Below are positions 1-64,000 of a DNA stretch of 64,000 nucleotides, piece after piece. Below the pieces are notes generated by a model. It was not told the DNA's origin. It was given only the letters and a program-made list of their open reading frames with translations, and made no database searches. Source of the stretch: Lachnospiraceae bacterium (lineage in GTDB: Bacteria > Bacillota > Clostridia > Lachnospirales > Lachnospiraceae); the NCBI GenBank assembly GCA_017624235.1, contig JAGANL010000002.1, forward strand, positions 144,765 to 208,764. Reading direction: 5' to 3'. A program made the translations under genes and the position numbers. Within the stretch, counting starts at the first letter, position 1. The number at the start of each line of letters is the position of its first letter.

Positions 1-422
1 ACACAATAAGAGGATTCTGTGATAGAATAAAGGACATGGCGAAACAGGTGTCTTATTACAAAGCAGTATGGGAGAGTGGAGAGACCAGACGTGCCTTTGC
101 TTTGTGTAAAGCACAGTTGTATACCGTTTGGAAGGATATTCGTCCGGGAAGGCTTTCCGTTCATCTGAAGGCAGGGTTTGATGATCCGTCCGTGACAGGT
201 CAGGTTTTGGCTGTGCATGGAATGCTTTATCCATGGATAGGACAGTATGTTATGATAGAACCGGACTTTGAACATGAGATATTAGAAGGAAGAGCGGACT
301 GCCGGGGAAAAATTACGGTGTTTGTTTTATTGCTGGCAGCCGGAAGAATTTATTTTAATCAGGATATCAGATACTTATTAAAGGTTTTGAAGAAGGAAAG
401 CTCTGAAGAAGGAGGACGTTAA
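1..422 (+). CDS. DUF2953-family protein, 5' end cut by the window edge
   Basis: The reading frame is open back to base 3, so the ATG at 36 is probably internal and the gene starts outside the window. The visible part is about 139 codons, with a hydrophobic stretch near the end (VFVLLLAAG) and a basic, charged C-terminus. The sequence and the position directly before ytfJ fit the DUF2953 proteins (B. subtilis YtfI), which accompany ytfJ in spore formers. The stop is followed after two bases by the next ATG, so the two genes are co-transcribed. The function of the family is not known. The family call rests on context plus weak sequence resemblance. Confidence 0.6.
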   Translation, partial: TIRGFCDRIKDMAKQVSYYKAVWESGETRRAFALCKAQLYTVWKDIRPGRLSVHLKAGFDDPSVTGQVLAVHGMLYPWIGQYVMIEPDFEHEILEGRADCRGKITVFVLLLAAGRIYFNQDIRYLLKVLKKESSEEGGR

Positions 423-424
423 AC

Positions 425-820
425 ATGGCAGAGAACAGCTTTGGAAATGTAGTGGAATCCCTGTTAAAGGGAATGGATTCTGTATTATCAACGAAAACAG
501 TGGTAGGAGAAGCAACCAAAATCGGTGATACGATTATTTTGCCGTTAGTGGATGTAACATTTGGTGTAGGAGCCGGTGCAAGCTGTCAGGACAAAAAGAA
601 CGGCGGTGGCGGCGGAATGAGCGGAAAACTCACTCCTAGTGCTGTATTGGTTATTAAAAACGGACAGACCAAACTGGTCAATATCAAGAATCAGGATAGT
701 GTAACCAAGATCCTGGATATGATTCCTGATATTGTAGATAAGTTTACAACGAAAAAGGAAGATATCCTGCCGGATGAAGAGGCAGTAGACATTGCATTCC
801 CGGAGGAAAAAGAAAACTAA
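425..820 (+). CDS. ytfJ: GerW-family sporulation protein YtfJ
   Basis: A 131-residue protein of the GerW/YtfJ family, normally made in sporulating cells and linked to spore germination. Family signs are the N-terminal MAENSFGNVVESLLKGMD helix, a central V-x-FG-x-GAG segment at residues 45-51, the glycine-rich loop around residues 59-64 (NGGGGG), and a C-terminal stretch ending in an acidic tail. Length matches the family. The start follows an AAGGAGG-like site in the end of the upstream gene. It forms a two-gene unit with the DUF2953 gene, as in other spore formers. Confidence 0.9.
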   Translation: MAENSFGNVVESLLKGMDSVLSTKTVVGEATKIGDTIILPLVDVTFGVGAGASCQDKKNGGGGGMSGKLTPSAVLVIKNGQTKLVNIKNQDSVTKILDMIPDIVDKFTTKKEDILPDEEAVDIAFPEEKEN

Positions 821-911
821 ATCTTTTTGCAGCCTTTCTGCATATACTATAGAAAGTAGCACGTATTGCAGCATGAACTGTTTCATACGAGGGGAAGGGC
901 TGGAAACGGAA

Positions 912-1049
912 ATGAAAAAAATATTGGGATTTGTGCTGTTTTGGATTTCTGTCGGCATGCTTCTCATGTTTTTTATGGATAACAGGCTGTTGGGTGTAAT
1001 CATTGGCGCTGTATTTTTACTGGTGGGATACAATCTGTTCTGTTCCTGA
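912..1049 (+). CDS. Small two-helix membrane protein
   Basis: A 45-residue hydrophobic peptide starting MKKILGFVLFW. It has two predicted membrane helices (about residues 3-21 and 26-43) joined by a short turn containing DNRLLG. The ATG at 912 is chosen because the peptide then starts with Met-Lys-Lys before the first helix; a GGGAAGGG run at 892-899 could bind the ribosome, though it is a little distant. An in-frame ATG at 873 would add 13 residues of unlikely character. It lies between ytfJ and the J-domain gene on the same strand. I recognise no family; function unknown. Confidence 0.6.
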   Translation: MKKILGFVLFWISVGMLLMFFMDNRLLGVIIGAVFLLVGYNLFCS

Positions 1050-1061
1050 AGGAGGGCAGAG

Positions 1062-1562
1062 ATGGACGATACACAGGATTTTACGACATTTAAGCAGTGG
1101 ATGTTTCAGGAAAATGTCCGTGTGGAAAATGAAAAAAAAGAATTGAATGAGATGTATGTCAGATTTCTGGATGAGAAGAAACAGTTTCAGGAGGAAATGA
1201 AGGTCCTGAACAATAAAATCTTATCAGAGAGAAAACGGTTAAAGCAGGAATCCCTGTTTTTTGATAAAAAGATGGATATTTTGAAGAGCGGCTTTGAACA
1301 GCTTGATGCCGACAGGAAAAAGCTGGAACGGGAGCGGAGGGACTTTGAACAGAAAAAGAAAGACAGACAGATGACAGAGAATGCGCTGGCCTGTTCGGAG
1401 ATTGCCTCTGTTTTATTCCGGGGCGTGAGAAATCCAACAACCTTAAAAAAGCGGTACAAGGATCTGATCAAAATATTTCATCCGGACAATGTCTGTGGGG
1501 ATCCTGAGACGATTCGTCTGATTAACGAGGAGTATGAGAGACTAAAGGAAGTGTTTGGTTAA
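1062..1562 (+). CDS. Coiled-coil protein with C-terminal J domain
   Basis: A 166-residue protein. Residues about 20-105 are charged heptad-rich sequence predicted to form a coiled coil. Residues about 113-165 look like a DnaJ J domain: helix II KKRYKDLIKIFHPD carries the diagnostic HPD at 140-142, and helix III contains INEEYERL. J domains stimulate Hsp70 (DnaK) ATPase, so the coiled coil may provide targeting or dimerisation. There is no Gly/Phe region or zinc finger, so it is not DnaJ itself. The start follows GGAGG 11 bases after the small membrane gene. A terminator follows at 1591-1623. Confidence 0.75.
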   Translation: MDDTQDFTTFKQWMFQENVRVENEKKELNEMYVRFLDEKKQFQEEMKVLNNKILSERKRLKQESLFFDKKMDILKSGFEQLDADRKKLERERRDFEQKKKDRQMTENALACSEIASVLFRGVRNPTTLKKRYKDLIKIFHPDNVCGDPETIRLINEEYERLKEVFG

Positions 1563-1590
1563 TCATTTGGATTCTCAATAGAAGAGCGAA

Positions 1591-1623
1591 AAAAAGTGAC
1601 CCGAAATCATCGGATCACTTTTT
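1591..1623. terminator. Bidirectional intrinsic terminator
   Basis: A 14-base stem (arms 1591-1604 and 1610-1623, one mismatch) is flanked by A-run on the left and T-run on the right. It can therefore end the plus-strand J-domain gene and the minus-strand rpmB transcript, which converge here. Confidence 0.85.
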
Positions 1624-1643
1624 ACGTTCATAAAGTCAAATCA

Positions 1644-1829
1644 TTAAGCTCTTTCCACTCTGCCGGATTTTAAGCAGTTTGTGCAAACGTGCATTTTCTT
1701 GGAAGCTCCGTTTACTTTACATTTTACGCTTTTCACGTTGGAATTCCAAATATGATTGGATCTTCTATGAGAATGGCTGACGTTATTACCAAAATGTACG
1801 CCTTTACCACAAATATCACATTTTGCCAT
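1644..1829 (-). CDS. rpmB: 50S ribosomal protein L28
   Basis: A 61-residue L28. It begins MAKCDICGKG and ends with the CTNCLKSGRVERA segment. Two CxxC pairs (residues 4-7 and 48-51) suggest the zinc-binding version of L28. The ATG at 1829 is preceded by a strong GAGGAGGTG site; the longer frame upstream is non-coding leader. It is divergent from the asp23 operon, reproducing the rpmB/yloU/yloV/recG neighbourhood of Bacilli and Clostridia. Confidence 0.97.
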   Translation of the reverse strand: MAKCDICGKGVHFGNNVSHSHRRSNHIWNSNVKSVKCKVNGASKKMHVCTNCLKSGRVERA

Positions 1830-1888
1830 ATTAGCACCTCCTCGACATCTCAAAGTATAGTCCGTCTGCTCGGACTCGCAACATTGGT

Positions 1889-1917
1889 ATTTTATCAGAT
1901 ATACCAAAATAATGCAA
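1889..1917 (-). promoter_or_regulatory. Promoter of rpmB
   Basis: On the minus strand, a TTGCAT -35 (1912-1917) and a TAAAAT -10 (1889-1894) are separated by 17 bases. The predicted 5' leader of about 50 bases contains a short GTCCG/CGGAC hairpin (1860-1875) before the ribosome-binding site. Confidence 0.65.
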
Positions 1918-1956
1918 GTGAAATCATAAAGAAAATGAAATATTTTCATTTTACTG

Positions 1957-1985
1957 TTTCAATTTGCAGCAAATGAGGTTATAAT
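1957..1985 (+). promoter_or_regulatory. Promoter of the asp23-fakA-recG group
   Basis: A consensus TATAAT -10 at 1980-1985 lies 17 bases after a weak TTTCAA -35 at 1957-1962, about 35 bases before the asp23 ATG. It is back to back with the rpmB promoter. Confidence 0.6.
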
Positions 1986-2019
1986 AACAGTATATTTTGT
2001 CCAGATAAGGAGGTACAAA

Positions 2020-2394
2020 ATGAAAGGGTCTTCTAATTTTAAAAATTCAGTCAATACGCATATGGGGAATATCCGTATTGATAATGAAGTAATCGCACAG
2101 TATGCCGGAACAGTTGCGGTAGAGTGCTTCGGCATCGTCGGTATGGCATCGGTCAATGTAAAGGACGGATTTGTGAGATTATTAAAAAGGGACAGCATCA
2201 CACATGGCATCGCGGTTTCCTTCAAGGATGGAAAGCTGACGTTGGATTTTCATGTGCTTGTGGCTTACGGGGTGAGTATTCTGGCGGTTGCGGATAATTT
2301 GATCAGCAATGTAAAATATAAAGTTGAGGAATTTACCGGATTGGAGATTGAAAAGATCAACATTCTCGTTGAGGGCGTCCGGGTAATTGATTAA
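2020..2394 (+). CDS. Asp23/Gls24 family envelope stress protein (YloU-like)
   Basis: A 124-residue Asp23/Gls24 (DUF322) protein. The family consists of abundant cytoplasmic or membrane-peripheral proteins tied to alkaline and envelope stress; the exact activity is unknown. Features are the N-terminal motif NEVIAQYAGTVAVECFGIVGM, the central SFKDGKLTLDFHVLVAYGVSI segment and the C-terminal VNILVEGV-type strand. The ATG follows AAGGAGG at 2008-2014. It is first in the operon before fakA with a 15-base gap, matching B. subtilis yloU-yloV. Confidence 0.92.
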   Translation: MKGSSNFKNSVNTHMGNIRIDNEVIAQYAGTVAVECFGIVGMASVNVKDGFVRLLKRDSITHGIAVSFKDGKLTLDFHVLVAYGVSILAVADNLISNVKYKVEEFTGLEIEKINILVEGVRVID

Positions 2395-2409
2395 GGAGGA
2401 ATAGTAACC

Positions 2410-4062
2410 GTGAGTTTGAATACAATCGATGCGAAAATGGCTGCAAAAATGTTTCTGGCCGGCGCAAAGAATCTGGAGAACAAAAAAGAGTGGATTAATG
2501 AGCTGAATGTATTTCCGGTACCGGATGGGGATACCGGGACCAATATGTCGATGACGATCATGTCAGCGGCAAAGGAAGTCTCTTCCTTGAAGGAGCCGGA
2601 TATGGAAACTCTGTCCAAAGCGATTTCTTCCGGTTCCCTGCGTGGAGCAAGAGGAAATTCCGGGGTAATCCTATCGCAGCTGTTCCGCGGTTTTACAAAG
2701 GAAATGAAGGAACATGCCAAGGTGGATACCGATGTGCTTGCCAGGGCGATGGAGCGCGCTGTGGAAACTGCTTATAAGGCTGTCATGAAGCCGAAGGAGG
2801 GGACGATTCTGACTGTGGCCAAGGGAGCAGCCGATAAAGCGAAGGAGTTGGCGGAAAGCGGCAGGGAGGATCTGTCGGAATTTATGAATGAGGTCATCGG
2901 ACATGCGGAATATGTGCTCAGCCAGACCCCGGAGATGCTTCCGGTATTAAAGCAGGCAGGAGTGGTGGATTCCGGTGGACAGGGACTTGTGGAGGTATTG
3001 AAGGGCTGTTATGATGCCTTCCTCGGCAAAGAAATCGAGCTGGATATGAGCTCTTATCAGTCTTCCGCTCCGGCAGCAAAGCTGGATGTGCAGGAGGAGG
3101 CAGATATTAAGTTTGGTTATTGTACGGAATTTATTATTTTGTTGAACAAAACTTTTAATATCAAGCATGAGATGGATTTTAAGGCTTATCTGGAGTCGAT
3201 TGGAGATTCCATCGTGGTTGTTGCGGATGAGGACGTGGTTAAGGTTCACGTACATACGAATGATCCGGGACTTGCCATTCAGAAAGCGTTAAAGTATGGC
3301 GCACTTTCTAATATGAAGATTGATAATATGCGTCTGGAGCACCAGGAAAAGCTGTTTAAAGAGTCAGAAAAGAATCTGGAGGCGCAGGAGCTCCAGCCGA
3401 AGAAGGAATACGCTTTTATTGCTGTTTCAGTCGGAGAGGGAATCAATGAAATTTTCCGCAGTCTGGGAGTAGATTATATCATCGAAGGCGGACAGACGAT
3501 GAATCCGAGCACCGAGGATATGCTCAATGCCATTGAGAAGGTGAACGCGGATACCGTTTATATTCTTCCGAATAATAAGAATATTATTCTGGCAGCCAAT
3601 CAGGCACAGTCTTTGGTACAGGACAAAAAGATTATTGTGATACCGACCAAAACAGTACCGCAGGGCATTACCGCCATTATCAATTTTGTACCGGAACTGA
3701 CAACGGAGGAAAACGAAGAGACCATGAACCGTGAAATCGGCATGGTAAAGACTGGTCAGGTTACTTATGCGGTCCGTGATACCGTAATTGATGATAAAAC
3801 AATCAAACAGGGTGATTACATGGGAATCGGTGATGCCGGAATCCTTTCCGTGGGAACGGAGATGGAGGAGGTTTTGCTTGCCATGATAAAAGAAATGATG
3901 GATGCGGAACAGGAGCTGATCAGCATTTATTATGGTGCCGAGGTGACCAAAGAGGCGGCAGAAGAGATGCGAAACAGAGTTGCAGCGGAATATCCTGCCT
4001 GTGATATCGAGCTTCAATATGGCGGACAGCCAATTTATTATTATATTGTGTCAGCAGAATAA
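2410..4062 (+). CDS. fakA: Fatty acid kinase subunit A-like DAK2/DegV-domain protein (YloV)
   Basis: A 550-residue protein. The N-terminal DhaL/DAK2 kinase domain (about residues 8-200) has the Mg-ATP motif PDGDTGTN with D39 and D41, and the LRGARGNSGVILSQL phosphate loop. A middle FakA-type domain and a C-terminal DegV-like domain (about 320-550) follow. In Firmicutes this protein phosphorylates fatty acids bound to a DegV partner (FakB) for phospholipid synthesis. A DegV gene at 6233 could supply the partner. The start is GTG at 2410, behind AAGGAGG. Length is typical. Confidence 0.9.
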   Translation: MSLNTIDAKMAAKMFLAGAKNLENKKEWINELNVFPVPDGDTGTNMSMTIMSAAKEVSSLKEPDMETLSKAISSGSLRGARGNSGVILSQLFRGFTKEMKEHAKVDTDVLARAMERAVETAYKAVMKPKEGTILTVAKGAADKAKELAESGREDLSEFMNEVIGHAEYVLSQTPEMLPVLKQAGVVDSGGQGLVEVLKGCYDAFLGKEIELDMSSYQSSAPAAKLDVQEEADIKFGYCTEFIILLNKTFNIKHEMDFKAYLESIGDSIVVVADEDVVKVHVHTNDPGLAIQKALKYGALSNMKIDNMRLEHQEKLFKESEKNLEAQELQPKKEYAFIAVSVGEGINEIFRSLGVDYIIEGGQTMNPSTEDMLNAIEKVNADTVYILPNNKNIILAANQAQSLVQDKKIIVIPTKTVPQGITAIINFVPELTTEENEETMNREIGMVKTGQVTYAVRDTVIDDKTIKQGDYMGIGDAGILSVGTEMEEVLLAMIKEMMDAEQELISIYYGAEVTKEAAEEMRNRVAAEYPACDIELQYGGQPIYYYIVSAE

Positions 4063-4063
4063 G

Positions 4064-4102
4064 AATCGGCAGTCTCTGTCTTTGGGATGGGGACTGCCGA
4101 TT
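4064..4102 (+). terminator. Hairpin between fakA and recG
   Basis: A perfect 11-base inverted repeat (4064-4074 with 4092-4102) begins just after the fakA stop. It has no long T-run, only TTTC, so it is more likely a leaky terminator or mRNA-stabilising hairpin than a full stop before recG. Confidence 0.45.
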
Positions 4103-4128
4103 TCGGTAAATGATGACAGGAGCAGCCC

Positions 4129-6177
4129 ATGGAAAAAACAACGGATATACGAGAATTAAAGGGGATTGGAGAAAAGAGTGCAAAGCTGTTTGCAAAAGTC
4201 GGTGTCTATAATCTGGTACAGCTGGCAGAATATTTTCCACGTACTTATGAGGTGCCGGAGCAGGTAAGAGCAGTCTGTGAGTGCAGGGAAGGAGAGGCTG
4301 CAGCGGTGCGGGTGATGATGAATGGCAGCTTTACGACAAGAAAAGTCCGCAATCTTTCTGTGTCCAATACAACAGCGGCAGATGAAAGCGGTCAGCTTTC
4401 TCTGACTTTTTTTAATATGCCTTTTTTGAAGAACAGTCTGCGCAGAGGGACTTTTTATATTCTGCGTGGCATGGTGAAGCAAAGCGGAACGCAGCTTTGC
4501 ATGGAGCAGCCGAAAATCTATTCGGAGGAGGAATATGCCCGGATTGCCGGAAAGCTCTGTCCAAGGTATGCACTGACACAGGGGTTGACGAATCAGCTTG
4601 TAACCAAAACGGTCAGGCAGGGATTGGAAAGGGGAAAGCCATGGCAAGATTTCCTGCCGGAATGGGTACGGGAAAAATACGGATTGGAAACCTATGAAAA
4701 TGCTGTATGTACCATGCACTTTCCAGAAAGTGAAGAAAGACTGATTCATGCCAGAAAACGGCTGGTATTCGATGAATTTCTGACTTTTATGCTTCAGCTT
4801 CAGGCTATGAAGGAACGAATCGAGGTTCTTCCGAATGTGCATCCGATGATAGCGACGGCTGATACGGTGAGGCTGATTGAAGCACTTCCGTATGAATTGA
4901 CCGGGGCACAGAAAAGAACGTGGCAGGAAATTGAAGAGGATTTATCTGGAAGCTGTGTGATGAATCGTCTGGTGCAGGGAGATGTTGGTTCCGGCAAGAC
5001 GATACTGGCATTTCTGGCACTTCTCATGTGTGCCGGGAACGGGCTGCAGGGAGCCATGATGGCGCCTACCGAGGTGCTTGCCAGACAGCATTTTGAACAG
5101 GCGGTGGAGCTGACGGAAAAGTATCATTTGCCATTTCATCCGGTGCTTCTGACCGGGTCAGTGACGGCATCGGCCAGGAAGAAGATTTATCAGGAGATTG
5201 CGGAAGGCAGGGCGAATCTGATCATCGGAACCCATGCGCTGATACAGGAAAAGGTGGAATACCGGAATCTGGGACTGGTGGTGACGGATGAACAGCACCG
5301 CTTTGGTGTGCGACAGAGAGAGGCACTTGCCGGGAAAGGAGAGGGTGTGCATGTTCTGGTAATGAGTGCGACACCGATTCCAAGGACGCTTGCCATGATT
5401 CTGTATGGGGATTTGGATATTTCACTTGTGGATGAGCGGCCGGCAGACAGGCTTCCTGTTAAGAACTGTGTAGTTACACAGAAGGATCGGGGAAAAATCT
5501 ATCGTTTTCTGGAAAAAGAAGCTGCTTCCGGCAGACAGGTGTATGTCATCTGTCCGATGGTAGAGGAGGGTGAATTGGAAAACGTGGAAAATGTGATGGA
5601 TTATGCGGAAAAGCTGAGAGAGCATCTGCCGAAAAGTATGCGTATCGAATATTTACATGGGAAAATGAAGTCTTCGGAGAAAAACCGTATCATGGAAGAG
5701 TTTTCCAGAGGTCAGTTTGACGTACTGGTATCTACGACGGTTATCGAGGTCGGAATCAATGTACCGAATGCTACGGTGATGCTGATTGAAAATGCGGAAC
5801 GATTCGGGCTGGCACAGCTTCACCAGCTCAGAGGTCGTGTCGGCAGGGGAAAGTGGCAGTCTTACTGCATTTTTGTGAGTGGTTCAGATAAAAGGCAGAC
5901 GATGGAACGTCTGGATATTCTGAATCATTCCAACGATGGGTTCAAAATTGCGGAGGAAGATTTAAAACTCAGGGGCCCCGGAGATCTGTTCGGAATTCGT
6001 CAGAGCGGCCTTATGGATTTTAAGATTGGAGATGTCTTTCAGGATGCGGATATTTTAAAACAGGCCAGTGAATGCGCGGCTGAAATGCTGCAAAACCGGC
6101 ATGGGGAAGAGAGTGATAGGCTGTGGGAGTATTTGCATACAAAACAGTCTGGTATGGTTGACTTTCATTCGCTTTAA
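4129..6177 (+). CDS. recG: ATP-dependent DNA helicase RecG
   Basis: A 682-residue helicase that remodels stalled forks and branched DNA. The N-terminal wedge/OB domain (about 1-240, starting with an HhH-like ELKGIGEKSA segment) is followed by SF2 helicase motifs. These include Walker A GDVGSGKT near 284-291, a DEQH box at 387-390, SATPIPRTL, and the C-terminal VIEVGINVPNA and QLRGRVGRG motifs. The RecG-specific tail LKLRGPGDLFG is present. Length matches the family (about 680). The ATG at 4129 follows an AGGAG site. Confidence 0.97.
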   Translation: MEKTTDIRELKGIGEKSAKLFAKVGVYNLVQLAEYFPRTYEVPEQVRAVCECREGEAAAVRVMMNGSFTTRKVRNLSVSNTTAADESGQLSLTFFNMPFLKNSLRRGTFYILRGMVKQSGTQLCMEQPKIYSEEEYARIAGKLCPRYALTQGLTNQLVTKTVRQGLERGKPWQDFLPEWVREKYGLETYENAVCTMHFPESEERLIHARKRLVFDEFLTFMLQLQAMKERIEVLPNVHPMIATADTVRLIEALPYELTGAQKRTWQEIEEDLSGSCVMNRLVQGDVGSGKTILAFLALLMCAGNGLQGAMMAPTEVLARQHFEQAVELTEKYHLPFHPVLLTGSVTASARKKIYQEIAEGRANLIIGTHALIQEKVEYRNLGLVVTDEQHRFGVRQREALAGKGEGVHVLVMSATPIPRTLAMILYGDLDISLVDERPADRLPVKNCVVTQKDRGKIYRFLEKEAASGRQVYVICPMVEEGELENVENVMDYAEKLREHLPKSMRIEYLHGKMKSSEKNRIMEEFSRGQFDVLVSTTVIEVGINVPNATVMLIENAERFGLAQLHQLRGRVGRGKWQSYCIFVSGSDKRQTMERLDILNHSNDGFKIAEEDLKLRGPGDLFGIRQSGLMDFKIGDVFQDADILKQASECAAEMLQNRHGEESDRLWEYLHTKQSGMVDFHSL

Positions 6178-6232
6178 ACGTAAAATAGAATTGATATGTG
6201 TTTGCTAAAAAGAAAACAAAGGAGCAGAAACA

Positions 6233-7102
6233 GTGGCGAAGATTGCAATTATAACAGACAGCAACAGCGGAATTACGCAGGAACAGGCAAAGGAGATGGG
6301 AATCTCTGTTCTGCCTATGCCATTTATGATAAACGGGGAGACCTTTTTTGAAGATATCACTTTGGGACGGCAGGAGTTTTTTAAACGTCTGGCAGAAGGA
6401 GCGGATATTTCGACTTCACAGCCTTCACCGGAATCGGTTACTTCTCTGTGGGACAGGCTTTTACAGGAGCATGATGAAGTGGTTCATATCCCGATGTCCA
6501 GTGGACTCAGCGGTTCCTGTCAGACGGCTATGATGCTGGCACAGGACTATGAAGGCAGAGTGCAGGTGGTCAATAATCAGCGCATTTCCGTAACACAGAG
6601 ACAGTCGGTTCAGGATGCTCTGGCATTGGCGGGAGCAGGGAAAAGTGCGGCAGAAATCAAAGATATTCTGGAGGCGGACAAATTTCATTCCAGTATTTAT
6701 ATCATGCTGGATACTTTATACTATCTGAAAAAGGGCGGCCGTATTACTCCGGCTGCTGCGGCACTTGGCACGATTCTGCGTTTAAAGCCGGTTCTTCAGA
6801 TTCAGGGGGAAAAGCTGGATGCTTTTGCAAAGGCAAGAACGGTAAGCCAGGCCAAATCCATCATGATCAATGCAATCAAAAATGATATCACAGGACGGTT
6901 TGGGTGTAGTCTGGAGAAGCCGGGAGTAAGACTTCAGGTTGCTCATACGGAGAATGAAGAGGCTGCGTCTATTTTGGAAGCGGAGTTGAAGGAAGCATTT
7001 CCGGGACATGAAATATATACGGATCATCTTTCGCTTAGTATTGCCTGTCATATTGGCCCCGGTTCTCTGGCAGTAGCATGTACTAAAATTTTGGATATCT
7101 GA
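6233..7102 (+). CDS. DegV family fatty-acid-binding protein (FakB-like)
   Basis: A 289-residue DegV protein. It has the N-terminal ITDSNSGIT motif, the lipid-head-group motif TSQPS at 61-65, and the MSSGLSGS loop near 88-94, all typical of FakB proteins that hold a fatty acid for phosphorylation by FakA. The C-terminal region has the family's HIGPG segment. The gene starts with GTG at 6233 behind AAAGGAG. It lies two genes after fakA on the same strand, which supports a FakA/FakB pairing. The ligand cannot be read from the sequence. Confidence 0.9.
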   Translation: MAKIAIITDSNSGITQEQAKEMGISVLPMPFMINGETFFEDITLGRQEFFKRLAEGADISTSQPSPESVTSLWDRLLQEHDEVVHIPMSSGLSGSCQTAMMLAQDYEGRVQVVNNQRISVTQRQSVQDALALAGAGKSAAEIKDILEADKFHSSIYIMLDTLYYLKKGGRITPAAAALGTILRLKPVLQIQGEKLDAFAKARTVSQAKSIMINAIKNDITGRFGCSLEKPGVRLQVAHTENEEAASILEAELKEAFPGHEIYTDHLSLSIACHIGPGSLAVACTKILDI

Positions 7103-7171
7103 GTATTTCATTTTTGTGGTGGTCAGGTTCATGCCGTGAAAAGTATCTCACGATGAAAGGTATAAAGAGAT

Positions 7172-10051
7172 ATGAGAAGGTTTGGTTGGTATAAATGGGC
7201 GGCGCTTATTCTTTTGGGGACAGTGATGCTGTTTAGCAGTCGCAGGGTATTGGCAGCCGGAGATCAGGGCGCAGATGAAACGGTCATTCGGGTAGGTTAT
7301 ACGGAAAACGGGCAGATGATACAGGAAAAGGATGGTACGTTTTCCGGCTATGGGGTAGAATATCTGCAGCTTCTTTCGGCCTATACCGGATGGAAATATG
7401 AATATGTGCCCGTATCGGAGAAAAATCGAAAGGAAGAACTCCGAAAAGGGAATATAGACCTCCTTTGCAATATTGCAAAGGAAGGAAAGGGCAATGAGGG
7501 GCTTTTATTGAGTAAAAAAGCTTCCGGCATGTATTATGCCGTATTGTGTGCCAAAAAGGACAATGATTCGGTATGCTTTGATGAATATGATGCCATGAAT
7601 GGAAAGCATATCGTGGTCAATACCAATCTGGATATGGAGCCTATGCTGGAGTCTTTCGCAAAAAGATACCATATTGAGTATACACCGGTCTACTGCGGTG
7701 ATTTTGCAGAGATGGAACATGCGATGGAAACAGGGGAAGCAGAGCTTATGGTCGCGTCGAATCTTCGCAATTTGTCTGATTATAAGTATGTTGCCAAGAT
7801 GGGAATGCAGGACCAGTATTTTGCTGTTGCAGATCAAAATGCAGAACTGATGAGACAGCTGGATGAGGCAGATGAACAGTTAAAGCTGGAGATGCCGTTT
7901 ATCCAGGGAGTCCTGTATGAAAAGTATTATGGCCGTCCGTCCCAGACGATTCTGGGGATGACCAGAGAAGAGCAGAAATTTATTCAGAATGGACGTACGA
8001 TACGGGTAGCCTGTGACAGGGACAGTTATCCCATCGAATATGTGGATGAAAACGGAAATTACAGCGGTGTATATGCAGATGCCATGAAGCTGATTTCTGA
8101 GAAAACCGGATTGCAGTTTGCGTTTACGCCGTTGCAGGATTATAAACAGGCATGGAGCATGCTCTCAAATGGTGAAGTAGATATGACGGCGGGGATGTAT
8201 ATTAGCAGTCAGGCGGCCGAAGAGTATCATATCAGTTATTCCCAGTCTTATATGAATGCCGAGTATACGCTGGTAGCAAGATCCGATGTACAGTTTCCAG
8301 AGCAGCCGGTCATTGTAGTTCCGGAAGGATATGTGGGAATACGCCATTACATCGGTGAGAATTATTCGCAGTGGACGGTCCTGCTGAAAAGAAATATTAC
8401 GGAATGTCTGACGGCGGTGGAGAATAAGGAAGCGGATGGAACAATCATCAATACCATTTTTCTGCAGACAGCATATAATTTAAACGATTTTGATAATCTG
8501 GTCATCCTGCCAATGCGGGATATGGCGATTCCAATCAGGTGCGGTATTGGCGGAAAGGATGCAAAAATCTTAAAATCCATTGTGGATAAGGCAATCATGC
8601 AAATCCCGGCGGAGGAGTTTGAGCGCTGCAGGGTAGAGAATGCAATTAATATCGCCTATGAACCGACCATGCGGGAGATGCTGCAAAGACTGCTGCCGTA
8701 TGCCATCGGAATGGTGGTTCTGGTAGTGGTTATCTTTATGGTTTCCCTGAAAGCAAGGGAGAAACATTTCAAGCATCTTGCAATGACGGATGCCGTGACC
8801 GGATTGTGGAACGGTGTAAAATTCCGTAAAGAAGCGGAGGATTTACTGGAACATAATAAGCAGCGGGAATACCAGATGATTTCCCTGGATTTGGAGCATT
8901 TCAAGTATGTCAATAATGATTTCGGCGAAAAGGCGGCAGATGGAATCCTTCAGTTGATCGGAAAACGCATTCATATGCAGTTTGACAGTGATGCAATTTA
9001 TGCAAGAGATATGGCGGATATGTTCCTGATTCTGACGGAAAAGAAGGAGGATCTGGAGGAACGGCTGACTACGCTTTCGGATGAGATCGTTTTTGAAAAT
9101 AACGGACGGGAACAACGCTATAAACCGGTGATTAAATGTGGAATCTGTCCTGTTTTAGTGGAAAGGAATCAGAGTGTATCGCTGGGTGAGTACATAGACA
9201 GGGCAATTATGGCGAGAAAATCCATCAAAGGCAATGTAGCAGTTATGACGGCATGCTATAATCAGGAAATGTCTGATGAGATTATACATGAACGCAAGAT
9301 TGAGAAACGGATGGAGACAGCCATAAAGCAACGGGAATTTGTGGTCTATTTCCAGCCGAAAGTCCAGCTTAAAACAGAAACACTGATTGGGGCAGAGGCG
9401 CTGGTGCGTTGGATGGATCCGGAGGAGGGACTTGTTCCGCCAGGCTGCTTTATTCCTATTTTTGAACGAAACGGTTTTATTATCCGTCTGGATTTTTATG
9501 TGTATGAAGAGGTATTAAAATGTATGTCCAGATGGCTGCAGGAGGGCCGGCCGCCTATTGTCATATCCATGAATGTTTCCAGGGCACATATCAGCACCCC
9601 GGATTTTGTGAAGAAGCTGGTTACACTGGCAGATCAGTACGAAGTACCGCATCAGCTGATTGAGCTTGAGCTTACCGAAACGGTTCTTGGGGGAAAGAAG
9701 CAGGCTATTTTTGATTTTATAGCAGCCTGCAAGGCAGAAAAGTTCAATATTTCTATTGATGATTTTGGAAGCGGTTATTCTTCCCTGAATCTATTGAAGG
9801 AGCTTCCTGTGGATGTCCTGAAGATTGATCGGGAGTTCTTAAATGAAACGGAAGAGTCCGAAAGAAGCAGCATTATTGTGGAGCAGGTCGTTGAAATGGC
9901 AGCGAAGATACATATTCAGACGCTGTGTGAGGGTGTGGAGACAAAGAAGCAGGCCGAGTTCTTAAGACAGATCGGATGTGATATGGCACAGGGATATCTG
10001 TATTCCAGACCGGTGCCAGTAGGAGAATTTGAAAAGATGCTGGGAGCATAA
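7172..10051 (+). CDS. Membrane c-di-GMP phosphodiesterase: two SBP_bac_3 domains, degenerate GGDEF, EAL
   Basis: A 959-residue sensor. A signal peptide or anchor (residues 9-28) leads to two extracytoplasmic solute-binding-like domains (about 40-260 and 270-500), then a membrane helix (508-527). A GGDEF domain follows whose signature loop reads MADMF at 614-618 instead of GGDEF, so cyclase activity is unlikely. The C-terminal EAL domain is intact: EAL at 742-744 plus the conserved MNVS, ELTET, IDDFGSGYSS, LKID, CEGVE and AQGY segments. It is therefore predicted to hydrolyse c-di-GMP in response to a ligand outside the membrane. It stands alone between degV and parE. Confidence 0.9.
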   Translation: MRRFGWYKWAALILLGTVMLFSSRRVLAAGDQGADETVIRVGYTENGQMIQEKDGTFSGYGVEYLQLLSAYTGWKYEYVPVSEKNRKEELRKGNIDLLCNIAKEGKGNEGLLLSKKASGMYYAVLCAKKDNDSVCFDEYDAMNGKHIVVNTNLDMEPMLESFAKRYHIEYTPVYCGDFAEMEHAMETGEAELMVASNLRNLSDYKYVAKMGMQDQYFAVADQNAELMRQLDEADEQLKLEMPFIQGVLYEKYYGRPSQTILGMTREEQKFIQNGRTIRVACDRDSYPIEYVDENGNYSGVYADAMKLISEKTGLQFAFTPLQDYKQAWSMLSNGEVDMTAGMYISSQAAEEYHISYSQSYMNAEYTLVARSDVQFPEQPVIVVPEGYVGIRHYIGENYSQWTVLLKRNITECLTAVENKEADGTIINTIFLQTAYNLNDFDNLVILPMRDMAIPIRCGIGGKDAKILKSIVDKAIMQIPAEEFERCRVENAINIAYEPTMREMLQRLLPYAIGMVVLVVVIFMVSLKAREKHFKHLAMTDAVTGLWNGVKFRKEAEDLLEHNKQREYQMISLDLEHFKYVNNDFGEKAADGILQLIGKRIHMQFDSDAIYARDMADMFLILTEKKEDLEERLTTLSDEIVFENNGREQRYKPVIKCGICPVLVERNQSVSLGEYIDRAIMARKSIKGNVAVMTACYNQEMSDEIIHERKIEKRMETAIKQREFVVYFQPKVQLKTETLIGAEALVRWMDPEEGLVPPGCFIPIFERNGFIIRLDFYVYEEVLKCMSRWLQEGRPPIVISMNVSRAHISTPDFVKKLVTLADQYEVPHQLIELELTETVLGGKKQAIFDFIAACKAEKFNISIDDFGSGYSSLNLLKELPVDVLKIDREFLNETEESERSSIIVEQVVEMAAKIHIQTLCEGVETKKQAEFLRQIGCDMAQGYLYSRPVPVGEFEKMLGA

Positions 10052-10091
10052 GCCCCAGCTCTTTTGATGAGAGATTTTGGAGGAAAATGCA

Positions 10092-12014
10092 ATGGCAAAG
10101 GCAGATAATTACAGCGCTGCAAATATTACGGTCCTGGAGGGACTGGAGGCGGTACGGAAAAGACCGGGAATGTACATCGGCAGCGTCAGCACCAAGGGCC
10201 TGAATCATTTGATTTATGAGATCGTGGATAATTCGGTGGATGAGCATCTGGCAGGAGCCTGCGACCGGATTACAGTGACCCTTGAAGCTGACGGATCTGC
10301 TACCATTTCGGACAATGGCCGGGGTATTCCGGTAGAGATGCACGAAAAGGGAATAAGTGCCGAGAGACTGGTTTTTACGACGCTACATGCAGGTGGTAAG
10401 TTTGATGATTCTGCCTATAAGACGAGCGGAGGTCTGCACGGTGTCGGCTCTTCGGTTGTCAATGCGCTGTCTGAGAGATTGACTGTAAGGGTCAAAAAGG
10501 GTGGTTTTATTTATGAGGATAAATACGAAAGAGGAAATCCGGTTGTAGAGCTGCAAGATGGTCTTCTTCCGGTCATAGGAAAGACGAAGGAGACCGGGAC
10601 GACGATTAATTTCCTGCCGGATGATACGATTTTTGATAAGACCAGATTCCGTGAGGAAGAGGTGAAGAGCCGTCTGCACGAGACAGCTTACCTGAATCCG
10701 AATCTAACGATCCTTTTTGAGGATAAGCGTAAGGAAGAACCGGAACATATCGAATACCATGAGCCGGAAGGAATCATAGGGTTTATCAAGGATATGAACA
10801 AATCCAGGGAAACGGTTCATGAGGTTGTCTATTTAAAGGGAGAAAGTGAAGGCATATCGGTAGAAATTGCATTCCAGTATATCAATGAATTTCATGAAAA
10901 TGTGCTGGGCTTCTGCAACAATATCTATAATGCGGAGGGTGGAACCCATCTGACCGGCTTTAAGGCAAACTTTACAAATATCATAAATAACTATGCCAGG
11001 GAACTGAATATTTTAAAAGAAAAGGATGCCAATTTTACCGGAGCGGATGTACGAAACGGTATGACGGCGGTTGTTTCCATCAAGCATCCCGATCCACGTT
11101 TTGAAGGACAGACGAAGACTAAGCTGGACAATCAGGACGCGGCAAAGGTGGTTGGCAAGGTGACAAGTGAAGAGGTGGTTCGTTTCTTTGACCGGAATCT
11201 GGAGACCTTAAAGGCGGTCATCGGCTGCGCTGAAAAAGCGGCAAAGATACGGAAGACCGAAGAAAAGGCAAAGACGAATATGCTGACGAAGCAGAAGTAT
11301 TCCTTTGACTCCAACGGAAAGCTCGCAAACTGTGAATCCAGAGATGCTTCAAAATGCGAGATTTTTATTGTCGAGGGTGATTCTGCCGGCGGAAGTGCTA
11401 AAACGGCAAGAAATCGTGAGTTTCAGGCTATTTTGCCAATCCGTGGAAAGATTTTGAATGTGGAAAAGGCAAGTATTGATAAGGTGTTAGCCAATGCTGA
11501 AATCAAGACGATGATCAATGCGTTTGGCTGTGGCTTTTCGGAGGGATATGGAAACGATTTCGATATCTCGAAGCTACGTTATGATAAGATTATTATTATG
11601 GCGGATGCTGATGTGGATGGTGCACACATTTCTACGCTGCTTTTGACTCTGTTTTACCGTTTTATGCCGGAACTGATTTTTGAAGGACATGTTTATATTG
11701 CCATGCCGCCGCTTTACAAAGCCATGCCGTCCAGGGGGAAGGAAGAATACCTGTATGATGACAAGGCATTGGAGAAATACAGAAAGAGTCATAAGGGGCC
11801 TTTTACCCTGCAACGCTATAAGGGTCTTGGCGAAATGGATGCCGAGCAGCTTTGGGAAACGACTTTGAATCCGGAAACCAGAATACTTAAGCTGGTAGAA
11901 ATCGAAGATGCCAGAATGGCTTCCGATGTAACGAGCATGCTGATGGGAACTGAGGTGCCTCCAAGAAAGGCATTTATCTATGAAAACGCAACAGATGCGG
12001 AACTGGATGTTTAG
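10092..12014 (+). CDS. parE: Type II topoisomerase subunit B (ParE-like)
   Basis: A 640-residue GHKL-ATPase topoisomerase subunit. Motifs are EIVDNSVDE (Mg-binding Asn), SDNGRGIPV, GLHGVGSS and the Toprim signature EGDSAGGSAK with later DADVDGAH. The C-terminal PRYKGLGEM-type segment reads QRYKGLGEMDAEQLWE. The ATG at 10092 has GGAGG eight bases upstream and is preferred over an in-frame TTG at 10077. Its partner lies 20 bases downstream. Annotation pipelines may call this gyrB; the partner lacks a GyrA box, so topoisomerase IV (or a second gyrase-like enzyme) is the better reading. Confidence 0.85.
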   Translation: MAKADNYSAANITVLEGLEAVRKRPGMYIGSVSTKGLNHLIYEIVDNSVDEHLAGACDRITVTLEADGSATISDNGRGIPVEMHEKGISAERLVFTTLHAGGKFDDSAYKTSGGLHGVGSSVVNALSERLTVRVKKGGFIYEDKYERGNPVVELQDGLLPVIGKTKETGTTINFLPDDTIFDKTRFREEEVKSRLHETAYLNPNLTILFEDKRKEEPEHIEYHEPEGIIGFIKDMNKSRETVHEVVYLKGESEGISVEIAFQYINEFHENVLGFCNNIYNAEGGTHLTGFKANFTNIINNYARELNILKEKDANFTGADVRNGMTAVVSIKHPDPRFEGQTKTKLDNQDAAKVVGKVTSEEVVRFFDRNLETLKAVIGCAEKAAKIRKTEEKAKTNMLTKQKYSFDSNGKLANCESRDASKCEIFIVEGDSAGGSAKTARNREFQAILPIRGKILNVEKASIDKVLANAEIKTMINAFGCGFSEGYGNDFDISKLRYDKIIIMADADVDGAHISTLLLTLFYRFMPELIFEGHVYIAMPPLYKAMPSRGKEEYLYDDKALEKYRKSHKGPFTLQRYKGLGEMDAEQLWETTLNPETRILKLVEIEDARMASDVTSMLMGTEVPPRKAFIYENATDAELDV

Positions 12015-12034
12015 GAGAGAGGTATCATAGCATA

Positions 12035-14272
12035 ATGGAAGAGAAAATTATTAAGACGGAATATTCGGAGGTCATGCAGAAGTCCTATATTGATTATGCC
12101 ATGAGTGTTATTGTCGCAAGAGCGCTGCCGGATGTGAGAGACGGTCTAAAGCCGGTACAACGGAGGACTCTTTATGATATGCACGAGCTGGGTATCCGTC
12201 ATGACAGACCTTATAGGAAAAGTGCACGTATTGTCGGCGATACGATGGGTAAATACCATCCGCACGGTGACAGTTCGATTTATGAGGCGCTCGTCGTTAT
12301 GACGCAGGACTTTAAAAAAGGCCTGCCGCTCATTGACGGTCACGGCAACTTTGGCAACATCGAGGGAGACGGTGCGGCTGCCATGCGTTATACGGAGGCC
12401 AGACTGGAGAAGATTACACAGGAAGCTTTTCTGGCTGATCTGGATAAGGATGTGGTGGATTTTATACCCAACTTTGATGAAACGGAAAAGGAGCCGTCGG
12501 TGCTTCCGGTAAAAATTCCGAATCTGCTAATCAATGGCTCGGAGGGAATTGCAGTCGGCATGGCAACCAGTATCCCGCCTCATAATCTGGCCGAGGTCAT
12601 AGATGCCATGAAGGCCTATATGAAGGATGCAAATCTTTCGACCAGAGAGCTGATGAAATATGTCAAAGGGCCGGATTTTCCGACGGGTGGAATCGTCATC
12701 AATCAGAATGATCTGCTGGAAATCTACGAAACCGGAACGGGTAAGGTGAAGGTACGCGGAAAGGTGGAGGTGGAAAAGGGAAAGAACGGCAGGATCAATC
12801 TGGTCATCACCGAAATTCCCTATCCGATGATTGGAGTGAATATTGCAAAGTTTTTGATGGATGTTGCCAATCTGGCGGAGACAAAAAAGACGACGGATAT
12901 TGTAGATATTTCCAATCAGTCCTCGAAAGAAGGAATCCGCATCGTAATCGAGCTGAAAAAGGATACGGATGTAGAGAATTTTAAAAATCTGCTGTATAAG
13001 AAAACCAGACTGGAGGATACCTTTGGTGTCAACATGCTGGCTATCTGTGACGGAAGACCGGAAACCATGGGGCTCAAACGGATTCTGAAAGAAAATGTGG
13101 ATTTTCAGTTTGAAACAGCAACCAGAAAATACAAAACCCTGCTTTCTAAGGAGCTGGAACGTAAGGAGATTCAGGAGGGTCTGATCAAAGCCTGCAATGT
13201 CATCGATCTGGTCATTGAGATTCTGCGCGGCAGTAAGGACCGTCCAATGGCAAAGGCCTGTCTGGTAGAGGGAAAAACGGACGGTATCAAGTTCAAGTCC
13301 AGGGAATCGAAGGTGATGGCAGGAATGCTGAGCTTTTCGGAAAAACAGGCGGACGCAATTTTGGAAATGCGTCTGTATAAGTTAATTGGTCTGGAATTGG
13401 AAGCTTTGCTGAAAGAGCATGAAACGACTATGGCCAATATATATCTTTATGAAGATATTCTCGCAAGCCGTGATTCGATGGCGCAGGTTATTATTAGGGA
13501 ATTGGATGATATCAAGAAGGAATATGGGCGAAAGCGCCGAACCACCATAGAAAATGCAAAAGAGGCCGTCTATGAGGAAAAGAAGGTCGAAGAGATGGAG
13601 GTCATGTTCCTGATGGACCGGTTTGGATATGCTAAAACCGTAGATATGACGGTCTATGAGAGGAACAAAGAGGCGGCAGAGAGTGAACATAAATATATTT
13701 TTCCCTGTAAAAATACAGGACGTGTCTGTTTGTTTACGAATACCGGGCAGCTGCATACGATTAAGGTGATGGATCTGCCGGCCGGAAAATTCCGTGATAA
13801 GGGGATTCCAATCGACAATGTCAGCAACTATGATTCGGCAAAAGAGGAAATCGTATGGATGGCAAGCCAGAGCGACCTGAATCTGTACCGGCTGATCTTT
13901 GCAACGAAGCTTTCTATGTTAAAGGTGGTAGACGGCGGTGAATTTGATGTGACCAAAAGGACGGTGGCTGCAACCAAGTTGTTAGAGGGTGATGAGGTCA
14001 TCAGTGTGGAAATTTTGCGGGAACAGAGAAATATCGTGCTGCAGACAGCCGGTGGCTATTTTCTCCGTTTTTCTGTGGACGAAATACCGGAGAAGAAAAA
14101 GGGGGCCGTCGGTGTGCGCGGTATGAAGCTTTCGCCGGATGATGTGGTCGAAAATGTATATTATACGCAGAATACGGCAGAATGCTCCATTGAATATAAG
14201 GACAAGCTGGTGGATCTGAATAAAATGAAGCTGGGAAAGCGTGACAGTAAAGGCGTAAAAATACGTGTCTGA
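12035..14272 (+). CDS. parC: Type II topoisomerase subunit A (ParC-like)
   Basis: A 745-residue DNA-cleavage subunit. The active-site tyrosine is Y119 in AAMRYTEARL. The quinolone-region segment KYHPHGDSSIYEALV and the GxxVGMATSIPPHN motif are conserved. The C-terminal beta-pinwheel carries KKGAVGVRGMKL where gyrase would show the basic GyrA box (Q-R/K-R-G-G-R/K-G). I see no such box elsewhere in the protein, hence ParC rather than GyrA. It is translationally close to parE. The ATG at 12035 follows a GAGAGG site. Confidence 0.87.
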   Translation: MEEKIIKTEYSEVMQKSYIDYAMSVIVARALPDVRDGLKPVQRRTLYDMHELGIRHDRPYRKSARIVGDTMGKYHPHGDSSIYEALVVMTQDFKKGLPLIDGHGNFGNIEGDGAAAMRYTEARLEKITQEAFLADLDKDVVDFIPNFDETEKEPSVLPVKIPNLLINGSEGIAVGMATSIPPHNLAEVIDAMKAYMKDANLSTRELMKYVKGPDFPTGGIVINQNDLLEIYETGTGKVKVRGKVEVEKGKNGRINLVITEIPYPMIGVNIAKFLMDVANLAETKKTTDIVDISNQSSKEGIRIVIELKKDTDVENFKNLLYKKTRLEDTFGVNMLAICDGRPETMGLKRILKENVDFQFETATRKYKTLLSKELERKEIQEGLIKACNVIDLVIEILRGSKDRPMAKACLVEGKTDGIKFKSRESKVMAGMLSFSEKQADAILEMRLYKLIGLELEALLKEHETTMANIYLYEDILASRDSMAQVIIRELDDIKKEYGRKRRTTIENAKEAVYEEKKVEEMEVMFLMDRFGYAKTVDMTVYERNKEAAESEHKYIFPCKNTGRVCLFTNTGQLHTIKVMDLPAGKFRDKGIPIDNVSNYDSAKEEIVWMASQSDLNLYRLIFATKLSMLKVVDGGEFDVTKRTVAATKLLEGDEVISVEILREQRNIVLQTAGGYFLRFSVDEIPEKKKGAVGVRGMKLSPDDVVENVYYTQNTAECSIEYKDKLVDLNKMKLGKRDSKGVKIRV

Positions 14273-14313
14273 TTATAGAAGCGATGAACCCGGCAGGAAA
14301 GGAACAGGAGAAT

Positions 14314-14862
14314 ATGAGAGTTATCGCAGGACGGGCAAGAAGTCTTCCGTTAAAGACACCGGAGGGTCTTTCCACGAGACCAACGACGGACCGGATCAAG
14401 GAGACCCTATTTAATATGCTGCAGATGCAGGTTGCCGGAAGCATCTTTGTCGATTTGTTTGCCGGAAGCGGCGGAATCGGAATCGAAGCGCTCAGCCGGG
14501 GAGCACAGAAATGCTATTTTGTAGAGAATGATACGAAGGCTATGAAATGTATTCAGGAGAATGCAGCGTTTACCAGATTTACAGAGCAGAGTGTTTTCTT
14601 AAAGTCCGATGTTTTTGGTGCATTGCATCAGATTTCGGAGAAGGAAGCGGATATCATCTTTATGGATCCACCATATGGCATGGAGTATGAGAAGAGAGTG
14701 CTGGAAGTGCTTGCGGACATGCACTATGTCTCAGAGGATACGCTGGTTGTGGTAGAAGCAGATCTGGCTACGGATTTTTCCTATGCAGATATTTATGGAT
14801 TCAAAATTACAAAGCAGAAACGCTATAAGACGAACCAGCATGTTTTCCTTAAGAGAAAGTAA
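14314..14862 (+). CDS. rsmD: 16S rRNA (guanine966-N2)-methyltransferase RsmD
   Basis: A 182-residue SAM-dependent methyltransferase. The family start MRVIAGRARSLPLKTPEG is followed by RPTTDRIKETLFNML, the SAM motif DLFAGSGGIGIEALSRGA and the catalytic MDPPYG motif. It modifies G966 of 16S rRNA during 30S assembly. The ATG at 14314 has AGGAG upstream; an in-frame ATG at 14284 would add ten atypical residues. It precedes coaD, as in the ylbH-ylbI pair of Bacillus. Confidence 0.95.
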   Translation: MRVIAGRARSLPLKTPEGLSTRPTTDRIKETLFNMLQMQVAGSIFVDLFAGSGGIGIEALSRGAQKCYFVENDTKAMKCIQENAAFTRFTEQSVFLKSDVFGALHQISEKEADIIFMDPPYGMEYEKRVLEVLADMHYVSEDTLVVVEADLATDFSYADIYGFKITKQKRYKTNQHVFLKRK

Positions 14863-14916
14863 GGCGCTTTGCCAATGCCTGTACAAAAGGGAATAGGAAA
14901 GGAGCTGTTACATGTT

Positions 14917-15417
14917 ATGAAGGCAGCAATATACCCCGGAAGCTTTGATCCGGTGACGTTTGGACATCTGGATATTATCAGACGTTCCGCAGAAATTTTT
15001 GATGAATTAACGGTAAGTGTTTTGAACAATAAAACGAAGACTCCATTGTTTTCTGTGGAGGAACGTGTTAAAATACTGGAAGAAGCGACGAAAGATCTGC
15101 CGAATGTGAAAATTGATTCCTTCAGCGGACTTTTGATTGACTATGCAAAAGAAAAGAATGTTCATGTGGCGATTCGTGGACTGCGTGCGATTACGGACTT
15201 TGAATATGAATTGCAGATAGCTCAGACGAATCATAAGCTGTCCGGTGGAAAACTGGATACCATGTTTCTGACGACTACTCTGGAATATGCTTATTTGAGT
15301 TCCTCCAGCGTAAAAGAAATCGCAAGCTTTGGCGGTGATATTTCCCAGTGTGTGCCGGAGTTCGTTGCCAAACAGATATATGAAAAATATGGCATAGGAG
15401 AGAAGAATGAGCAGTAG
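14917..15417 (+). CDS. coaD: Phosphopantetheine adenylyltransferase CoaD
   Basis: A 166-residue enzyme that joins AMP to 4'-phosphopantetheine, the penultimate CoA step. Nucleotidyltransferase motifs are [16 protein letters not shown] at the N-terminus (T/HxGH variant) and [14 protein letters not shown] near the end (ISSTxxR equivalent), with [13 protein letters not shown] between. The ATG at 14917 gives the normal family start; AAAGGAG lies about 12 bases upstream. The gene overlaps the next one by 11 bases. Confidence 0.96.
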
Positions 15418-16021
15418 AATTGAGCAGTTGATTGATGAAATTGAAGAATATATCAACGGTTGTAAATACAAGCAGTTTTCCAGTACACAGATTATTGTGA
15501 ATAAAGAGGAAATTGATGAGCTGTTACGGGAATTGCGTATGAAGACACCGGAGGAGATTAAGCGCTATCAGAAAATCATCAGCAATAAGGAAGCCATTCT
15601 GAATGATGCAAGACAGAAGGCGGAGGCGTTGATTAATGAAGCGACGGTGCATACCAATGAGTTGATCAATGAGCATGAAATCATGCAGCAGGCTTATGCC
15701 CAGGCCAATGAGGTCGTTACTCTGGCAACGAGACAGGCGCAGGAGATACTGGATAATGCGACGATTGAAGCCAATAGTATGCGTGCGGCCGCAGTGCAGT
15801 ATACGGATGATATATTGGGAAATGTAGAGAATATTATCACGCACGCGGTAGAGACCGCTGGTGCCAGATATGAAAATCTGATCAATTCCTTGAACCAGTG
15901 TAATGATATTGTAAAAGCAAACCGGACAGAGTTAAAGCCGGTGGATGATGATCTGGACAGTGTGGATGATGCTTCTGACGGTGGAAAGTCCGGCAATGGG
16001 GTACATCTGGACATGCTCTAA
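15407..16021 (+). CDS. Coiled-coil protein, ATP-synthase-subunit-b/H-like helix
   Basis: A 204-residue hydrophilic protein, almost entirely helical, with long Ala/Glu/Gln-rich heptads from about residue 60 to 150. Databases often label such proteins as vacuolar ATPase subunit H or ATP synthase subunit b, because of the stalk-like coiled coil. There is no membrane helix and no neighbouring ATPase gene, so that label is not a function. The last 25 residues are Asp-rich and probably disordered. It overlaps coaD by 11 bases (start codon inside the coaD end), so it is co-translated. A role as a structural or division-associated coiled coil is only a guess. Confidence 0.75.
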
Positions 16022-16044
16022 GGCAGAACAGTGAAATTAAGACA

Positions 16045-16075
16045 GAAACCGGATTGTATGGTCCGGTTTCTTTTC
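16045..16075 (+). terminator. Terminator after the coaD operon
   Basis: A 9-base perfect stem (16045-16053 with 16062-16070) is followed by a TTTTC run. It lies between the plus-strand coaD operon and the converging minus-strand ylbJ gene. Confidence 0.75.
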
Positions 16076-16118
16076 TCATATGACAGGAAACTTTGCTACC
16101 TGTCGTCAGAGTGATATA

Positions 16119-17111
16119 CTATAGGATGAGCAGGTAATAAAGTGCCGTAAGCAAAGTAAGAATACATTTGTGATAGACATATTTACCAAGAGACAAATCG
16201 GTTCCCTTTATCATGCTGTAGGTCTGTGCGATACAGGAAAAGCCTCCAAAGGGCAGAAGAACGAGAACCAAAAAAGGATAATGTCCACCGGTACGGCTGA
16301 TACCGCTTGTAATCTCTAACAGACAGTTGACGGCAGCGAGCAGGACGGGGACCGGAATGTGCAGATGGGTCATAAGCGATAGAAAGCAGGTATTTTTCGA
16401 TAAAAGCAGATCCGGAAGCAAATTTAAGAGGTTGAAAAGAACCATATAGCCACCCAGCTTGGCAATCCCGGAGAGGGCAGACATGATGGAGTCGTCCAGA
16501 ATGTCCAGAAGAGACTGCTGGGGCTGCTGCGGAAGGACTTCGGCCGACAATTCGGGACGCAGCCTGCGTTTACCTGGAGAGAAGGGCGCAATCAGGCGCA
16601 GAAGCGGTCTTCGCAGACGCAGCAGATAGATACCGTAAAGAAAAGGAATTCCATACATGCCGACCAGAAAAGGTGCGGGATTTTTTATTTGCAGCAGCAT
16701 CAGTACAAAGCTGGTAAAATAGATGGGGCCAATGTTGTTGCAAAAAATCAGCAGGTTTTGTGCTTCGGTTTTGGACAGAAGATGTCTGCGGTATAGATCG
16801 GCAGTCACCTTGGCTCCCATGGGGAAGCCGCATAAAAATCCGATGAAGATGACATAGACTCCGTGACCGTTCAGATGAAAGAGACGGCTCAGAAGCGGCT
16901 TTAGAAAGAATACGAAGCTGTCGGTCAGATGCAGTCCAATCAAAAGATTGGAGAGAATCATAAAGGGAAGCAGGGCAGGAATCATTTTTTCATACCATAG
17001 GGTAAGGCCGGTCAGAGCATAGAAAAGCGAACGCTTCGGACATACAATCATACCGGCGGTCAGCGAAAGAAACAAAATCAGAAGAACAGCTTTTTTCACC
17101 AGATTTTTCAA
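16119..17111 (-). CDS. ylbJ: Sporulation integral membrane protein YlbJ
   Basis: A 330-residue membrane protein with about eight predicted helices. It carries the nucleoside-recognition/YlbJ signature PALLPFMILSNLLIG and GFLCGFPMGAKVTADLY, followed by NNIGPIY. YlbJ homologues are required for normal spore cortex or coat formation in Bacillus and are restricted to spore formers. Placement beside rsmD and coaD repeats the Bacillus ylbH-ylbI-ylbJ order, although here ylbJ is inverted. It starts at ATG 17111, about 70 bases from the divergent pseudouridine synthase gene. Confidence 0.9.
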   Translation of the reverse strand: MKNLVKKAVLLILFLSLTAGMIVCPKRSLFYALTGLTLWYEKMIPALLPFMILSNLLIGLHLTDSFVFFLKPLLSRLFHLNGHGVYVIFIGFLCGFPMGAKVTADLYRRHLLSKTEAQNLLIFCNNIGPIYFTSFVLMLLQIKNPAPFLVGMYGIPFLYGIYLLRLRRPLLRLIAPFSPGKRRLRPELSAEVLPQQPQQSLLDILDDSIMSALSGIAKLGGYMVLFNLLNLLPDLLLSKNTCFLSLMTHLHIPVPVLLAAVNCLLEITSGISRTGGHYPFLVLVLLPFGGFSCIAQTYSMIKGTDLSLGKYVYHKCILTLLTALYYLLIL

Positions 17112-17180
17112 GTTATCATCCCCAAACAGGCAAAAGTATTGTATACTACAAGAGTATGAAAATGAAAAGGGAAAAAGTAC

Positions 17181-17891
17181 ATGATTCGATTGGATAAATA
17201 TTTAGCGGATCTTGGCATAGGTACCCGCTCCGAGGTGAAGGAGCTGATCCGCAGAGGAAGCGTAACCGTGGATGGGAGGATGGTGCGCAGACCGGAGGAG
17301 AAAATTGAGGAGCATACCACCCGGGTATGCGTTAACGGTACAGAGTGCATTTATCAAAAATACCGTTACTATATGCTGAATAAGCCGGCAGGGGTAGTGT
17401 CTGCAACAGAAGATGTAAAGGAAAAGACGGTGCTCTCGTTTTTACCCGCAGAGCTTCAAAAGGATATTTTTCCGGTAGGGCGTTTGGATAAGGATACGGT
17501 AGGGCTTCTGCTCCTGACGAACGATGGGGGACTGGCCCATGAGCTGCTTTCGCCCAAAAAGCATGTTCCGAAAACCTATCTGGTGCAGGCAGAGCATCCG
17601 GTGGATGAAGTGTCTTTGGAGCGGTTAAAAAGCGGAGTAGATATCGGAGAAAAGAATCTGACCCTTCCTGCGGAAGCATCGTATGGAGAGACCAGGGAAT
17701 GGGTTCTTTTGACCATACGGGAGGGCAGGTACCATCAGGTAAAGCGGATGTTTCAGGCGGTGGGCAACCGGGTTGTTTCGTTAAAAAGGCTTTCCATGGG
17801 GACACTGACATTGGATGAAACGTTGCCAGAGGGAAGGTATAGAGAACTGACGGCAGAGGAAGTAAAAAAACTGACAGACAGGAAGGTGTAA
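17181..17891 (+). CDS. RsuA/RluB-family pseudouridine synthase
   Basis: A 236-residue rRNA pseudouridine synthase. An N-terminal S4 RNA-binding domain (about 1-60, starting IRLDKYLADLGIGTRSE) is joined to the catalytic domain with the motif GRLDKDTVGLLLLTNDG, whose Asp is the catalytic residue. The later EGRYHQVKRMF segment is also typical. RsuA acts on 16S rRNA U516 and RluB on 23S rRNA U2605; the exact target cannot be settled by eye. A lipoprotein gene follows directly at the stop codon. Confidence 0.92.
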   Translation: MIRLDKYLADLGIGTRSEVKELIRRGSVTVDGRMVRRPEEKIEEHTTRVCVNGTECIYQKYRYYMLNKPAGVVSATEDVKEKTVLSFLPAELQKDIFPVGRLDKDTVGLLLLTNDGGLAHELLSPKKHVPKTYLVQAEHPVDEVSLERLKSGVDIGEKNLTLPAEASYGETREWVLLTIREGRYHQVKRMFQAVGNRVVSLKRLSMGTLTLDETLPEGRYRELTAEEVKKLTDRKV

Positions 17892-19460
17892 ATGAGAAAA
17901 AGAATATGGATTGGAATCTTTATGATTCTTCTGTTGACCGGCTGCGGTGCGTCTAAGGGAGCGAAGGAGCAAAGCTCTCCAATGGAAAATGTTGTTTCCG
18001 GGCAGGTATCCGGTCTTTCGGCCAATATGAGAAACGGGGGACTGGCGGCAGGAGATGACGAGGGAATATATTATGTTTGGGAAGAGCAGCTTTTTTATGA
18101 AAAGGATGGTTCAGCGGCAGAATGTCTGGATCAAAACGGCGCCAGATACTTATGTCTGACAGAGGAACAGCTGTATTATGTATCGCAGGATGAAGATGGA
18201 AAAACAGGTATTTACTGTCTGGACAAGGGAAAAGGAAAAGAGCGGAAGCTGCTTTTGCAGACCGGAGCCAGATACCTGTATGAATATGAAGGATGGCTTT
18301 ATTATATCAATTATCCGGAAACACTTGATGTCTGCAGGGTCAGAACAGACGGGAGTGACGTTGAAATACTGGCAGAAGGCCGGTTCGACAGCCTGATTGT
18401 CACAGAAACGGCACTGTATTACAGAAATGTGGAAACAGGGCAGCTTTTCAAGCAGTCCTGTTTCGAGGAAACTGGTCAAGCTGTAGACCGGCAACTGAAA
18501 GAGGCAGAGGAATGGGTTCCTTTTTCAGGGGATGCCATGCCGATGATTGACGGAGAATGGCTTTATTATGAATTGGGGGACTCACTCTGGCATTACAAGG
18601 TAAGTACAGAGGATCGGACTTCCATGGGCAGGATTGCAAGAAACTCTGACAATATGATTCTTTGGGAAGGGCGCATGTTTGAAGATGGGTACTGTCAGGA
18701 GCTTGGCTCGGGTGAAAGGACACAATGGACTGATGAGCCGTGGACAAAGCTTTATGCAGTGGCCGGAAACAGGCTGATTTACCAGACCTTTTCTTATACG
18801 GAGGATGAACTTGTAAGGGCGGGAATGACGCCACAGATGATTTCCCTCTGTGCCTATGACATAGAAAGCGGTGAGATACGCATCCTGCAGCAGGAGGAAG
18901 AGAACAGGACAGAATGGACACAGGAGAATGCAAGCAAAGCCTTTGACCGGCTCCTGGCCGGAGATCTTACTCTGCTTTTGGAGAGGCAAACGGCCTTTGC
19001 CAAAAACAGTCTGCCGCCGTATCAGGAATGGAAGAGTGTGGATATGGATCTGGATGGTGATGGAGTTGCAGAGCGTTTTCTGCAATACGAAAAAAGTAGC
19101 ATCATTCTCCATGCAGAAAAAAACGGTGTCCGGCTGTATCTGTTTGATACGGAGGATGAGACAGAGTGGTATGAGCCTTTGACAGACGGTACGGTGTTGT
19201 ACCGGCAGGAGTATGAAAATGCAGGCTATCACAATTCCATATATGATATTTATGGAATGGGAGCAGACGGGACATGGGAGCGAATCGATTCCTGGCAGCA
19301 TTTTTATAATGATCTGGAGCGGATTGATTATGATGCAGAAACGGATAGTCTGATCAAACAGGAGAGCTATTTTGCCGGAGAGGAGTTTACGGATGCCGTG
19401 AAGTGGCAAAAGGGATTGGATGCCATCCTGGCAAAACGAGTATGGGAAAAGACAGAATAA
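17892..19460 (+). CDS. Secreted lipoprotein, probable beta-propeller (DUF5050-like)
   Basis: A 522-residue protein with a lipoprotein signal peptide ending in LLTGC (Cys18). Residues about 40-320 contain repeated blocks of the kind yYvxxx...Yrvxxdg (LYYVSQDEDG, LYYINYPE, LYYRNVETG, LYYELGD), typical of DUF5050-like beta-propellers. A calcium-loop-like MDLDGDGVAERF lies near residues 380-391. It starts at the base after the upstream stop codon, so it is part of that operon. Surface location is well supported; function is unknown. Confidence 0.8.
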   Translation: MRKRIWIGIFMILLLTGCGASKGAKEQSSPMENVVSGQVSGLSANMRNGGLAAGDDEGIYYVWEEQLFYEKDGSAAECLDQNGARYLCLTEEQLYYVSQDEDGKTGIYCLDKGKGKERKLLLQTGARYLYEYEGWLYYINYPETLDVCRVRTDGSDVEILAEGRFDSLIVTETALYYRNVETGQLFKQSCFEETGQAVDRQLKEAEEWVPFSGDAMPMIDGEWLYYELGDSLWHYKVSTEDRTSMGRIARNSDNMILWEGRMFEDGYCQELGSGERTQWTDEPWTKLYAVAGNRLIYQTFSYTEDELVRAGMTPQMISLCAYDIESGEIRILQQEEENRTEWTQENASKAFDRLLAGDLTLLLERQTAFAKNSLPPYQEWKSVDMDLDGDGVAERFLQYEKSSIILHAEKNGVRLYLFDTEDETEWYEPLTDGTVLYRQEYENAGYHNSIYDIYGMGADGTWERIDSWQHFYNDLERIDYDAETDSLIKQESYFAGEEFTDAVKWQKGLDAILAKRVWEKTE

Positions 19461-19481
19461 GAAAATATGGAAAGAAATAAT

Positions 19482-20159
19482 ATGAGTCACAAAAACCAGG
19501 ATATGAAAAATGAAATTTTCAAGGGGATGGAGGCCGTTATTTTCGATTTGGATGGTACGCTGGTCGATTCCATGTGGATGTGGAGACAGATTGATATTGA
19601 GTATCTCGGAAGGTTCGGAATCCCTTTGCCGGAGCATCTTCAGGCTGATATCGAGGGAATGAGCTTTTCGGAAACCGCAGAGTATTTTAAAAAGCGATTT
19701 TCCATTCCGCATCCGGTAGAGCAGATGAAAGAGGACTGGAACCGGATGGCATGGGATAAATATATGAATGAAGTACCCTTAAAGCCGGGTGTAAGAGAGT
19801 TTCTGAAAAAATGCAGGGAGCTTGGGCTGAAGCTTGGCATTGCCACCAGCAATTCCAGAGAGCTGGTGGAGAATATAGCAAAGGTGCATAACCTGAGAGA
19901 TTATTTTTCCTGCATCCTGACAGGATGTGATGCAAAGAAAGGGAAGCCTGCTCCGGATATCTATTTACTGGTTGCAGAGCAGCTTGGTGTGAAACCGGAG
20001 TGCTGTCTTGTATTTGAGGATATCATTCCGGGTATTGCAGCCGGCAAGGCGGCTGGCATGAAGGTCTGTGCTGTGGAGGATGCCTATTCACAGGGAGTCT
20101 GGGAAGAAAAATGCCGTCTGGCGGACTTTTATGTAAAAGACTATCGGGAGCTTGTATAA
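19482..20159 (+). CDS. HAD-superfamily phosphatase (beta-phosphoglucomutase-like)
   Basis: A HAD subclass IA hydrolase of about 225 residues. Motif I is VIFDLDGTLVDSMW, motif II is the Ser in IATSNS, the Lys is in KKGKPAPDIY, and the acidic motif IV is VFEDIIPGI. The cap inserted after motif I fits the phosphoglycolate phosphatase/beta-PGM type. The ATG at 19482 has GGAAAG at a good distance; an ATG at 19467 is also possible. The substrate is not predictable. The stop overlaps the start region of the ygiQ-like gene. Confidence 0.85.
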   Translation: MSHKNQDMKNEIFKGMEAVIFDLDGTLVDSMWMWRQIDIEYLGRFGIPLPEHLQADIEGMSFSETAEYFKKRFSIPHPVEQMKEDWNRMAWDKYMNEVPLKPGVREFLKKCRELGLKLGIATSNSRELVENIAKVHNLRDYFSCILTGCDAKKGKPAPDIYLLVAEQLGVKPECCLVFEDIIPGIAAGKAAGMKVCAVEDAYSQGVWEEKCRLADFYVKDYRELV

Positions 20160-20160
20160 C

Positions 20161-22104
20161 GTGATTAAAGATTTTTTACCAATCAGCAAAGAGGATATGA
20201 ACGAAAGAGGCATAGAACAACTCGATTTTGTCTATGTCATCGGGGATGCGTATGTAGATCATCCTTCCTTTGGTCATGCCATTATCAGCAGGGTGCTGGA
20301 GGCCAACGGTTATACGGTTGGAATCATAGCTCAGCCGGACTGGAAGGATGAGAAGAGTATCACTGTGCTGGGAAGACCCAGACTGGCTTTCCTGATTTCG
20401 GCGGGGAACATGGATTCCATGGTAAACCACTATTTTGTGTCCAAAAAGCATCGGCCTTCTGATGCTTATACACCCGGTGGAGAGCCGTTCCATCGGCCGG
20501 ATCATGCAACTGTGGTATACGGCAATCTGATACGCCGTACCTATAAGGATGTGCCGATTATCATAGGTGGAATTGAAGCGAGCCTACGAAGGCTTGCACA
20601 TTACGATTACTGGACAGACAGCTTTAAGAGGTCTGTCCTGTTGGACAGTCAGGCAGATTTGATTTCTTATGGTATGGGAGAAAGGTCTGTCGTGGAGATT
20701 GCCGATGCTTTGGCAAGCGGTATTGATGTACGGGATATTACGTTTATCAGGGGAACCGTTTATAAGACTAAGGATTTATCCGGTATTTATGATGCAAGAG
20801 AATTGCCGTCCTATGAAGAAATGAAAAAGGATAAGAGAAAATATGCGCAAAGCTTTCAGGTGCAGTATGAAAATACCGATCCCTGTACGGCAGGAACACT
20901 GATTGAGCCATATCCGAACGGGGTTTATGTAGTGCAGAATCCACCGCAGCCGGTACTCACTACGGAAGAAATGGATGCGGTCTATGATCTGCCGTATAGG
21001 AGGACCTATCACCCGTCCTATGAGGAAAAGGGCGGGGTTCCTGCCATTGCAGAAATTAAATTCTCTCTGATCAGCAATCGCGGCTGTTTCGGCGGATGCA
21101 GCTTTTGTGCGTTGACCTTCCATCAGGGGCGTACCATTCAGGTGAGAAGCCATGAATCGATTCTCCGCGAAGCCGAAAAAATGATTCAGGACCCTGAATT
21201 TAAAGGCTATATTCATGATGTGGGAGGGCCGACTGCAAATTTCAGGCATCCTTCCTGCGAAAAGCAGCTGACAAAAGGAGTCTGTCCGTCCAAACAGTGT
21301 CTGTTTCCGAAGCCCTGTGCCAATCTGAAGGCAGATCATACTGATTATCTGGCTCTTCTGCGGAAGCTGAGGGCATTGCCGGGAGTGAAGAAGGTCTTTG
21401 TCCGTTCCGGTATCCGTTTTGATTATCTGTTGGCAGATCCGGACGATACCTTCTTTCGGGAACTGGTGCAGTATCACATCAGCGGACAGCTGAAGGTAGC
21501 ACCGGAGCATATTTCGGATGCGGTACTGAGTAAAATGGGAAAACCGGAAAATGCGGTTTACGAGAGATTCATCAAGAAGTATCGTAGGTTGAATGAGCAG
21601 CTTGGGCTCCAGCAGTTCGTAGTGCCTTATCTGATGTCCTCGCATCCGGGGTCGACCTTAAAGGAAGCTGTTGAACTGGCGGAATATCTGCGCGACCTTG
21701 GATATATGCCGGAGCAGGTACAGGATTTTTATCCGACTCCGTCTACGATTTCTACCGTGATGTATTATACCGGGCTGGATCCCCGAACGATGAAGGAGGT
21801 CTACGTCTGCAGAAATCCGCACGAAAAGGCGATGCAGCGTGCCCTGATTCAATACCGGAATCCCAAAAACTACGATTTGGTGCTGGAGGCCTTGAAGGCT
21901 GCCGGAAGAGAGGATCTGATCGGCTTTGAGAAAAAGTGTCTGATTCGTCCAAGACGCATAGCGGGACAGAAAACAGGCACCACGATTCCGTCAGGAAGCA
22001 GGTCTGTTCAAAGAGGCAATGCAATGGAAAGACAGAGTTCTGCGGGCAGACCGAAAAAGGGTGGAAAGAAAAAGACAATCCGAAATGTGCATAAAAAGAA
22101 ATGA
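20161..22104 (+). CDS. YgiQ family radical SAM protein
   Basis: A 647-residue radical SAM protein of the YgiQ family (UPF0313). The iron-sulfur motif is RGCFGGCSFC, followed by the family signature FHQGRTIQVRS and later the VRSGIRFDY and HISGQLKVAPEH segments. The extreme C-terminus is Lys/Arg rich. The GTG at 20161 is preferred because GGGAG lies about ten bases upstream; an in-frame TTG at 20152 is too close to it. The reaction is unknown. Confidence 0.92.
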   Translation: MIKDFLPISKEDMNERGIEQLDFVYVIGDAYVDHPSFGHAIISRVLEANGYTVGIIAQPDWKDEKSITVLGRPRLAFLISAGNMDSMVNHYFVSKKHRPSDAYTPGGEPFHRPDHATVVYGNLIRRTYKDVPIIIGGIEASLRRLAHYDYWTDSFKRSVLLDSQADLISYGMGERSVVEIADALASGIDVRDITFIRGTVYKTKDLSGIYDARELPSYEEMKKDKRKYAQSFQVQYENTDPCTAGTLIEPYPNGVYVVQNPPQPVLTTEEMDAVYDLPYRRTYHPSYEEKGGVPAIAEIKFSLISNRGCFGGCSFCALTFHQGRTIQVRSHESILREAEKMIQDPEFKGYIHDVGGPTANFRHPSCEKQLTKGVCPSKQCLFPKPCANLKADHTDYLALLRKLRALPGVKKVFVRSGIRFDYLLADPDDTFFRELVQYHISGQLKVAPEHISDAVLSKMGKPENAVYERFIKKYRRLNEQLGLQQFVVPYLMSSHPGSTLKEAVELAEYLRDLGYMPEQVQDFYPTPSTISTVMYYTGLDPRTMKEVYVCRNPHEKAMQRALIQYRNPKNYDLVLEALKAAGREDLIGFEKKCLIRPRRIAGQKTGTTIPSGSRSVQRGNAMERQSSAGRPKKGGKKKTIRNVHKKK

Positions 22105-22144
22105 CGTATATATCAGATAAAGATACAGAAAGGACAGATAGTAT

Positions 22145-22906
22145 ATGAATATTGCAGTCATAACAGGGGCTTCTTCCGGTCTGGGAAGAGAGTTTTGCCT
22201 ACAACTGGATGCTTTATTTCACAGAATGGATGAGATTTGGCTGATTGCCAGAAGGGAAGAACGGTTAACGGAGCTGGCAGCGGCAATGCGGAATAAAACC
22301 CGGATTTTTGTGTTGGATGTGACAAATGAGAAACAGATGGATGGATTTGTAAAAACTCTGGAGGAAGAAAAGCCGGTGGTTCGCATGCTGGTAAACTGTG
22401 CCGGATTTGGACTGATGGGTGATTTTGCAGATTTGGAATACAAAGAACAGATTGGTATGCTGGAGGTAAACTGCAAGGCATTGACCCGGATGACCTATGA
22501 GTGTATTCCGTATATGAGGAAAAACAGCCGTATCATTCAACTGGCTTCTTCTGCGGCCTTCCTGCCACAGCCCTGTTTTGCGGTCTATGCGGCTACAAAG
22601 TCCTATGTTTTAAGCTTTTCCCGTGCACTTTCCGAGGAACTTCGTAAGAGGCAGATTTATGTAACGGCAGTCTGTCCGGGACCGGTGGAAACAGAATTTT
22701 TTGATATTGCAGAACGCTATGGAAAGACACTGGCTGTGAAGAAGCTGACGATTGTACAGCCTGAACGGGTGGTGCGGGATGCGCTGACTGATTCCAGAAA
22801 GAGAAAACCGGTATCGGTCTGCTCGGTCTGGATCAAGCTCTTTTATGTGTGTACCAGCCTGATACCACATACTGTGATTCTAAAGATGATGAGGTTTTTG
22901 AAATGA
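22145..22906 (+). CDS. Short-chain dehydrogenase/reductase
   Basis: A 253-residue classical SDR. The Rossmann nucleotide motif is TGASSGLG near residue 8. It also has the NCAGFG strand, a catalytic Ser in LASSAAFLP and the Y-x-x-x-K pair in YAATKSY, followed by PGPVETEF. Basic residues after the second strand (ARREER) suggest NADP(H). The C-terminus is hydrophobic (VWIKLFYVCTSLIPHTVIL), possibly membrane-associated as in DltE/YqjQ-like enzymes. The stop overlaps the next start by four bases. Confidence 0.9.
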   Translation: MNIAVITGASSGLGREFCLQLDALFHRMDEIWLIARREERLTELAAAMRNKTRIFVLDVTNEKQMDGFVKTLEEEKPVVRMLVNCAGFGLMGDFADLEYKEQIGMLEVNCKALTRMTYECIPYMRKNSRIIQLASSAAFLPQPCFAVYAATKSYVLSFSRALSEELRKRQIYVTAVCPGPVETEFFDIAERYGKTLAVKKLTIVQPERVVRDALTDSRKRKPVSVCSVWIKLFYVCTSLIPHTVILKMMRFLK

Positions 22907-23481
22907 GAAAAAGAATGTATATCGTCCCGAAAGGACAGCCGGGATATTTGAAGGCGCAGAGAAAATATACTTTAGTACGTACCATCGTATACTTTGCACT
23001 GTCTCTTTCTATTTTTGTTCTGGGTTATGTGACCACGAAAACCAGAACCAATCTGCTGACGGTGGTAGCTGTGCTTGGCTGTCTTCCGGCCAGTAAAAGT
23101 CTGGTCAATACGATTATGTTCTTTCGAAGCATGGGCTGCAGTGAGAATGTGTGCAGAGCCGTACAGGAAAGGACGGCGGGATTCGATGTACTGTTTGACC
23201 TCATTATGACAACCTATGATCAGAATTTTCAGTTAAGTAGCCTGGTGGTTAAGGGGCATAATATTGTTGCGCTGACTGAATGGGATAAAACGGATATTGC
23301 GGCAGCGCAAAAGCATATCGAGGAGTGCCTGAAGCTGGACGGATATAAGGAGTATACCATTAAAATATTCCGTGAGCCGGAAAAATACCTGAATCGTATT
23401 GAACAGATGAAGCAGACGGAAGAAGAGGAAAACAGAGAAAAGGGAGAAGTGCTTCAGACACTTCTGTCCATTTCTCTTTAG
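22903..23481 (+). CDS. Conserved-looking membrane protein of unknown function
   Basis: A 192-residue protein starting MRKRMYIVPKGQPGYLK. Two membrane helices (about residues 25-45 and 49-68) are followed by a soluble domain of about 120 residues. This domain contains a strand-rich middle (NFQLSSLVVKGHNIVALTEW) and an acidic helix at the end. The ATG overlaps the SDR stop (ATGA), so it is translationally coupled. I do not recognise a family. Confidence 0.7.
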   Translation: MRKRMYIVPKGQPGYLKAQRKYTLVRTIVYFALSLSIFVLGYVTTKTRTNLLTVVAVLGCLPASKSLVNTIMFFRSMGCSENVCRAVQERTAGFDVLFDLIMTTYDQNFQLSSLVVKGHNIVALTEWDKTDIAAAQKHIEECLKLDGYKEYTIKIFREPEKYLNRIEQMKQTEEEENREKGEVLQTLLSISL

Positions 23482-23488
23482 TCGGTTT

Positions 23489-24541
23489 ATGAAAGAAATT
23501 ATCGTGAAAGAAAACGAAGCCGGACAGAGATTGGATAAGCTGCTGCACAAGATTTTGCCGCAGGCATCCTCCGGCTTTTTGTATAAGATGCTCCGAAAAA
23601 AGAATATTACATGGAATGGGAAAAAGGCAGACGGCAGTGAAAAAACGGCAGTAGGTGACAAAATCTGCTTTTTTTTAGCGGAGGAAACCTTTGCGAAATT
23701 CGCCGGACAGGAGGCTGCAGCCAGTCAGGCGGCCGGCATGAAGACGGCAGAATATCGGAAAGCCTATGCTTCGTTAAAAGGTATTCGTGTCCTGTACGAA
23801 AATCCTCATGTAGTTCTTCTGCATAAGCCGTCTGGCATACTTTCCCAAAAGGCAGAACCGGGGGATTTGTCATTAAATGAATGGCTGATTGGCTATCTGC
23901 TGGAAAAGGGAATCCTGCAGCAGGAAGAGCTTGTAACCTTTCGTCCCTCCATATGCAACAGGCTCGACCGGAATACGAGTGGAATCGTGATTTGCGGTAT
24001 TTCACTCACGGGCAGCCAGAGGATGAATACTCTGCTTAAGGAGCGTTCCGTACACAAATTTTATCGCTTGATGGTGCAGGGCCGTATGCCTGCGGAAGCA
24101 TATTTGGATGGATATTTGTATAAGGACGAGGCAGTCAATAAAGTACAGATTCTTTCAAAGGAAAAATACGAGAGGCTTGCTTCGGAACAGAAAAAGCTTT
24201 ATAGCAGGATAGAAACGGCATATCGTGCCATACAGGAGCTGTCGTTTGAAAAGGCCGGGACAGCTACTCTTCTGGAGGTGGAATTGATTACCGGAAAGAC
24301 GCATCAGATCCGGGCGCATTTATCCTCGGTAGGACATCCGCTGCTTGGGGATTACAAATACGGAAATCGTGCATGGAATGAACTGTTTCGGAAAGAATAT
24401 GGTATTTCCAGTCAACTTCTGCATGCCTGCCGGATTGAATTTCCGCAGATGGAGGAACCGCTTGCTGCCATGAGCCATCTAATCCTGACAGATGAAATGC
24501 CCCCCGTGTATGAGCGGCTTTTAAGAGATGGAAAACGGTGA
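23489..24541 (+). CDS. RluA-family pseudouridine synthase
   Basis: A 350-residue enzyme. The N-terminal S4-like domain (about 1-60) has GQRLDKLLHKILP and ITWNGKK. The catalytic PseudoU_synth_2 domain runs from about 105 to 330, with the catalytic Asp in NRLDRNTSGIVI and the later TGKTHQIRAHLSSVGHPLLGD motif. It belongs to the RluC/RluD group acting on 23S rRNA. An insertion of about 25 residues between the domains is Ala/Lys rich. It lies eight bases after the membrane protein and ten before recU. Confidence 0.93.
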   Translation: MKEIIVKENEAGQRLDKLLHKILPQASSGFLYKMLRKKNITWNGKKADGSEKTAVGDKICFFLAEETFAKFAGQEAAASQAAGMKTAEYRKAYASLKGIRVLYENPHVVLLHKPSGILSQKAEPGDLSLNEWLIGYLLEKGILQQEELVTFRPSICNRLDRNTSGIVICGISLTGSQRMNTLLKERSVHKFYRLMVQGRMPAEAYLDGYLYKDEAVNKVQILSKEKYERLASEQKKLYSRIETAYRAIQELSFEKAGTATLLEVELITGKTHQIRAHLSSVGHPLLGDYKYGNRAWNELFRKEYGISSQLLHACRIEFPQMEEPLAAMSHLILTDEMPPVYERLLRDGKR

Positions 24542-24550
24542 GGTGACAGG

Positions 24551-25084
24551 ATGGCAACATGGAATACCAGAGGACTCAGGGGGTCTACCTTAGAGGATTT
24601 AATCAACCGAACCAATGAAAAGTACCGGGAAAACGGGCTGGCGCTTATTCAGAAGATTCCTACACCGATTACGCCGGTGCGTATGGATAAGGAGCACAAG
24701 CAGATTACACTGGCCTATTTTGAACAGAAGAGTACGGTCGATTATATTGGAGCTGTACAGGGGATACCAGTCTGTTTTGATGCGAAGGAATGCGCAACGG
24801 ATACCTTCGCTCTGCAGAATATCCATGCACATCAGGTTCAGTTCATGGAAGAGTTTGAACAGCAGGGCGGGGTTGCTTTCTTTTTGATCTATTATACGGG
24901 CAAGGATCTTTTTTATTATCTGCCCTTTGTCTTTCTAAAGCTGTTCTGGGACAGGGCACAGGGCGGGGGACGCAAAAGCTTTCGGTTTGAAGAACTGAAT
25001 CCCGAGTATATCCTGCCGAAGAAGAATGGAATCCTAGTACCCTATCTGGATATGGTGCAAAAGGATTTGGAGGAACGGGATTGA
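24551..25084 (+). CDS. recU: Holliday junction resolvase RecU
   Basis: A 177-residue RecU-type resolvase of Firmicutes that cleaves Holliday junctions made during RecA recombination. Catalytic residues are visible as D64 (STVDYIG) and D77/K79 in FDAKEC, followed by the LQNIHAHQVQFM segment that matches the family's dimer/stalk region. The first 20 residues (NTRGLRGSTLEDLIN) match the N-terminal stretch. The his operon promoter begins at base 25081, overlapping the last recU codon. Confidence 0.92.
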   Translation: MATWNTRGLRGSTLEDLINRTNEKYRENGLALIQKIPTPITPVRMDKEHKQITLAYFEQKSTVDYIGAVQGIPVCFDAKECATDTFALQNIHAHQVQFMEEFEQQGGVAFFLIYYTGKDLFYYLPFVFLKLFWDRAQGGGRKSFRFEELNPEYILPKKNGILVPYLDMVQKDLEERD

Positions 25085-25109
25085 CATTTTAAAAAGAGTT
25101 TAGTATACT
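25081..25109 (+). promoter_or_regulatory. Promoter of the his operon
   Basis: A perfect TTGACA -35 (25081-25086) and a TATACT -10 (25104-25109) with a 17-base spacer. The -35 overlaps the recU stop codon. The leader to hisZ is about 105 bases. It has no T-box antiterminator sequence and no His-rich leader peptide that I can see, so regulation is not evident from the sequence. Confidence 0.85.
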
Positions 25110-25222
25110 GACAGTTGTTTGACAAAGTAGCATGGTAGCGAATTAACACTTTAAAGCGATAAAGTAAAAAGAGCTGTATGTGAAGAGAAGCATTTCATCG
25201 ATAAGAAAGGTATGATTAGGAT

Positions 25223-26335
25223 ATGAGTAAACGATTAGTACATACCCCGGAAGGTGTACGGGACATTTATGGTGAGGAATATGCCGGAAAGCTAAAGGCA
25301 GAAGAGCTTGTTCACAATAAATTTGCAGAGTACGGTTATCAGGATATTCAGACACCGACCTTTGAATTTTTTGATGTATTTTCCAAAGAGATTGGAACAA
25401 CGCCGTCCAAGGAGCTGTATAAATTTTTTGATAAGGAAGGAAATACACTGGTTCTGCGGCCGGATTTTACCCCGTCCATGGCAAGATGCGCAGCCAAATA
25501 TTTTATGGACGAGGATACGGAAATCCGCTTTTGCTATCTGGGAAACACCTTTACAAATACCTCAAACCTACAGGGAAAGCTCAAGGAAGTGACTCAGATG
25601 GGCGTGGAGCTGATTGGGAATCCCAGCGTGGAAGCGGATGCGGAACTGATCAGTCTGTTAGTGGAAGCGCTGTTAAATACAGGCTTGAAGGAATTTCAGA
25701 TCAGTATCGGCGAGGTAGAATATTTTAAAGGACTCTGTCAGGCGGCAGGCCTGGATGAGGAAACAGAGTCAGAACTTCGGGAATATATTTCCAATAAGAA
25801 TTACTTTGGTGCGGAAAGCCTTTTGCTGGAAAAGGAAATTCCGGAGGAATACAGCAGTGTCCTTCTGAAGCTGACGGAGCTGTTTGGAGGCGTAGAGTCT
25901 TTGAAGGAGGCCGGAGCTCTTGTGAAAAACGAGCGCTCCCAGCAGGCGGTAAGGCGCCTGGAAGAGCTTTATGACGTGCTTTGCCAATACGGTGTGGAGC
26001 AGTATGTTTCCTTTGACCTTGGCATGCTAAGCAAGTATAATTATTATACAGGTGTGATTTTTAAGGCTTATACGTATGGGGTCGGAGATGCCATTGCAAA
26101 GGGCGGACGCTATGACAGCCTGTTGTCTCATTTTGGCAAAGACGCTCCGGCTATCGGGTTTATGATTATTGTAGATGATCTGCTGTCTGCCATTTCCAGA
26201 CAGGGAATCCGGCTTCCTGCCGCAGAGGAGCTTTTCGTCATGACCTATACAAAGGAAAACTTTGCAGAGGTCTTACAAAAGGCCAGAGAGCTTCGAAGGA
26301 GCGGAAGAAAAGTGGAAATGAGGTTGGAAGCATGA
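25223..26335 (+). CDS. hisZ: ATP phosphoribosyltransferase regulatory subunit HisZ
   Basis: A 370-residue HisRS-paralogue. Class II synthetase-like motifs are present: TPEGVRDIYGEE at the N-terminus, RPDFTPSMAR (motif 2 region) and GGRYDSLLSHFG near residue 295. It lacks the C-terminal anticodon-binding domain of HisRS. HisZ activates the short HisG and confers histidine feedback control. It is the first gene of the operon. The stop overlaps the hisG start (ATGA). Confidence 0.95.
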   Translation: MSKRLVHTPEGVRDIYGEEYAGKLKAEELVHNKFAEYGYQDIQTPTFEFFDVFSKEIGTTPSKELYKFFDKEGNTLVLRPDFTPSMARCAAKYFMDEDTEIRFCYLGNTFTNTSNLQGKLKEVTQMGVELIGNPSVEADAELISLLVEALLNTGLKEFQISIGEVEYFKGLCQAAGLDEETESELREYISNKNYFGAESLLLEKEIPEEYSSVLLKLTELFGGVESLKEAGALVKNERSQQAVRRLEELYDVLCQYGVEQYVSFDLGMLSKYNYYTGVIFKAYTYGVGDAIAKGGRYDSLLSHFGKDAPAIGFMIIVDDLLSAISRQGIRLPAAEELFVMTYTKENFAEVLQKARELRRSGRKVEMRLEA

Positions 26336-26997
26336 GTGAAGACAGAAAATACATAACATTTGCCCTCGGAAAAGGAAGGCTTGCAAAAAAGACGTTGGAG
26401 CTTTTGGAAGAAATCGGCATCACCTGTGAAGAGATGAAGGATAAGAATACCAGAAAGCTGATTTTTGTTAATGAAGAACTGAAACTGAAGTTCTTTCTGG
26501 CAAAGGGGCCGGATGTACCGACCTATGTAGAATATGGCGCTGCGGATATCGGAGTTGTGGGAAGCGATACCATTTTAGAAGAGGGACGCCGTGTCTATGA
26601 GGTACTGGATCTGGGCTTTGGCAAGTGCCGGATGTGTGTATGCGGGCCGGCAAGCGCCAGAGAGCTGCTGCAGCATCATGAGATGATTCGTGTGGCAAGC
26701 AAATATCCGAATATCGCAAAGGATTATTTCTATAATAAGAAGCACCAGACCGTGGATATCATCAAGCTGAATGGATCGGTAGAACTGGGGCCGATCGTGG
26801 GGCTGGCCGATGTCATTGTTGATATTGTGGAGACCGGATCTACACTGCGTGAAAACGGATTGGAGGTACTGGAAGAAATCTGTCCTCTTTCCGCACGTAT
26901 GATTGTCAACCAGGTCAGCATGAAGATGGAAGCAGGGCGTATCAAGGAATTGATTACCAAAATCCGCGGTAAGATGATGGAGTGCGAGACTCATTAA
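26332..26997 (+). CDS. hisG: ATP phosphoribosyltransferase, short form HisG
   Basis: A 221-residue catalytic subunit for the first step of histidine synthesis (ATP + PRPP). It has the family motif GKGRLAKKTLELL, the DIGVVGSDT segment and the PRPP-binding loop ADVIVDIVETGSTLRENGL. It lacks the C-terminal regulatory domain of long HisG and so needs HisZ, which overlaps it directly upstream. Confidence 0.97.
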   Translation: MSEDRKYITFALGKGRLAKKTLELLEEIGITCEEMKDKNTRKLIFVNEELKLKFFLAKGPDVPTYVEYGAADIGVVGSDTILEEGRRVYEVLDLGFGKCRMCVCGPASARELLQHHEMIRVASKYPNIAKDYFYNKKHQTVDIIKLNGSVELGPIVGLADVIVDIVETGSTLRENGLEVLEEICPLSARMIVNQVSMKMEAGRIKELITKIRGKMMECETH

Positions 26998-27049
26998 AGG
27001 GCATCCGGAACATGCTGTTTGTACGGGATAGAAAGGCAGGTAGAGCATT

Positions 27050-27241
27050 ATGGAAAACAAAGAGGTAAAGGAACAGGATCTGGAAAACGTATTGGAAATT
27101 TTGGAAAATTTTGGAAAATCAGAGACCAGCCGTCTGAAGCTGGAGGTTTCTCTGGAGCAGAATGATGGCACGGCCAAAAAGCAGTATCATTTGGGAAGAT
27201 GTGATGTCGGAAGTCCATGGGCGAAGGGAACCTGCATTTAA
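27050..27241 (+). CDS. Small protein within the his operon
   Basis: A 63-residue hydrophilic protein between hisG and hisD, same strand. The N-terminal 30 residues are an acidic helix (VKEQDLENVLEILENFGK). The C-terminal part is distinctive: KQYHLGRCDVGSPWAKG with one His, one Cys and a GSPW turn. A good ribosome-binding site (AAGGCAGGTAGAG region) precedes the ATG. I recall similar small proteins at this operon position in related Lachnospiraceae, but cannot verify that here. Function unknown; it could be an accessory or metal-binding factor of histidine enzymes. Confidence 0.65.
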   Translation: MENKEVKEQDLENVLEILENFGKSETSRLKLEVSLEQNDGTAKKQYHLGRCDVGSPWAKGTCI

Positions 27242-27270
27242 AATCAGACAGAGCGGAAAGGAAGACGGGT

Positions 27271-28560
27271 ATGAGAACCGTAGTATTGACAGAGGAAACC
27301 AGAAAGAATTTACTGGAAGAGCTTTTGAAAAGAAGTCCGAATCAGTACGGACAGTATGAAAGCACAGTGGCTGAGATTATTGCAGCCGTGCGTGAGAAAA
27401 GGGACGAGGCCATTTTTGCCTATACGGAGCAGTTTGATCATTGCAGGATCAGTGCAGATACCATACGTGTGACAAAAGAAGAAATCGAAGAAGCCTATAC
27501 ACAGGTGGATGCAGAGTTTGTAGAGGTAATGAAGCGTTCCAGAGAGAACATCCGGGTCTATCATGAGAAGCAGCTTAGAAACAGCTGGTTTGATGCCAAA
27601 GAGGACGGAACGATTCTGGGACAGAAGATTACGCCGATTGAAAAGGTCGGAGTCTACGTTCCGGGAGGAAAAGCGGCTTACCCTTCCTCCGTTATGATGA
27701 ATGTCATTCCTGCCAGGGTAGCCGGAGTAAGCAGAATCGTCATGACCACACCGCCTGGGCGGGACGGCAGAATCAATCCGGGTACGTTGGTAGCTGCTGA
27801 TATTGCAGGTGTGGATGAAATCTACAAGACCGGCGGTGCACAGGCGATTGCAGCGCTTGCTTTTGGAACTCAAAGTATTCCAAAGGTGGATAAGATTGTA
27901 GGTCCGGGAAATATTTTTGTGGCGCTGGCTAAGAAAGCGGTTTACGGACATGTCAGCATTGATTCCATAGCAGGTCCCAGTGAGATACTGGTGCTGGCGG
28001 ATGAAACGGCCAATCCACGTTATGTGGCGGCAGATCTCTTATCTCAGGCGGAGCATGATGAACTGGCATCGGCCATCCTGATTACTACGAGCAGGGAGCT
28101 TGCGGAGAAAGTATCTGCGGAAATTGACGGATTTTTACAGGAGCTGTCCAGAGCGGATATTATTCGTAAGTCTCTGGAGAATTATGGATACATATTGATT
28201 GCAGAGAATCTGGAGGAAGCCATTGAATGTGCCAATGAAGTGGCATCTGAGCATATGGAGATTCTGACCAGAGACCCGTTTGCCGTGATGACAAAGATTA
28301 AGAATGCGGGAGCGATTTTCCTGGGAGAGTATTCCTCTGAGCCGTTGGGCGATTATTATGCCGGCCCCAATCATGTGCTGCCGACCAATGGAACGGCACG
28401 TTTCTTCTCTCCTCTGAATGTGGATGATTTCTGCAAGAAATCCAGTATCATATCCTATTCCAGAGAGGCTCTGGAGCGTGCACATGAGGATATTGAGCTG
28501 TTTGCAAAGAAGGAAGGTCTGACGGCACATGCCAATTCCATACATGTGCGGTTTGAATAA
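27271..28560 (+). CDS. hisD: Histidinol dehydrogenase HisD
   Basis: A 429-residue Zn/NAD enzyme for the last two oxidations of histidine synthesis. Family segments are EKVGVYVPGGKAAYPSSV, KVDKIVGPGNIFVALAKK, DSIAGPSEILVLADE, the SEHMEI region with a catalytic His, and GPNHVLPTNGTARF. The ATG at 27271 follows GGAAAGGAAG and is preferred over the upstream frame extension that overlaps the small ORF. Length is normal. Confidence 0.97.
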   Translation: MRTVVLTEETRKNLLEELLKRSPNQYGQYESTVAEIIAAVREKRDEAIFAYTEQFDHCRISADTIRVTKEEIEEAYTQVDAEFVEVMKRSRENIRVYHEKQLRNSWFDAKEDGTILGQKITPIEKVGVYVPGGKAAYPSSVMMNVIPARVAGVSRIVMTTPPGRDGRINPGTLVAADIAGVDEIYKTGGAQAIAALAFGTQSIPKVDKIVGPGNIFVALAKKAVYGHVSIDSIAGPSEILVLADETANPRYVAADLLSQAEHDELASAILITTSRELAEKVSAEIDGFLQELSRADIIRKSLENYGYILIAENLEEAIECANEVASEHMEILTRDPFAVMTKIKNAGAIFLGEYSSEPLGDYYAGPNHVLPTNGTARFFSPLNVDDFCKKSSIISYSREALERAHEDIELFAKKEGLTAHANSIHVRFE

Positions 28561-28584
28561 GCCGGAAAGGAAAGGATAGCAGGT

Positions 28585-29172
28585 ATGGCAAGGAGCAGAA
28601 CAATCGAGCGAAAGACGAAGGAAACGGATATTCATGTCATCTTAAATCTGGATGGAACCGGAAAAAGTGAGATACAGTCCGGTATCGGTTTTTTGGATCA
28701 TATGCTGGAAGGGTTTGCAAAGCACGGATTTTTTGATCTGAAATTAAGCTGCAAGGGCGATTTGCAGGTAGACGGACATCATACGGTGGAGGACTGCGGA
28801 ATCGTGCTCGGAACGGCGATTAAGGAAGCGCTGGGCGATAAGAAGGGCATTAAACGGTATGGCTATTTCATACTGCCGATGGACGATGCACTGGCGCTTT
28901 GTGCTGTAGATTTGTGCGGCAGGCCGTATTTTGATTATCAGTGCAGCTTTGAAGCGGAAAGGATCGGAGAGCTGGATACAGAGCTGATTCGGGAATTTTT
29001 CTATGCAGTCTCTTATTCTGCAGGAATGAATCTTCATATCCGTATGTTAGCAGGAGTCAATGCGCATCATATGGCCGAGGCAATGTTCAAGGCCTTTGCA
29101 AAGGCACTGGATCAGGCGGTTTCAAGGGATGAGAGGATTACCGATGTATTAAGTACGAAAGGAAGTCTGTAA
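28585..29172 (+). CDS. hisB: Imidazoleglycerol-phosphate dehydratase HisB
   Basis: A 195-residue monofunctional IGPD. Manganese ligands are in the repeated His motifs: [13 protein letters not shown] and [11 protein letters not shown] in the first half, and [16 protein letters not shown] in the second. There is no HAD histidinol-phosphatase domain, so that step must come from another gene. It lies 24 bases after hisD and 16 before hisIE. Confidence 0.97.
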
Positions 29173-29188
29173 AGGACGGAAAAGAACA

Positions 29189-30493
29189 ATGGAACAGAAT
29201 TTTAAGAAGTTTATTCCCTGTATTTATCTGTATCAGGGAAATGCAGTAAAATGTTTTGAAGATCGCACGGTAGTCAGCATGAATGCACCAGAGCTGGCAA
29301 AATATTACAGTGACAACAATGCGGATGAGATTTTAGTGTTCGATCTTTCCAACGGAGATAAGGAGCATGAGGAAAATCTGGATGTGGTCAAAGCTATCTG
29401 TGCGGCAGTGGATGTTCCCGTCATTGGAGCGGGTAATGTACATCGCATGGAGGATATCAAAAAGCTTCTGTATGCAGGCTGTAAAAAGGCGGCTTTGAAT
29501 TATTCCAAGCCGGGGAATGTGGAGATTACGGAAGAGGTTTCCTTAAAATTCGGTCAGGAAAAGATCGTAGCCTGCATCACGAACCGCAGTGAGATTACGG
29601 AGAATGCGGCATTGCTGAAGCAGTATGTATCGGAGCTGATTCTGGTACAGCCCTTTGCCAACGCAGAGAATGCAAAAGCCTGTCTGGAAGCGACCAACCT
29701 TCCGGTATTGTTATGTATGAAGGACATTTCGCTGGAAAAGATACTCGGTGTCATCGGTATGGACGGTGTAAGCGGCATCAGCGGTGAAGTAGTGAATGAA
29801 AATGCGAAAGAAATTCAGGCTTTGAAAACGCTGTGTGCCGGAGCAGGCATTGCAGTCAATACCTTTGAAGCTTCGATTTCCTGGTCAGAGTTTAAGAAAA
29901 ACAGCGACGGAATGGTGCCGGTAGTGGTTCAGGATTATAAGACCGATGAGGTGCTTATGGTGGCATACATGAATGAGGAAGCCTACGAAAGTACCTTAAA
30001 GACCGGTAAGATGACCTATTACAGCAGAAGCAGACAGGAGCTTTGGTTAAAGGGTGAGACGAGCGGACATTTTCAGTATGTGCGTTCCCTGACGGCGGAT
30101 TGTGATCTGGATACCATCCTTGCCAAGGTATCCCAGGTAGGAGCGGCGTGCCATACCGGAAATTACAGCTGCTTTTTTAACAAGATCATGGAAAAGGAAA
30201 GCGACCGGAGCGAGAATCCTCTGAAGGTATTTGAAGATGTGATGGGAGTGATCAAGGACAGAAAGGTACATCCGAAGGAAGGCTCCTATACCAATTACCT
30301 GTTCGATAAAGGAATTGATAAGATTTTGAAGAAGCTCGGGGAAGAGGCAACGGAGATTGTCATTGCAGCCAAAAATCCCAATCCGAATGAGATTAAATAT
30401 GAAATTTCAGATTTCCTGTACCATATGATGGTTCTGATGGTGGAAAAGGGCGTCAGTTGGGAGGAGATTACGACAGAGCTGGCAAACCGTTAA
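29189..30493 (+). CDS. hisIE: HisA/HisF-like barrel fused to HisI-HisE
   Basis: A 434-residue three-part protein. Residues 1-220 resemble a HisA/HisF TIM barrel ([14 protein letters not shown] start). The first catalytic Asp is replaced by Tyr13, and the second Asp region reads CITNRSE near 129-135, so this barrel is probably inactive. Residues about 225-330 are HisI (phosphoribosyl-AMP cyclohydrolase) with DCDLDT and CHTGNYSC metal motifs. Residues about 340-434 are HisE (phosphoribosyl-ATP pyrophosphatase) with [14 protein letters not shown] and YEISDFLYH. Last gene of the operon; genes for HisA, HisF, HisH and HisC are not in this window. Confidence 0.9.
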
Positions 30494-30527
30494 AAGGATA
30501 CCATTTTTTTCCTGTCATAAATTGTCT

Positions 30528-30555
30528 AAAAAGGTGGAATTTTTCCACCTTTTTT
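30528..30555 (+). terminator. Terminator of the his operon
   Basis: A 12-base stem (AAAAAGGTGGAA at 30528-30539) is followed by a tight loop and a T-rich arm ending in TTTTTT, 35 bases after the hisIE stop. A TATAAT at 30558-30563 just beyond it may be the -10 of the GH25 gene, though no good -35 is visible. Confidence 0.9.
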
Positions 30556-30605
30556 ATTATAATGGAACATACATGACAGAAATATGAAGGAGAAAAGTTT
30601 AGAGA

Positions 30606-32297
30606 ATGAAGTACGGATGGATAAGAGGGATGAAGCGTATTCTGGCGGTTTCATTGGCTGTGGCGATGACCTTCGTGGCAGTACCGCCTGTGGAGACGGA
30701 GGCAATTGGTGCAGAGAGTGCGATTGCGGTGGGAATTGATGTATCGAAGTATCAGGGAAATGTGAACTGGGGAGCCGTGGCAGCTCAGGGAATTACCTTT
30801 TCCTTTGTGAAGGTAGGAAGTGCCAAAAGCGGACTGGACCCCTATTTTGATGCCAATATGAGAGGCTCTACTGCAGCGGGGCTGCGTACGGGAGTCTACA
30901 TTTATTCGTATGCGACCAGTGTAGAGGCTGCCGTTGCAGAGGCAAACTGGGTATTAAGCGTCATTGATCCTTATCCGGTGTCTTTTCCGGTGGTATTTGA
31001 CATCGAGGATGCCATACATAAAAACCTTGACCCGGGAACCCTGTCTCTTATGAGCAACGCATTTTGTATGGTTATTGAAGAGGCTGGATATTATCCGATG
31101 GTATATTCCGGTCGGAATTTCTTTCGTGACCGTCTGCCGGGAGTAGTCTATGATAGATGGGTTGCACAGTATAACAGCTCTTTGGAATATGATGGAGCAA
31201 GCATCTGGCAGGCAACCTCCAAAGGCGCACTGGCAGGTATAAACGGCAATGTGGATATGAACTATCTGTTCAAGGATTATTCCGGGCTGATTATTCCTTA
31301 CGGATGGCTTCCGAGAAAGGGCAGCTATTATTTTTATGAAAACTGGAAATTGAAAAAGGGATGGATTGATTATAACGGAGCCAAATATTATTCCGATCCT
31401 TCGGGGCGCATGGTGACCGGATGGCAGAAGCTGGATGAAGGCGGTGTCCGCTATTTCAGACCGGATGGAATCATGTCGGTAGGCTTCAATAATATTGCCG
31501 AGAAATATTATTACTTTGACCCGAATGGCTATATGCAGACCGGAATGCAGGATATCGGCGGATTTAAGTTCCTCTTTGGAGCCGATGGTGTGATGCACAC
31601 CGGCTGGCATAATGACGGTGCACATATCCGCTATTTTATGGCAAATGGTGCAATGGCAACCAGCCTGCAGAAAATCGGAGACGCATACTATTATTTTGAT
31701 GCAGACGGCTATATGCAGACCGGATTTACGCCTATTAACGGCTACACCTTCTATTTTGATGCAACGGGTGTATTGCAGAAGGGGTGGATTTCAGACGGAA
31801 CCTACCGGTACTATTTCAATCCGGCAAACGGCGCTATGACAACCGGTATTGCCAATATTGACGGACAGATTTATTCCTTCGACGAAAAGGGACATATGCA
31901 GACCGGATTTATTGCTGTAAACGGACAGACCTTCTACTTCTCACCTGCGGATGGTACTCTGCAGAAGGGCTGGCTGACCGTTGGATCGAATCGCTATTAC
32001 CTGACTGCAAACGGAGCAATGGCAACCAACTGGCAGTTAATTGATGGAAGCTACTATCATTTCGACCAAAAGAGCGGTGTGATGACGACTTATAACTGGG
32101 TGGATGCCGGAAACGGACAGAAGTTCTTCGTAGGTCTGGATGGACGGATGATGACAGGCTGGCAGCAAATCGGAGGAAGTGTTTATTATTTCGGTGAGAA
32201 TGGATTGTTGGTGACCAATACACAGATGGTGGTAAATGGTGTACTGTATCAGCTGGATGCAACAGGAGCGGCAACAGCGCTTGGGGCAGTACAATAA
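30606..32297 (+). CDS. Secreted GH25 lysozyme with cell-wall-binding repeats
   Basis: A 563-residue exported muramidase. A signal peptide covers about residues 1-35. The GH25 domain (about 40-215) has GIDVSKYQGNVNWGAV and the catalytic FDIED strand, with later QYNSSLEYDGASIWQ and DMNYLF. Residues about 225-563 hold roughly a dozen CW_binding_1-like repeats of about 20 residues (pattern W..GG..YYF...G.M.TG), which bind choline or other wall glycopolymers. A second possible start is the ATG at 30630. Likely role: peptidoglycan cleavage at the cell's own surface or against others. Confidence 0.93.
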   Translation: MKYGWIRGMKRILAVSLAVAMTFVAVPPVETEAIGAESAIAVGIDVSKYQGNVNWGAVAAQGITFSFVKVGSAKSGLDPYFDANMRGSTAAGLRTGVYIYSYATSVEAAVAEANWVLSVIDPYPVSFPVVFDIEDAIHKNLDPGTLSLMSNAFCMVIEEAGYYPMVYSGRNFFRDRLPGVVYDRWVAQYNSSLEYDGASIWQATSKGALAGINGNVDMNYLFKDYSGLIIPYGWLPRKGSYYFYENWKLKKGWIDYNGAKYYSDPSGRMVTGWQKLDEGGVRYFRPDGIMSVGFNNIAEKYYYFDPNGYMQTGMQDIGGFKFLFGADGVMHTGWHNDGAHIRYFMANGAMATSLQKIGDAYYYFDADGYMQTGFTPINGYTFYFDATGVLQKGWISDGTYRYYFNPANGAMTTGIANIDGQIYSFDEKGHMQTGFIAVNGQTFYFSPADGTLQKGWLTVGSNRYYLTANGAMATNWQLIDGSYYHFDQKSGVMTTYNWVDAGNGQKFFVGLDGRMMTGWQQIGGSVYYFGENGLLVTNTQMVVNGVLYQLDATGAATALGAVQ

Positions 32298-32310
32298 ATG
32301 GGTGAGGTTA

Positions 32311-32344
32311 GACCCGGGACAGAGCAAACAGACTGTCTCGGGTC
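32311..32344 (+). terminator. Hairpin after the GH25 gene
   Basis: A 12-base stem with one mismatch (32311-32322 with 32333-32344), GC rich, begins 14 bases after the GH25 stop. There is no immediate T-run; a TTTTT follows 17 bases later. Probable but not certain terminator. Confidence 0.55.
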
Positions 32345-32445
32345 TGCCTGTTTACATGGGACTTTTTCAAACGTATTTTCTGACAGGACATTTCATACAA
32401 TAAAATATAAGAAGATAGAGGGATACCTTGGAGAAAGGAATCGAT

Positions 32446-32823
32446 ATGGGAACTATTCCGACCGAAAGGAAACTGGAGCTGATTCGCAGGATGCGGAATG
32501 AAAGTCAAAACAATCGTATCAAAATGAGTGGAAGAGAACGTATCCTGTATAACGGGTCAGATTATGTTGACGGGGCCTGTGACCTGCCGGGGCATGAAAA
32601 AGCAACCGACCTGCCAGACTATACGGTATCAGGAACATGGAAGTTCAGAGTGTTTGCAGCCGTGTTGCTGTTTGCAGCCTTTGTTGCGTGGGATAATGGC
32701 TATTATCCGATGCTGCCGGAAAATACCGGGCAACTGTACCATATCATCGGAGAGGATATGTTTTCCTCAAATTTATTTGCTTTTATGGCGGATTTCCCTT
32801 ATACTTTAGAAATGAATGAATGA
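32446..32823 (+). CDS. Single-pass membrane protein of unknown function
   Basis: A 125-residue protein with a basic cytoplasmic N-terminus (about 60 residues, rich in Arg and Lys), one membrane helix at about residues 67-86 (VFAAVLLFAAFVAW), and a short acidic external tail. The ATG at 32446 follows AAAGGA; an in-frame TTG at 32428 is less likely. It sits directly before the TIGR03960 radical SAM gene, overlapping a possible upstream start of it. I do not recognise the family. Confidence 0.65.
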   Translation: MGTIPTERKLELIRRMRNESQNNRIKMSGRERILYNGSDYVDGACDLPGHEKATDLPDYTVSGTWKFRVFAAVLLFAAFVAWDNGYYPMLPENTGQLYHIIGEDMFSSNLFAFMADFPYTLEMNE

Positions 32824-32843
32824 GGAACGAAAAGGACGAGAAC

Positions 32844-34712
32844 ATGAGAAAATTAGCATTACGTGATGAAATTCTGCTTCAGGTAGATAAGCCGGCACGC
32901 TATATTGGAAATGAAGTAAACAGCGTTATGAAACAGAAGGAAGAGGTAAAAGTACGATTCTGTATGTGTTTTCCGGATGTATATGAGATTGGTATGTCCC
33001 ATCTGGGTATTCAGATTTTATACGATATGCTGAATCAATGGGATGATGTGTGGTGCGAACGTGTTTATTCACCATGGACGGATCTGGATGCCATTATGCG
33101 GAAGGAAAATATTCCGCTGTTTGCGCTGGAATCACAGGAACCGGTAAAAGAGTTCGACTTTTTGGGCATTACCATACAGTATGAGATGTGCTATACCAAT
33201 ATTCTGCAGATTCTGGATCTGTCGAATATACCGCTTTGCGCTGCTGAGAGAACGGAGGAAGACCCAATCGTGATTGGAGGCGGCCCGTGTACCTATAATC
33301 CGGAACCGATTGCGGAGTTTTTTGATCTGTTTTATATCGGAGAGGGCGAGACGCAGTATCGTCCGCTTCTGGATCTGTATGAAAAACACAAGGAGCTTGG
33401 GACAAGCAGGCGCGATTTCCTGATGGAAGCCGGAAAGCTGCCGGGAATTTATGCTCCGCAGTTTTATGAGCCTGTTTATAAAGAGGACGGGACGATTGCT
33501 TCTTTTTCACCCACGGTGGAAGGACTGCCGCAGACCATTCAGAAGGAAATTGTCATGGATGTTACGGATACGTATTATCCGATGAAACCTGTGGTTCCGT
33601 TTATTAAGGTTACACAGGACAGAGTAGTACTGGAAATTCAAAGGGGCTGTATCCGCGGCTGCCGTTTCTGCCAGGCCGGTCAGCTTTACCGTCCGGTTCG
33701 CGAGCGCGATGTAGAGGTATTGAAGAAATATGCAGTGGAAATGTTAAAGAATACGGGACATGAGGAAATTTCCTTAAGCTCCTTAAGCTCCAGTGATTAT
33801 TCCGGGCTTGAGGAGCTGGTGAACTTCCTGATTGAGGAATGTAAGGAGCGTACGGTCAATATTTCTCTGCCGTCTTTACGTATTGATGCTTTTTCGTTGG
33901 ATGTCATGAGTAAGGTACAGGATGTGAAGAAGAGCAGCCTGACCTTTGCACCGGAGGCGGGAAGCCAGCGTATGCGGGATGTCATCAATAAGGGTCTTAC
34001 GGAGGAAGTGATTTTAAAGGGAGCCGAGGAGGCCTTTCGAGGAGGCTGGAGCAGGGTAAAGCTCTATTTTATGCTGGGTCTTCCGGGAGAAACCGAGGAG
34101 GATATCCGGGGAATCGCAGAGCTTTCCAATAAAATTGCAGCAGTTTACTATGAGACAGTGCCGAAGGAAAAACGAAACGGCAGATGTCAGATCGTGGCCA
34201 GCACCTCCTTCTTTATTCCGAAGCCCTTTACCCCGTTCCAGTGGGCAAAGCAGAATACAAAACAGGAATTTCTGGATAAGGCCTATCTGACCAAACAGTC
34301 AGTTATGGAGCAGTTGAATCAGAAGAGCATCAAGTATAACTGGCATGAAGCGGATGCCAGTGTATTGGAGGGAGTTCTGGCACGCGGAGACAGAAGGCTT
34401 GCCATGGTATTGTTAAAGGTTTATGAAAAGGGATGTATCTTTGATGCCTGGGGCGAATACTTCAACAATGATGCCTGGATGGAAGCTTTTGAGGAATGTC
34501 AGGTGGATATTGCATTTTATACGACAAGGGAACGTGGCCTGGACGAAATTTTTCCATGGGATTTCATCGATTGCGGCGTGACAAAGGAATTCCTGAAGCG
34601 GGAATGGCTGAAGTCACAGGAAGGAGTGGTATCTCCAAACTGCCGCATGCAGTGTCAGGGCTGTGGGGCAAATCGTTTTGGAGGCGGTGTATGTTATGAA
34701 AATAAGAATTAA
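32844..34712 (+). CDS. TIGR03960-family B12-binding radical SAM protein
   Basis: A protein of about 622 residues. The N-terminal half resembles a B12-binding-like domain (VRFCMCFPDVYEIGMSHLGIQIL, then GGGPCTYNPEP). The radical SAM core follows, with the iron-sulfur motif RGCIRGCRFCQAG and SLSSLSSSDYSGLEEL. A C-terminal Cys pair, CRMQCQGCG, is near the end. The start is either the ATG at 32844 (AAAGGA upstream) or at 32820 (overlapping the previous stop). In many Clostridia it is followed by a TIGR03936 gene and an RNase G gene, as here. The reaction is unknown, but linkage to ribosome genes suggests tRNA or rRNA modification. Confidence 0.9.
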   Translation: MRKLALRDEILLQVDKPARYIGNEVNSVMKQKEEVKVRFCMCFPDVYEIGMSHLGIQILYDMLNQWDDVWCERVYSPWTDLDAIMRKENIPLFALESQEPVKEFDFLGITIQYEMCYTNILQILDLSNIPLCAAERTEEDPIVIGGGPCTYNPEPIAEFFDLFYIGEGETQYRPLLDLYEKHKELGTSRRDFLMEAGKLPGIYAPQFYEPVYKEDGTIASFSPTVEGLPQTIQKEIVMDVTDTYYPMKPVVPFIKVTQDRVVLEIQRGCIRGCRFCQAGQLYRPVRERDVEVLKKYAVEMLKNTGHEEISLSSLSSSDYSGLEELVNFLIEECKERTVNISLPSLRIDAFSLDVMSKVQDVKKSSLTFAPEAGSQRMRDVINKGLTEEVILKGAEEAFRGGWSRVKLYFMLGLPGETEEDIRGIAELSNKIAAVYYETVPKEKRNGRCQIVASTSFFIPKPFTPFQWAKQNTKQEFLDKAYLTKQSVMEQLNQKSIKYNWHEADASVLEGVLARGDRRLAMVLLKVYEKGCIFDAWGEYFNNDAWMEAFEECQVDIAFYTTRERGLDEIFPWDFIDCGVTKEFLKREWLKSQEGVVSPNCRMQCQGCGANRFGGGVCYENKN

Positions 34713-35418
34713 GTTTCGCAAATATGGTTCTATGAAATTCATAGGACATCTGGATATCATGCGTTATTTTCAAAAGGCCATACGGCGGGCAGAGATTTCC
34801 ATTGCTTATTCCGAAGGCTTCAGTCCGCATCAGATCATGTCCTTTGCAGCACCTCTTGGAGTTGGCCTGATGAGTAATGGTGAATACTTGGATATTGTCT
34901 GCAGGGAACCGCTCACCATGAATGGAACGCAGATGAAAGAGGCTATGAATCAGGTTATGGTGGAAGGTGTAGAGATTGTCAGCGTACGTGCACTGCCGGA
35001 AGATGCCGGAAATGCTATGGCAAGTGTAGCCGCTGCAAGATATACCGTATGCTTTCGGGAAGGGTATGAACCGGATTTTGACTGGAAAAGTCAATTAGAA
35101 AAATTTTATCAAAAGTTGACTATACCGGTCATCAAACAGACGAAGAAGAGTACAAAGGAGCTTGATCTAAAGCCTTCCATCTATGAACTTTTTGTCAGAG
35201 AAGAGAATGGACAGGCTGCCATCGAAATGCTGGTAGATGCGAGCAGCGCCGGAAATATCAAGCCTGGACTGGTTCTGGAGGCCTTTTATAAGGAGAACGG
35301 AGCAGACGGGCTGGAAGAGGCAGCTCTTCTGATTACCCGAGAAGATACTTACGGGGACCGTGGGACGGGAGAAACACATGAGTTTGTGCCGTTAGAGGAT
35401 TTTGGAGAAGAATTTTAA
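34696..35418 (+). CDS. TIGR03936-family radical-SAM-associated protein
   Basis: A 240-residue DUF2344 (TIGR03936) protein. Its start KIRIKFRKYGSMKFIGHLDIMR and the YSEGFSPHQIMSFAAPLGVGLMS segment are family signatures. It is often fused to, or encoded next to, the TIGR03960 radical SAM protein. The ATG at 34696 lies inside the end of the upstream gene (17-base overlap), with GGAGGCGG upstream. It ends in TAATG shared with the next start, so all three genes are translationally coupled. Confidence 0.92.
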   Translation: MKIRIKFRKYGSMKFIGHLDIMRYFQKAIRRAEISIAYSEGFSPHQIMSFAAPLGVGLMSNGEYLDIVCREPLTMNGTQMKEAMNQVMVEGVEIVSVRALPEDAGNAMASVAAARYTVCFREGYEPDFDWKSQLEKFYQKLTIPVIKQTKKSTKELDLKPSIYELFVREENGQAAIEMLVDASSAGNIKPGLVLEAFYKENGADGLEEAALLITREDTYGDRGTGETHEFVPLEDFGEEF

Positions 35419-36605
35419 TGAAGGATGAAGCAAAGCTTGTAATGACAAGATGGCAGGGAAAGTTGCTTTCGCTGCTGATACAGAAGGATAGGCTGCTTCG
35501 TGTTCGGGCAGAGAGTGAAACGGAACTGCAGGTGGGTGAAATTTACATTGGCAGGGTGCGGAATGTCGCAGAAAATATCGGAGCTGCTTTTGCAGATACG
35601 GGAGATGGAAGACTATGCTTTCTTCCTCTGGATAAGCTTAAAAATCCGATTTTGACAAATCGCAGCTATGATGGAAGGGTGATAGCCGGAGATGAAATTG
35701 TTGTGGAAATAACCAGAGAGGCACAAAAGACCAAGGAAGCCTCTGGCGATACCAATCTGTCCTTTCCCGGTCAGTATGCTGTGGTCACAACCGGAAAAAA
35801 GCAGCTTGGGTTTTCCGGTAAGCTTTCCAGGGATCAGAAACAGCAGCTTCAAAATTTTTTGAAGGAGCATTTTCAGGATTTCCCTTATGGAATGGTCATT
35901 CGTACGAATGCCGGGACACTGCAGGATTTGAGTGTTATGGTCAGAGAAATAGAGACTCTGCAAAAAGAGGCAGACGAACTGATCATGCGCGCTCGGACAA
36001 GAACCTGTTTTACCAAGCTGAGGAGTGCGGCTCCTGCATGGCTTCATACGATCAGAGAGATGTATCTGGAAAGCTATGACCGCATCATCACGGATGAACC
36101 GGATATCTATGAACAGCTGCAGCATTATCTGGAACAGGAAATGCCAACCTTGTGCGGAAGGCTTTGTTTCTATGAGGATGACATGCTTTCCCTTTCCGCT
36201 TTGTATGGTCTGGAGAAAAAACTGAAGGAAGTGCTTGGAAAAAAGGTCTGGTTAAAATCCGGCGGATATCTGATTATCGAACCGACGGAAGCGTTGACGG
36301 TCATTGATGTCAATACCGGCAAATATTCCGGAAAAAAGGACGCGGAGGAAACCTTTTATCAGATGAACAGAGAGGCTTGTGAGGAAATTGCCAGACAGCT
36401 TATTTTACGGAATCTTTCCGGCATTATTGTGGTAGATTTTATCAATATGGAAGCAGAGGAAAGGAGACAGGAGCTGTTTTCGTATTTGAAAGGTCTGCTC
36501 GCAAGGGATCCGGTTCAGTGCAATGCAGTGGATATGACGGCATTGGGTCTGGTGGAAATTACGCGAAAGAAGGTTCATAAAACGCTGGCAGAGCAGTTTA
36601 CATAA
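35418..36605 (+). CDS. rng: Ribonuclease E/G family protein, short form
   Basis: A 395-residue RNase E/G. The S1-like RNA-binding domain spans about residues 30-110 (GEIYIGRVRNVAENIGAAFADTG). The catalytic DNase-I-like part has EALTVIDVNTGKYSG and GIIVVDFINM, with the two metal-binding Asp. It ends soon after ALGLVEITRKKVHKTL, without the CPxCxG zinc-link and small domain found in longer RNase G/E proteins (about 490 residues in E. coli RNase G). It starts in the TAATG overlap. Role: endonucleolytic processing or decay of rRNA and mRNA. Confidence 0.9.
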   Translation: MKDEAKLVMTRWQGKLLSLLIQKDRLLRVRAESETELQVGEIYIGRVRNVAENIGAAFADTGDGRLCFLPLDKLKNPILTNRSYDGRVIAGDEIVVEITREAQKTKEASGDTNLSFPGQYAVVTTGKKQLGFSGKLSRDQKQQLQNFLKEHFQDFPYGMVIRTNAGTLQDLSVMVREIETLQKEADELIMRARTRTCFTKLRSAAPAWLHTIREMYLESYDRIITDEPDIYEQLQHYLEQEMPTLCGRLCFYEDDMLSLSALYGLEKKLKEVLGKKVWLKSGGYLIIEPTEALTVIDVNTGKYSGKKDAEETFYQMNREACEEIARQLILRNLSGIIVVDFINMEAEERRQELFSYLKGLLARDPVQCNAVDMTALGLVEITRKKVHKTLAEQFT

Positions 36606-36632
36606 AGGAGAATCAGAAGGGATGAGAATGGT

Positions 36633-37223
36633 ATGGAATTTCTTGGAATGCAGAAGGTAAAGGATGGAAAATACCTGAAAAATTACGAACTGACCTATCG
36701 GAATAAAGCAGGAAAGGAGAAACGCTATGAAATTGTCAGCCGCAAGGAATTGAAAACACCGGAGGACATCGGTAAAAGAGTCAGCGGAGTTTCCATTGTG
36801 GTGACTATGAACGGGAAACTGATGCTGTTAAGGGAATTTCGGATGAGCATCAATAAGACGATTTTTAATCTCTGTGCGGGAATGCTGGAAGAGGGAGAGA
36901 CGATTGAGGAATGTATAGCCAGAGAACTGTATGAAGAAACGGGACTTAAGCTGAAAAGGGTTCGTGAAATTTTACCACCATCCTATTCGGCAGTAGGGAT
37001 TTCCGATACAAAAACCTATATCGCATTTGTGGAGGCAGAAGGCAGTATAGAAGATCATACCTCACAGAACGAAGAGATTACGGCATCCTTTTACAGCAAA
37101 GAAGAGGTAAAGGAGCTGCTTCAGACTGAGGAATTTTCCTCCCGTTCCCAGATTATAGCCTACTTTTTTGCCAATTCTGTCCTGGAACAGGACATGGAGG
37201 GTTTCCAATCTGTATCAGATTAG
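36633..37223 (+). CDS. Nudix hydrolase, ADP-ribose pyrophosphatase-like
   Basis: A 196-residue Nudix protein. The full Nudix box is present at residues 83-105 (G-x5-E-x7-REL-x-EE-x-GL). The preceding region with FRMSINKTIFNLCAGM resembles the ADP-ribose pyrophosphatase group. Expected to cleave a nucleoside diphosphate linked to another moiety; the substrate is unproven. It starts at ATG 36633 after GGAG-like sequence, 27 bases after rng. Confidence 0.88.
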   Translation: MEFLGMQKVKDGKYLKNYELTYRNKAGKEKRYEIVSRKELKTPEDIGKRVSGVSIVVTMNGKLMLLREFRMSINKTIFNLCAGMLEEGETIEECIARELYEETGLKLKRVREILPPSYSAVGISDTKTYIAFVEAEGSIEDHTSQNEEITASFYSKEEVKELLQTEEFSSRSQIIAYFFANSVLEQDMEGFQSVSD

Positions 37224-37249
37224 TGTGACAAAGGAGATGTTGAGTAAGG

Positions 37250-38281
37250 ATGAAACAAGAGGATATCGAATATATTATAGAAAAAACCAAAAAGCTGCTG
37301 GCGGTGGATTCTCCCACCGGCTATACTCAAAATGCGGTAGATTTCCTGATGGCAGAATATACGGCTCTGGGCTATGAACCGGTTCGCACAAAAAAGGGTG
37401 GAGTGTTTGTGGAATTGGGTGGAAAACGTAACGATGCGGTTCTCTTAGAAGCTCATACAGATACGCTGGGAGCCATGGTATGTGAAATACTCTCCAATGG
37501 CCGGCTGCGCCTGTCTCCGCTGGGTGGCTTAAATCCGAATAATGCCGAAGCGGAAAACTGCCATGTTATTACCAGAAGCGGGAAAAGGATTGAGGGGACT
37601 TTCCAGATTCAAAATGCTTCGGTTCATGTCAATGATGATTATGATGGTGTAAAACGGGATTTCGGACATATGGAAGTGGTTCTGGATGCTCCTGTTTTTT
37701 CCAGAGAGGAAACGGAGCAGCTTGGAATCCTGCCGGGTGATATTGTCTGTTTTGAGCCGCGCACGCGTATCACCGAAAACGGTTATATCAAGAGCCGCTT
37801 TCTGGATGATAAGCTCAGTGTCGGTATTCTGCTTGGATATGCCAGATATTTGAAGGAAGAACAGATTGTACCGGAGCGAAAAATCTATCAGCACATTACG
37901 GTTTATGAAGAGGTCGGGCACGGCGGTTCGGCTTCCATTCCGGCAGATGTGTCCGATATTCTCTGTGTGGATATGGGATGTGTCGGAGAGGGGCTTTCCT
38001 GCGATGAGCGGAAGGTATCTATTTGTGCCAAGGACAGCAGGGGTCCGTACAGCTATGAGATGGTGGGTGAACTGATTGAGGCTGCCAGACGCGTGAAGGC
38101 AGATTTTGCAGTCGATGTATATCCGCATTACGGTTCGGATGCAGAGGCTGGTCTTGCGGCAGGAAATGATGTCCGCCATGCCCTGATTGGAGCAGGAGTC
38201 TATGCTTCACATGGCTATGAGAGAAGCCATGTGGATGGTGTAAGAAATACATTTCTTTTATTGCAGGGATATCTTGGATAA
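37250..38281 (+). CDS. M42 family metallopeptidase
   Basis: A 343-residue glutamyl aminopeptidase/endoglucanase-type M42 protein. Metal ligands are in EAHTDTLGAM, HVNDDYDG, YEEVGHGGS (catalytic Glu plus ligand), CVDMGC and SHGYERSH. Such cytosolic enzymes form dodecamers and remove N-terminal residues from peptides. The start codon ATG at 37250 follows AGGAG-type sequence. Same strand as the Nudix gene. Confidence 0.93.
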   Translation: MKQEDIEYIIEKTKKLLAVDSPTGYTQNAVDFLMAEYTALGYEPVRTKKGGVFVELGGKRNDAVLLEAHTDTLGAMVCEILSNGRLRLSPLGGLNPNNAEAENCHVITRSGKRIEGTFQIQNASVHVNDDYDGVKRDFGHMEVVLDAPVFSREETEQLGILPGDIVCFEPRTRITENGYIKSRFLDDKLSVGILLGYARYLKEEQIVPERKIYQHITVYEEVGHGGSASIPADVSDILCVDMGCVGEGLSCDERKVSICAKDSRGPYSYEMVGELIEAARRVKADFAVDVYPHYGSDAEAGLAAGNDVRHALIGAGVYASHGYERSHVDGVRNTFLLLQGYLG

Positions 38282-38296
38282 AAAGGGAAATACAGC

Positions 38297-39937
38297 ATGA
38301 GTCAGAATACAATGACAAAGAGGAAAAACAGCTTCCTGATGCAGGGAAGCATTCTTGCCCTGGCAGGAATTGTGACAAAATTCATCGGTTTTATTTACCG
38401 CATTCCAATGACCAATCTGTTGGGAGATCAGGGAAACGGCATTTATTCCGTGGCCTTTGGTATTTATAATATCGCGTTGACCTTATCTTCTTATAGCCTT
38501 CCTTTGGCCGTATCCAAACTGGTTTCAGCCAGACTGGCAAAGAGGGAGTATCACAATGCCTGGCGAATTTTTCAGGATGCCCTGATTTTTGCTGTGCTGG
38601 CCGGTACAGTGGCCTGTCTTGCCCTGTTTTTCGGGGCAGATGCACTGGAAGAGCTGTATGCCAGAGAAGGCTTGGCAAAGCCTCTTCGGATTTTGGCGCC
38701 GACTACTTTTGTCGTAGCCCTTTTAGGCGTATTCCGTGGGTATTTTCAGGGAAAAGGAACGATGATGCCAACGGCATTTTCGCAAATTGCAGAACAGATC
38801 ATCAATGCAGTGGTCAGTGTCGTAGCAGCATGGCAGTTCATACACATTTATAAAAATACTGCGGAAGAAGCCGCTTACGGAGCTGCCGGAGGTACGCTCG
38901 GTACACTGGCTGGAGCTTTGACGGCGCTTTTGTTTCTGGTGTTTGTGTTTATGGCTTATTTTCCCACGATCAAGAAACAGAATGCCAGAGATCATTCTGA
39001 ACAGGAATCACATGCACAGCTGTATGGTGTTTTACTGTTGACGATTTTTCCAGTTATTTTGAGCCAGACAATCTATCAGATCGGATATACGATTGATGAT
39101 TTCCTGTTTGGCAACCTGATGGCAGAAGGTGGAGTGGCAGATCAGGTAATCAGTTCTCAGCAGGGAGTATTTAATACGCAGTACAATCTGCTCATCAATC
39201 TGCCGGTTGCCATAGCGACTTCTATGGCTGCTTCCACGATTCCAAGCATCGTGTCCTCCGGAGTTCAGGGAAAGCGGAAGGAACGCAATGACAAGATCCG
39301 TGTTGTTGTCAAACTCAATATGGCAATTGCATTTCCGTCTGCGGTTGGCCTTGCCCTGCTTTCGAGGCCGATTATTACACTGTTATTTCCGAGTCTGATG
39401 ACGTATCGCGATGTAGCCGTAAATCTTCTTCTGACAGGCTCCAGCGCAGTTATCTTTTATGCGTTGTCTACGATTACGGGGGCTGTTTTGCAGGGAGGAA
39501 ATTTTATGCGTATTCCAGTCATCCATTCCGGCATATCCCTGACGGTTCATGTGGCATTGGTCTATAGCCTTTTAAAATACACGGAGCTTGGCGTATATGC
39601 TCTGATTATCGGCAATGTAACCTTTCCGCTTCTTGTCAGTCTGCTCAACTGCATATCAGTCCATAGAAAGATGGGATATCGCTGGGAAATGAAAAAGACC
39701 TTTTTACTGCCGCTTGCGGCATCCGGTTTGATGGGAATCGTGATATTTTTAATGAATATGCTGATTCAGATGCTGTTTAGCATGTGGGAGGGAATGGAAA
39801 AGCTCGGAAATTTGGTCGCTCTTCTCATTGCAGGAGGACTGGGAGTATTTGTTTATGGTGCAGTATTACTTGGAACAAGATGCTTTTCCAATGAAGAAAT
39901 GAAGGGCTTACCGCTATTGCGGAAGCTGGCAAAATGA
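38297..39937 (+). CDS. SpoVB/MurJ-type polysaccharide flippase
   Basis: A 546-residue membrane protein with about 14 helices of the MOP superfamily. The N-terminal FIGFIYRIPMTNLLGDQGNGIYSVAFGIYN is characteristic of the SpoVB/YtgP/YkvU branch that moves lipid-linked precursors for cell wall, cortex or polysaccharide. A charged cytoplasmic loop separates two halves. The substrate cannot be assigned. It follows the M42 gene by 15 bases. Confidence 0.9.
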   Translation: MSQNTMTKRKNSFLMQGSILALAGIVTKFIGFIYRIPMTNLLGDQGNGIYSVAFGIYNIALTLSSYSLPLAVSKLVSARLAKREYHNAWRIFQDALIFAVLAGTVACLALFFGADALEELYAREGLAKPLRILAPTTFVVALLGVFRGYFQGKGTMMPTAFSQIAEQIINAVVSVVAAWQFIHIYKNTAEEAAYGAAGGTLGTLAGALTALLFLVFVFMAYFPTIKKQNARDHSEQESHAQLYGVLLLTIFPVILSQTIYQIGYTIDDFLFGNLMAEGGVADQVISSQQGVFNTQYNLLINLPVAIATSMAASTIPSIVSSGVQGKRKERNDKIRVVVKLNMAIAFPSAVGLALLSRPIITLLFPSLMTYRDVAVNLLLTGSSAVIFYALSTITGAVLQGGNFMRIPVIHSGISLTVHVALVYSLLKYTELGVYALIIGNVTFPLLVSLLNCISVHRKMGYRWEMKKTFLLPLAASGLMGIVIFLMNMLIQMLFSMWEGMEKLGNLVALLIAGGLGVFVYGAVLLGTRCFSNEEMKGLPLLRKLAK

Positions 39938-39992
39938 CGGAAGGAAAGGCTGCGGGTAAAACGAAGAAAAGAAAAGGACAGGAGGGGACAAT

Positions 39993-40481
39993 ATGGAACG
40001 AAGAGATAAGATCAATTACTATCTGGATCTTGCAGAGGTGGTGGCGCAGAGAAGCACTTGCTTAAGAAAGCATTACGGTTCGGTGATTGTCAAAAATGAC
40101 GAGGTCATTTCCACCGGATATGTGGGTGCACCAAGAGGCAGGAAAAACTGCAGTGATATAGGACGCTGCATCCGGGAGGAAATGAAGATACCGAGAGGAG
40201 AGCGTTATGAACTGTGCCGCAGTGTACATGCGGAGATGAATGCCATTATCTGTGCACCAAGAAATGAAATGCTGGGAGCGAGTCTCTATCTGGTCGGTGT
40301 GGATGCCAAGAGCGGAGAATATATTGAGCATACCAACAGCTGCTCTATGTGTAAGCGTGTGATTATCAATTCCGGTATTGAAAAGGTTTATATACGTGAT
40401 ACAAAGGATACGTATCGTGTTATTGAGGTAAAATCCTGGATTGATGAGGATGAGTCGCTGGAAGGAAAATTTGGCTATTGA
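39993..40481 (+). CDS. Deoxycytidylate deaminase family protein
   Basis: A 162-residue zinc deaminase. Catalytic HAEMNAI (His ligand and Glu proton shuttle) and NSCSMCKRVI (two Cys ligands) are conserved, with an extra zinc-type cluster NCSDIGRC that is typical of dCMP deaminases (ComEB family). It would convert dCMP to dUMP for thymidylate synthesis. The start follows AGGAGGGG, a strong site. Confidence 0.92.
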   Translation: MERRDKINYYLDLAEVVAQRSTCLRKHYGSVIVKNDEVISTGYVGAPRGRKNCSDIGRCIREEMKIPRGERYELCRSVHAEMNAIICAPRNEMLGASLYLVGVDAKSGEYIEHTNSCSMCKRVIINSGIEKVYIRDTKDTYRVIEVKSWIDEDESLEGKFGY

Positions 40482-40573
40482 AATCCTAAATATCAATTTC
40501 AGCCTGTGCGGGCTGGTTGTTTCCATCCGAATGACATCGGCTGATGAAATAATTAGAACAGAAGGGTAAGAAC

Positions 40574-41944
40574 GTGAATACAGAACTGAAAAGGGAAAAC
40601 GGTATTACGGAAGGCGTGATTTGGCAACAGCTTTTGCTTTTCTTTTTTCCGATTCTCATAGGAACATTTTTTCAGCAGCTTTATAATACGGTGGATTCTG
40701 TTATCATAGGGCAGTTTGTCGGAAAAGAGGCATTGTCCAGTGTGGGCGGATCTTCCGCACAGATTATCAATCTGATTGTCGGATTCTTTACCGGTCTGTC
40801 TGCGGGAGCCAGCGTGATTATATCGCAGTATTTTGGAGCAAAGGATCAAAAACAGTTAGACAGAGCGTTACATACAGCATATGCCTTTTCCATTTTGGGC
40901 GGCATACTGGCCGGAATAGCCGGTATTCTGTTGACACCGGCTATTTTCAGACTGATGAATACTCCCAAGGAGCTGATGCAGGATTCCATTTCCTATGTAA
41001 GAATCTATTTTGCGGGACTGATATTTGTTTTTATTTATAATATGGGAGCCTCCATTTTAAGGGCAATCGGGGATTCCAAGAGACCGCTTTACTATCTGAT
41101 TATCTGTTGTGTAATCAACATTCTGCTGGATCTGCTCTTTGTAGTAGGGCTGCGGCAGGGAGTAAAGGGGGTTGCAGCAGCGACACTGATTGCACAGGGG
41201 GTCAGTGCAGTGCTAGTCACTACAGCGCTGATGCTGTATACGCCCGGCCTGAAGCTCAGACTACGTGACATTCGCATCGACAGAAAAATGCTGTTTTTCT
41301 TATTAAAAATAGGACTGCCTACCGGTATTCAGTCCTGCATGTACAGTGTCTCCAATATTATTGTTCAGACGGCGCTCAATGCCTTTGGTGTCGATATAAT
41401 GGCAGCCTGGGCAGCATTTGGTAAGATCGACAGCATCTTCTGGATGATCAACAGCGCTTTTGGAATTTCCATTACGACCTTTGTCGGACAGAATTTCGGA
41501 GCAGGAAAGTGGGAGCGGATTCGAAAGGGTACCAGAGTCTGCCTGTGCATGGCTCTTAGTATTGCAATCGTGTTAAGCATTGCGTTGATGACGGCAGGTA
41601 AATTTTTATTCGGAATATTTACTGCGGATTCCGGTGTAGTAGCAATCGGCCTGCGGATGATGCAGGTGATATCGCCAACTTATTTCCTGTTTGTATTTAT
41701 CGAGATTTTTTCAGGTACACTCAGAGCACAGGGGCATGTATTCATTACGACACTTATGACGATGAGCGGCATATGTCTGCTCAGGATCGTCTGGGTTTCG
41801 CTGATCGTGCCGCATGGAACACTGGAAGAGATTATTGCATGTTATCCCATTACATGGCTTTTGTGTGCAGTTGGTATGACGGTTTATTATTTGTATAAGC
41901 AAAGAAAGATTCTCCAGAAAGATTTTCCGAAGAAAATTTCCTGA
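40574..41944 (+). CDS. MATE family efflux transporter
   Basis: A 456-residue membrane protein with 12 predicted helices in two homologous halves. The N-terminal motif FQQLYNTVDSVIIGQFVGKEALSSVGGS and the mirrored second-half segment (AAWAAFGKIDSIFWM, then FVGQNFGAGKWERI) place it in the MATE NorM/DinF group of drug or metabolite exporters coupled to Na+ or H+. The start is GTG at 40574. The substrate is unknown. Confidence 0.93.
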   Translation: MNTELKRENGITEGVIWQQLLLFFFPILIGTFFQQLYNTVDSVIIGQFVGKEALSSVGGSSAQIINLIVGFFTGLSAGASVIISQYFGAKDQKQLDRALHTAYAFSILGGILAGIAGILLTPAIFRLMNTPKELMQDSISYVRIYFAGLIFVFIYNMGASILRAIGDSKRPLYYLIICCVINILLDLLFVVGLRQGVKGVAAATLIAQGVSAVLVTTALMLYTPGLKLRLRDIRIDRKMLFFLLKIGLPTGIQSCMYSVSNIIVQTALNAFGVDIMAAWAAFGKIDSIFWMINSAFGISITTFVGQNFGAGKWERIRKGTRVCLCMALSIAIVLSIALMTAGKFLFGIFTADSGVVAIGLRMMQVISPTYFLFVFIEIFSGTLRAQGHVFITTLMTMSGICLLRIVWVSLIVPHGTLEEIIACYPITWLLCAVGMTVYYLYKQRKILQKDFPKKIS

Positions 41945-41971
41945 TTTTTTAAATAAGCGAAGAAAAAATGC

Positions 41972-42000
41972 TTGACTTTTGGGAAAACTAATGCTAAGAT
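41972..42000 (+). promoter_or_regulatory. Promoter of the rplU operon
   Basis: TTGACT -35 (41972-41977) and TAAGAT -10 (41995-42000) with a 17-base spacer. The predicted transcript starts about 42007 and carries an untranslated leader of about 75 bases before rplU. Confidence 0.8.
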
Positions 42001-42006
42001 ATACCA

Positions 42007-42072
42007 GTATGCCGCATAGCGAGGTAAAAGTATGCAATTGCATCACCACAGCTAGCGAGTAAAGAAAATAGG
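42007..42072 (+). ncRNA. Ribosomal protein L21 leader, autoregulatory mRNA element
   Basis: The 5' leader contains ATGCCGCAT (42009-42017), a 12-base palindrome ATGCAATTGCAT (42032-42043) and an AGCTAGCGAGT segment. It ends just before the AGGAGGTG site of rplU. Position, size and these blocks resemble the L21 leader seen before rplU in many Firmicutes, which is thought to bind L21 and repress the operon. The assignment is from memory of the motif; a covariance search would settle it. Confidence 0.6.
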
Positions 42073-42081
42073 AGGTGCCCT

Positions 42082-42387
42082 ATGTACGCAATTATTGCAA
42101 CAGGTGGAAAACAGTACAAAGTTTCTGAAGGCGATGTCATCAAAGTAGAAAAGCTTGATGCTGAGACAGGAGCTGCTGTTACATTTGACCAGGTTCTTGC
42201 AGTAAGTGATAACGGAATGAAGGTTGGCGCTGATGTAGCCAATGCGACTGTAACTGCTACAGTTATGGATCAGGGAAGAGGCAAAAAGGTTATCGTTTAC
42301 AAGTATAAGAGAAAAACCGGATACCACAAGAAAAATGGTCATAGACAAGCATACACCCAGGTTAAGATTGACAAGATTAATGCTTAA
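42082..42387 (+). CDS. rplU: 50S ribosomal protein L21
   Basis: A 101-residue L21. It starts [18 protein letters not shown] and ends with the [21 protein letters not shown] basic tail that contacts 23S rRNA. Strong AGGAGGTG site. First gene of the rplU-prp-rpmA operon. Confidence 0.98.
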
Positions 42388-42404
42388 TATGTAAGGTTTT
42401 CGTT

Positions 42405-42734
42405 ATGATGACCATATTGGTGAGAAAAGACAGTACCGGTGCCTATCAGGGGTTCACCTGCATGGGACATGCCGGATACGCAAAACGCGGAAAGGATATT
42501 GTCTGTGCAGCCGCTTCGATTCTGGTATTTACCACAGTGAATGCGCTGGATGAAATAGCCGGTGAGAAACTGGATGTAGTACAGAATGAAGATGCCGGAT
42601 TGTTAGACTGTAGATTTCCGCAGGGTATTCATGAAAAGGGAACACTTTTGATGGATACGATGTTGCTTGGATTAAAAGATATTCAGGTGACTTATGGCAG
42701 GAAGTACATTGAACTTAAATTCGAGGAGGTGTAA
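42405..42734 (+). CDS. prp: Ribosomal-processing cysteine protease Prp
   Basis: A 109-residue Prp (YsxB family). The catalytic pair is His22 in GHAGYAKRGKDIVC and Cys34 in the same motif. In Firmicutes it removes the N-terminal extension of L27, an essential step. The neighbouring rpmA encodes an L27 with exactly that extension. Located between rplU and rpmA as usual. Start ATG at 42405 or the adjacent ATG at 42408. Confidence 0.95.
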   Translation: MMTILVRKDSTGAYQGFTCMGHAGYAKRGKDIVCAAASILVFTTVNALDEIAGEKLDVVQNEDAGLLDCRFPQGIHEKGTLLMDTMLLGLKDIQVTYGRKYIELKFEEV

Positions 42735-42737
42735 ACC

Positions 42738-43022
42738 ATGTTAAAATTAAACCTTCAATTTTTTGCTCATAAAAAAGGTGTTGGTTCTACCAAGAACGGT
42801 AGAGATTCCGAGTCCAAGAGATTAGGTGCGAAAAGAGCTGACGGCCAGTTCGTAAAGGCTGGAAATATCTTATACAGACAGCGCGGAACAAAGATTCATC
42901 CGGGTGTGAATGTAGGACGCGGCGGCGATGATACATTATTCGCATTAGTTGACGGTGTGCTGAGATTCGAAAGAAAAGGAAGAGATAAGAAACAGGCTTC
43001 CGTATATCCGGTAGAGAAATAG
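42738..43022 (+). CDS. rpmA: 50S ribosomal protein L27 with cleavable N-terminal extension
   Basis: A 94-residue L27. The first nine residues (MLKLNLQFF) form the Prp-cleaved extension found in Firmicutes; cleavage before Ala10 would expose the N-terminus that reaches the peptidyl-transferase centre. Next come the conserved [17 protein letters not shown] and the [14 protein letters not shown] segments. It starts three bases after the prp stop and is followed by a strong terminator. Confidence 0.98.
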
Positions 43023-43036
43023 TACGACTGAAAATC

Positions 43037-43071
43037 GGACTTCAAACATCTTTTGTTTGAAGTCCTTTTTT
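43037..43071 (+). terminator. Terminator of the rplU-prp-rpmA operon
   Basis: A perfect 12-base stem (43037-43048 with 43054-43065) with a five-base loop and a TTTTTT tail, 15 bases after rpmA. obgE begins 20 bases later, so readthrough or an embedded promoter must supply it. Confidence 0.95.
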
Positions 43072-43086
43072 GAATGTGAAAGGTAA

Positions 43087-44379
<1,293 letters not shown>

Positions 44380-44396
44380 TAGAAAGGATACGAAGG

Positions 44397-44690
44397 ATGA
44401 CAAGTAAACAGCGTGCTTATTTAAAAAGCCTTGCAAGTAATATAGAACCAATCTTTCAGATTGGCAAGTCCAGCCTGACACCGGAGGTAACGGAAGCAGT
44501 CAGTGAAGCGTTTAATACACGGGAGCTGATTAAAATTGCAGTACTCAAAAACTGCATAGATGATCCGAAGGAAATTGCAGCCGTGGTAGCAGAACGAACC
44601 CATTCACAGGTAGTGCAGGTCATTGGAAAAAAGATTGTATTATATAAAGAAAATAAGGATCATAAAAAGATTATCTTACCGTTAAAATAA
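44397..44690 (+). CDS. yhbY: YhbY family RNA-binding protein
   Basis: A 97-residue CRS1-YhbY (CRM) domain protein. It starts MTSKQRAYLKSLASNIEPIFQIGKSSLTPEV and carries the VxxGKKIVLYKE-type end. It associates with pre-50S particles. It lies 17 bases after obgE and 20 before nadD, in the order standard for Firmicutes. Confidence 0.95.
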   Translation: MTSKQRAYLKSLASNIEPIFQIGKSSLTPEVTEAVSEAFNTRELIKIAVLKNCIDDPKEIAAVVAERTHSQVVQVIGKKIVLYKENKDHKKIILPLK

Positions 44691-44710
44691 AGTCAAACGG
44701 AGTAGCTGAT

Positions 44711-45346
44711 ATGAGAAGGCAGATTGGAATCATGGGCGGAACCTTTAATCCGATCCATATGGGTCATCTTCTTTTGGCCGAACACGCAAGAGAAGAATTG
44801 CAGCTGGATGAAATTCTGTTTATGCCAAGCGGTGTATCCTATATGAAAAAGCAGGACAGCATTTTGCCGGCAGATAAGCGCCTTCATATGGTGGAGCTTG
44901 CAGTAGGGGACAATCCCTTCTTTTTCGTTTCTGATATGGAAATCCAAAAGAAAGGCAATACCTATACCTGGGAAACGATTGAGCAGCTAAAAGAAAGCAA
45001 TCCACTATGTGACTATACTTTTTTGATGGGAGCAGATTCCCTGTTCCATATAGAAAGCTGGAAATATCCAGAGCGTATTTTTGCGGCCTGTCGTGTTGCT
45101 GTTTCCGTTCGGGAGAGTATGAATCTGCCTGATTGCCGGAAAAAGGCAAATGAGTTGCAAAGAAAATATGGAGCAGATATTGTCATTTTGCAGACAGATC
45201 GGATTGACATTTCTTCAACGGATATACGGATCAGAAGAAAACGGAACAGAAGTATCCGATATCTGGTCCCTGAGCCGGTGCGTCAATGGATCGAGGAACA
45301 GGGACTATATATGGAAAATACAGAAAACAGAGTTAATTTGAGGTGA
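44711..45346 (+). CDS. nadD: Nicotinate-nucleotide adenylyltransferase NadD
   Basis: A 211-residue nucleotidyltransferase making deamido-NAD from nicotinate mononucleotide. The N-terminal GGTFNPIHMGHLLLAEHA motif and C-terminal ISSTDIRIR motif (ISSTxIR) are conserved. Pre-yqeK position is typical of Firmicutes. The start codon is ATG at 44711. Confidence 0.96.
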   Translation: MRRQIGIMGGTFNPIHMGHLLLAEHAREELQLDEILFMPSGVSYMKKQDSILPADKRLHMVELAVGDNPFFFVSDMEIQKKGNTYTWETIEQLKESNPLCDYTFLMGADSLFHIESWKYPERIFAACRVAVSVRESMNLPDCRKKANELQRKYGADIVILQTDRIDISSTDIRIRRKRNRSIRYLVPEPVRQWIEEQGLYMENTENRVNLR

Positions 45347-45353
45347 CAGATCA

Positions 45354-45941
45354 GTGAAAACAAAGGATATGGGGAAGCTTCGGAAAACCATGGAAAAAAC
45401 ACTGGATGCAAAAAGATATGAGCATACACTAGGGGTAGCTTATACAGCGGCGGCACTTGCCATGTGTTATGGAGTAAATGCCAAGCAGGCAGAGCTGGCC
45501 GGACTTTTACATGATTGTGCAAAATGTATGGATAATTCAAAAAAAATCAGTATTTGTAAAAAGCATAATATCAGTATTAACGAAATAGAATACCGGAATC
45601 CATTTTTACTGCATGCAAAGGTCGGCAGCTTTTTAGCGATGGATAAATATGGAGTACGGGACAAGGATGTTATCAATGCTATTTTGAATCATACTACTGG
45701 ACGTCCCGGTATGACTGAGCTGGAAAAAATTGTCTATGTTGCCGATTATATGGAACCTAACCGGAAGCAGGCGCCTAATCTGGCAGAAATCAGAAAACTG
45801 GCTTTCCGGGATCTGGATGGTGCATTGTTAAAGATTCTGGAGGATACCTTAAAATATTTGAGTACGGTAGAGGGTGAAATTGATCCTATGACACAAAAGA
45901 CCTACGAATATTATAAACAGGAGGCCAAGGGAAAAGCATGA
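45354..45941 (+). CDS. yqeK: HD-domain Ap4A hydrolase YqeK
   Basis: A 195-residue HD hydrolase. The metal motif is HDCAK near residue 55, with an upstream His in RYEHTLGVAYTA and a later NHTTGRPGM and DYMEPNR. Proteins of this family cleave symmetrical diadenosine tetraphosphate. It begins with GTG at 45354 and overlaps rsfS by four bases. Confidence 0.93.
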   Translation: MKTKDMGKLRKTMEKTLDAKRYEHTLGVAYTAAALAMCYGVNAKQAELAGLLHDCAKCMDNSKKISICKKHNISINEIEYRNPFLLHAKVGSFLAMDKYGVRDKDVINAILNHTTGRPGMTELEKIVYVADYMEPNRKQAPNLAEIRKLAFRDLDGALLKILEDTLKYLSTVEGEIDPMTQKTYEYYKQEAKGKA

Positions 45942-46288
45942 TGGAATCAAAAGAAATGGCAAAGCTTGCCATACAAGCTTTAGAGGATAAAAAGGCAGAA
46001 GATATCAGTGTAATAGATATCAGCGGTGTATCAGTGCTGGCAGATTATTTTATCATTGCAAACGGAAGTAACCGCAGCCAGATACAGGCTATGATTGATA
46101 ATGTAGAAGAAAGGCTTGGAAGAAGTGGAGCAGAGTTAAAGCAGATTGAAGGATATGATACTGCAAACTGGGTGCTGATGGATTATGGAGATATTATTGT
46201 CCATGTATTTGACCGTGATAACAGGCTTTTCTATGATCTGGAAAGAATCTGGAGAGACGGAAAGAAAATCGATCCTGCTGAATTATAA
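45938..46288 (+). CDS. rsfS: Ribosomal silencing factor RsfS
   Basis: A 116-residue RsfS (Iojap family). It has KKAEDISVIDISGVSVLADYFIIANGSN, GYDTANWVLMDYGDIIVHVFD and the RLFYDLERIW end. It binds L14 and blocks subunit joining in starved cells. Last gene of the obg-to-rsfS run; a long terminator follows. Confidence 0.97.
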   Translation: MMESKEMAKLAIQALEDKKAEDISVIDISGVSVLADYFIIANGSNRSQIQAMIDNVEERLGRSGAELKQIEGYDTANWVLMDYGDIIVHVFDRDNRLFYDLERIWRDGKKIDPAEL

Positions 46289-46340
46289 AAAATTTTACAG
46301 ATGATTTGTATTAATTTTGTATCAAATAAAGCTTGGCATA

Positions 46341-46401
46341 AAAACCTGATATTTTGAACGAAATGGCATTTTAGCATTCGGTTCAAAATATCAGGTTTTT
46401 T
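46341..46401. terminator. Long bidirectional terminator between rsfS and lexA
   Basis: Arms of about 24 bases (from 46341 and ending at 46401) pair with only two mismatches around a nine-base loop. An A-run precedes and TTTTTT follows. It can end both rsfS (plus) and lexA (minus). Confidence 0.9.
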
Positions 46402-46423
46402 GATGGGCTTATAAAATCGGAAT

Positions 46424-47044
46424 TTATTTATATAGGCGGAAAATACCATAAACCTTACCAAGAATCTGACAGTCATCTACAATGATAGGATCCATGGTAT
46501 CATTTTCCGGCTGCAGACGAATATGTCCGTCCTCCTTATAAAAGGTTTTGACTGTGGCCGAATCATCAATCAAAGCAACTACCGTATCTCCGTTTTTTGC
46601 GGTATTGCAACACTGCACAAAAATCTGATCGCCGCTGAAAATACCGACATTCACCATGGAGTCACCTTTTACCTTCAGAATAAAGGATGGTGCTCCCTTT
46701 GGCACCATTTCAGCAGGAATCGGAAAATAGCTTTCAATATTTTCCTCCGCAAGAATAGGTGAACCGGCAGCTACTGTTCCAATTACCGGAATACTGGTGG
46801 TCTCGGTACGCACGGTCTGGAAGCTTTCATCACAGATTTCAATGGCGCGGGGTTTGGTAGGGTCCCTGCGGATGTATCCGTTCTTCTCCAGAGTTTCCAG
46901 GTGGGAATGAACGGAAGAGGTAGACTTTAAATGGACTGCCTCACAAATCTCGCGTACGGCAGGCGGATATCCTCTCTTTAATATCTCATCTTTAATATAT
47001 TCTAAAATCTCGGACTGCTTTGCAGTAATCTTGCCATATGCCAT
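46424..47044 (-). CDS. lexA: SOS repressor LexA
   Basis: A 206-residue LexA. The winged-helix DNA-binding domain (1-70) has PPAVREICEAVHLKSTSSVHSHLETLEKNGYI. The self-cleavage site is Ala93-Gly94 in TVAAGSPI. The catalytic pair is Ser129 in KGDSM and Lys166 in DSATVKTF. It is divergent from a yneA-like gene, with several SOS boxes between them, so it should regulate itself. GGGGAG ribosome site upstream of ATG 47044. Confidence 0.98.
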   Translation of the reverse strand: MAYGKITAKQSEILEYIKDEILKRGYPPAVREICEAVHLKSTSSVHSHLETLEKNGYIRRDPTKPRAIEICDESFQTVRTETTSIPVIGTVAAGSPILAEENIESYFPIPAEMVPKGAPSFILKVKGDSMVNVGIFSGDQIFVQCCNTAKNGDTVVALIDDSATVKTFYKEDGHIRLQPENDTMDPIIVDDCQILGKVYGIFRLYK

Positions 47045-47077
47045 AACGACTCCCCTTTCTGAAATATTGATAAACTA

Positions 47078-47106
47078 ATCATAACATAGCAGTCAGAAAA
47101 AAGCAA
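47078..47106 (-). promoter_or_regulatory. Promoter of lexA
   Basis: On the minus strand, TTGCTT -35 (47101-47106) and TATGAT -10 (47078-47083) are 17 bases apart, placing the transcript start about 27 bases before lexA. A GAAT-N4-GTTTG element at about 47104-47116 overlaps the -35 and could be a further weak LexA site. Confidence 0.65.
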
Positions 47107-47116
47107 ACATATATTC

Positions 47117-47130
47117 CAAATATCTGTTCG
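47117..47130 (-). promoter_or_regulatory. SOS box-like element 1
   Basis: Minus-strand CGAACAGATATTTG: one perfect CGAAC half and a degenerate ATTTG half with a four-base spacer. It is nearest to the lexA promoter of the four listed elements. Confidence 0.55.
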
Positions 47131-47149
47131 ATTATTTGCATAAAAAGTA

Positions 47150-47178
47150 TTGACAGAAGAATACGTGTTCGATATAAT
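47150..47178 (+). promoter_or_regulatory. Consensus promoter of the yneA-like gene with an embedded SOS box
   Basis: A perfect TTGACA -35 (47150-47155) and perfect TATAAT -10 (47173-47178) with a 17-base spacer. The spacer holds GAATACGTGTTCG (47159-47171), a LexA-type GAAT-N4-GTTCG site. LexA bound there would block RNA polymerase, the expected logic for a strong but normally silent SOS gene. Confidence 0.9.
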
Positions 47179-47188
47179 ACAGATACAA

Positions 47189-47202
47189 AGAACGGGTGTT
47201 CG
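47189..47202 (+). promoter_or_regulatory. SOS box 3, best match
   Basis: AGAACGGGTGTTCG matches the Gram-positive consensus CGAAC-N4-GTTCG except for the first base. It lies 10 bases downstream of the yneA -10, at or just after the predicted transcription start. Confidence 0.8.
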
Positions 47203-47214
47203 CAACAAATGTTT

Positions 47215-47228
47215 GGAATATTTGTTCG
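47215..47228 (+). promoter_or_regulatory. SOS box-like element 4
   Basis: GGAATATTTGTTCG has GAAT-N4-GTTCG spacing, one mismatch in the left half-site core. It lies in the untranslated leader of the yneA-like gene, 26 bases after box 3 (start to start). Confidence 0.6.
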
Positions 47229-47300
47229 GTGTAAGAATGTATGAAGGTAAAGATAGGCATTTATATAGAGGGATTGAAGTATACGAAGGAGGATACAGTA

Positions 47301-47759
47301 ATGAATAGGATGACAGCATTACAAGCACAGAACAGCATTGGCAGAACTATTTATGGGAACAGAGTCTATGAAAACAGGTACAATGGACTTGACAGAAATG
47401 CCATCAGTGAACGCCGTATACAGACGAACCGTCTCCGCAGGAAAAGAGAGATGCAGAAAAACTTTTTTCTGACCCTTATGACCATCTGTTTTGCCATGAC
47501 ATTGGCATTTTCCGTGAATGTGATTCTTTCTAATGCAAAGGATCAGGATGAACCCGTTTATTATAAATATTATTCCAGTATTGTAGTAGAAAGCGGAGAT
47601 ACTTTATGGTCTATTGCCAGGGAGCATATGGGCAGCCAATACGAAACCACATCCGATTATGTAAAAGAGGTCATGCAGATGAATTCTTTGACGAATGATA
47701 AAATCGTTGCGGGACAGCACTTGGTAATTCCTTATTATTCTGCACAGTTTATGGAGTAA
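47301..47759 (+). CDS. yneA: LysM cell-division suppressor, YneA-like
   Basis: A 152-residue membrane-anchored LysM protein. A basic cytoplasmic N-terminus (40-53) leads to one membrane helix (about 55-77) and a LysM domain (about 93-145: VVESGDTLWSIAREH ... IVAGQHLVIPY). Size, topology and divergent pairing with lexA match YneA, which halts septation during the SOS response. The ATG at 47301 has AAGGAGGA upstream; an in-frame ATG at 47241 is leader. Expression is probably LexA-controlled through the boxes upstream. Confidence 0.88.
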   Translation: MNRMTALQAQNSIGRTIYGNRVYENRYNGLDRNAISERRIQTNRLRRKREMQKNFFLTLMTICFAMTLAFSVNVILSNAKDQDEPVYYKYYSSIVVESGDTLWSIAREHMGSQYETTSDYVKEVMQMNSLTNDKIVAGQHLVIPYYSAQFME

Positions 47760-47831
47760 AGCATTAACCCCGGCTTTATCCGGCAGAAGAATAAGATTAC
47801 AATTATAAAACTCCAACCTATTTAAACTCCG

Positions 47832-47877
47832 AAAAGGAACCGTTTGTCTGTCCTGTCAGGCATAGCGGTTCCTTTTC
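47832..47877. terminator. Bidirectional terminator between yneA and the recombinase
   Basis: An 11-base perfect stem (47832-47842 with 47866-47876) with an AAAA/TTTT flank on each side and a small inner CCTGTCAGG hairpin. It serves two converging genes. Confidence 0.85.
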
Positions 47878-47888
47878 CATACTGTCGG

Positions 47889-48941
47889 TTATAGCTTTTC
47901 ACGCAACTTTACCGTTTTAGCGGCTTTGCGCTTGTTTTCTTCTTTCATGGCAGCATAATGTTTTCTGGTCGTGTTCACATCCTTATGTCCCAGAACATCT
48001 GCTACCAGATAAATATCACCGGTTTCCTGGTAAAGAGTGGTTCCGTAGGTGCTTCTAAGCTTGTGCGGTGTGATTTTTTTCATATTCGTTACAAGAGAAG
48101 CATATTTCTTGACCAGATTTTCGACGGCCCGTACTGTAATACGCCGGTTCTGTATCGAGAGGAAGAGAGCTTCTTCATGACCCGAAAGGGGAATCGTGTG
48201 GTTACGCTGTTCCAGATAGTCCAACAGAGCCTGTTCCACCTCTTCTCCGAAGAAGACTACATCCTCATAACCACCTTTTCGACGTACCTTGATGGCCATA
48301 TTGTCGAAATCCACATCCTTGATATTCAAACCTACACATTCTGAAACACGGATACCTGTGCCAAGCAGAAGAGTGAGGAGTGCCATATCTCTGACTTTCG
48401 TTTTTTCATGAAAGCGCTGCTGGTTTTTTGTCAGCTTGCTGCCTTCCTCTACTTCGTCCAACAGAATAGCAACCTCATTGGGCTCCAGCCGTATAATTTC
48501 CTTTTCATGAAGCTTTGGCATAGGCACTAACGAGGGTGGATTCGTCTCAATCAGTTCATTGCGGTAATAGTAGTTATAAAAGCTTCGAAGTGCAGAGAGC
48601 TTACGTGATTTGCCGCGCTCGTCGTTGGTTACTTCCTGACCGTCTTTTTCATAGAGGGAGAGATATTCCATATATTCCTCTATATCTTCACGCTTTACCG
48701 CATCCAGAACAGACAAAGGGAAATCGGTAATTTCCAGCTTTTTACATGCACTGTTCGTTTCGTGCAGAAATTCAAAGAATACCCGAATATCATAAGCATA
48801 TGCAAGCCTTGTACGTGTGGCTGTAATATTGTCAGTTCCTCGGAAAAACTGTTTACAGAACTTCGGAAGAGTTTCCAGAACCTCCCGTAATTTCTTTATA
48901 TTATCCCGATTGACCTGATCGTGGTAATTGGTATTTTCCAT
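47889..48941 (-). CDS. Tyrosine recombinase, XerC/XerD-like
   Basis: A 350-residue tyrosine recombinase. The N-terminal SAM-like DNA-binding domain (about 20-135) precedes the catalytic domain. All catalytic residues are visible: R198 (GTGIRVSE), K222, H293 and R296 (HKLRSTYG), H319 (LGHKD) and the nucleophile Y329 (KHYAAM). It is slightly longer than XerC/D, with a 25-residue N-terminal extension. No phage or mobile genes accompany it, so a chromosomal role is more likely than an integrase role. An inverted repeat lies just upstream (48979-49014). Confidence 0.88.
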   Translation of the reverse strand: MENTNYHDQVNRDNIKKLREVLETLPKFCKQFFRGTDNITATRTRLAYAYDIRVFFEFLHETNSACKKLEITDFPLSVLDAVKREDIEEYMEYLSLYEKDGQEVTNDERGKSRKLSALRSFYNYYYRNELIETNPPSLVPMPKLHEKEIIRLEPNEVAILLDEVEEGSKLTKNQQRFHEKTKVRDMALLTLLLGTGIRVSECVGLNIKDVDFDNMAIKVRRKGGYEDVVFFGEEVEQALLDYLEQRNHTIPLSGHEEALFLSIQNRRITVRAVENLVKKYASLVTNMKKITPHKLRSTYGTTLYQETGDIYLVADVLGHKDVNTTRKHYAAMKEENKRKAAKTVKLREKL

Positions 48942-48978
48942 TCATGAGTCCTCTCTGAGAGTGGTAATGTAACACATT

Positions 48979-49014
48979 TAACTATTCGCAAAAGACGAGT
49001 TTAACGAATAGTTA
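48979..49014. repeat. Inverted repeat upstream of the recombinase gene
   Basis: A perfect 10-base inverted repeat TAACTATTCG / CGAATAGTTA (48979-48988 and 49005-49014) around a 16-base centre. Its right end contains the dtd stop codon. There is no T-run, so it is not a standard terminator. It could be an mRNA hairpin or a recombinase/regulator binding site. Confidence 0.55.
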
Positions 49015-49464
49015 GTGGCAAATTTCATCGGAATCCAATACTATGGTAAAGGGCCCGTCATTCACCAGACTGACCTTCATATCTGCCCCAAATTCACCCT
49101 GTTCTGTATGATAACCGTTTGTACGGCATTGTTCCAGAATATATTTATACAGTTCATTTGCGTGTTCCGGTGAACCTGCTTTGATAAAGGATGGACGATT
49201 TCCTTTTCGGCAATCTGCGTATAAGGTAAATTGCGAAATGATTAAAAGCTGTCCGTCCACATCCTTTAAGGCCAGATTGGTCTTTCCGTTTTCATCCTGG
49301 AAGATTCTTAGATTCAACATTTTTCTCAACATGGTATCTGCCACCTCACGGGTATCTGTATCACAGACACCAACCAGTACCATAAATCCATTCTGAATAG
49401 AGCCGATAACCTGTTTGTCTACCGTAACACTGGCTTCCTGTACTCTTTGAATTACAAAACGCAT
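49012..49464 (-). CDS. dtd: D-aminoacyl-tRNA deacylase Dtd
   Basis: A 150-residue Dtd that frees tRNA of D-amino acids and glycine mischarging. It starts [16 protein letters not shown], has the [17 protein letters not shown] motif (SQxTL) and ends with [15 protein letters not shown] carrying the cross-subunit NxGP motif. Normal length. Upstream of the recombinase on the same strand. Confidence 0.97.
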
Positions 49465-49502
49465 TGCTGCTCTCCTTCTGTTGTTATTGATATGTTAAAT
49501 TA

Positions 49503-50876
49503 TTAACAATCATCATCATCTAAAATAAATTTATCATTATCCTGTGTTTCTTCTTCCAAAATTTCAGAACTATTTTCTTCCCCACCAGTTCCAATTCCCT
49601 TTTCCGATTTTTTACGCTTCCGCGGCTTTGGTTTTGGCCGGTATGCAATAAATTCCTGATTTTTGATGAGACCAACATTCATATACTTCTGCGTCTGGAT
49701 AGGCAGATGCTTCTTTTTCAGCATCCGGTTGATCCAGGTACGGATGCCGGCATAAAATACGGCAAAAACAGGTACACCGATAATCATGCCGAGAACTCCA
49801 TATAAGCCACCGAAAAGTGTGATGGAAAAAATAACCCAGAAGCTGGATAATCCGGTGGAATTGCCTAAAATTTTCGGTCCAAGGACATTTCCGTCAAATT
49901 GCTGAAGTACGAGTATGAAAATGACAAAATACAGGCACTGAATCGGTTCAATCATCAGAATCAGCAGCGCACTTGGCACAGCACCAAAATAGGGGCCAAA
50001 AAACGGAATAATATTTGTTACACCTATGATGACGCTGATTAGAACCGGATATGGCGTACCGATAAAATTCAATCCGATGAAACAGAGGATACCTATGATG
50101 ATGGAATCCAGTATTTTACCGCTGATAAAGCCACTGAAGGCTCTATGTGTAAAGCGAAGGTCATGAATGATAATGTTTGCTGTTTTTGTTTCAAAAAAGG
50201 CATACAGAATCTTTTTTCCCTGGCCTGCAAAGATTTCCTTGCTGCATAATACATAGATGGAAATAATCAGACCGATGACCAGATTCCACATAGCCTTGAA
50301 GATGCCGATCAGGCTGGAGGAAACAACCTTCAAAATAGAATTCATCTGCGGAATGACCCAGCTATTCAGCCAGTTTTCCAGCTCGCTGGAATATTTGTCA
50401 AACAGGCTCAGTACCAGTTGCTCTGCTTCCGGATTGTCAGCCAACAGTTTTTCGGCCCAGAGAGAAAGCTGCGTTACATAGGATGGAAACTGCAGGATGA
50501 TGCTCTGGATACTTTGAATAATCTGCGGAATGACCATGGCAAAAAACTCGTATAAAATGAAGAATACAGAAAATACGGTCAAAATGACGGATAGTCCCCG
50601 AATGATTTTCCTTGCCTTTGGGGAATCTGTGTCGATTGCCAAAGTATTACAAATGGGATATAAAATCTTCTTTTCAATACCATTTAAGACCGGTGTCATC
50701 AGATAAGCAAGTATCAATCCATCTACAATCGGCATGGAAATGGTAATCAGCTTTCCGAATCCATCTGACAGACTGGAGGCGTGAAATACAACATAATAAA
50801 GTCCCAGACAGGCAGCAAAGACGAAAAAAGCAGTCAGCCCCCATTGGAAAAATTTTTTATCCCAGTGAAATTTCAT
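49503..50876 (-). CDS. AI-2E family transporter
   Basis: A 457-residue membrane protein of the AI-2E/PerM family (PF01594) with about eight helices. A periplasmic-type middle region is followed by the conserved ITNIIPFFGPYFGAVPSALLIL and LGMIIGVPVFAVFYAG segments. The C-terminus is a basic then acidic tail (KPKPRKRKKSEK ... DNDKFILDDDD). Members export small molecules or act as Na+/H+ antiporters; the substrate is open. The start at 50876 follows AAAAGGAG; the longer frame upstream is leader. Confidence 0.9.
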   Translation of the reverse strand: MKFHWDKKFFQWGLTAFFVFAACLGLYYVVFHASSLSDGFGKLITISMPIVDGLILAYLMTPVLNGIEKKILYPICNTLAIDTDSPKARKIIRGLSVILTVFSVFFILYEFFAMVIPQIIQSIQSIILQFPSYVTQLSLWAEKLLADNPEAEQLVLSLFDKYSSELENWLNSWVIPQMNSILKVVSSSLIGIFKAMWNLVIGLIISIYVLCSKEIFAGQGKKILYAFFETKTANIIIHDLRFTHRAFSGFISGKILDSIIIGILCFIGLNFIGTPYPVLISVIIGVTNIIPFFGPYFGAVPSALLILMIEPIQCLYFVIFILVLQQFDGNVLGPKILGNSTGLSSFWVIFSITLFGGLYGVLGMIIGVPVFAVFYAGIRTWINRMLKKKHLPIQTQKYMNVGLIKNQEFIAYRPKPKPRKRKKSEKGIGTGGEENSSEILEEETQDNDKFILDDDDC

Positions 50877-50999
50877 ATTTTGTTGTGCTCCTTTTATAAG
50901 TATCGAATGTACGGCGTATATAATGTCCATCAACATTATATCATAATTTTAATATTTGTGGTATGATAGATGAAGTTTAGTAGAAAGGAACAATATATT

Positions 51000-51713
51000 A
51001 TGCGCTTACAGCAGGTTTTAAGTGTAACAAGGAAAGCCATCGATGATTACCATATGATTGAAGAAGGAGATAAAATCGCAATCGGAATCTCGGGAGGCAA
51101 GGACAGCCTGACCTTATTATATGCACTTCATGGATTAAAACGCTTTTACCCCAATCATTTTGATATTCATGCAGTTACTGTGGATCTTGGCTTTGACAAT
51201 CTGAATCTGGACAGGATTGTTTCTCTGTGTGAGGAGCTTCAGGTTCCGTATACGATCGTGAAAACAGATATCGCACAGATTATTTTTGAGGATCGTAAAG
51301 AAAGCAATCCATGCTCCCTTTGTGCCAAAATGCGCAAAGGCGCATTAAATCAGGCAATCAAAGAACAGGGATGTAATAAGGTAGCATATGCCCACCATAA
51401 GGATGATGTTGAGGAGACAATGCTGCTCTCCCTGATTTATGAAGGCAGATTCCATACATTTTCTCCTGTTACCTATCTGGACCGTATGGAGCTGACAGTG
51501 ATTCGTCCGCTTCTGTATATGAATGAAATGGATGTCATCGGCTTTGTAAAGAAGAACCAGGTTCCGGTTGTTAAAAGTCCCTGTCCGGCAGACGGAAATA
51601 CGAAACGGGAATATGTTCATCTGCTCTTAAAACAGCTCATTCAGGAAAATCCAGGGGTAAAGGAAAGAATGTTTACAGCAATTCAGAACGGATTGGATGC
51701 CTGGAAGCTGTAA
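51000..51713 (+). CDS. TtcA-like tRNA thiolation ATPase
   Basis: A 237-residue PP-loop ATPase of the TtcA/CTU1 group. The ATP pyrophosphatase motif SGGKDS is at 31-36. The CxxC pair is C105/C108 in NPCSLC and a third Cys is C195 in KSPCPADG; together they could hold the Fe-S cluster used for 2-thiocytidine formation at tRNA position 32. The ATG at 51000 is preferred (AAAGGA upstream) over 50970. Divergent from the AI-2E transporter. Confidence 0.87.
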   Translation: MRLQQVLSVTRKAIDDYHMIEEGDKIAIGISGGKDSLTLLYALHGLKRFYPNHFDIHAVTVDLGFDNLNLDRIVSLCEELQVPYTIVKTDIAQIIFEDRKESNPCSLCAKMRKGALNQAIKEQGCNKVAYAHHKDDVEETMLLSLIYEGRFHTFSPVTYLDRMELTVIRPLLYMNEMDVIGFVKKNQVPVVKSPCPADGNTKREYVHLLLKQLIQENPGVKERMFTAIQNGLDAWKL

Positions 51714-51737
51714 TCAGGTGCTGAAAGGAGCTGAAAC

Positions 51738-51779
51738 AAAACAGAGAGGATGCAGATCAGATGCACACTCTCTGTTTTT
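51738..51779. terminator. Bidirectional terminator
   Basis: An 11-base stem (51738-51748 with 51768-51778) with flanking A-run and T-run and an inner GCATC-type hairpin. It ends the TtcA-like gene (plus) and the converging cytidylate-kinase-like gene (minus). Confidence 0.9.
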
Positions 51780-51780
51780 G

Positions 51781-52407
51781 CTATTTATTCTTTGCTTCAA
51801 AATCTTCTACATATTGGATAATCAGCTTAACTGTACCGTCTACACCAAGAATGCTGCTGTTGATACACAGATCATAGCTGTCTGCGCGTCCCCACTTTTT
51901 CGAGGAATAATAATTATAATAGCTCTGACGCTGTTTATCCTTTTTGATGATCATATCCTTTGCCTTGGATTCTGTCAAATCATATTTCTGCATGATTCGC
52001 TTTACCTTGGCCTCTTCGTTGCCGTAGATAAACAGATGAACACTGTTCTTGAAATCACTCAGCGCGTAATCCGCACAGCGTCCGACAATGACGCAGGGTC
52101 CTTCATTTGCAATCTTCTTAATGGTATCGAACTGTGCCAGAAAGACCTTATGGCTAATCGGCATATCCATAAAGGAAGAGGCATTATAACCGAAGGAATA
52201 GGTATCCATCACCAGATTATAGAGGAAAGAATTCGTCGGGCGTTCATCATGATTCTGAATCATTTCTTCACAAAAGCCGCTTTCCTTGGCTGCTCTGGTC
52301 AGAAGCTCTTTGTCATAGCATTTAATTCCAAAATGTTCTGCCACCTTTTCTCCGATTTCGCGGCCTGCAGAACCAAACTGACGCCCAATCGTAATCACAG
52401 TATTCAT
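51781..52407 (-). CDS. Cytidylate kinase-like family protein
   Basis: A 208-residue P-loop protein of the cytidylate_kin_2 family (PF13189). The start MNTVITIGRQFGSAGREIGEKVAEHF carries a modified P-loop (GRQFGSAGREIG); the VGRCADYAL segment and basic lid-like KKDKQRQSYYNYY follow. Many Clostridia have several such proteins; the substrate is not established and it is not the essential Cmk. The ATG at 52407 follows GAAGG; a GTG at 52416 is less likely. Confidence 0.85.
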   Translation of the reverse strand: MNTVITIGRQFGSAGREIGEKVAEHFGIKCYDKELLTRAAKESGFCEEMIQNHDERPTNSFLYNLVMDTYSFGYNASSFMDMPISHKVFLAQFDTIKKIANEGPCVIVGRCADYALSDFKNSVHLFIYGNEEAKVKRIMQKYDLTESKAKDMIIKKDKQRQSYYNYYSSKKWGRADSYDLCINSSILGVDGTVKLIIQYVEDFEAKNK

Positions 52408-52481
52408 ACAAAACACCTTCTCTTTCTAAGACAATCTGTTAAATTATCAGTCGATTATCTATTATTTCTTGATTTAATCAT

Positions 52482-52510
52482 ATTATAGTTGATTTTTAGG
52501 GAAAATTCAA
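52482..52510 (-). promoter_or_regulatory. Promoter of the cytidylate-kinase-like gene
   Basis: On the minus strand, TTGAAT -35 (52505-52510) and a perfect TATAAT -10 (52482-52487), spacer 17 bases. It lies immediately past the last exosortase-cluster gene, so this gene has its own start although no terminator separates it from the cluster. Confidence 0.75.
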
Positions 52511-52513
52511 CCA

Positions 52514-52963
52514 TTACAGATTTATTTCGGGATATTTACGAAGATTTTCTTCAGACAATCTTTCATACCAGTCATCCCAAATGCTGTCTTCATCAAACAG
52601 AGCATTGATGATATAAGAACGGGTCGGTGTTTCACTCAGCTCCAGCATCAGGACGATCCATCCATCCTGAATAATTTCATCCTGAATGAGACGGAAAAAG
52701 TATTTTGCCGCGTTTTCTACGGTCGGAACTATTTTATCAAAGGGTTCACATTCATTAAGAAGCTTATCCTGATAGCGTTCCATGATCTGATCGATCTTCT
52801 TTTCAATATTTACAAAAAGTGTCATTTCCGTATTGTCAGAAAGCATGCTCAGTAGGATTTCCCAGGTGTGAGGGTGAACATCGCCCTGCTTCCCGCCCAA
52901 CATAATATAGTGGTTCATATTCAGATAGAACTTAAACTTATACTGCTTATAGGTTTTGGCCAT
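52514..52963 (-). CDS. Degenerate 6-pyruvoyl-tetrahydropterin-synthase-like protein (exosortase-G associated)
   Basis: A 149-residue protein with the PTPS/QueD fold signature. The three zinc His are present (H18 in NMNHYI, H30 and H32 in VHPHTWE), as are the PTVEN turn (80-84) and Glu111 in SETPTRSY. The catalytic Cys expected four residues before H30 is Gln26, and the Asp-His pair of the LDH motif is absent. It probably binds a ligand or metal rather than making a pterin. It overlaps the glycosyltransferase gene by 17 bases, last in the cluster. Confidence 0.8.
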   Translation of the reverse strand: MAKTYKQYKFKFYLNMNHYIMLGGKQGDVHPHTWEILLSMLSDNTEMTLFVNIEKKIDQIMERYQDKLLNECEPFDKIVPTVENAAKYFFRLIQDEIIQDGWIVLMLELSETPTRSYIINALFDEDSIWDDWYERLSEENLRKYPEINL

Positions 52964-54338
52964 CGTTGTTCTTCTCCTTTTGCTCCAGAATTTTTAACAG
53001 GTTTCTACGCAGCTCCAGAAAAAGAGAGAAATCCTGCTTCATTGTTTCTTCTACCATCCTGCTCTCCTCTGTGAAGGTCAGTGTTTTCCAACTGCTTTTG
53101 CGGTGAATGGAGTTGATGATTCCGGCAAAACGCACGAAGAAGGAAAAAAGGTTAAAAATCGGCATGATGGTAACGTATAAGATTTTTCTGGCATAATATC
53201 TTCGCAGAGAGGAAAACTCTCTTAAGAAGGAAATGATATTCAGGTAATACAGAAAAGAACTGAATACATATAGCAGGTAAATTAATAATACGGCGACGAT
53301 GATGTTATGAAAGGAATAATTCATACAGCCAAGGGCAATCAGCACGAAATACCAGATCATACGTGGAAAGGCAAAGGTATGGTCTGTCATCAGAAGACGT
53401 ATGACAAAATTGTTAAAATACCCCCGCAACGGATGCTTCAGGTTATCCTTTAAAAACATATGCGATACTTCCAGTTCGCCAATCTGCCAACGCTGTCTCT
53501 GCGTATAAAATTTATTCAGACTTTCAATCGGGTCAACCATAAAGATGGCATTGCTGCAAAGATGCACTTTCTTTTTTAATATGGAACGTATCTGAAAGGT
53601 CAGATGAGTGTCCTCACAAATGGTATTCGTATTATATAAGAAGGTCTTTAACAATACCGATTTTCGGAAGGCGGAAAAGGCTCCTGAAAGCGTGTAGATG
53701 CTGTTGGACTGAGACTCAAAGTTTCGTCCGGCCAAAAAAGCCTGCGCATACTCCATAAATTCCAGTTTTCGGAACTGCTTCAGGAAAAATCCCTTTGTCT
53801 GCTCGATTAAAGCCGGTTCGATCAGAATCGTTCCGGTCATACAATCGACATTGGAATCCGTTTCAAATTGTTTTACGATATTCATCAGTGCCTGTTCCTG
53901 AAGAACACCATCACTATCGATATTGATGATATATTTTCCGGTACTGTTAAAAATAGCCTTATTCAGTGCCTTGGACTTCCCCTGCTTGGAATGCATCCAC
54001 CACATGGCCAGTGTCGGAAAATCAATCTGAGCCTTCTGAAAGATATCGAAGCTGTTATCTTTCGACCCATTATCAATCAACATGATTTCAATCAGTTCAT
54101 CCGGATAGGACGAAAGATGGATGGATTCCAGACAACGATACAGGGTTTGGCTCGAATTATAGACCGGAATGATCAGTGTAATATTCGGCAGAAATTCCAG
54201 AGGGATATCCTTAGGCTGCTCCACACGCTTAAAAAGCAGAAGGAAGAAATTTCCCACAGCAGGAACGACTTCAATGAGAAGCGGAATGATAATCCACGCC
54301 GCCCAGAAAAACAATTTATTTGCCAGCTTCGCTATCAT
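52947..54338 (-). CDS. Processive GT2 glycosyltransferase, exosortase-G associated
   Basis: A 463-residue membrane glycosyltransferase. One N-terminal helix (about 8-35) leads to a cytosolic GT2 domain with NITLIIPVYN, DSD at 141-143, ED at 242-243 and QRQRW at 280-284. These are the D, DxD, ED, QxxRW set of processive enzymes such as cellulose and hyaluronan synthases. About four C-terminal helices follow. It matches the glycosyltransferase that accompanies XrtG. The ATG at 54338 has AGGAG eight bases upstream and overlaps xrtG by 23 bases. The sugar is unknown. Confidence 0.87.
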   Translation of the reverse strand: MIAKLANKLFFWAAWIIIPLLIEVVPAVGNFFLLLFKRVEQPKDIPLEFLPNITLIIPVYNSSQTLYRCLESIHLSSYPDELIEIMLIDNGSKDNSFDIFQKAQIDFPTLAMWWMHSKQGKSKALNKAIFNSTGKYIINIDSDGVLQEQALMNIVKQFETDSNVDCMTGTILIEPALIEQTKGFFLKQFRKLEFMEYAQAFLAGRNFESQSNSIYTLSGAFSAFRKSVLLKTFLYNTNTICEDTHLTFQIRSILKKKVHLCSNAIFMVDPIESLNKFYTQRQRWQIGELEVSHMFLKDNLKHPLRGYFNNFVIRLLMTDHTFAFPRMIWYFVLIALGCMNYSFHNIIVAVLLIYLLYVFSSFLYYLNIISFLREFSSLRRYYARKILYVTIMPIFNLFSFFVRFAGIINSIHRKSSWKTLTFTEESRMVEETMKQDFSLFLELRRNLLKILEQKEKNNDGQNL

Positions 54339-54933
54339 AACCAAACTCTCCTACCCGCTGTCTGCGAATCTGTGCTCTGGTAAACACATAAAAATAAAGA
54401 ATAATGGATAAGGCATAAAAAATCAGTCTTCCGACAATCGTATGTGCTACATAATAGGATTCATTGCCAAAATGATTGATAATCAGGCATATACTGAAGA
54501 GACGGATAATATTTGCTGCAATAATCCAAACCGTTCCCATGAGGGAAATCACAAGCTTTTCACGTACATTGTAAACAGCAAAGAAGAATACCAGAGAAAT
54601 AAAAACGAGAATTTCAATGACACCGCCGCATTCAAAATCCACATAAAGAGAAATCGGCCCATCCGCATTTTCGATAAAAAGAATCGAATGCGCCGTATAA
54701 GCCTTGAAAATACCGAGTGCGTTTCCCAAAAGTCCCGTCAAATAACACGTCAGGGTCGTCAATAGATTTGTCAAAACCTTACGTAAAATCAGAAAAGAGA
54801 AGAAAAAGGTTCCGACACTTCCAAGCAGAAAGAAATAAAAATCCAGTTTTTTTCTTTTGAATACCGTCAAAAGATATACCCATGCCACAAAAATAAGTAC
54901 TAATAAAAGAAAAAAGAAAAAAGTATTGCTCAT
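54316..54933 (-). CDS. xrtG: Exosortase family protein XrtG
   Basis: A 205-residue protein with about seven membrane helices. The exosortase catalytic triad is visible: Cys102 in DFECGGVIEI, Arg144 in NIIRLFS and His164 in YVAHTIVG. Exosortases are membrane transpeptidases that process C-terminal sorting tails, by analogy with archaeosortase. XrtG is the Gram-positive type that occurs with a GT2 enzyme and PTPS-like proteins, all present here. The ATG overlaps the previous stop (TAAATG). A candidate substrate with a matching tail lies one gene upstream in the operon. Confidence 0.85.
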   Translation of the reverse strand: MSNTFFFFLLLVLIFVAWVYLLTVFKRKKLDFYFFLLGSVGTFFFSFLILRKVLTNLLTTLTCYLTGLLGNALGIFKAYTAHSILFIENADGPISLYVDFECGGVIEILVFISLVFFFAVYNVREKLVISLMGTVWIIAANIIRLFSICLIINHFGNESYYVAHTIVGRLIFYALSIILYFYVFTRAQIRRQRVGEFGYDSEAGK

Positions 54934-55410
54934 TTACAGCTCTCCTATCGTTTTGCTGGAAGCGGTCTGATATCTGTGCTTTACCCGATCACAGTAGGCT
55001 TCTATTTCATCAGGCAGGGTCAGGTTAAAGACATCTCCCAAAAGCAGACGTTCACCAACGCAGTAAACAGATACCGGACTGTCACCGATTTCCAGAGAAA
55101 TCAAATGCATTCCGTTTCGTTCAAATATTGGTTTCAAATCCTGATAAAAAAAATCACCCATATTTTCCAGAGTCGGTATCACATCCTTAAACATTGGAAG
55201 TTCGTTGAGGCGAATGCCCTGAAGTCTGGAAAAATAACCGTTTAACAGCTTTTCATTACTTAAAAAAACAGGATGGTCATCCTGTTTTTCTGTAACATAC
55301 ATGCCCACACGAAAGGTATGGGCATGCATTTTTCTTGGATCCTCAACTACCATGTTATGCATTGCATTAAAGGTTACCTGATACAGATATGCTTCATGTT
55401 TTTCCGTCAT
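54934..55410 (-). CDS. Second degenerate PTPS-like protein (exosortase-G associated)
   Basis: A 158-residue paralogue of the protein at 52514-52963. Equivalent residues are H18 (NAMHNM), H29 and H31 (MHAHTF) and PTLEN (79-83). The catalytic Cys position is Pro25, and the catalytic Glu is replaced by Asp110 (IGDSPVSVY). It again keeps the zinc triad and loses the chemistry of 6-pyruvoyl-tetrahydropterin synthase. The ATG at 55410 overlaps the upstream stop by four bases. Confidence 0.78.
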   Translation of the reverse strand: MTEKHEAYLYQVTFNAMHNMVVEDPRKMHAHTFRVGMYVTEKQDDHPVFLSNEKLLNGYFSRLQGIRLNELPMFKDVIPTLENMGDFFYQDLKPIFERNGMHLISLEIGDSPVSVYCVGERLLLGDVFNLTLPDEIEAYCDRVKHRYQTASSKTIGEL

Positions 55411-56867
55411 GCAAGTGCTTCTCCATTCTTTTTCCTTTTCAGCCATACGTAGCTGGCCGGTACCAGAAGGAATACTGCAGCGGAAAAGGGAACGGCTCCT
55501 GTCGGCGAGCCTGCCGCTGAAATCCGGTTATACATCAGATTCGGTGTAAAGAACTGAATCATACTGTAGTTATCCAGATCGATGTTTCCGTTCTGCTTTT
55601 GAAATTCCGATAATGGTATTTTCAACTCCAACTGATTATTGACGTTTCCTTCGTTTACACGATAATAAGCGGATGCACCGTCTGTCAGAACATAAGACCA
55701 GGAGCTGTCACGATGGAGAACATCTACCTGATAGGTTCCGGGAGCTGCTATGGTGCTGGCAAGCTGCTGTCCGTCCGGCCATTCGATTTGATAGGCAGCC
55801 ATCTGTCCGTCGACAAAGAATTGGAAATCGTTGCCGTTTGCATAGGCTTCATAATCCCGCGCAAAAGTAATATTCAGATACACATTCTCTCCGTCCGAAT
55901 ACATCTGCATACCGTGGCGCACATTGGTATCATAGCTTCCGACAGGGGTTGTATATTTCACATTATCCACCCATACACCATAGTTCCAGCAATTCTGCGA
56001 ATTATCCCAGTTGTATTCATAGGAAACAGGAATATCCTCCCAACCGCTGAAGCTTCCGTCCACGGCAGGAGCGCTGCTGCTTGAATTTCGGCCGTCTTCC
56101 GCCTCAAGTCCAAGAACTTCTGCCTCACTGCCCTGACTGATGATCAGCACCAGATTTCCGTTTTCATCCACGTAGCTTTCCATAATCGTATTGGCGCCGT
56201 AGTCCTCGGAAAGGGAATATTGCTTGATTACATTAGTCTCTCCGTCATAGGAATCTGCAATGGTTGTATAATCTACTCCCACCAAAGAAGACGGAGTAAC
56301 AGATTCGCCATCTTTATTCGTAAACGGTGTTTCCGGTGACAGTGCTGCTTCGGTTTCCGTTTCACTTTCTGTTGCTGCTTCGGTTCCTATTTCGGTTTCT
56401 GTTGCTGCTTCAGTTTCTGCTTCGGTTTCTGCTTCAGCATTTGTATCAGTATCCGTTCCCTCGAGCTCCGTTTTTGATTCGGTCTGCTCTGTCTCAGTTT
56501 TATCAACTTCGGTTTCTGTACCAGATGCTTCTGTTTTTTCCTCTGAGGATGCTTCTTCAGAGGTTTCCGTTTGTGAATCTTTCTTCTGCGAAGCTTCTGA
56601 CGTACTTTGTTTGTCCGATGGATCAGTGGTGTTGTCCTTAGCCTCAGCGGAGGAAGCTTCTTTGTTCTTTTTGCCGCTTCCCTTGGTTTCACTTTCACTG
56701 CCAGATTCCGAAGCAGAGGCTTTACCTTCACTTTCTGTCTTATGCGAATCTGTGCCTTCGGTCGTATTTGACGCCTCGACTGCATATACCGGGCTCATAT
56801 GAGAGCCTACAAGAGCCGCTGATAAAATAACGGCCAATACCAGTTTACTGAATTTCCCTTTCTTCAT
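55407..56867 (-). CDS. Secreted Glu/Thr/Ser-rich protein with Firmicu-CTERM-like sorting tail
   Basis: A 486-residue exported protein and the likely substrate of XrtG. Signal peptide 1-29 is followed by an acidic, Ser/Thr/Glu-rich disordered stretch (31-180) of the kind often glycosylated. A folded part (about 185-445) starts a beta-sandwich-like domain near residue 270 with DGSFSGWEDIP, resembling CBM9/DOMON domains. The last 37 residues form a sorting tail: SAAGSPTGAVPFSAAVFLLV membrane helix then KRKK. It resembles Firmicu-CTERM tails. Directly upstream of the PTPS-like and xrtG genes. Confidence 0.82.
   Translation of the reverse strand: MKKGKFSKLVLAVILSAALVGSHMSPVYAVEASNTTEGTDSHKTESEGKASASESGSESETKGSGKKNKEASSAEAKDNTTDPSDKQSTSEASQKKDSQTETSEEASSEEKTEASGTETEVDKTETEQTESKTELEGTDTDTNAEAETEAETEAATETEIGTEAATESETETEAALSPETPFTNKDGESVTPSSLVGVDYTTIADSYDGETNVIKQYSLSEDYGANTIMESYVDENGNLVLIISQGSEAEVLGLEAEDGRNSSSSAPAVDGSFSGWEDIPVSYEYNWDNSQNCWNYGVWVDNVKYTTPVGSYDTNVRHGMQMYSDGENVYLNITFARDYEAYANGNDFQFFVDGQMAAYQIEWPDGQQLASTIAAPGTYQVDVLHRDSSWSYVLTDGASAYYRVNEGNVNNQLELKIPLSEFQKQNGNIDLDNYSMIQFFTPNLMYNRISAAGSPTGAVPFSAAVFLLVPASYVWLKRKKNGEALA
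56330..56800 (-). repeat. Degenerate tandem repeat encoding the acidic Thr/Glu-rich stretch
   Basis: Short units of 6 to 12 bases such as GAAACCGAAGCA on the coding strand recur, especially between 56340 and 56450, and encode runs of TEAETEA type. Such tracts change length easily by slippage, so this region may vary between strains. Confidence 0.7.
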
Positions 56868-56895
56868 ATCCTTTCTTCTCCCTTATTTATACCCA

Positions 56896-59280
56896 CTATG
56901 TTAAATAATCTTCCAGTACTACATAAGCTGCAATCCACAGGAAACCGATGCCAATCAAGCCCAGAATACTGCAGACAAGTCCGGCTGCCTGATTTGGATA
57001 GACCATCCGAAAACAGGTGGAGCCCTCGTTGATCACCCAGAGATCATCCTCGGTAGAGATAATCCTGTCCGGTACCAGAGTATCCACGGCTGCAAGACCG
57101 GAATTGATTTTATCCGCCTCTGTTTGCAGAACGAATGCATTCGTATCCTTTTCTACTATTATCGACAACATTTCCCGTTTTGGCAAGTCCTCATGCGAAA
57201 TGTTTAAGGTTTCATCCAGAAAACGAAGCAGATCCGAATTGTGTGTTTCCAGATAATAATAAACCAGATTTAAGCCTATAAATGTAATATTATCTTCTTC
57301 ATTCTGTCCCAGATAGGTCAGATGGCTCTTATCCGAATAACGGGCCTCCTTTAATACTCTGCTGCAGCCGGAAATATATACCGTATTCCAGAGCGACTGA
57401 TTCCTGTCCCGGAAATCCAGCTTGAATTGATTGCCATTTTCGTTTTCCAGAATCGGGAACTGATCCGTAAATTGTATAAATTGTGCATATACTCCCAGAA
57501 ACTCATTTTTTCCGGTCAGCGCATTGATTGGAATATGCTGCATGTCGATAAAAATATTCACTCCCTTTTGGGAAAGCTCCTGCAGCATATTTTCCGCCTT
57601 TCCCTTGTCACGATAGGTAAAGCCGGACAAATAGAGATTCTGATATTGTATAAGCTCATCCACCGTATAGTCTTCCAGACAGCTGCTTTGTCCGAGTCCA
57701 AAGGACGGATAGATATAAGAAATATAAAAAGCGTTATCTCCGATTGCCAGATTGTCATATTGGGAAATGACACCATAGCGTTCCTGTACCCGGACTGCTT
57801 TGTATACCACAGCCATCTCGTTTTCGGCTGCAATCTCATAGCCCAGACGGTTGGCCGCCTGCGAAAGAAGCTCCAAAGCTCCTTCCTCCGTGAGAAGCTC
57901 CTTTGGAATCACGACCACATCATTTCCATATAGGAACAGTCTGTCAAACATATAATCGTAAAAACCGTCGGCGAATGCCTCATTCAGCTGACTCAAATGC
58001 TGTCTGATTTCTGCATTTTCATAATCCCAGCCATAGGTTTCATCCACTCCCCGGCTGGCAAAATACCAGTGTGGGAAAGCACCCAGCAAAGAGCTGTCCA
58101 TCAACGCTATGCGGCTGTCGGTCAGGGACGCGGCCTGATCCAGCAGGTAATCCTGTATCAGTGCTTCCTGGCGTTCCAATACCCTGTTTCCACTTTCTAG
58201 AGAGGTGAGCTGATAAACACCGGTACAGATCGGGATGCAAAGCAGAATCAACAGAAAAATATTTTTCAGCTTATTCCAGCAAAGCAATGTTAACAGACAG
58301 AATATTCCGGCACCGGCAATAAAGAAACCGGAATCCCGTAATGCCGGAAAAGGAATCAGTCTGCGTACCGGCTCCAGCGCCGGAAGGGATAAAAGAGCCA
58401 GCACAGCCGCCAGAAAAAATCCGGCCGCACGATCTCGGTTTGCCGTCAGAAGACCAAGCAGGGACACAGCCAGAAGGACAATGGCTTCCAGTGTTCCGTT
58501 TGTGCTGTATACACTGCTCTTATGGGTTAACAGCCCTCCACTGATCGCGGGATACAGGAAATATCCCATAGCCAGATAGAGAAACAGCATATCGGCAGCA
58601 AGCATTGTTTCAAACCGCCAGACTTTTTGTGTCAGCATGGCGAAAATGAGATAAAAAAATATGACAGCACCAAAGGCAATTGCCAGCATATAATTGGATA
58701 AGATTAAAAGGCAGAGCAAAAGCGAAAATGGGCACAAGGCCAGTCGGTGCTTCCAACGGATAAATTCAAACAAATAGTACAAAAGCAAGGGTAACAGCAA
58801 AATTCCCATCAGAATATCAAGACTTCCCAGAAACAAAGCCGTTTGAAGCGTATGAGGCAGAAACAAAAAGGCCAGTCCGGTGAAAAAGGCTGCTGTCATC
58901 TTCTGATGCCGTACACCGAACAGCATAAAGCCCATCTGAGACAAAAATACCATCAGTCCGTAAAACAGGCATATGCCCCCATGCAGGTCACCTGCGCAAA
59001 GCAGGGAAAGCAGATGGATTAAAAGATAGCTGACCGGAGAGGTAAAACGGAATATTTCGTAGCCGTTATACCAGTTTTCTGCAAGCAAAGGATATAATTG
59101 CCCTTCCTGCCATGCTTTTGCTATTTCATCCAGTCTGTAAAGCTGTGTAAAAAAATCACTCGCCTGCCAGAAAGCTCCGGTTCGGAAAAGAAGGAGCCCA
59201 ATACAGACAGCAACACCTGCCGAAGCTGCCCATGCAATGATAAAGTTTTTTCGTCTATGTGACGAACAGACTGTATTCAT
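56896..59280 (-). CDS. Many-pass membrane protein, PTPS_related type
   Basis: A 794-residue protein with about eleven N-terminal helices (residues 15-365), a large extracellular C-terminal domain (about 370-755) and a last helix near the end (LVCSILGLIGIGFLWIAA). The N-terminal FTSPVSYLLIHLLSLL region and the overall plan fit the PF10131 PTPS_related membrane proteins, glycosyltransferase-C-like, which occur with exosortases and other sorting systems. The ATG at 59280 is preferred over TTG at 59283. Likely role: transfer of a sugar or lipid-linked unit outside the membrane; this is inference. Confidence 0.75.
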   Translation of the reverse strand: MNTVCSSHRRKNFIIAWAASAGVAVCIGLLLFRTGAFWQASDFFTQLYRLDEIAKAWQEGQLYPLLAENWYNGYEIFRFTSPVSYLLIHLLSLLCAGDLHGGICLFYGLMVFLSQMGFMLFGVRHQKMTAAFFTGLAFLFLPHTLQTALFLGSLDILMGILLLPLLLYYLFEFIRWKHRLALCPFSLLLCLLILSNYMLAIAFGAVIFFYLIFAMLTQKVWRFETMLAADMLFLYLAMGYFLYPAISGGLLTHKSSVYSTNGTLEAIVLLAVSLLGLLTANRDRAAGFFLAAVLALLSLPALEPVRRLIPFPALRDSGFFIAGAGIFCLLTLLCWNKLKNIFLLILLCIPICTGVYQLTSLESGNRVLERQEALIQDYLLDQAASLTDSRIALMDSSLLGAFPHWYFASRGVDETYGWDYENAEIRQHLSQLNEAFADGFYDYMFDRLFLYGNDVVVIPKELLTEEGALELLSQAANRLGYEIAAENEMAVVYKAVRVQERYGVISQYDNLAIGDNAFYISYIYPSFGLGQSSCLEDYTVDELIQYQNLYLSGFTYRDKGKAENMLQELSQKGVNIFIDMQHIPINALTGKNEFLGVYAQFIQFTDQFPILENENGNQFKLDFRDRNQSLWNTVYISGCSRVLKEARYSDKSHLTYLGQNEEDNITFIGLNLVYYYLETHNSDLLRFLDETLNISHEDLPKREMLSIIVEKDTNAFVLQTEADKINSGLAAVDTLVPDRIISTEDDLWVINEGSTCFRMVYPNQAAGLVCSILGLIGIGFLWIAAYVVLEDYLT

Positions 59281-59330
59281 CAATTCCTGTCTCCCCTCCT
59301 GATGATTACGTCAAATATTGCTATATTGTA

Positions 59331-61646
59331 TCATTCTTCGGAGCTTTTTTCAACAGATGGGACCTCCAGTCCATAAAACCCTTCCTGAAGCATATAGTAG
59401 CTTTTGCGGAGACGTTCAAAATAAGGATAGTAATCCCAATTCTCCCAGTCGTATTCCTGAAACGTCACATTTTTATTCTTTTCATCTGCAATGCCAAGCC
59501 AGATACCATCCACCTTTGTGCCTGCAATCGAATGCTTTGTCCAGAAATCATCGATAATCTCTTTGCTCGATGGGTCGCGGAAATTGAGCATCAGCCATGG
59601 AATACGTATTTCCAGTATATCTCCCTCATAGTAAAAATCTGCCAGAGAATTATAGACAGTTGAAGTATAATCATTGGTGCCGAAGGTAAGCTGCCCTGCC
59701 TCAAATTTTTGCAAGGGTATCGTTTCGGGACGATCCTGCAGCACCAATTCTCTTTCCAGCAGATAGTAGATGGAATGGAACATATGGTTATTCGGCTTAC
59801 GGATTTCCGGTGTTGTTTTGATGCTGTCATCGTATTTGTCATAGTCAAACTGATACAGATCATAATAGCTGTGCACCAGAAGACGGGAGTCCTTCTTTCC
59901 GTGCAGGGAAAGCACAAAATCGGCAGGACGTTCCAAGCTTGTCCTCTCATAACGTGTACTGCCCGATTTCGGTGTAATATCAAAGGGAATCAGGAGCTTT
60001 TCTTTATTAAAATCTGCTCCCTCCTTCCGTATCATCAGATACAGATAGGCACAGTCATGTTTCACATACAAAGACAGAGCATCCTGTTGTATCAGAAGAT
60101 CCTGTTCGCTCCATTCTTCATCGGATCCGTCTAACAGCACAGTCTCCTGCTCTTCACCCGGTACAAAATCCAACAGGCCAAAATGCTGCTCGTTGGTCAT
60201 TACATCATACCAATAGGCTCTTCGTTCCTCGTCGGTATACTCAGCGGTATTCCAGGTTCTTTTAAACCATTCATCCTGCCATGCAAAAACCAGCCCGCCG
60301 GCATAGCCTGTATCGTGGATATCCTTTGTCATGGACAGAAGCATTTCCCCCTGCTCCTGCTCATTATGATTTCCCTGATCAAAGCCGGTGTAAGGATTGG
60401 CATGAGTGACGCCGCGGGAGGCAGGAACTCCGTATTCTGCAACGAGTACCGGCATGTTATGCCGGGAAATCAAATCCTCCAGATAGGCCCGGTAGGTATT
60501 GATCCTGCCTGTTTCATCACGGTAGACAGAATATTCCTTTTCGGTATACATAAAGTTCGGATAGTATGGATAGATATGATAGGAGGCAAACAGACCGCTT
60601 GGAAATGCGTCTGTAGCTTTCAAATCCTCCATATACAGATCCACACTGTATTCCTCTGCCATCGTTTCACTCGGATGTTCCATCACATCCGCTGTCGGCC
60701 AGTTGGAAAAGCTGACCGGACGCTGTAACTGATAATGCTCCATTTCGTAAGAAACAATGAAATCACCGGTCTGTGCCCAAAAGACTTCAAATGGCTCCAC
60801 AGATTCCGTACCAATATAAGTTCCCTGGTAGGACTTCAGATCGGGATGAAGCTTGTTGGTAGTAGATACAAAATCAGCATCGGATTCAATACCCAGAATC
60901 CAGCCGATGACATACGGAGAAATATCCCATGAATATTCGCCCCAGGCTTTTCCGGGCTTCTCTTCAATCGTACATTGTCCGTGGATGATATCCACCAGAT
61001 CGCGCATATCCTGATATAACAGTTCCTGCAGCTCCTGATCAAAGGCATCTGCCGTCTCAGCAACTCTGGTTTCATCGTACCAGGTACCCTGGAACAGATA
61101 CAGTGGCTTTTGAGCCTTTTGATTATACTCATAAAAGGCCTGATAAAAGGCGGGCGGTTGAATCGTGTAAACCCGGATGCAGTTTGCGTTCATAGCAGCA
61201 ATCTGCTCAAACCAGCGCGCATATTCCTCATAGGTAATAGCTGTCTCTCCCGGAAAATATCCGGGTTTTCCAAGACCGATGTTGACACCCTTGATATACA
61301 GGTCATCAAAAGTGCTGCCGTTGTATACACTTAAATAGCTCCCATTGGTTTGAAAATAGAATCGGGCATCGCCAAGAGTATATGGCTGGAGGGATTGTGG
61401 GGATTCGGCCGCATACTCTGTCTCTGGTTCTTCCTTGAGCTCTGAAGCGGAATCTCCTGCCGAATCCGCTGTGACAGTGTTATCTGATATGATCTGCTCA
61501 CTGCCAAGCATCCTCAGCTCATCCACCTTCCTGCTGTAAGTACTTTCACAGCCGGATAACAGGCAGACTGCAGATAAGAGAAGGACAAGTAAAAGCTTCT
61601 GTATTATTTTTCTTCTGATCTGTTTGATGTTTTTATTCTTTTTCAT
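59331..61646 (-). CDS. Lipoprotein with glycosidase-like barrel and CBM9/DOMON-like domain
   Basis: A 771-residue lipoprotein with lipobox LLSGC (Cys33) after a basic signal peptide. Residues about 90-480 resemble a clan GH-A glycosidase barrel: YIKGVNIG start, candidate acid/base E254 in GWILGIESD, candidate nucleophile E404 in VLVAEYGVP, and FAWQDEW. Residues about 500-760 begin with a DGSDEEW segment like the second domain of the neighbouring sorted protein. A poor ribosome-binding site precedes the ATG. It may trim or extend a cell-surface glycan; transglycosidase activity is also possible. Confidence 0.78.
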   Translation of the reverse strand: MKKNKNIKQIRRKIIQKLLLVLLLSAVCLLSGCESTYSRKVDELRMLGSEQIISDNTVTADSAGDSASELKEEPETEYAAESPQSLQPYTLGDARFYFQTNGSYLSVYNGSTFDDLYIKGVNIGLGKPGYFPGETAITYEEYARWFEQIAAMNANCIRVYTIQPPAFYQAFYEYNQKAQKPLYLFQGTWYDETRVAETADAFDQELQELLYQDMRDLVDIIHGQCTIEEKPGKAWGEYSWDISPYVIGWILGIESDADFVSTTNKLHPDLKSYQGTYIGTESVEPFEVFWAQTGDFIVSYEMEHYQLQRPVSFSNWPTADVMEHPSETMAEEYSVDLYMEDLKATDAFPSGLFASYHIYPYYPNFMYTEKEYSVYRDETGRINTYRAYLEDLISRHNMPVLVAEYGVPASRGVTHANPYTGFDQGNHNEQEQGEMLLSMTKDIHDTGYAGGLVFAWQDEWFKRTWNTAEYTDEERRAYWYDVMTNEQHFGLLDFVPGEEQETVLLDGSDEEWSEQDLLIQQDALSLYVKHDCAYLYLMIRKEGADFNKEKLLIPFDITPKSGSTRYERTSLERPADFVLSLHGKKDSRLLVHSYYDLYQFDYDKYDDSIKTTPEIRKPNNHMFHSIYYLLERELVLQDRPETIPLQKFEAGQLTFGTNDYTSTVYNSLADFYYEGDILEIRIPWLMLNFRDPSSKEIIDDFWTKHSIAGTKVDGIWLGIADEKNKNVTFQEYDWENWDYYPYFERLRKSYYMLQEGFYGLEVPSVEKSSEE

Positions 61647-61676
61647 AATGGCATCATTTTATCACGAATGGACAGG

Positions 61677-63683
61677 CTATGCAATTCCATCTCCAATAGA
61701 AATATCCAGACAAAATCTGGATGCAATTGCCTTGAGATAAGCTTCATGATGACTTGCCGCTGCCAGCATGGGTGCATAAGCATCCCTGCCGCTTACACGG
61801 AGCATATAGTCCATATCGCCAAAATGTGCCGTATACTCATCTATAAAATCCAATATTCCCTTCTGTATCTCACAAATTCCTTCTGTATTGGCATCGCACT
61901 CGCCAAAGGCAAGCCCATCGGGAGCTTCCGGTGAAAATCCGAGAAAGGACGGTGTCGGTGAGGAAAGCAGCAATTCCCAGAATACGTTGTAATCCTTACC
62001 CGGATCATGCTTCTTGAGCAGATCACGGTTATGTGCCTGAGAATACAGATAGGCATTTAATATGCCGGACTGCAGGAAAATTTCGGAGGCATCTGGTTCG
62101 GCATTGTGTATCGTATTTGTTCCGGACAGAAGCCCTGTAATCTCACATGGCAGCTTCCATACCTGACGGATCAGATAACGCAGGGCAACGGCTCCGCTTC
62201 CGGCCCATCCGATATCCACGGCACAGGCTTTTTCTACTCCTTGAAGCTGTTCCGAATAATACTTTTTTGCAATTTCGGATTCCCTCCGATACACCGGAAT
62301 CACCTCATCCCAATGAAGCAGCAGAAAATCCCTGAGTGTTTCCACGTTTTGATCGGTCAGATATTCTTCCGGACTCGGATAATCCAGAAAGGAAAGCTCC
62401 ATGGCATTCAGAACTTGTGAAATGGTCTTCCTCTGATTGATTTTGTGATATAAAAAGCGTCGAAAATAATCATACCGGTCATGCTCTGCCATAAGCTTAA
62501 CTGCGGCCATTCTGGACCAGTAGACATATGCCGTATTCTGATTGGGATAGAGTCTGTCATATGCCTGCTTTAGGATATCACCATCTCTGGAAAGGAAGAG
62601 AATTTTATCAATATCATGCTGTGAGCAGTAATCGTGAATATAGGTACAGTATCCGAGTACGAACAGACCGCCATAGATAAAGCCATATTCATATTCCAGG
62701 GAACATGTTTTTATACCACTGTATATATAATTATTAACAATTCCCCGGTATGCTCCACCGATTACGGGAGACATATCATAGGGACGGTAGGACAATGACA
62801 TTTTATGTACACTGGGATAAGGAAGCGTTTGAAATCCGTGCCGTTTTGCCATGAAAAGATCACTGTGTTCATTGTCTCCTACATGAACCTTGGAGAGAGC
62901 CGTTCCGATTCTCTCATTTACAAGCTCAAACAATGTTCCTGCCGCTTTGCTCTTGGAGCATTCGCAGGAAACATAAAGCTTTTCAAAGCCGCTATAGCCG
63001 TTTTGCAGAAGAAGCTCTTCTAAAAATTCCTGTGGAAGATACATATCGGATAGTATGATAATCCTCTTCTTCTGCCGCTTCAGCCTTTGAAATACCTCTG
63101 CCATAAATGAATTGGCATAACAAAACCTGATTTCGAGCAGCTGTTCGAGCTGTAAACCTTTTTCAGCACTGATTCCGGTTTTCCATTCCAGATGCTTCCA
63201 GATTTCTGAAAGGGTTACTTCATAATGACCGTTTTTCTGATAACATTTTTGCCGTATCTCCCTTTCTGCCTCTTGTCGTATCCGTTTGAAATCTAAGATA
63301 CCAAGCTCCTTCCCGACAAAATAAAATAAATCGGCTGGTTCTGAGAATGGCCGGAAAATCAGGGTGTCAAAAATATCAAAGGATATGACATCAAACGGCA
63401 TGAGCCGGTTTACATATTCCTCTATACTTGGATGCTTTTTAGCTGCCAGAACGGATTCTGTTTCTGTAACAGGCAGCCTTGCACTCTTCTCTTCATAAAA
63501 TGGCACCGATAACGGCTCATCCAGAAAGTGGCAGAAAAGGATATAGTAACAGAAATTCAGAAACAACAGATAACACCAGGAAAAGATTCTTTGTAATCCA
63601 TGGGAATTCTGGTGGATTTTGTGATAACGATCCCGGATCCCGGAATGGCGGTTGACGAGGAGGTGATAAAGTTTCAGACGCAT
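61677..63683 (-). CDS. Large HAD-domain protein, COG5610-like
   Basis: A 668-residue protein. Residues about 33-52 are hydrophobic. The HAD domain spans about 95-290, with motif I DIFDT (D103, D106), motif II LSDMY (S212), Lys in SKSKAAG (244-246) and motif IV VGDNEHSD (D270, D275). A second region (about 310-660) has a repeated HAD-like strand (ILFLSRDGDILKQAY) and VDIGWAGSGAVAL. Such proteins (COG5610) sit in polysaccharide and surface-glycan gene clusters, probably as phosphatases or transferases. Upstream-most of the cluster after the regulator. Confidence 0.78.
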   Translation of the reverse strand: MRLKLYHLLVNRHSGIRDRYHKIHQNSHGLQRIFSWCYLLFLNFCYYILFCHFLDEPLSVPFYEEKSARLPVTETESVLAAKKHPSIEEYVNRLMPFDVISFDIFDTLIFRPFSEPADLFYFVGKELGILDFKRIRQEAEREIRQKCYQKNGHYEVTLSEIWKHLEWKTGISAEKGLQLEQLLEIRFCYANSFMAEVFQRLKRQKKRIIILSDMYLPQEFLEELLLQNGYSGFEKLYVSCECSKSKAAGTLFELVNERIGTALSKVHVGDNEHSDLFMAKRHGFQTLPYPSVHKMSLSYRPYDMSPVIGGAYRGIVNNYIYSGIKTCSLEYEYGFIYGGLFVLGYCTYIHDYCSQHDIDKILFLSRDGDILKQAYDRLYPNQNTAYVYWSRMAAVKLMAEHDRYDYFRRFLYHKINQRKTISQVLNAMELSFLDYPSPEEYLTDQNVETLRDFLLLHWDEVIPVYRRESEIAKKYYSEQLQGVEKACAVDIGWAGSGAVALRYLIRQVWKLPCEITGLLSGTNTIHNAEPDASEIFLQSGILNAYLYSQAHNRDLLKKHDPGKDYNVFWELLLSSPTPSFLGFSPEAPDGLAFGECDANTEGICEIQKGILDFIDEYTAHFGDMDYMLRVSGRDAYAPMLAAASHHEAYLKAIASRFCLDISIGDGIA

Positions 63684-63726
63684 TTTGGGAGACTCCTTTG
63701 TGAAAATGTTTCGGTCAATTTCATGA

Positions 63727-64000
63727 CTATTCTTCTGCTTCCTTCAACATATTCATAATGGCTGCAATCAATACATTTTTATCAATCTTTTCCAGACGCC
63801 TTTTCAGTTCTTCATATTCATCTTCTTCTCTTGTGTTGGATAATATAAATTCATCCATATTCAGAAAGAAATCCGCGAGGGAAATATGAAATGCCTCCGT
63901 AATTTTTTCCAATGTTTCAATTGAGGCATTCTTTTCACCACGTTCCAACTGTCCTATATAAGTGGGATGGAGATTGCTTTTGTCAGCTAATGTTTCCTGA
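63727..64000 (-). CDS. XRE-family transcriptional regulator, 5' end cut by the window edge
   Basis: The frame is open to the window end. The visible 90 residues begin inside a helix-turn-helix: ETLADKSNLHPTYIGQLERG is a typical HTH_3 recognition region, followed by NASIETLEKITEAFHISL. A C-terminal acidic, helical tail (EEDEYEELKRRLEKIDKNVL) may dimerise. The gene lies 43 bases upstream of the HAD gene on the same strand, so it is a candidate regulator of the exosortase cluster. Confidence 0.85.
   Translation of the reverse strand, partial: QETLADKSNLHPTYIGQLERGEKNASIETLEKITEAFHISLADFFLNMDEFILSNTREEDEYEELKRRLEKIDKNVLIAAIMNMLKEAEE

What the first reader, a model, noticed from the sequence alone, without database searches (positions are those of the whole stretch)
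52514..63683. An eight-gene exosortase G cluster in a probable gut Clostridia genome
Seen: eight minus-strand genes with gaps of at most about 50 bases and several overlaps. They encode a HAD protein, a glycosidase-like lipoprotein, a PTPS_related membrane protein, a secreted protein with a C-terminal sorting tail, two PTPS-like proteins, an exosortase with an intact C/R/H triad, and a processive GT2. Known: XrtG, its GT2 and PTPS-like proteins are a described genomic association. To my knowledge no biochemical function has been shown. The extra HAD and glycosidase-like genes make this locus look like a complete surface-glycoprotein or glycan assembly line.
Basis: partly seen in the sequence, partly recalled or inferred. 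Interest (0 to 1): 0.75.

Follow-up and report, generated by a model that had tools for sequence, protein, structure and literature searches.

The report
Exosortase G cell-surface sugar machine
A gut bacterium carries a known but never explained gene set, exosortase G and its partners, and comparison with related genomes suggests that it builds a sugar polymer and fixes one sugar-binding protein next to the machine that makes it.

Summary
In detail: eight tightly packed minus-strand genes, with XrtG (TIGR03110), its GT2 (TIGR03111), two TIGR03112 PTPS-like proteins, PF10131 and a Firmicu-CTERM protein (TIGR04145), all above curated cut-offs. These five families form a conserved core, already named in databases and in print. 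The HAD gene is not linked to the system (1 of 81 loci; 1 of 8 XrtG genomes). The glycosidase-like gene is an accessory, elsewhere beside other GT2 genes. What is new is comparative. PF10131 has a GT-C glycosyltransferase fold. The sorted ectodomain looks CBM9-like (moderate support). The PTPS-like domains keep the metal histidines and ligand Glu but have lost the catalytic residues. In one lineage (10 loci, 9 genomes) XrtG is fused to its presumed substrate and has lost the catalytic Cys; 11 of 11 loci in that set not so fused keep it. I read the system as a synthase-dependent polysaccharide machine whose carbohydrate-binding subunit is installed at the membrane by XrtG. Polymer, attachment chemistry and phenotype are inferred. 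The window's locus is an unusual branch: no sensor gene, a glycosidase in the operon, and a GT-C residue lost in most of its near relatives.

The parts
61677..63683 (-). HAD-superfamily protein (668 aa); co-directional neighbour, probably not part of the XrtG system
   Evidence: TIGR01549 over cut-off; found in 1 of 81 XrtG loci, 1 of 8 XrtG-positive and 31 of 142 XrtG-negative family genomes
59331..61646 (-). Glycosidase-like lipoprotein (771 aa; lipobox Cys33); accessory
   Evidence: Cys33, Glu254 and Glu404 invariant in 8 of 8 sequences, window included; weak profile match to a GH2 catalytic domain in the PDB, E 0.0011; beside other GT2 genes in XrtG-negative genomes
56896..59283 (-). PF10131 membrane protein (795 aa), GT-C fold
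55407..56867 (-). Firmicu-CTERM protein (486 aa): signal peptide, S/T/E-rich linker, CBM9-like ectodomain, sorting tail
   Evidence: TIGR04145 55.6 bits against 50; only copy found in the assembly, about 80% complete
55407..55517 (-). C-terminal sorting tail: G-S-P-T-G motif, hydrophobic helix, basic end
   Evidence: Read by eye against the tails of relatives
54934..55446 (-). PTPS-like protein A (170 aa; likely start 55410)
   Evidence: TIGR03112 83 bits; metal His and ligand Asp/Glu kept, catalytic residues lost
54316..54933 (-). XrtG exosortase (205 aa), catalytic Cys102, Arg144, His164
   Evidence: TIGR03110 198 bits; triad 76 of 76, window included
52947..54344 (-). Membrane GT2 with the motif set of a processive synthase (D96, D143-S-D145, E244-D245, QRQRW 282-286)
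   Evidence: TIGR03111 618 bits; next best PgaC/IcaA 120 bits; motifs 76 of 76, window included
52514..52963 (-). PTPS-like protein B (149 aa)
   Evidence: TIGR03112 128 bits; in 70 class-B domains three metal His 70 of 70 each, ligand Glu 69, catalytic Asp replaced by Gln 69

Best explanation
The five-family core (GT2, XrtG, Firmicu-CTERM, PF10131, PTPS-like) is a synthase-dependent exopolysaccharide machine. GT2 polymerises and exports a glycan. PF10131, a GT-C protein, modifies it or hands over a lipid-linked sugar, or in much of the window's clade perhaps only binds it. The Firmicu-CTERM ectodomain, CBM9-like and probably glycan-binding, is exported by Sec, held by its C-terminal helix, cut by XrtG at the G-[ST]-x-[ST]-G motif and re-anchored in the membrane next to the synthase, a role comparable to BcsB in cellulose synthase (recalled). 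The two PTPS-like domains are dead enzymes that keep a metal site and a pterin- or guanine-type pocket; they act as cytosolic ligand sensors or assembly hubs, one on the PF10131 side and one on the GT2/sensor side. The glycosidase lipoprotein, where present, trims the polymer. Shown here: gene association, motifs, folds as predicted, residue loss, fusions. Inferred: polymer synthesis, carbohydrate binding, XrtG cleavage and re-anchoring, ligand sensing.
Confidence: 0.55

Rival explanations
1. Glycoprotein assembly: GT2 makes a polyprenyl-linked sugar and the GT-C protein PF10131 glycosylates the secreted Firmicu-CTERM protein, which XrtG then anchors as a surface glycoprotein.
For: GT-C hits include protein glycosyltransferases (OST, PMT, DPY19); the window's Firmicu-CTERM protein has an S/T/E-rich stretch of about 150 residues.
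Against: 24 Firmicu-CTERM proteins of the relatives are under 300 aa, too short for such a stretch (one may be cut by a contig end); GT2 has the complete processive motif set in 76 of 76; the GT-C Asp is missing in 13 of 15 rows of the window's clade; the glycosidase-like partner goes with other GT2 genes.
Confidence: 0.2
2. XrtG joins the Firmicu-CTERM protein covalently to the growing polysaccharide itself, making a protein-glycan conjugate that leaves the membrane.
For: GT2 is near XrtG in 51 of 53 well-flanked loci; exosortases were proposed from the start to link sorting with exopolysaccharide (PMC1569441, passages read).
Against: In one lineage the ectodomain is permanently fused to a Cys-less XrtG, with GT2 and PTPS-PF10131 kept where the flanks show them, and in another to PF10131, so a freed, polymer-bound ectodomain is not needed in the first and not obvious in the second.
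Confidence: 0.15
3. The PTPS-like proteins are working enzymes that supply a pterin or deazapurine cofactor to the system.
For: Fold family and metal ligands kept.
Against: The catalytic Cys column is variable, Asp is Gln in 69 of 70 B domains, and the catalytic His is mostly Asp or Asn (B) or Gly (A) (residue roles recalled from QueD/PTPS work); in many loci the domains are fused to membrane proteins.
Confidence: 0.05
4. Chance neighbours: the eight genes are one operon without a common function.
For: The HAD gene is such a neighbour.
Against: Core genes together in 51-53 of 53 well-flanked loci; four kinds of fusion.
Confidence: 0.02

Closest known systems
XrtG / Firmicu-CTERM system of Lactiplantibacillus plantarum (PMC12854382, passages read)
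   Same: Exosortase G, a Firmicu-CTERM protein and XrtG-associated glycosyltransferases, reported as one complete system; same family names as here.
   Different: The passages report transcript levels, no function. They name two glycosyltransferases; '6-pyruvoyl' does not occur in the text, and I saw no mention of PF10131 or a glycosidase.
PEP-CTERM / EpsH exosortase (PMC1569441, passages)
   Same: Membrane protein with conserved Cys, Arg and His, tripartite C-terminal tail, link to exopolysaccharide loci.
   Different: Many substrates per genome and an outer membrane; here one dedicated substrate beside the enzyme.
Archaeosortase ArtA / PGF-CTERM (PMC11980579, passages)
   Same: Same enzyme superfamily; cleavage with lipid re-anchoring, the model I borrow.
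   Different: Archaeal S-layer and other substrates; no GT2 synthase partner known to me.
Listeria Pss and Bacillus cereus Pel systems (PMC4125290, PMC7112168, passages)
   Same: Firmicute GT2-type (Pss) or synthase-dependent (Pel) polysaccharide with a degenerate GGDEF c-di-GMP receptor; a glycosidase gene or domain; CotH/DUF4956/polyphosphate polymerase accessories near some pel loci.
   Different: No exosortase, PTPS-like or PF10131 gene named in the passages read.
QueD / 6-pyruvoyl-tetrahydropterin synthase
   Same: Fold family, three metal His, PTxEN stretch and ligand Glu.
   Different: Catalytic Cys, Asp and His lost; paired paralogues; often fused to membrane proteins.

Membership tests
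XrtG exosortase (TIGR03110) | Score over the curated cut-off | tested here: met
   198.1 against 102.75 bits
XrtG exosortase (TIGR03110) | Cys-Arg-His triad | tested here: met
   Cys102, Arg144, His164; 76 of 76 sequences, window included
XrtG exosortase (TIGR03110) | Cleavage and transfer of the substrate tail | not testable with these tools
   Needs mass spectrometry
Firmicu-CTERM (TIGR04145) | Score over cut-off; motif, helix, basic tail | tested here: met
   55.6 against 50 bits; tail read against relatives
Processive GT2 synthase | D, DxD, (T/E)D and QxxRW motifs plus membrane helices | tested here: met
   Motifs 76 of 76; helices judged from sequence only; motif roles recalled
Processive GT2 synthase | Makes a polysaccharide | not testable with these tools
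   Product unknown
PgaC/IcaA PNAG synthase (TIGR03937) | Score over cut-off | tested here: not met
   119.9 against 422.3 bits
GT-C superfamily (PF10131 protein) | Fold | tested here: met
   Foldseek ranks 1-22, VIA top 32 rows
GT-C superfamily (PF10131 protein) | Acidic residue in the first outer loop | tested here: inconclusive
   Asp43 in the window; D in 25 of 28 rows outside its clade but 2 of 15 inside (43 free-standing PF10131 proteins, the fused ones not aligned)
6-pyruvoyl-tetrahydropterin synthase / QueD enzyme | Catalytic Cys, Asp and His | tested here: not met
   Lost in both PTPS-like classes; QueD model 30.8 and 18.8 against 89.25 bits
6-pyruvoyl-tetrahydropterin synthase / QueD enzyme | Three metal His and ligand Glu | tested here: met
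   B: 70, 70, 70 and 69 of 70; A: His 61, 62, 61 of 67, E36+D28 of 67
CBM9 (ectodomain) | Fold | tested here: inconclusive
Clan GH-A glycosidase (glycosidase-like lipoprotein) | Two catalytic Glu on a TIM barrel | tested here: inconclusive
   Glu254 and Glu404 invariant in 8 of 8; PDB GH2 match E 0.0011; barrel not modelled

The most novel reading that the evidence does not exclude
The paired, catalytically dead PTPS-like domains are a new class of nucleotide receptor: their metal and guanine/pterin-type pocket binds a guanine-based messenger (possibly c-di-GMP, given fusion to sensors that elsewhere carry GGDEF or HD domains) and gates a polysaccharide synthase whose glycan-binding subunit is welded in place by an exosortase. 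In one lineage the weld has been made permanent by gene fusion and the protease has become a pseudo-enzyme.
Probability: 0.12. Interest if true: 0.85.

Novelty: new variant of a known kind. Interest (0 to 1): 0.5.

Why it matters
XrtG is a named but functionally unexplained exosortase of Gram-positive bacteria, including gut and food organisms. The comparison gives it a testable job. A lineage in which substrate and enzyme are fused and the catalytic Cys has decayed is independent, if single-event, evidence that Firmicu-CTERM is the substrate and that the reaction serves to keep that ectodomain at the membrane machine. It also proposes functions for two families now called 'PTPS-related' only by association: PF10131 as GT-C, TIGR03112 as a ligand-binding non-enzyme.

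Tried and rejected
HAD as a component: rejected. Glycosidase-like gene as a core component: rejected, accessory only. The glycosidase's C-terminal domain as a copy of the Firmicu-CTERM ectodomain: a shared 'DGxxxxW' look by eye, but hhalign probability 4%, rejected. A single alignment of substrate plus enzyme rows for a fusion model (A4) misaligned the substrate rows, so the natural fusion was not modelled. PDB sequence searches with PF10131, ectodomain and PTPS-like queries gave nothing significant, nor did the glycosidase's C-terminal part. Promoter and terminator scan: promoter-like sites 24 against a shuffle mean of 25.3, terminator-like 14 against 9.3 (sd 3.2), none decisive for the operon ends. 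Same-genus genome G547 (88% complete) gave no match to XrtG or HAD; the XrtG call warns that such an answer does not show absence. The fusion-against-Cys test on independent pairs has no power (3 pairs). Dropped before counts: one PTPS-like domain that could not be classed; L107/L119, a 23.6-bit match to another kind of exosortase; five loci in which my ORF picker found no XrtG frame and 23 with short flanks. The paper on exosortases of 2012 (doi 10.1128/JB.06026-11) is not held, so what it says on XrtG is unknown to me beyond recall. Paper searches; open-access library only. Of what they listed I opened passages of PMC12854382, PMC8951740, PMC11980579, PMC4125290, PMC1569441 and PMC7112168 and nothing else.
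Full report
Observation. In the assembly (2.33 Mb in 51 contigs, about 80% complete) one XrtG and one Firmicu-CTERM protein were found, close together. The window ends at a contig end, so what lies upstream of the HAD gene is unknown.

Conservation. A scan of GTDB contigs gave 298 relatives of XrtG, of which the best 80 were kept as loci with up to 10 kb of flank; they lean towards the window's kin. HMMs built from the window proteins found, in these 80 plus the window, Firmicu-CTERM in 79 of 81, PTPS-like in 79, GT2 in 79, XrtG in 76 (my ORF picker missed five), PF10131 in 73, the glycosidase-like gene in 8 and the HAD gene in 1. Many contigs are cut. In the 53 loci with at least 5 kb on both sides of XrtG (52 of the 80, plus the window) the counts are Firmicu-CTERM 53, PTPS-like 52, full-length GT2 51, PF10131 51, glycosidase-like 5; 44 of 53 have exactly two PTPS-like domains. 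In 150 genomes of the window's family, TIGR03112 over cut-off is in exactly the eight genomes that have XrtG; two more genomes match it below the cut-off.

What is and is not part of it. The HAD gene matches in 32 of 150 family genomes, of which one has XrtG, so it is a neighbour. The glycosidase-like family matches in 17 of 150; 12 are strong (E below 1e-80), 3 of them in XrtG-positive and 9 in XrtG-negative genomes. I fetched nine of these twelve places. In seven XrtG-negative genomes it stands in what looks like a cluster of VTC, DUF4956, CotH, glycosidase-like, a further membrane protein and a GT2 (families assigned by HMM in one of them, L124, the others by position, length and my GT2 and glycosidase HMMs). 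In one more (L121) it is beside a large GT2 protein, and in G066 (L128), which is XrtG-positive, it is on another contig with no GT2 near it. CotH, DUF4956 and polyphosphate polymerase genes are reported beside Gram-positive pel loci (PMC7112168, passages read). A component the window lacks was found: a two-helix, sensor-like protein after GT2, in 41 of 80 loci, 29 of the 53 well-flanked ones and none of the 12 well-flanked loci of the window's clade. Of 39 sensors scanned, 7 match GGDEF, 7 carry a fused PTPS domain and 1 an HD domain. The assembly has 12 GGDEF domains elsewhere.

The fusions. PTPS-A is fused to PF10131 in 23 of 67 cases, PTPS-B to the sensor in 7 of 41 sensors. In two loci (L068, L092) a single frame holds Firmicu-CTERM and XrtG, both over cut-off, with the sorting motif and the Cys kept. 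In three distant genomes (L109, L115, L116) an ectodomain with a tail follows PTPS-PF10131 in one frame; this is read by eye, the TIGR04145 match of L109 being weak (E 0.009, below cut-off). Most telling is the set L097-L106 and L130-L140 from a phylum sample and the class of G164. Ten loci have an ectodomain-XrtG fusion of about 400 aa, and all ten lack the Cys (nine Asn, one Ser). His is kept in the nine that reach it, Arg and His both in the six aligned. The other eleven, not fused to an ectodomain, keep the Cys (six, four, L106 read, where its frame runs on into GT2). The fused ectodomain is homologous to Firmicu-CTERM by profile comparison (E 5.8e-6, probability 85%), though single-sequence matches are weak or missing, and by eye these fusions lack the sorting motif.

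Cautions. Two of the ten (L136, L139) come from one genome and are near copies, so there are nine genomes; L098 is on a 3-kb contig of a genome outside the class and may be contamination; L138 is cut by a contig end; for L134, unfused, my His pattern did not match. The tree of 32 XrtG domains (these 20 without L106, and 12 chosen from the other loci) needs one Cys loss and three fusions, the Cys-less fusions forming one side of a branch at 95/93: one evolutionary event retained, not a repeated one. Some of these distant XrtG score near or below the TIGR03110 cut-off.

Mechanism. The simplest reading is that the ectodomain must sit, anchored, beside the GT2. A separate ectodomain needs XrtG to exchange its tail for an anchor; a fused one does not, and the Cys decays while the XrtG body stays as scaffold. 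Together with the motif set of GT2, the GT-C partner, the GGDEF-bearing sensors and the glycosidase's other contexts this gives a synthase-dependent polysaccharide machine, similar in logic to Bcs (recalled), Pss and Pel. The anchoring chemistry is borrowed from archaeosortase (PMC11980579, passages), where the exact lipid is still unclear.

Known and new. The XrtG, GT2, PTPS-like and Firmicu-CTERM families are NCBIfam entries, and the L. plantarum system is described as a set in PMC12854382 (passages read). Searches listed 5, 0, 2, 0 and 5 papers; of these I opened three (passages), and neither they nor the titles and abstract starts of the rest point to a function for XrtG, to PTPS-like domains with GGDEF, or to Cys-less fused exosortases. 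The library is open-access only, and the 2012 exosortase paper was not readable. The window's locus is a variant: no sensor, both PTPS-like genes free-standing, glycosidase in the operon.

Score. Known system, correctly spotted, with over-reading of two flanking genes; the comparative results make an old question testable, hence 0.5.

Noticed in passing
L098, L099, L101, L102, L132, L136-L140: Pseudo-exosortases: XrtG-like domain fused to an ectodomain related to Firmicu-CTERM, with the catalytic Cys replaced by Asn or Ser.
   Followed up: yes
L122-L127, L129; e.g. L124:5122-13566: XrtG-free clusters of VTC, DUF4956, CotH, glycosidase-like, HEAT-repeat membrane protein and a PgaC-like GT2: a probable separate polysaccharide system in the window's family (families by HMM in L124 only).
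   Followed up: partly
window 8780-9232 (G000:C25:153544-153996): One of 12 GGDEF domains of the assembly lies in this window (961-aa frame), so c-di-GMP signalling may be available although the cluster lacks the sensor gene.
   Followed up: no
L074:11849-13666: The sensor after GT2 probably carries an HD-type domain (605 aa frame) in place of GGDEF; judged from its length and the single HD-matching member among the 39 scanned.
   Followed up: no
L032, L034, L035, L038, L039: A second PF10131-type gene stands convergent just after PTPS-B.
   Followed up: no
L118 (G160), frame of L106: One frame runs from a shortened XrtG straight into a shortened GT2 (482 aa): a fusion or an assembly deletion.
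   Followed up: no
window 51781-52416: A cytidylate-kinase-like gene (PF13189, 196 bits) follows the cluster on the same strand, 97 bases downstream; not tested for linkage.
   Followed up: no
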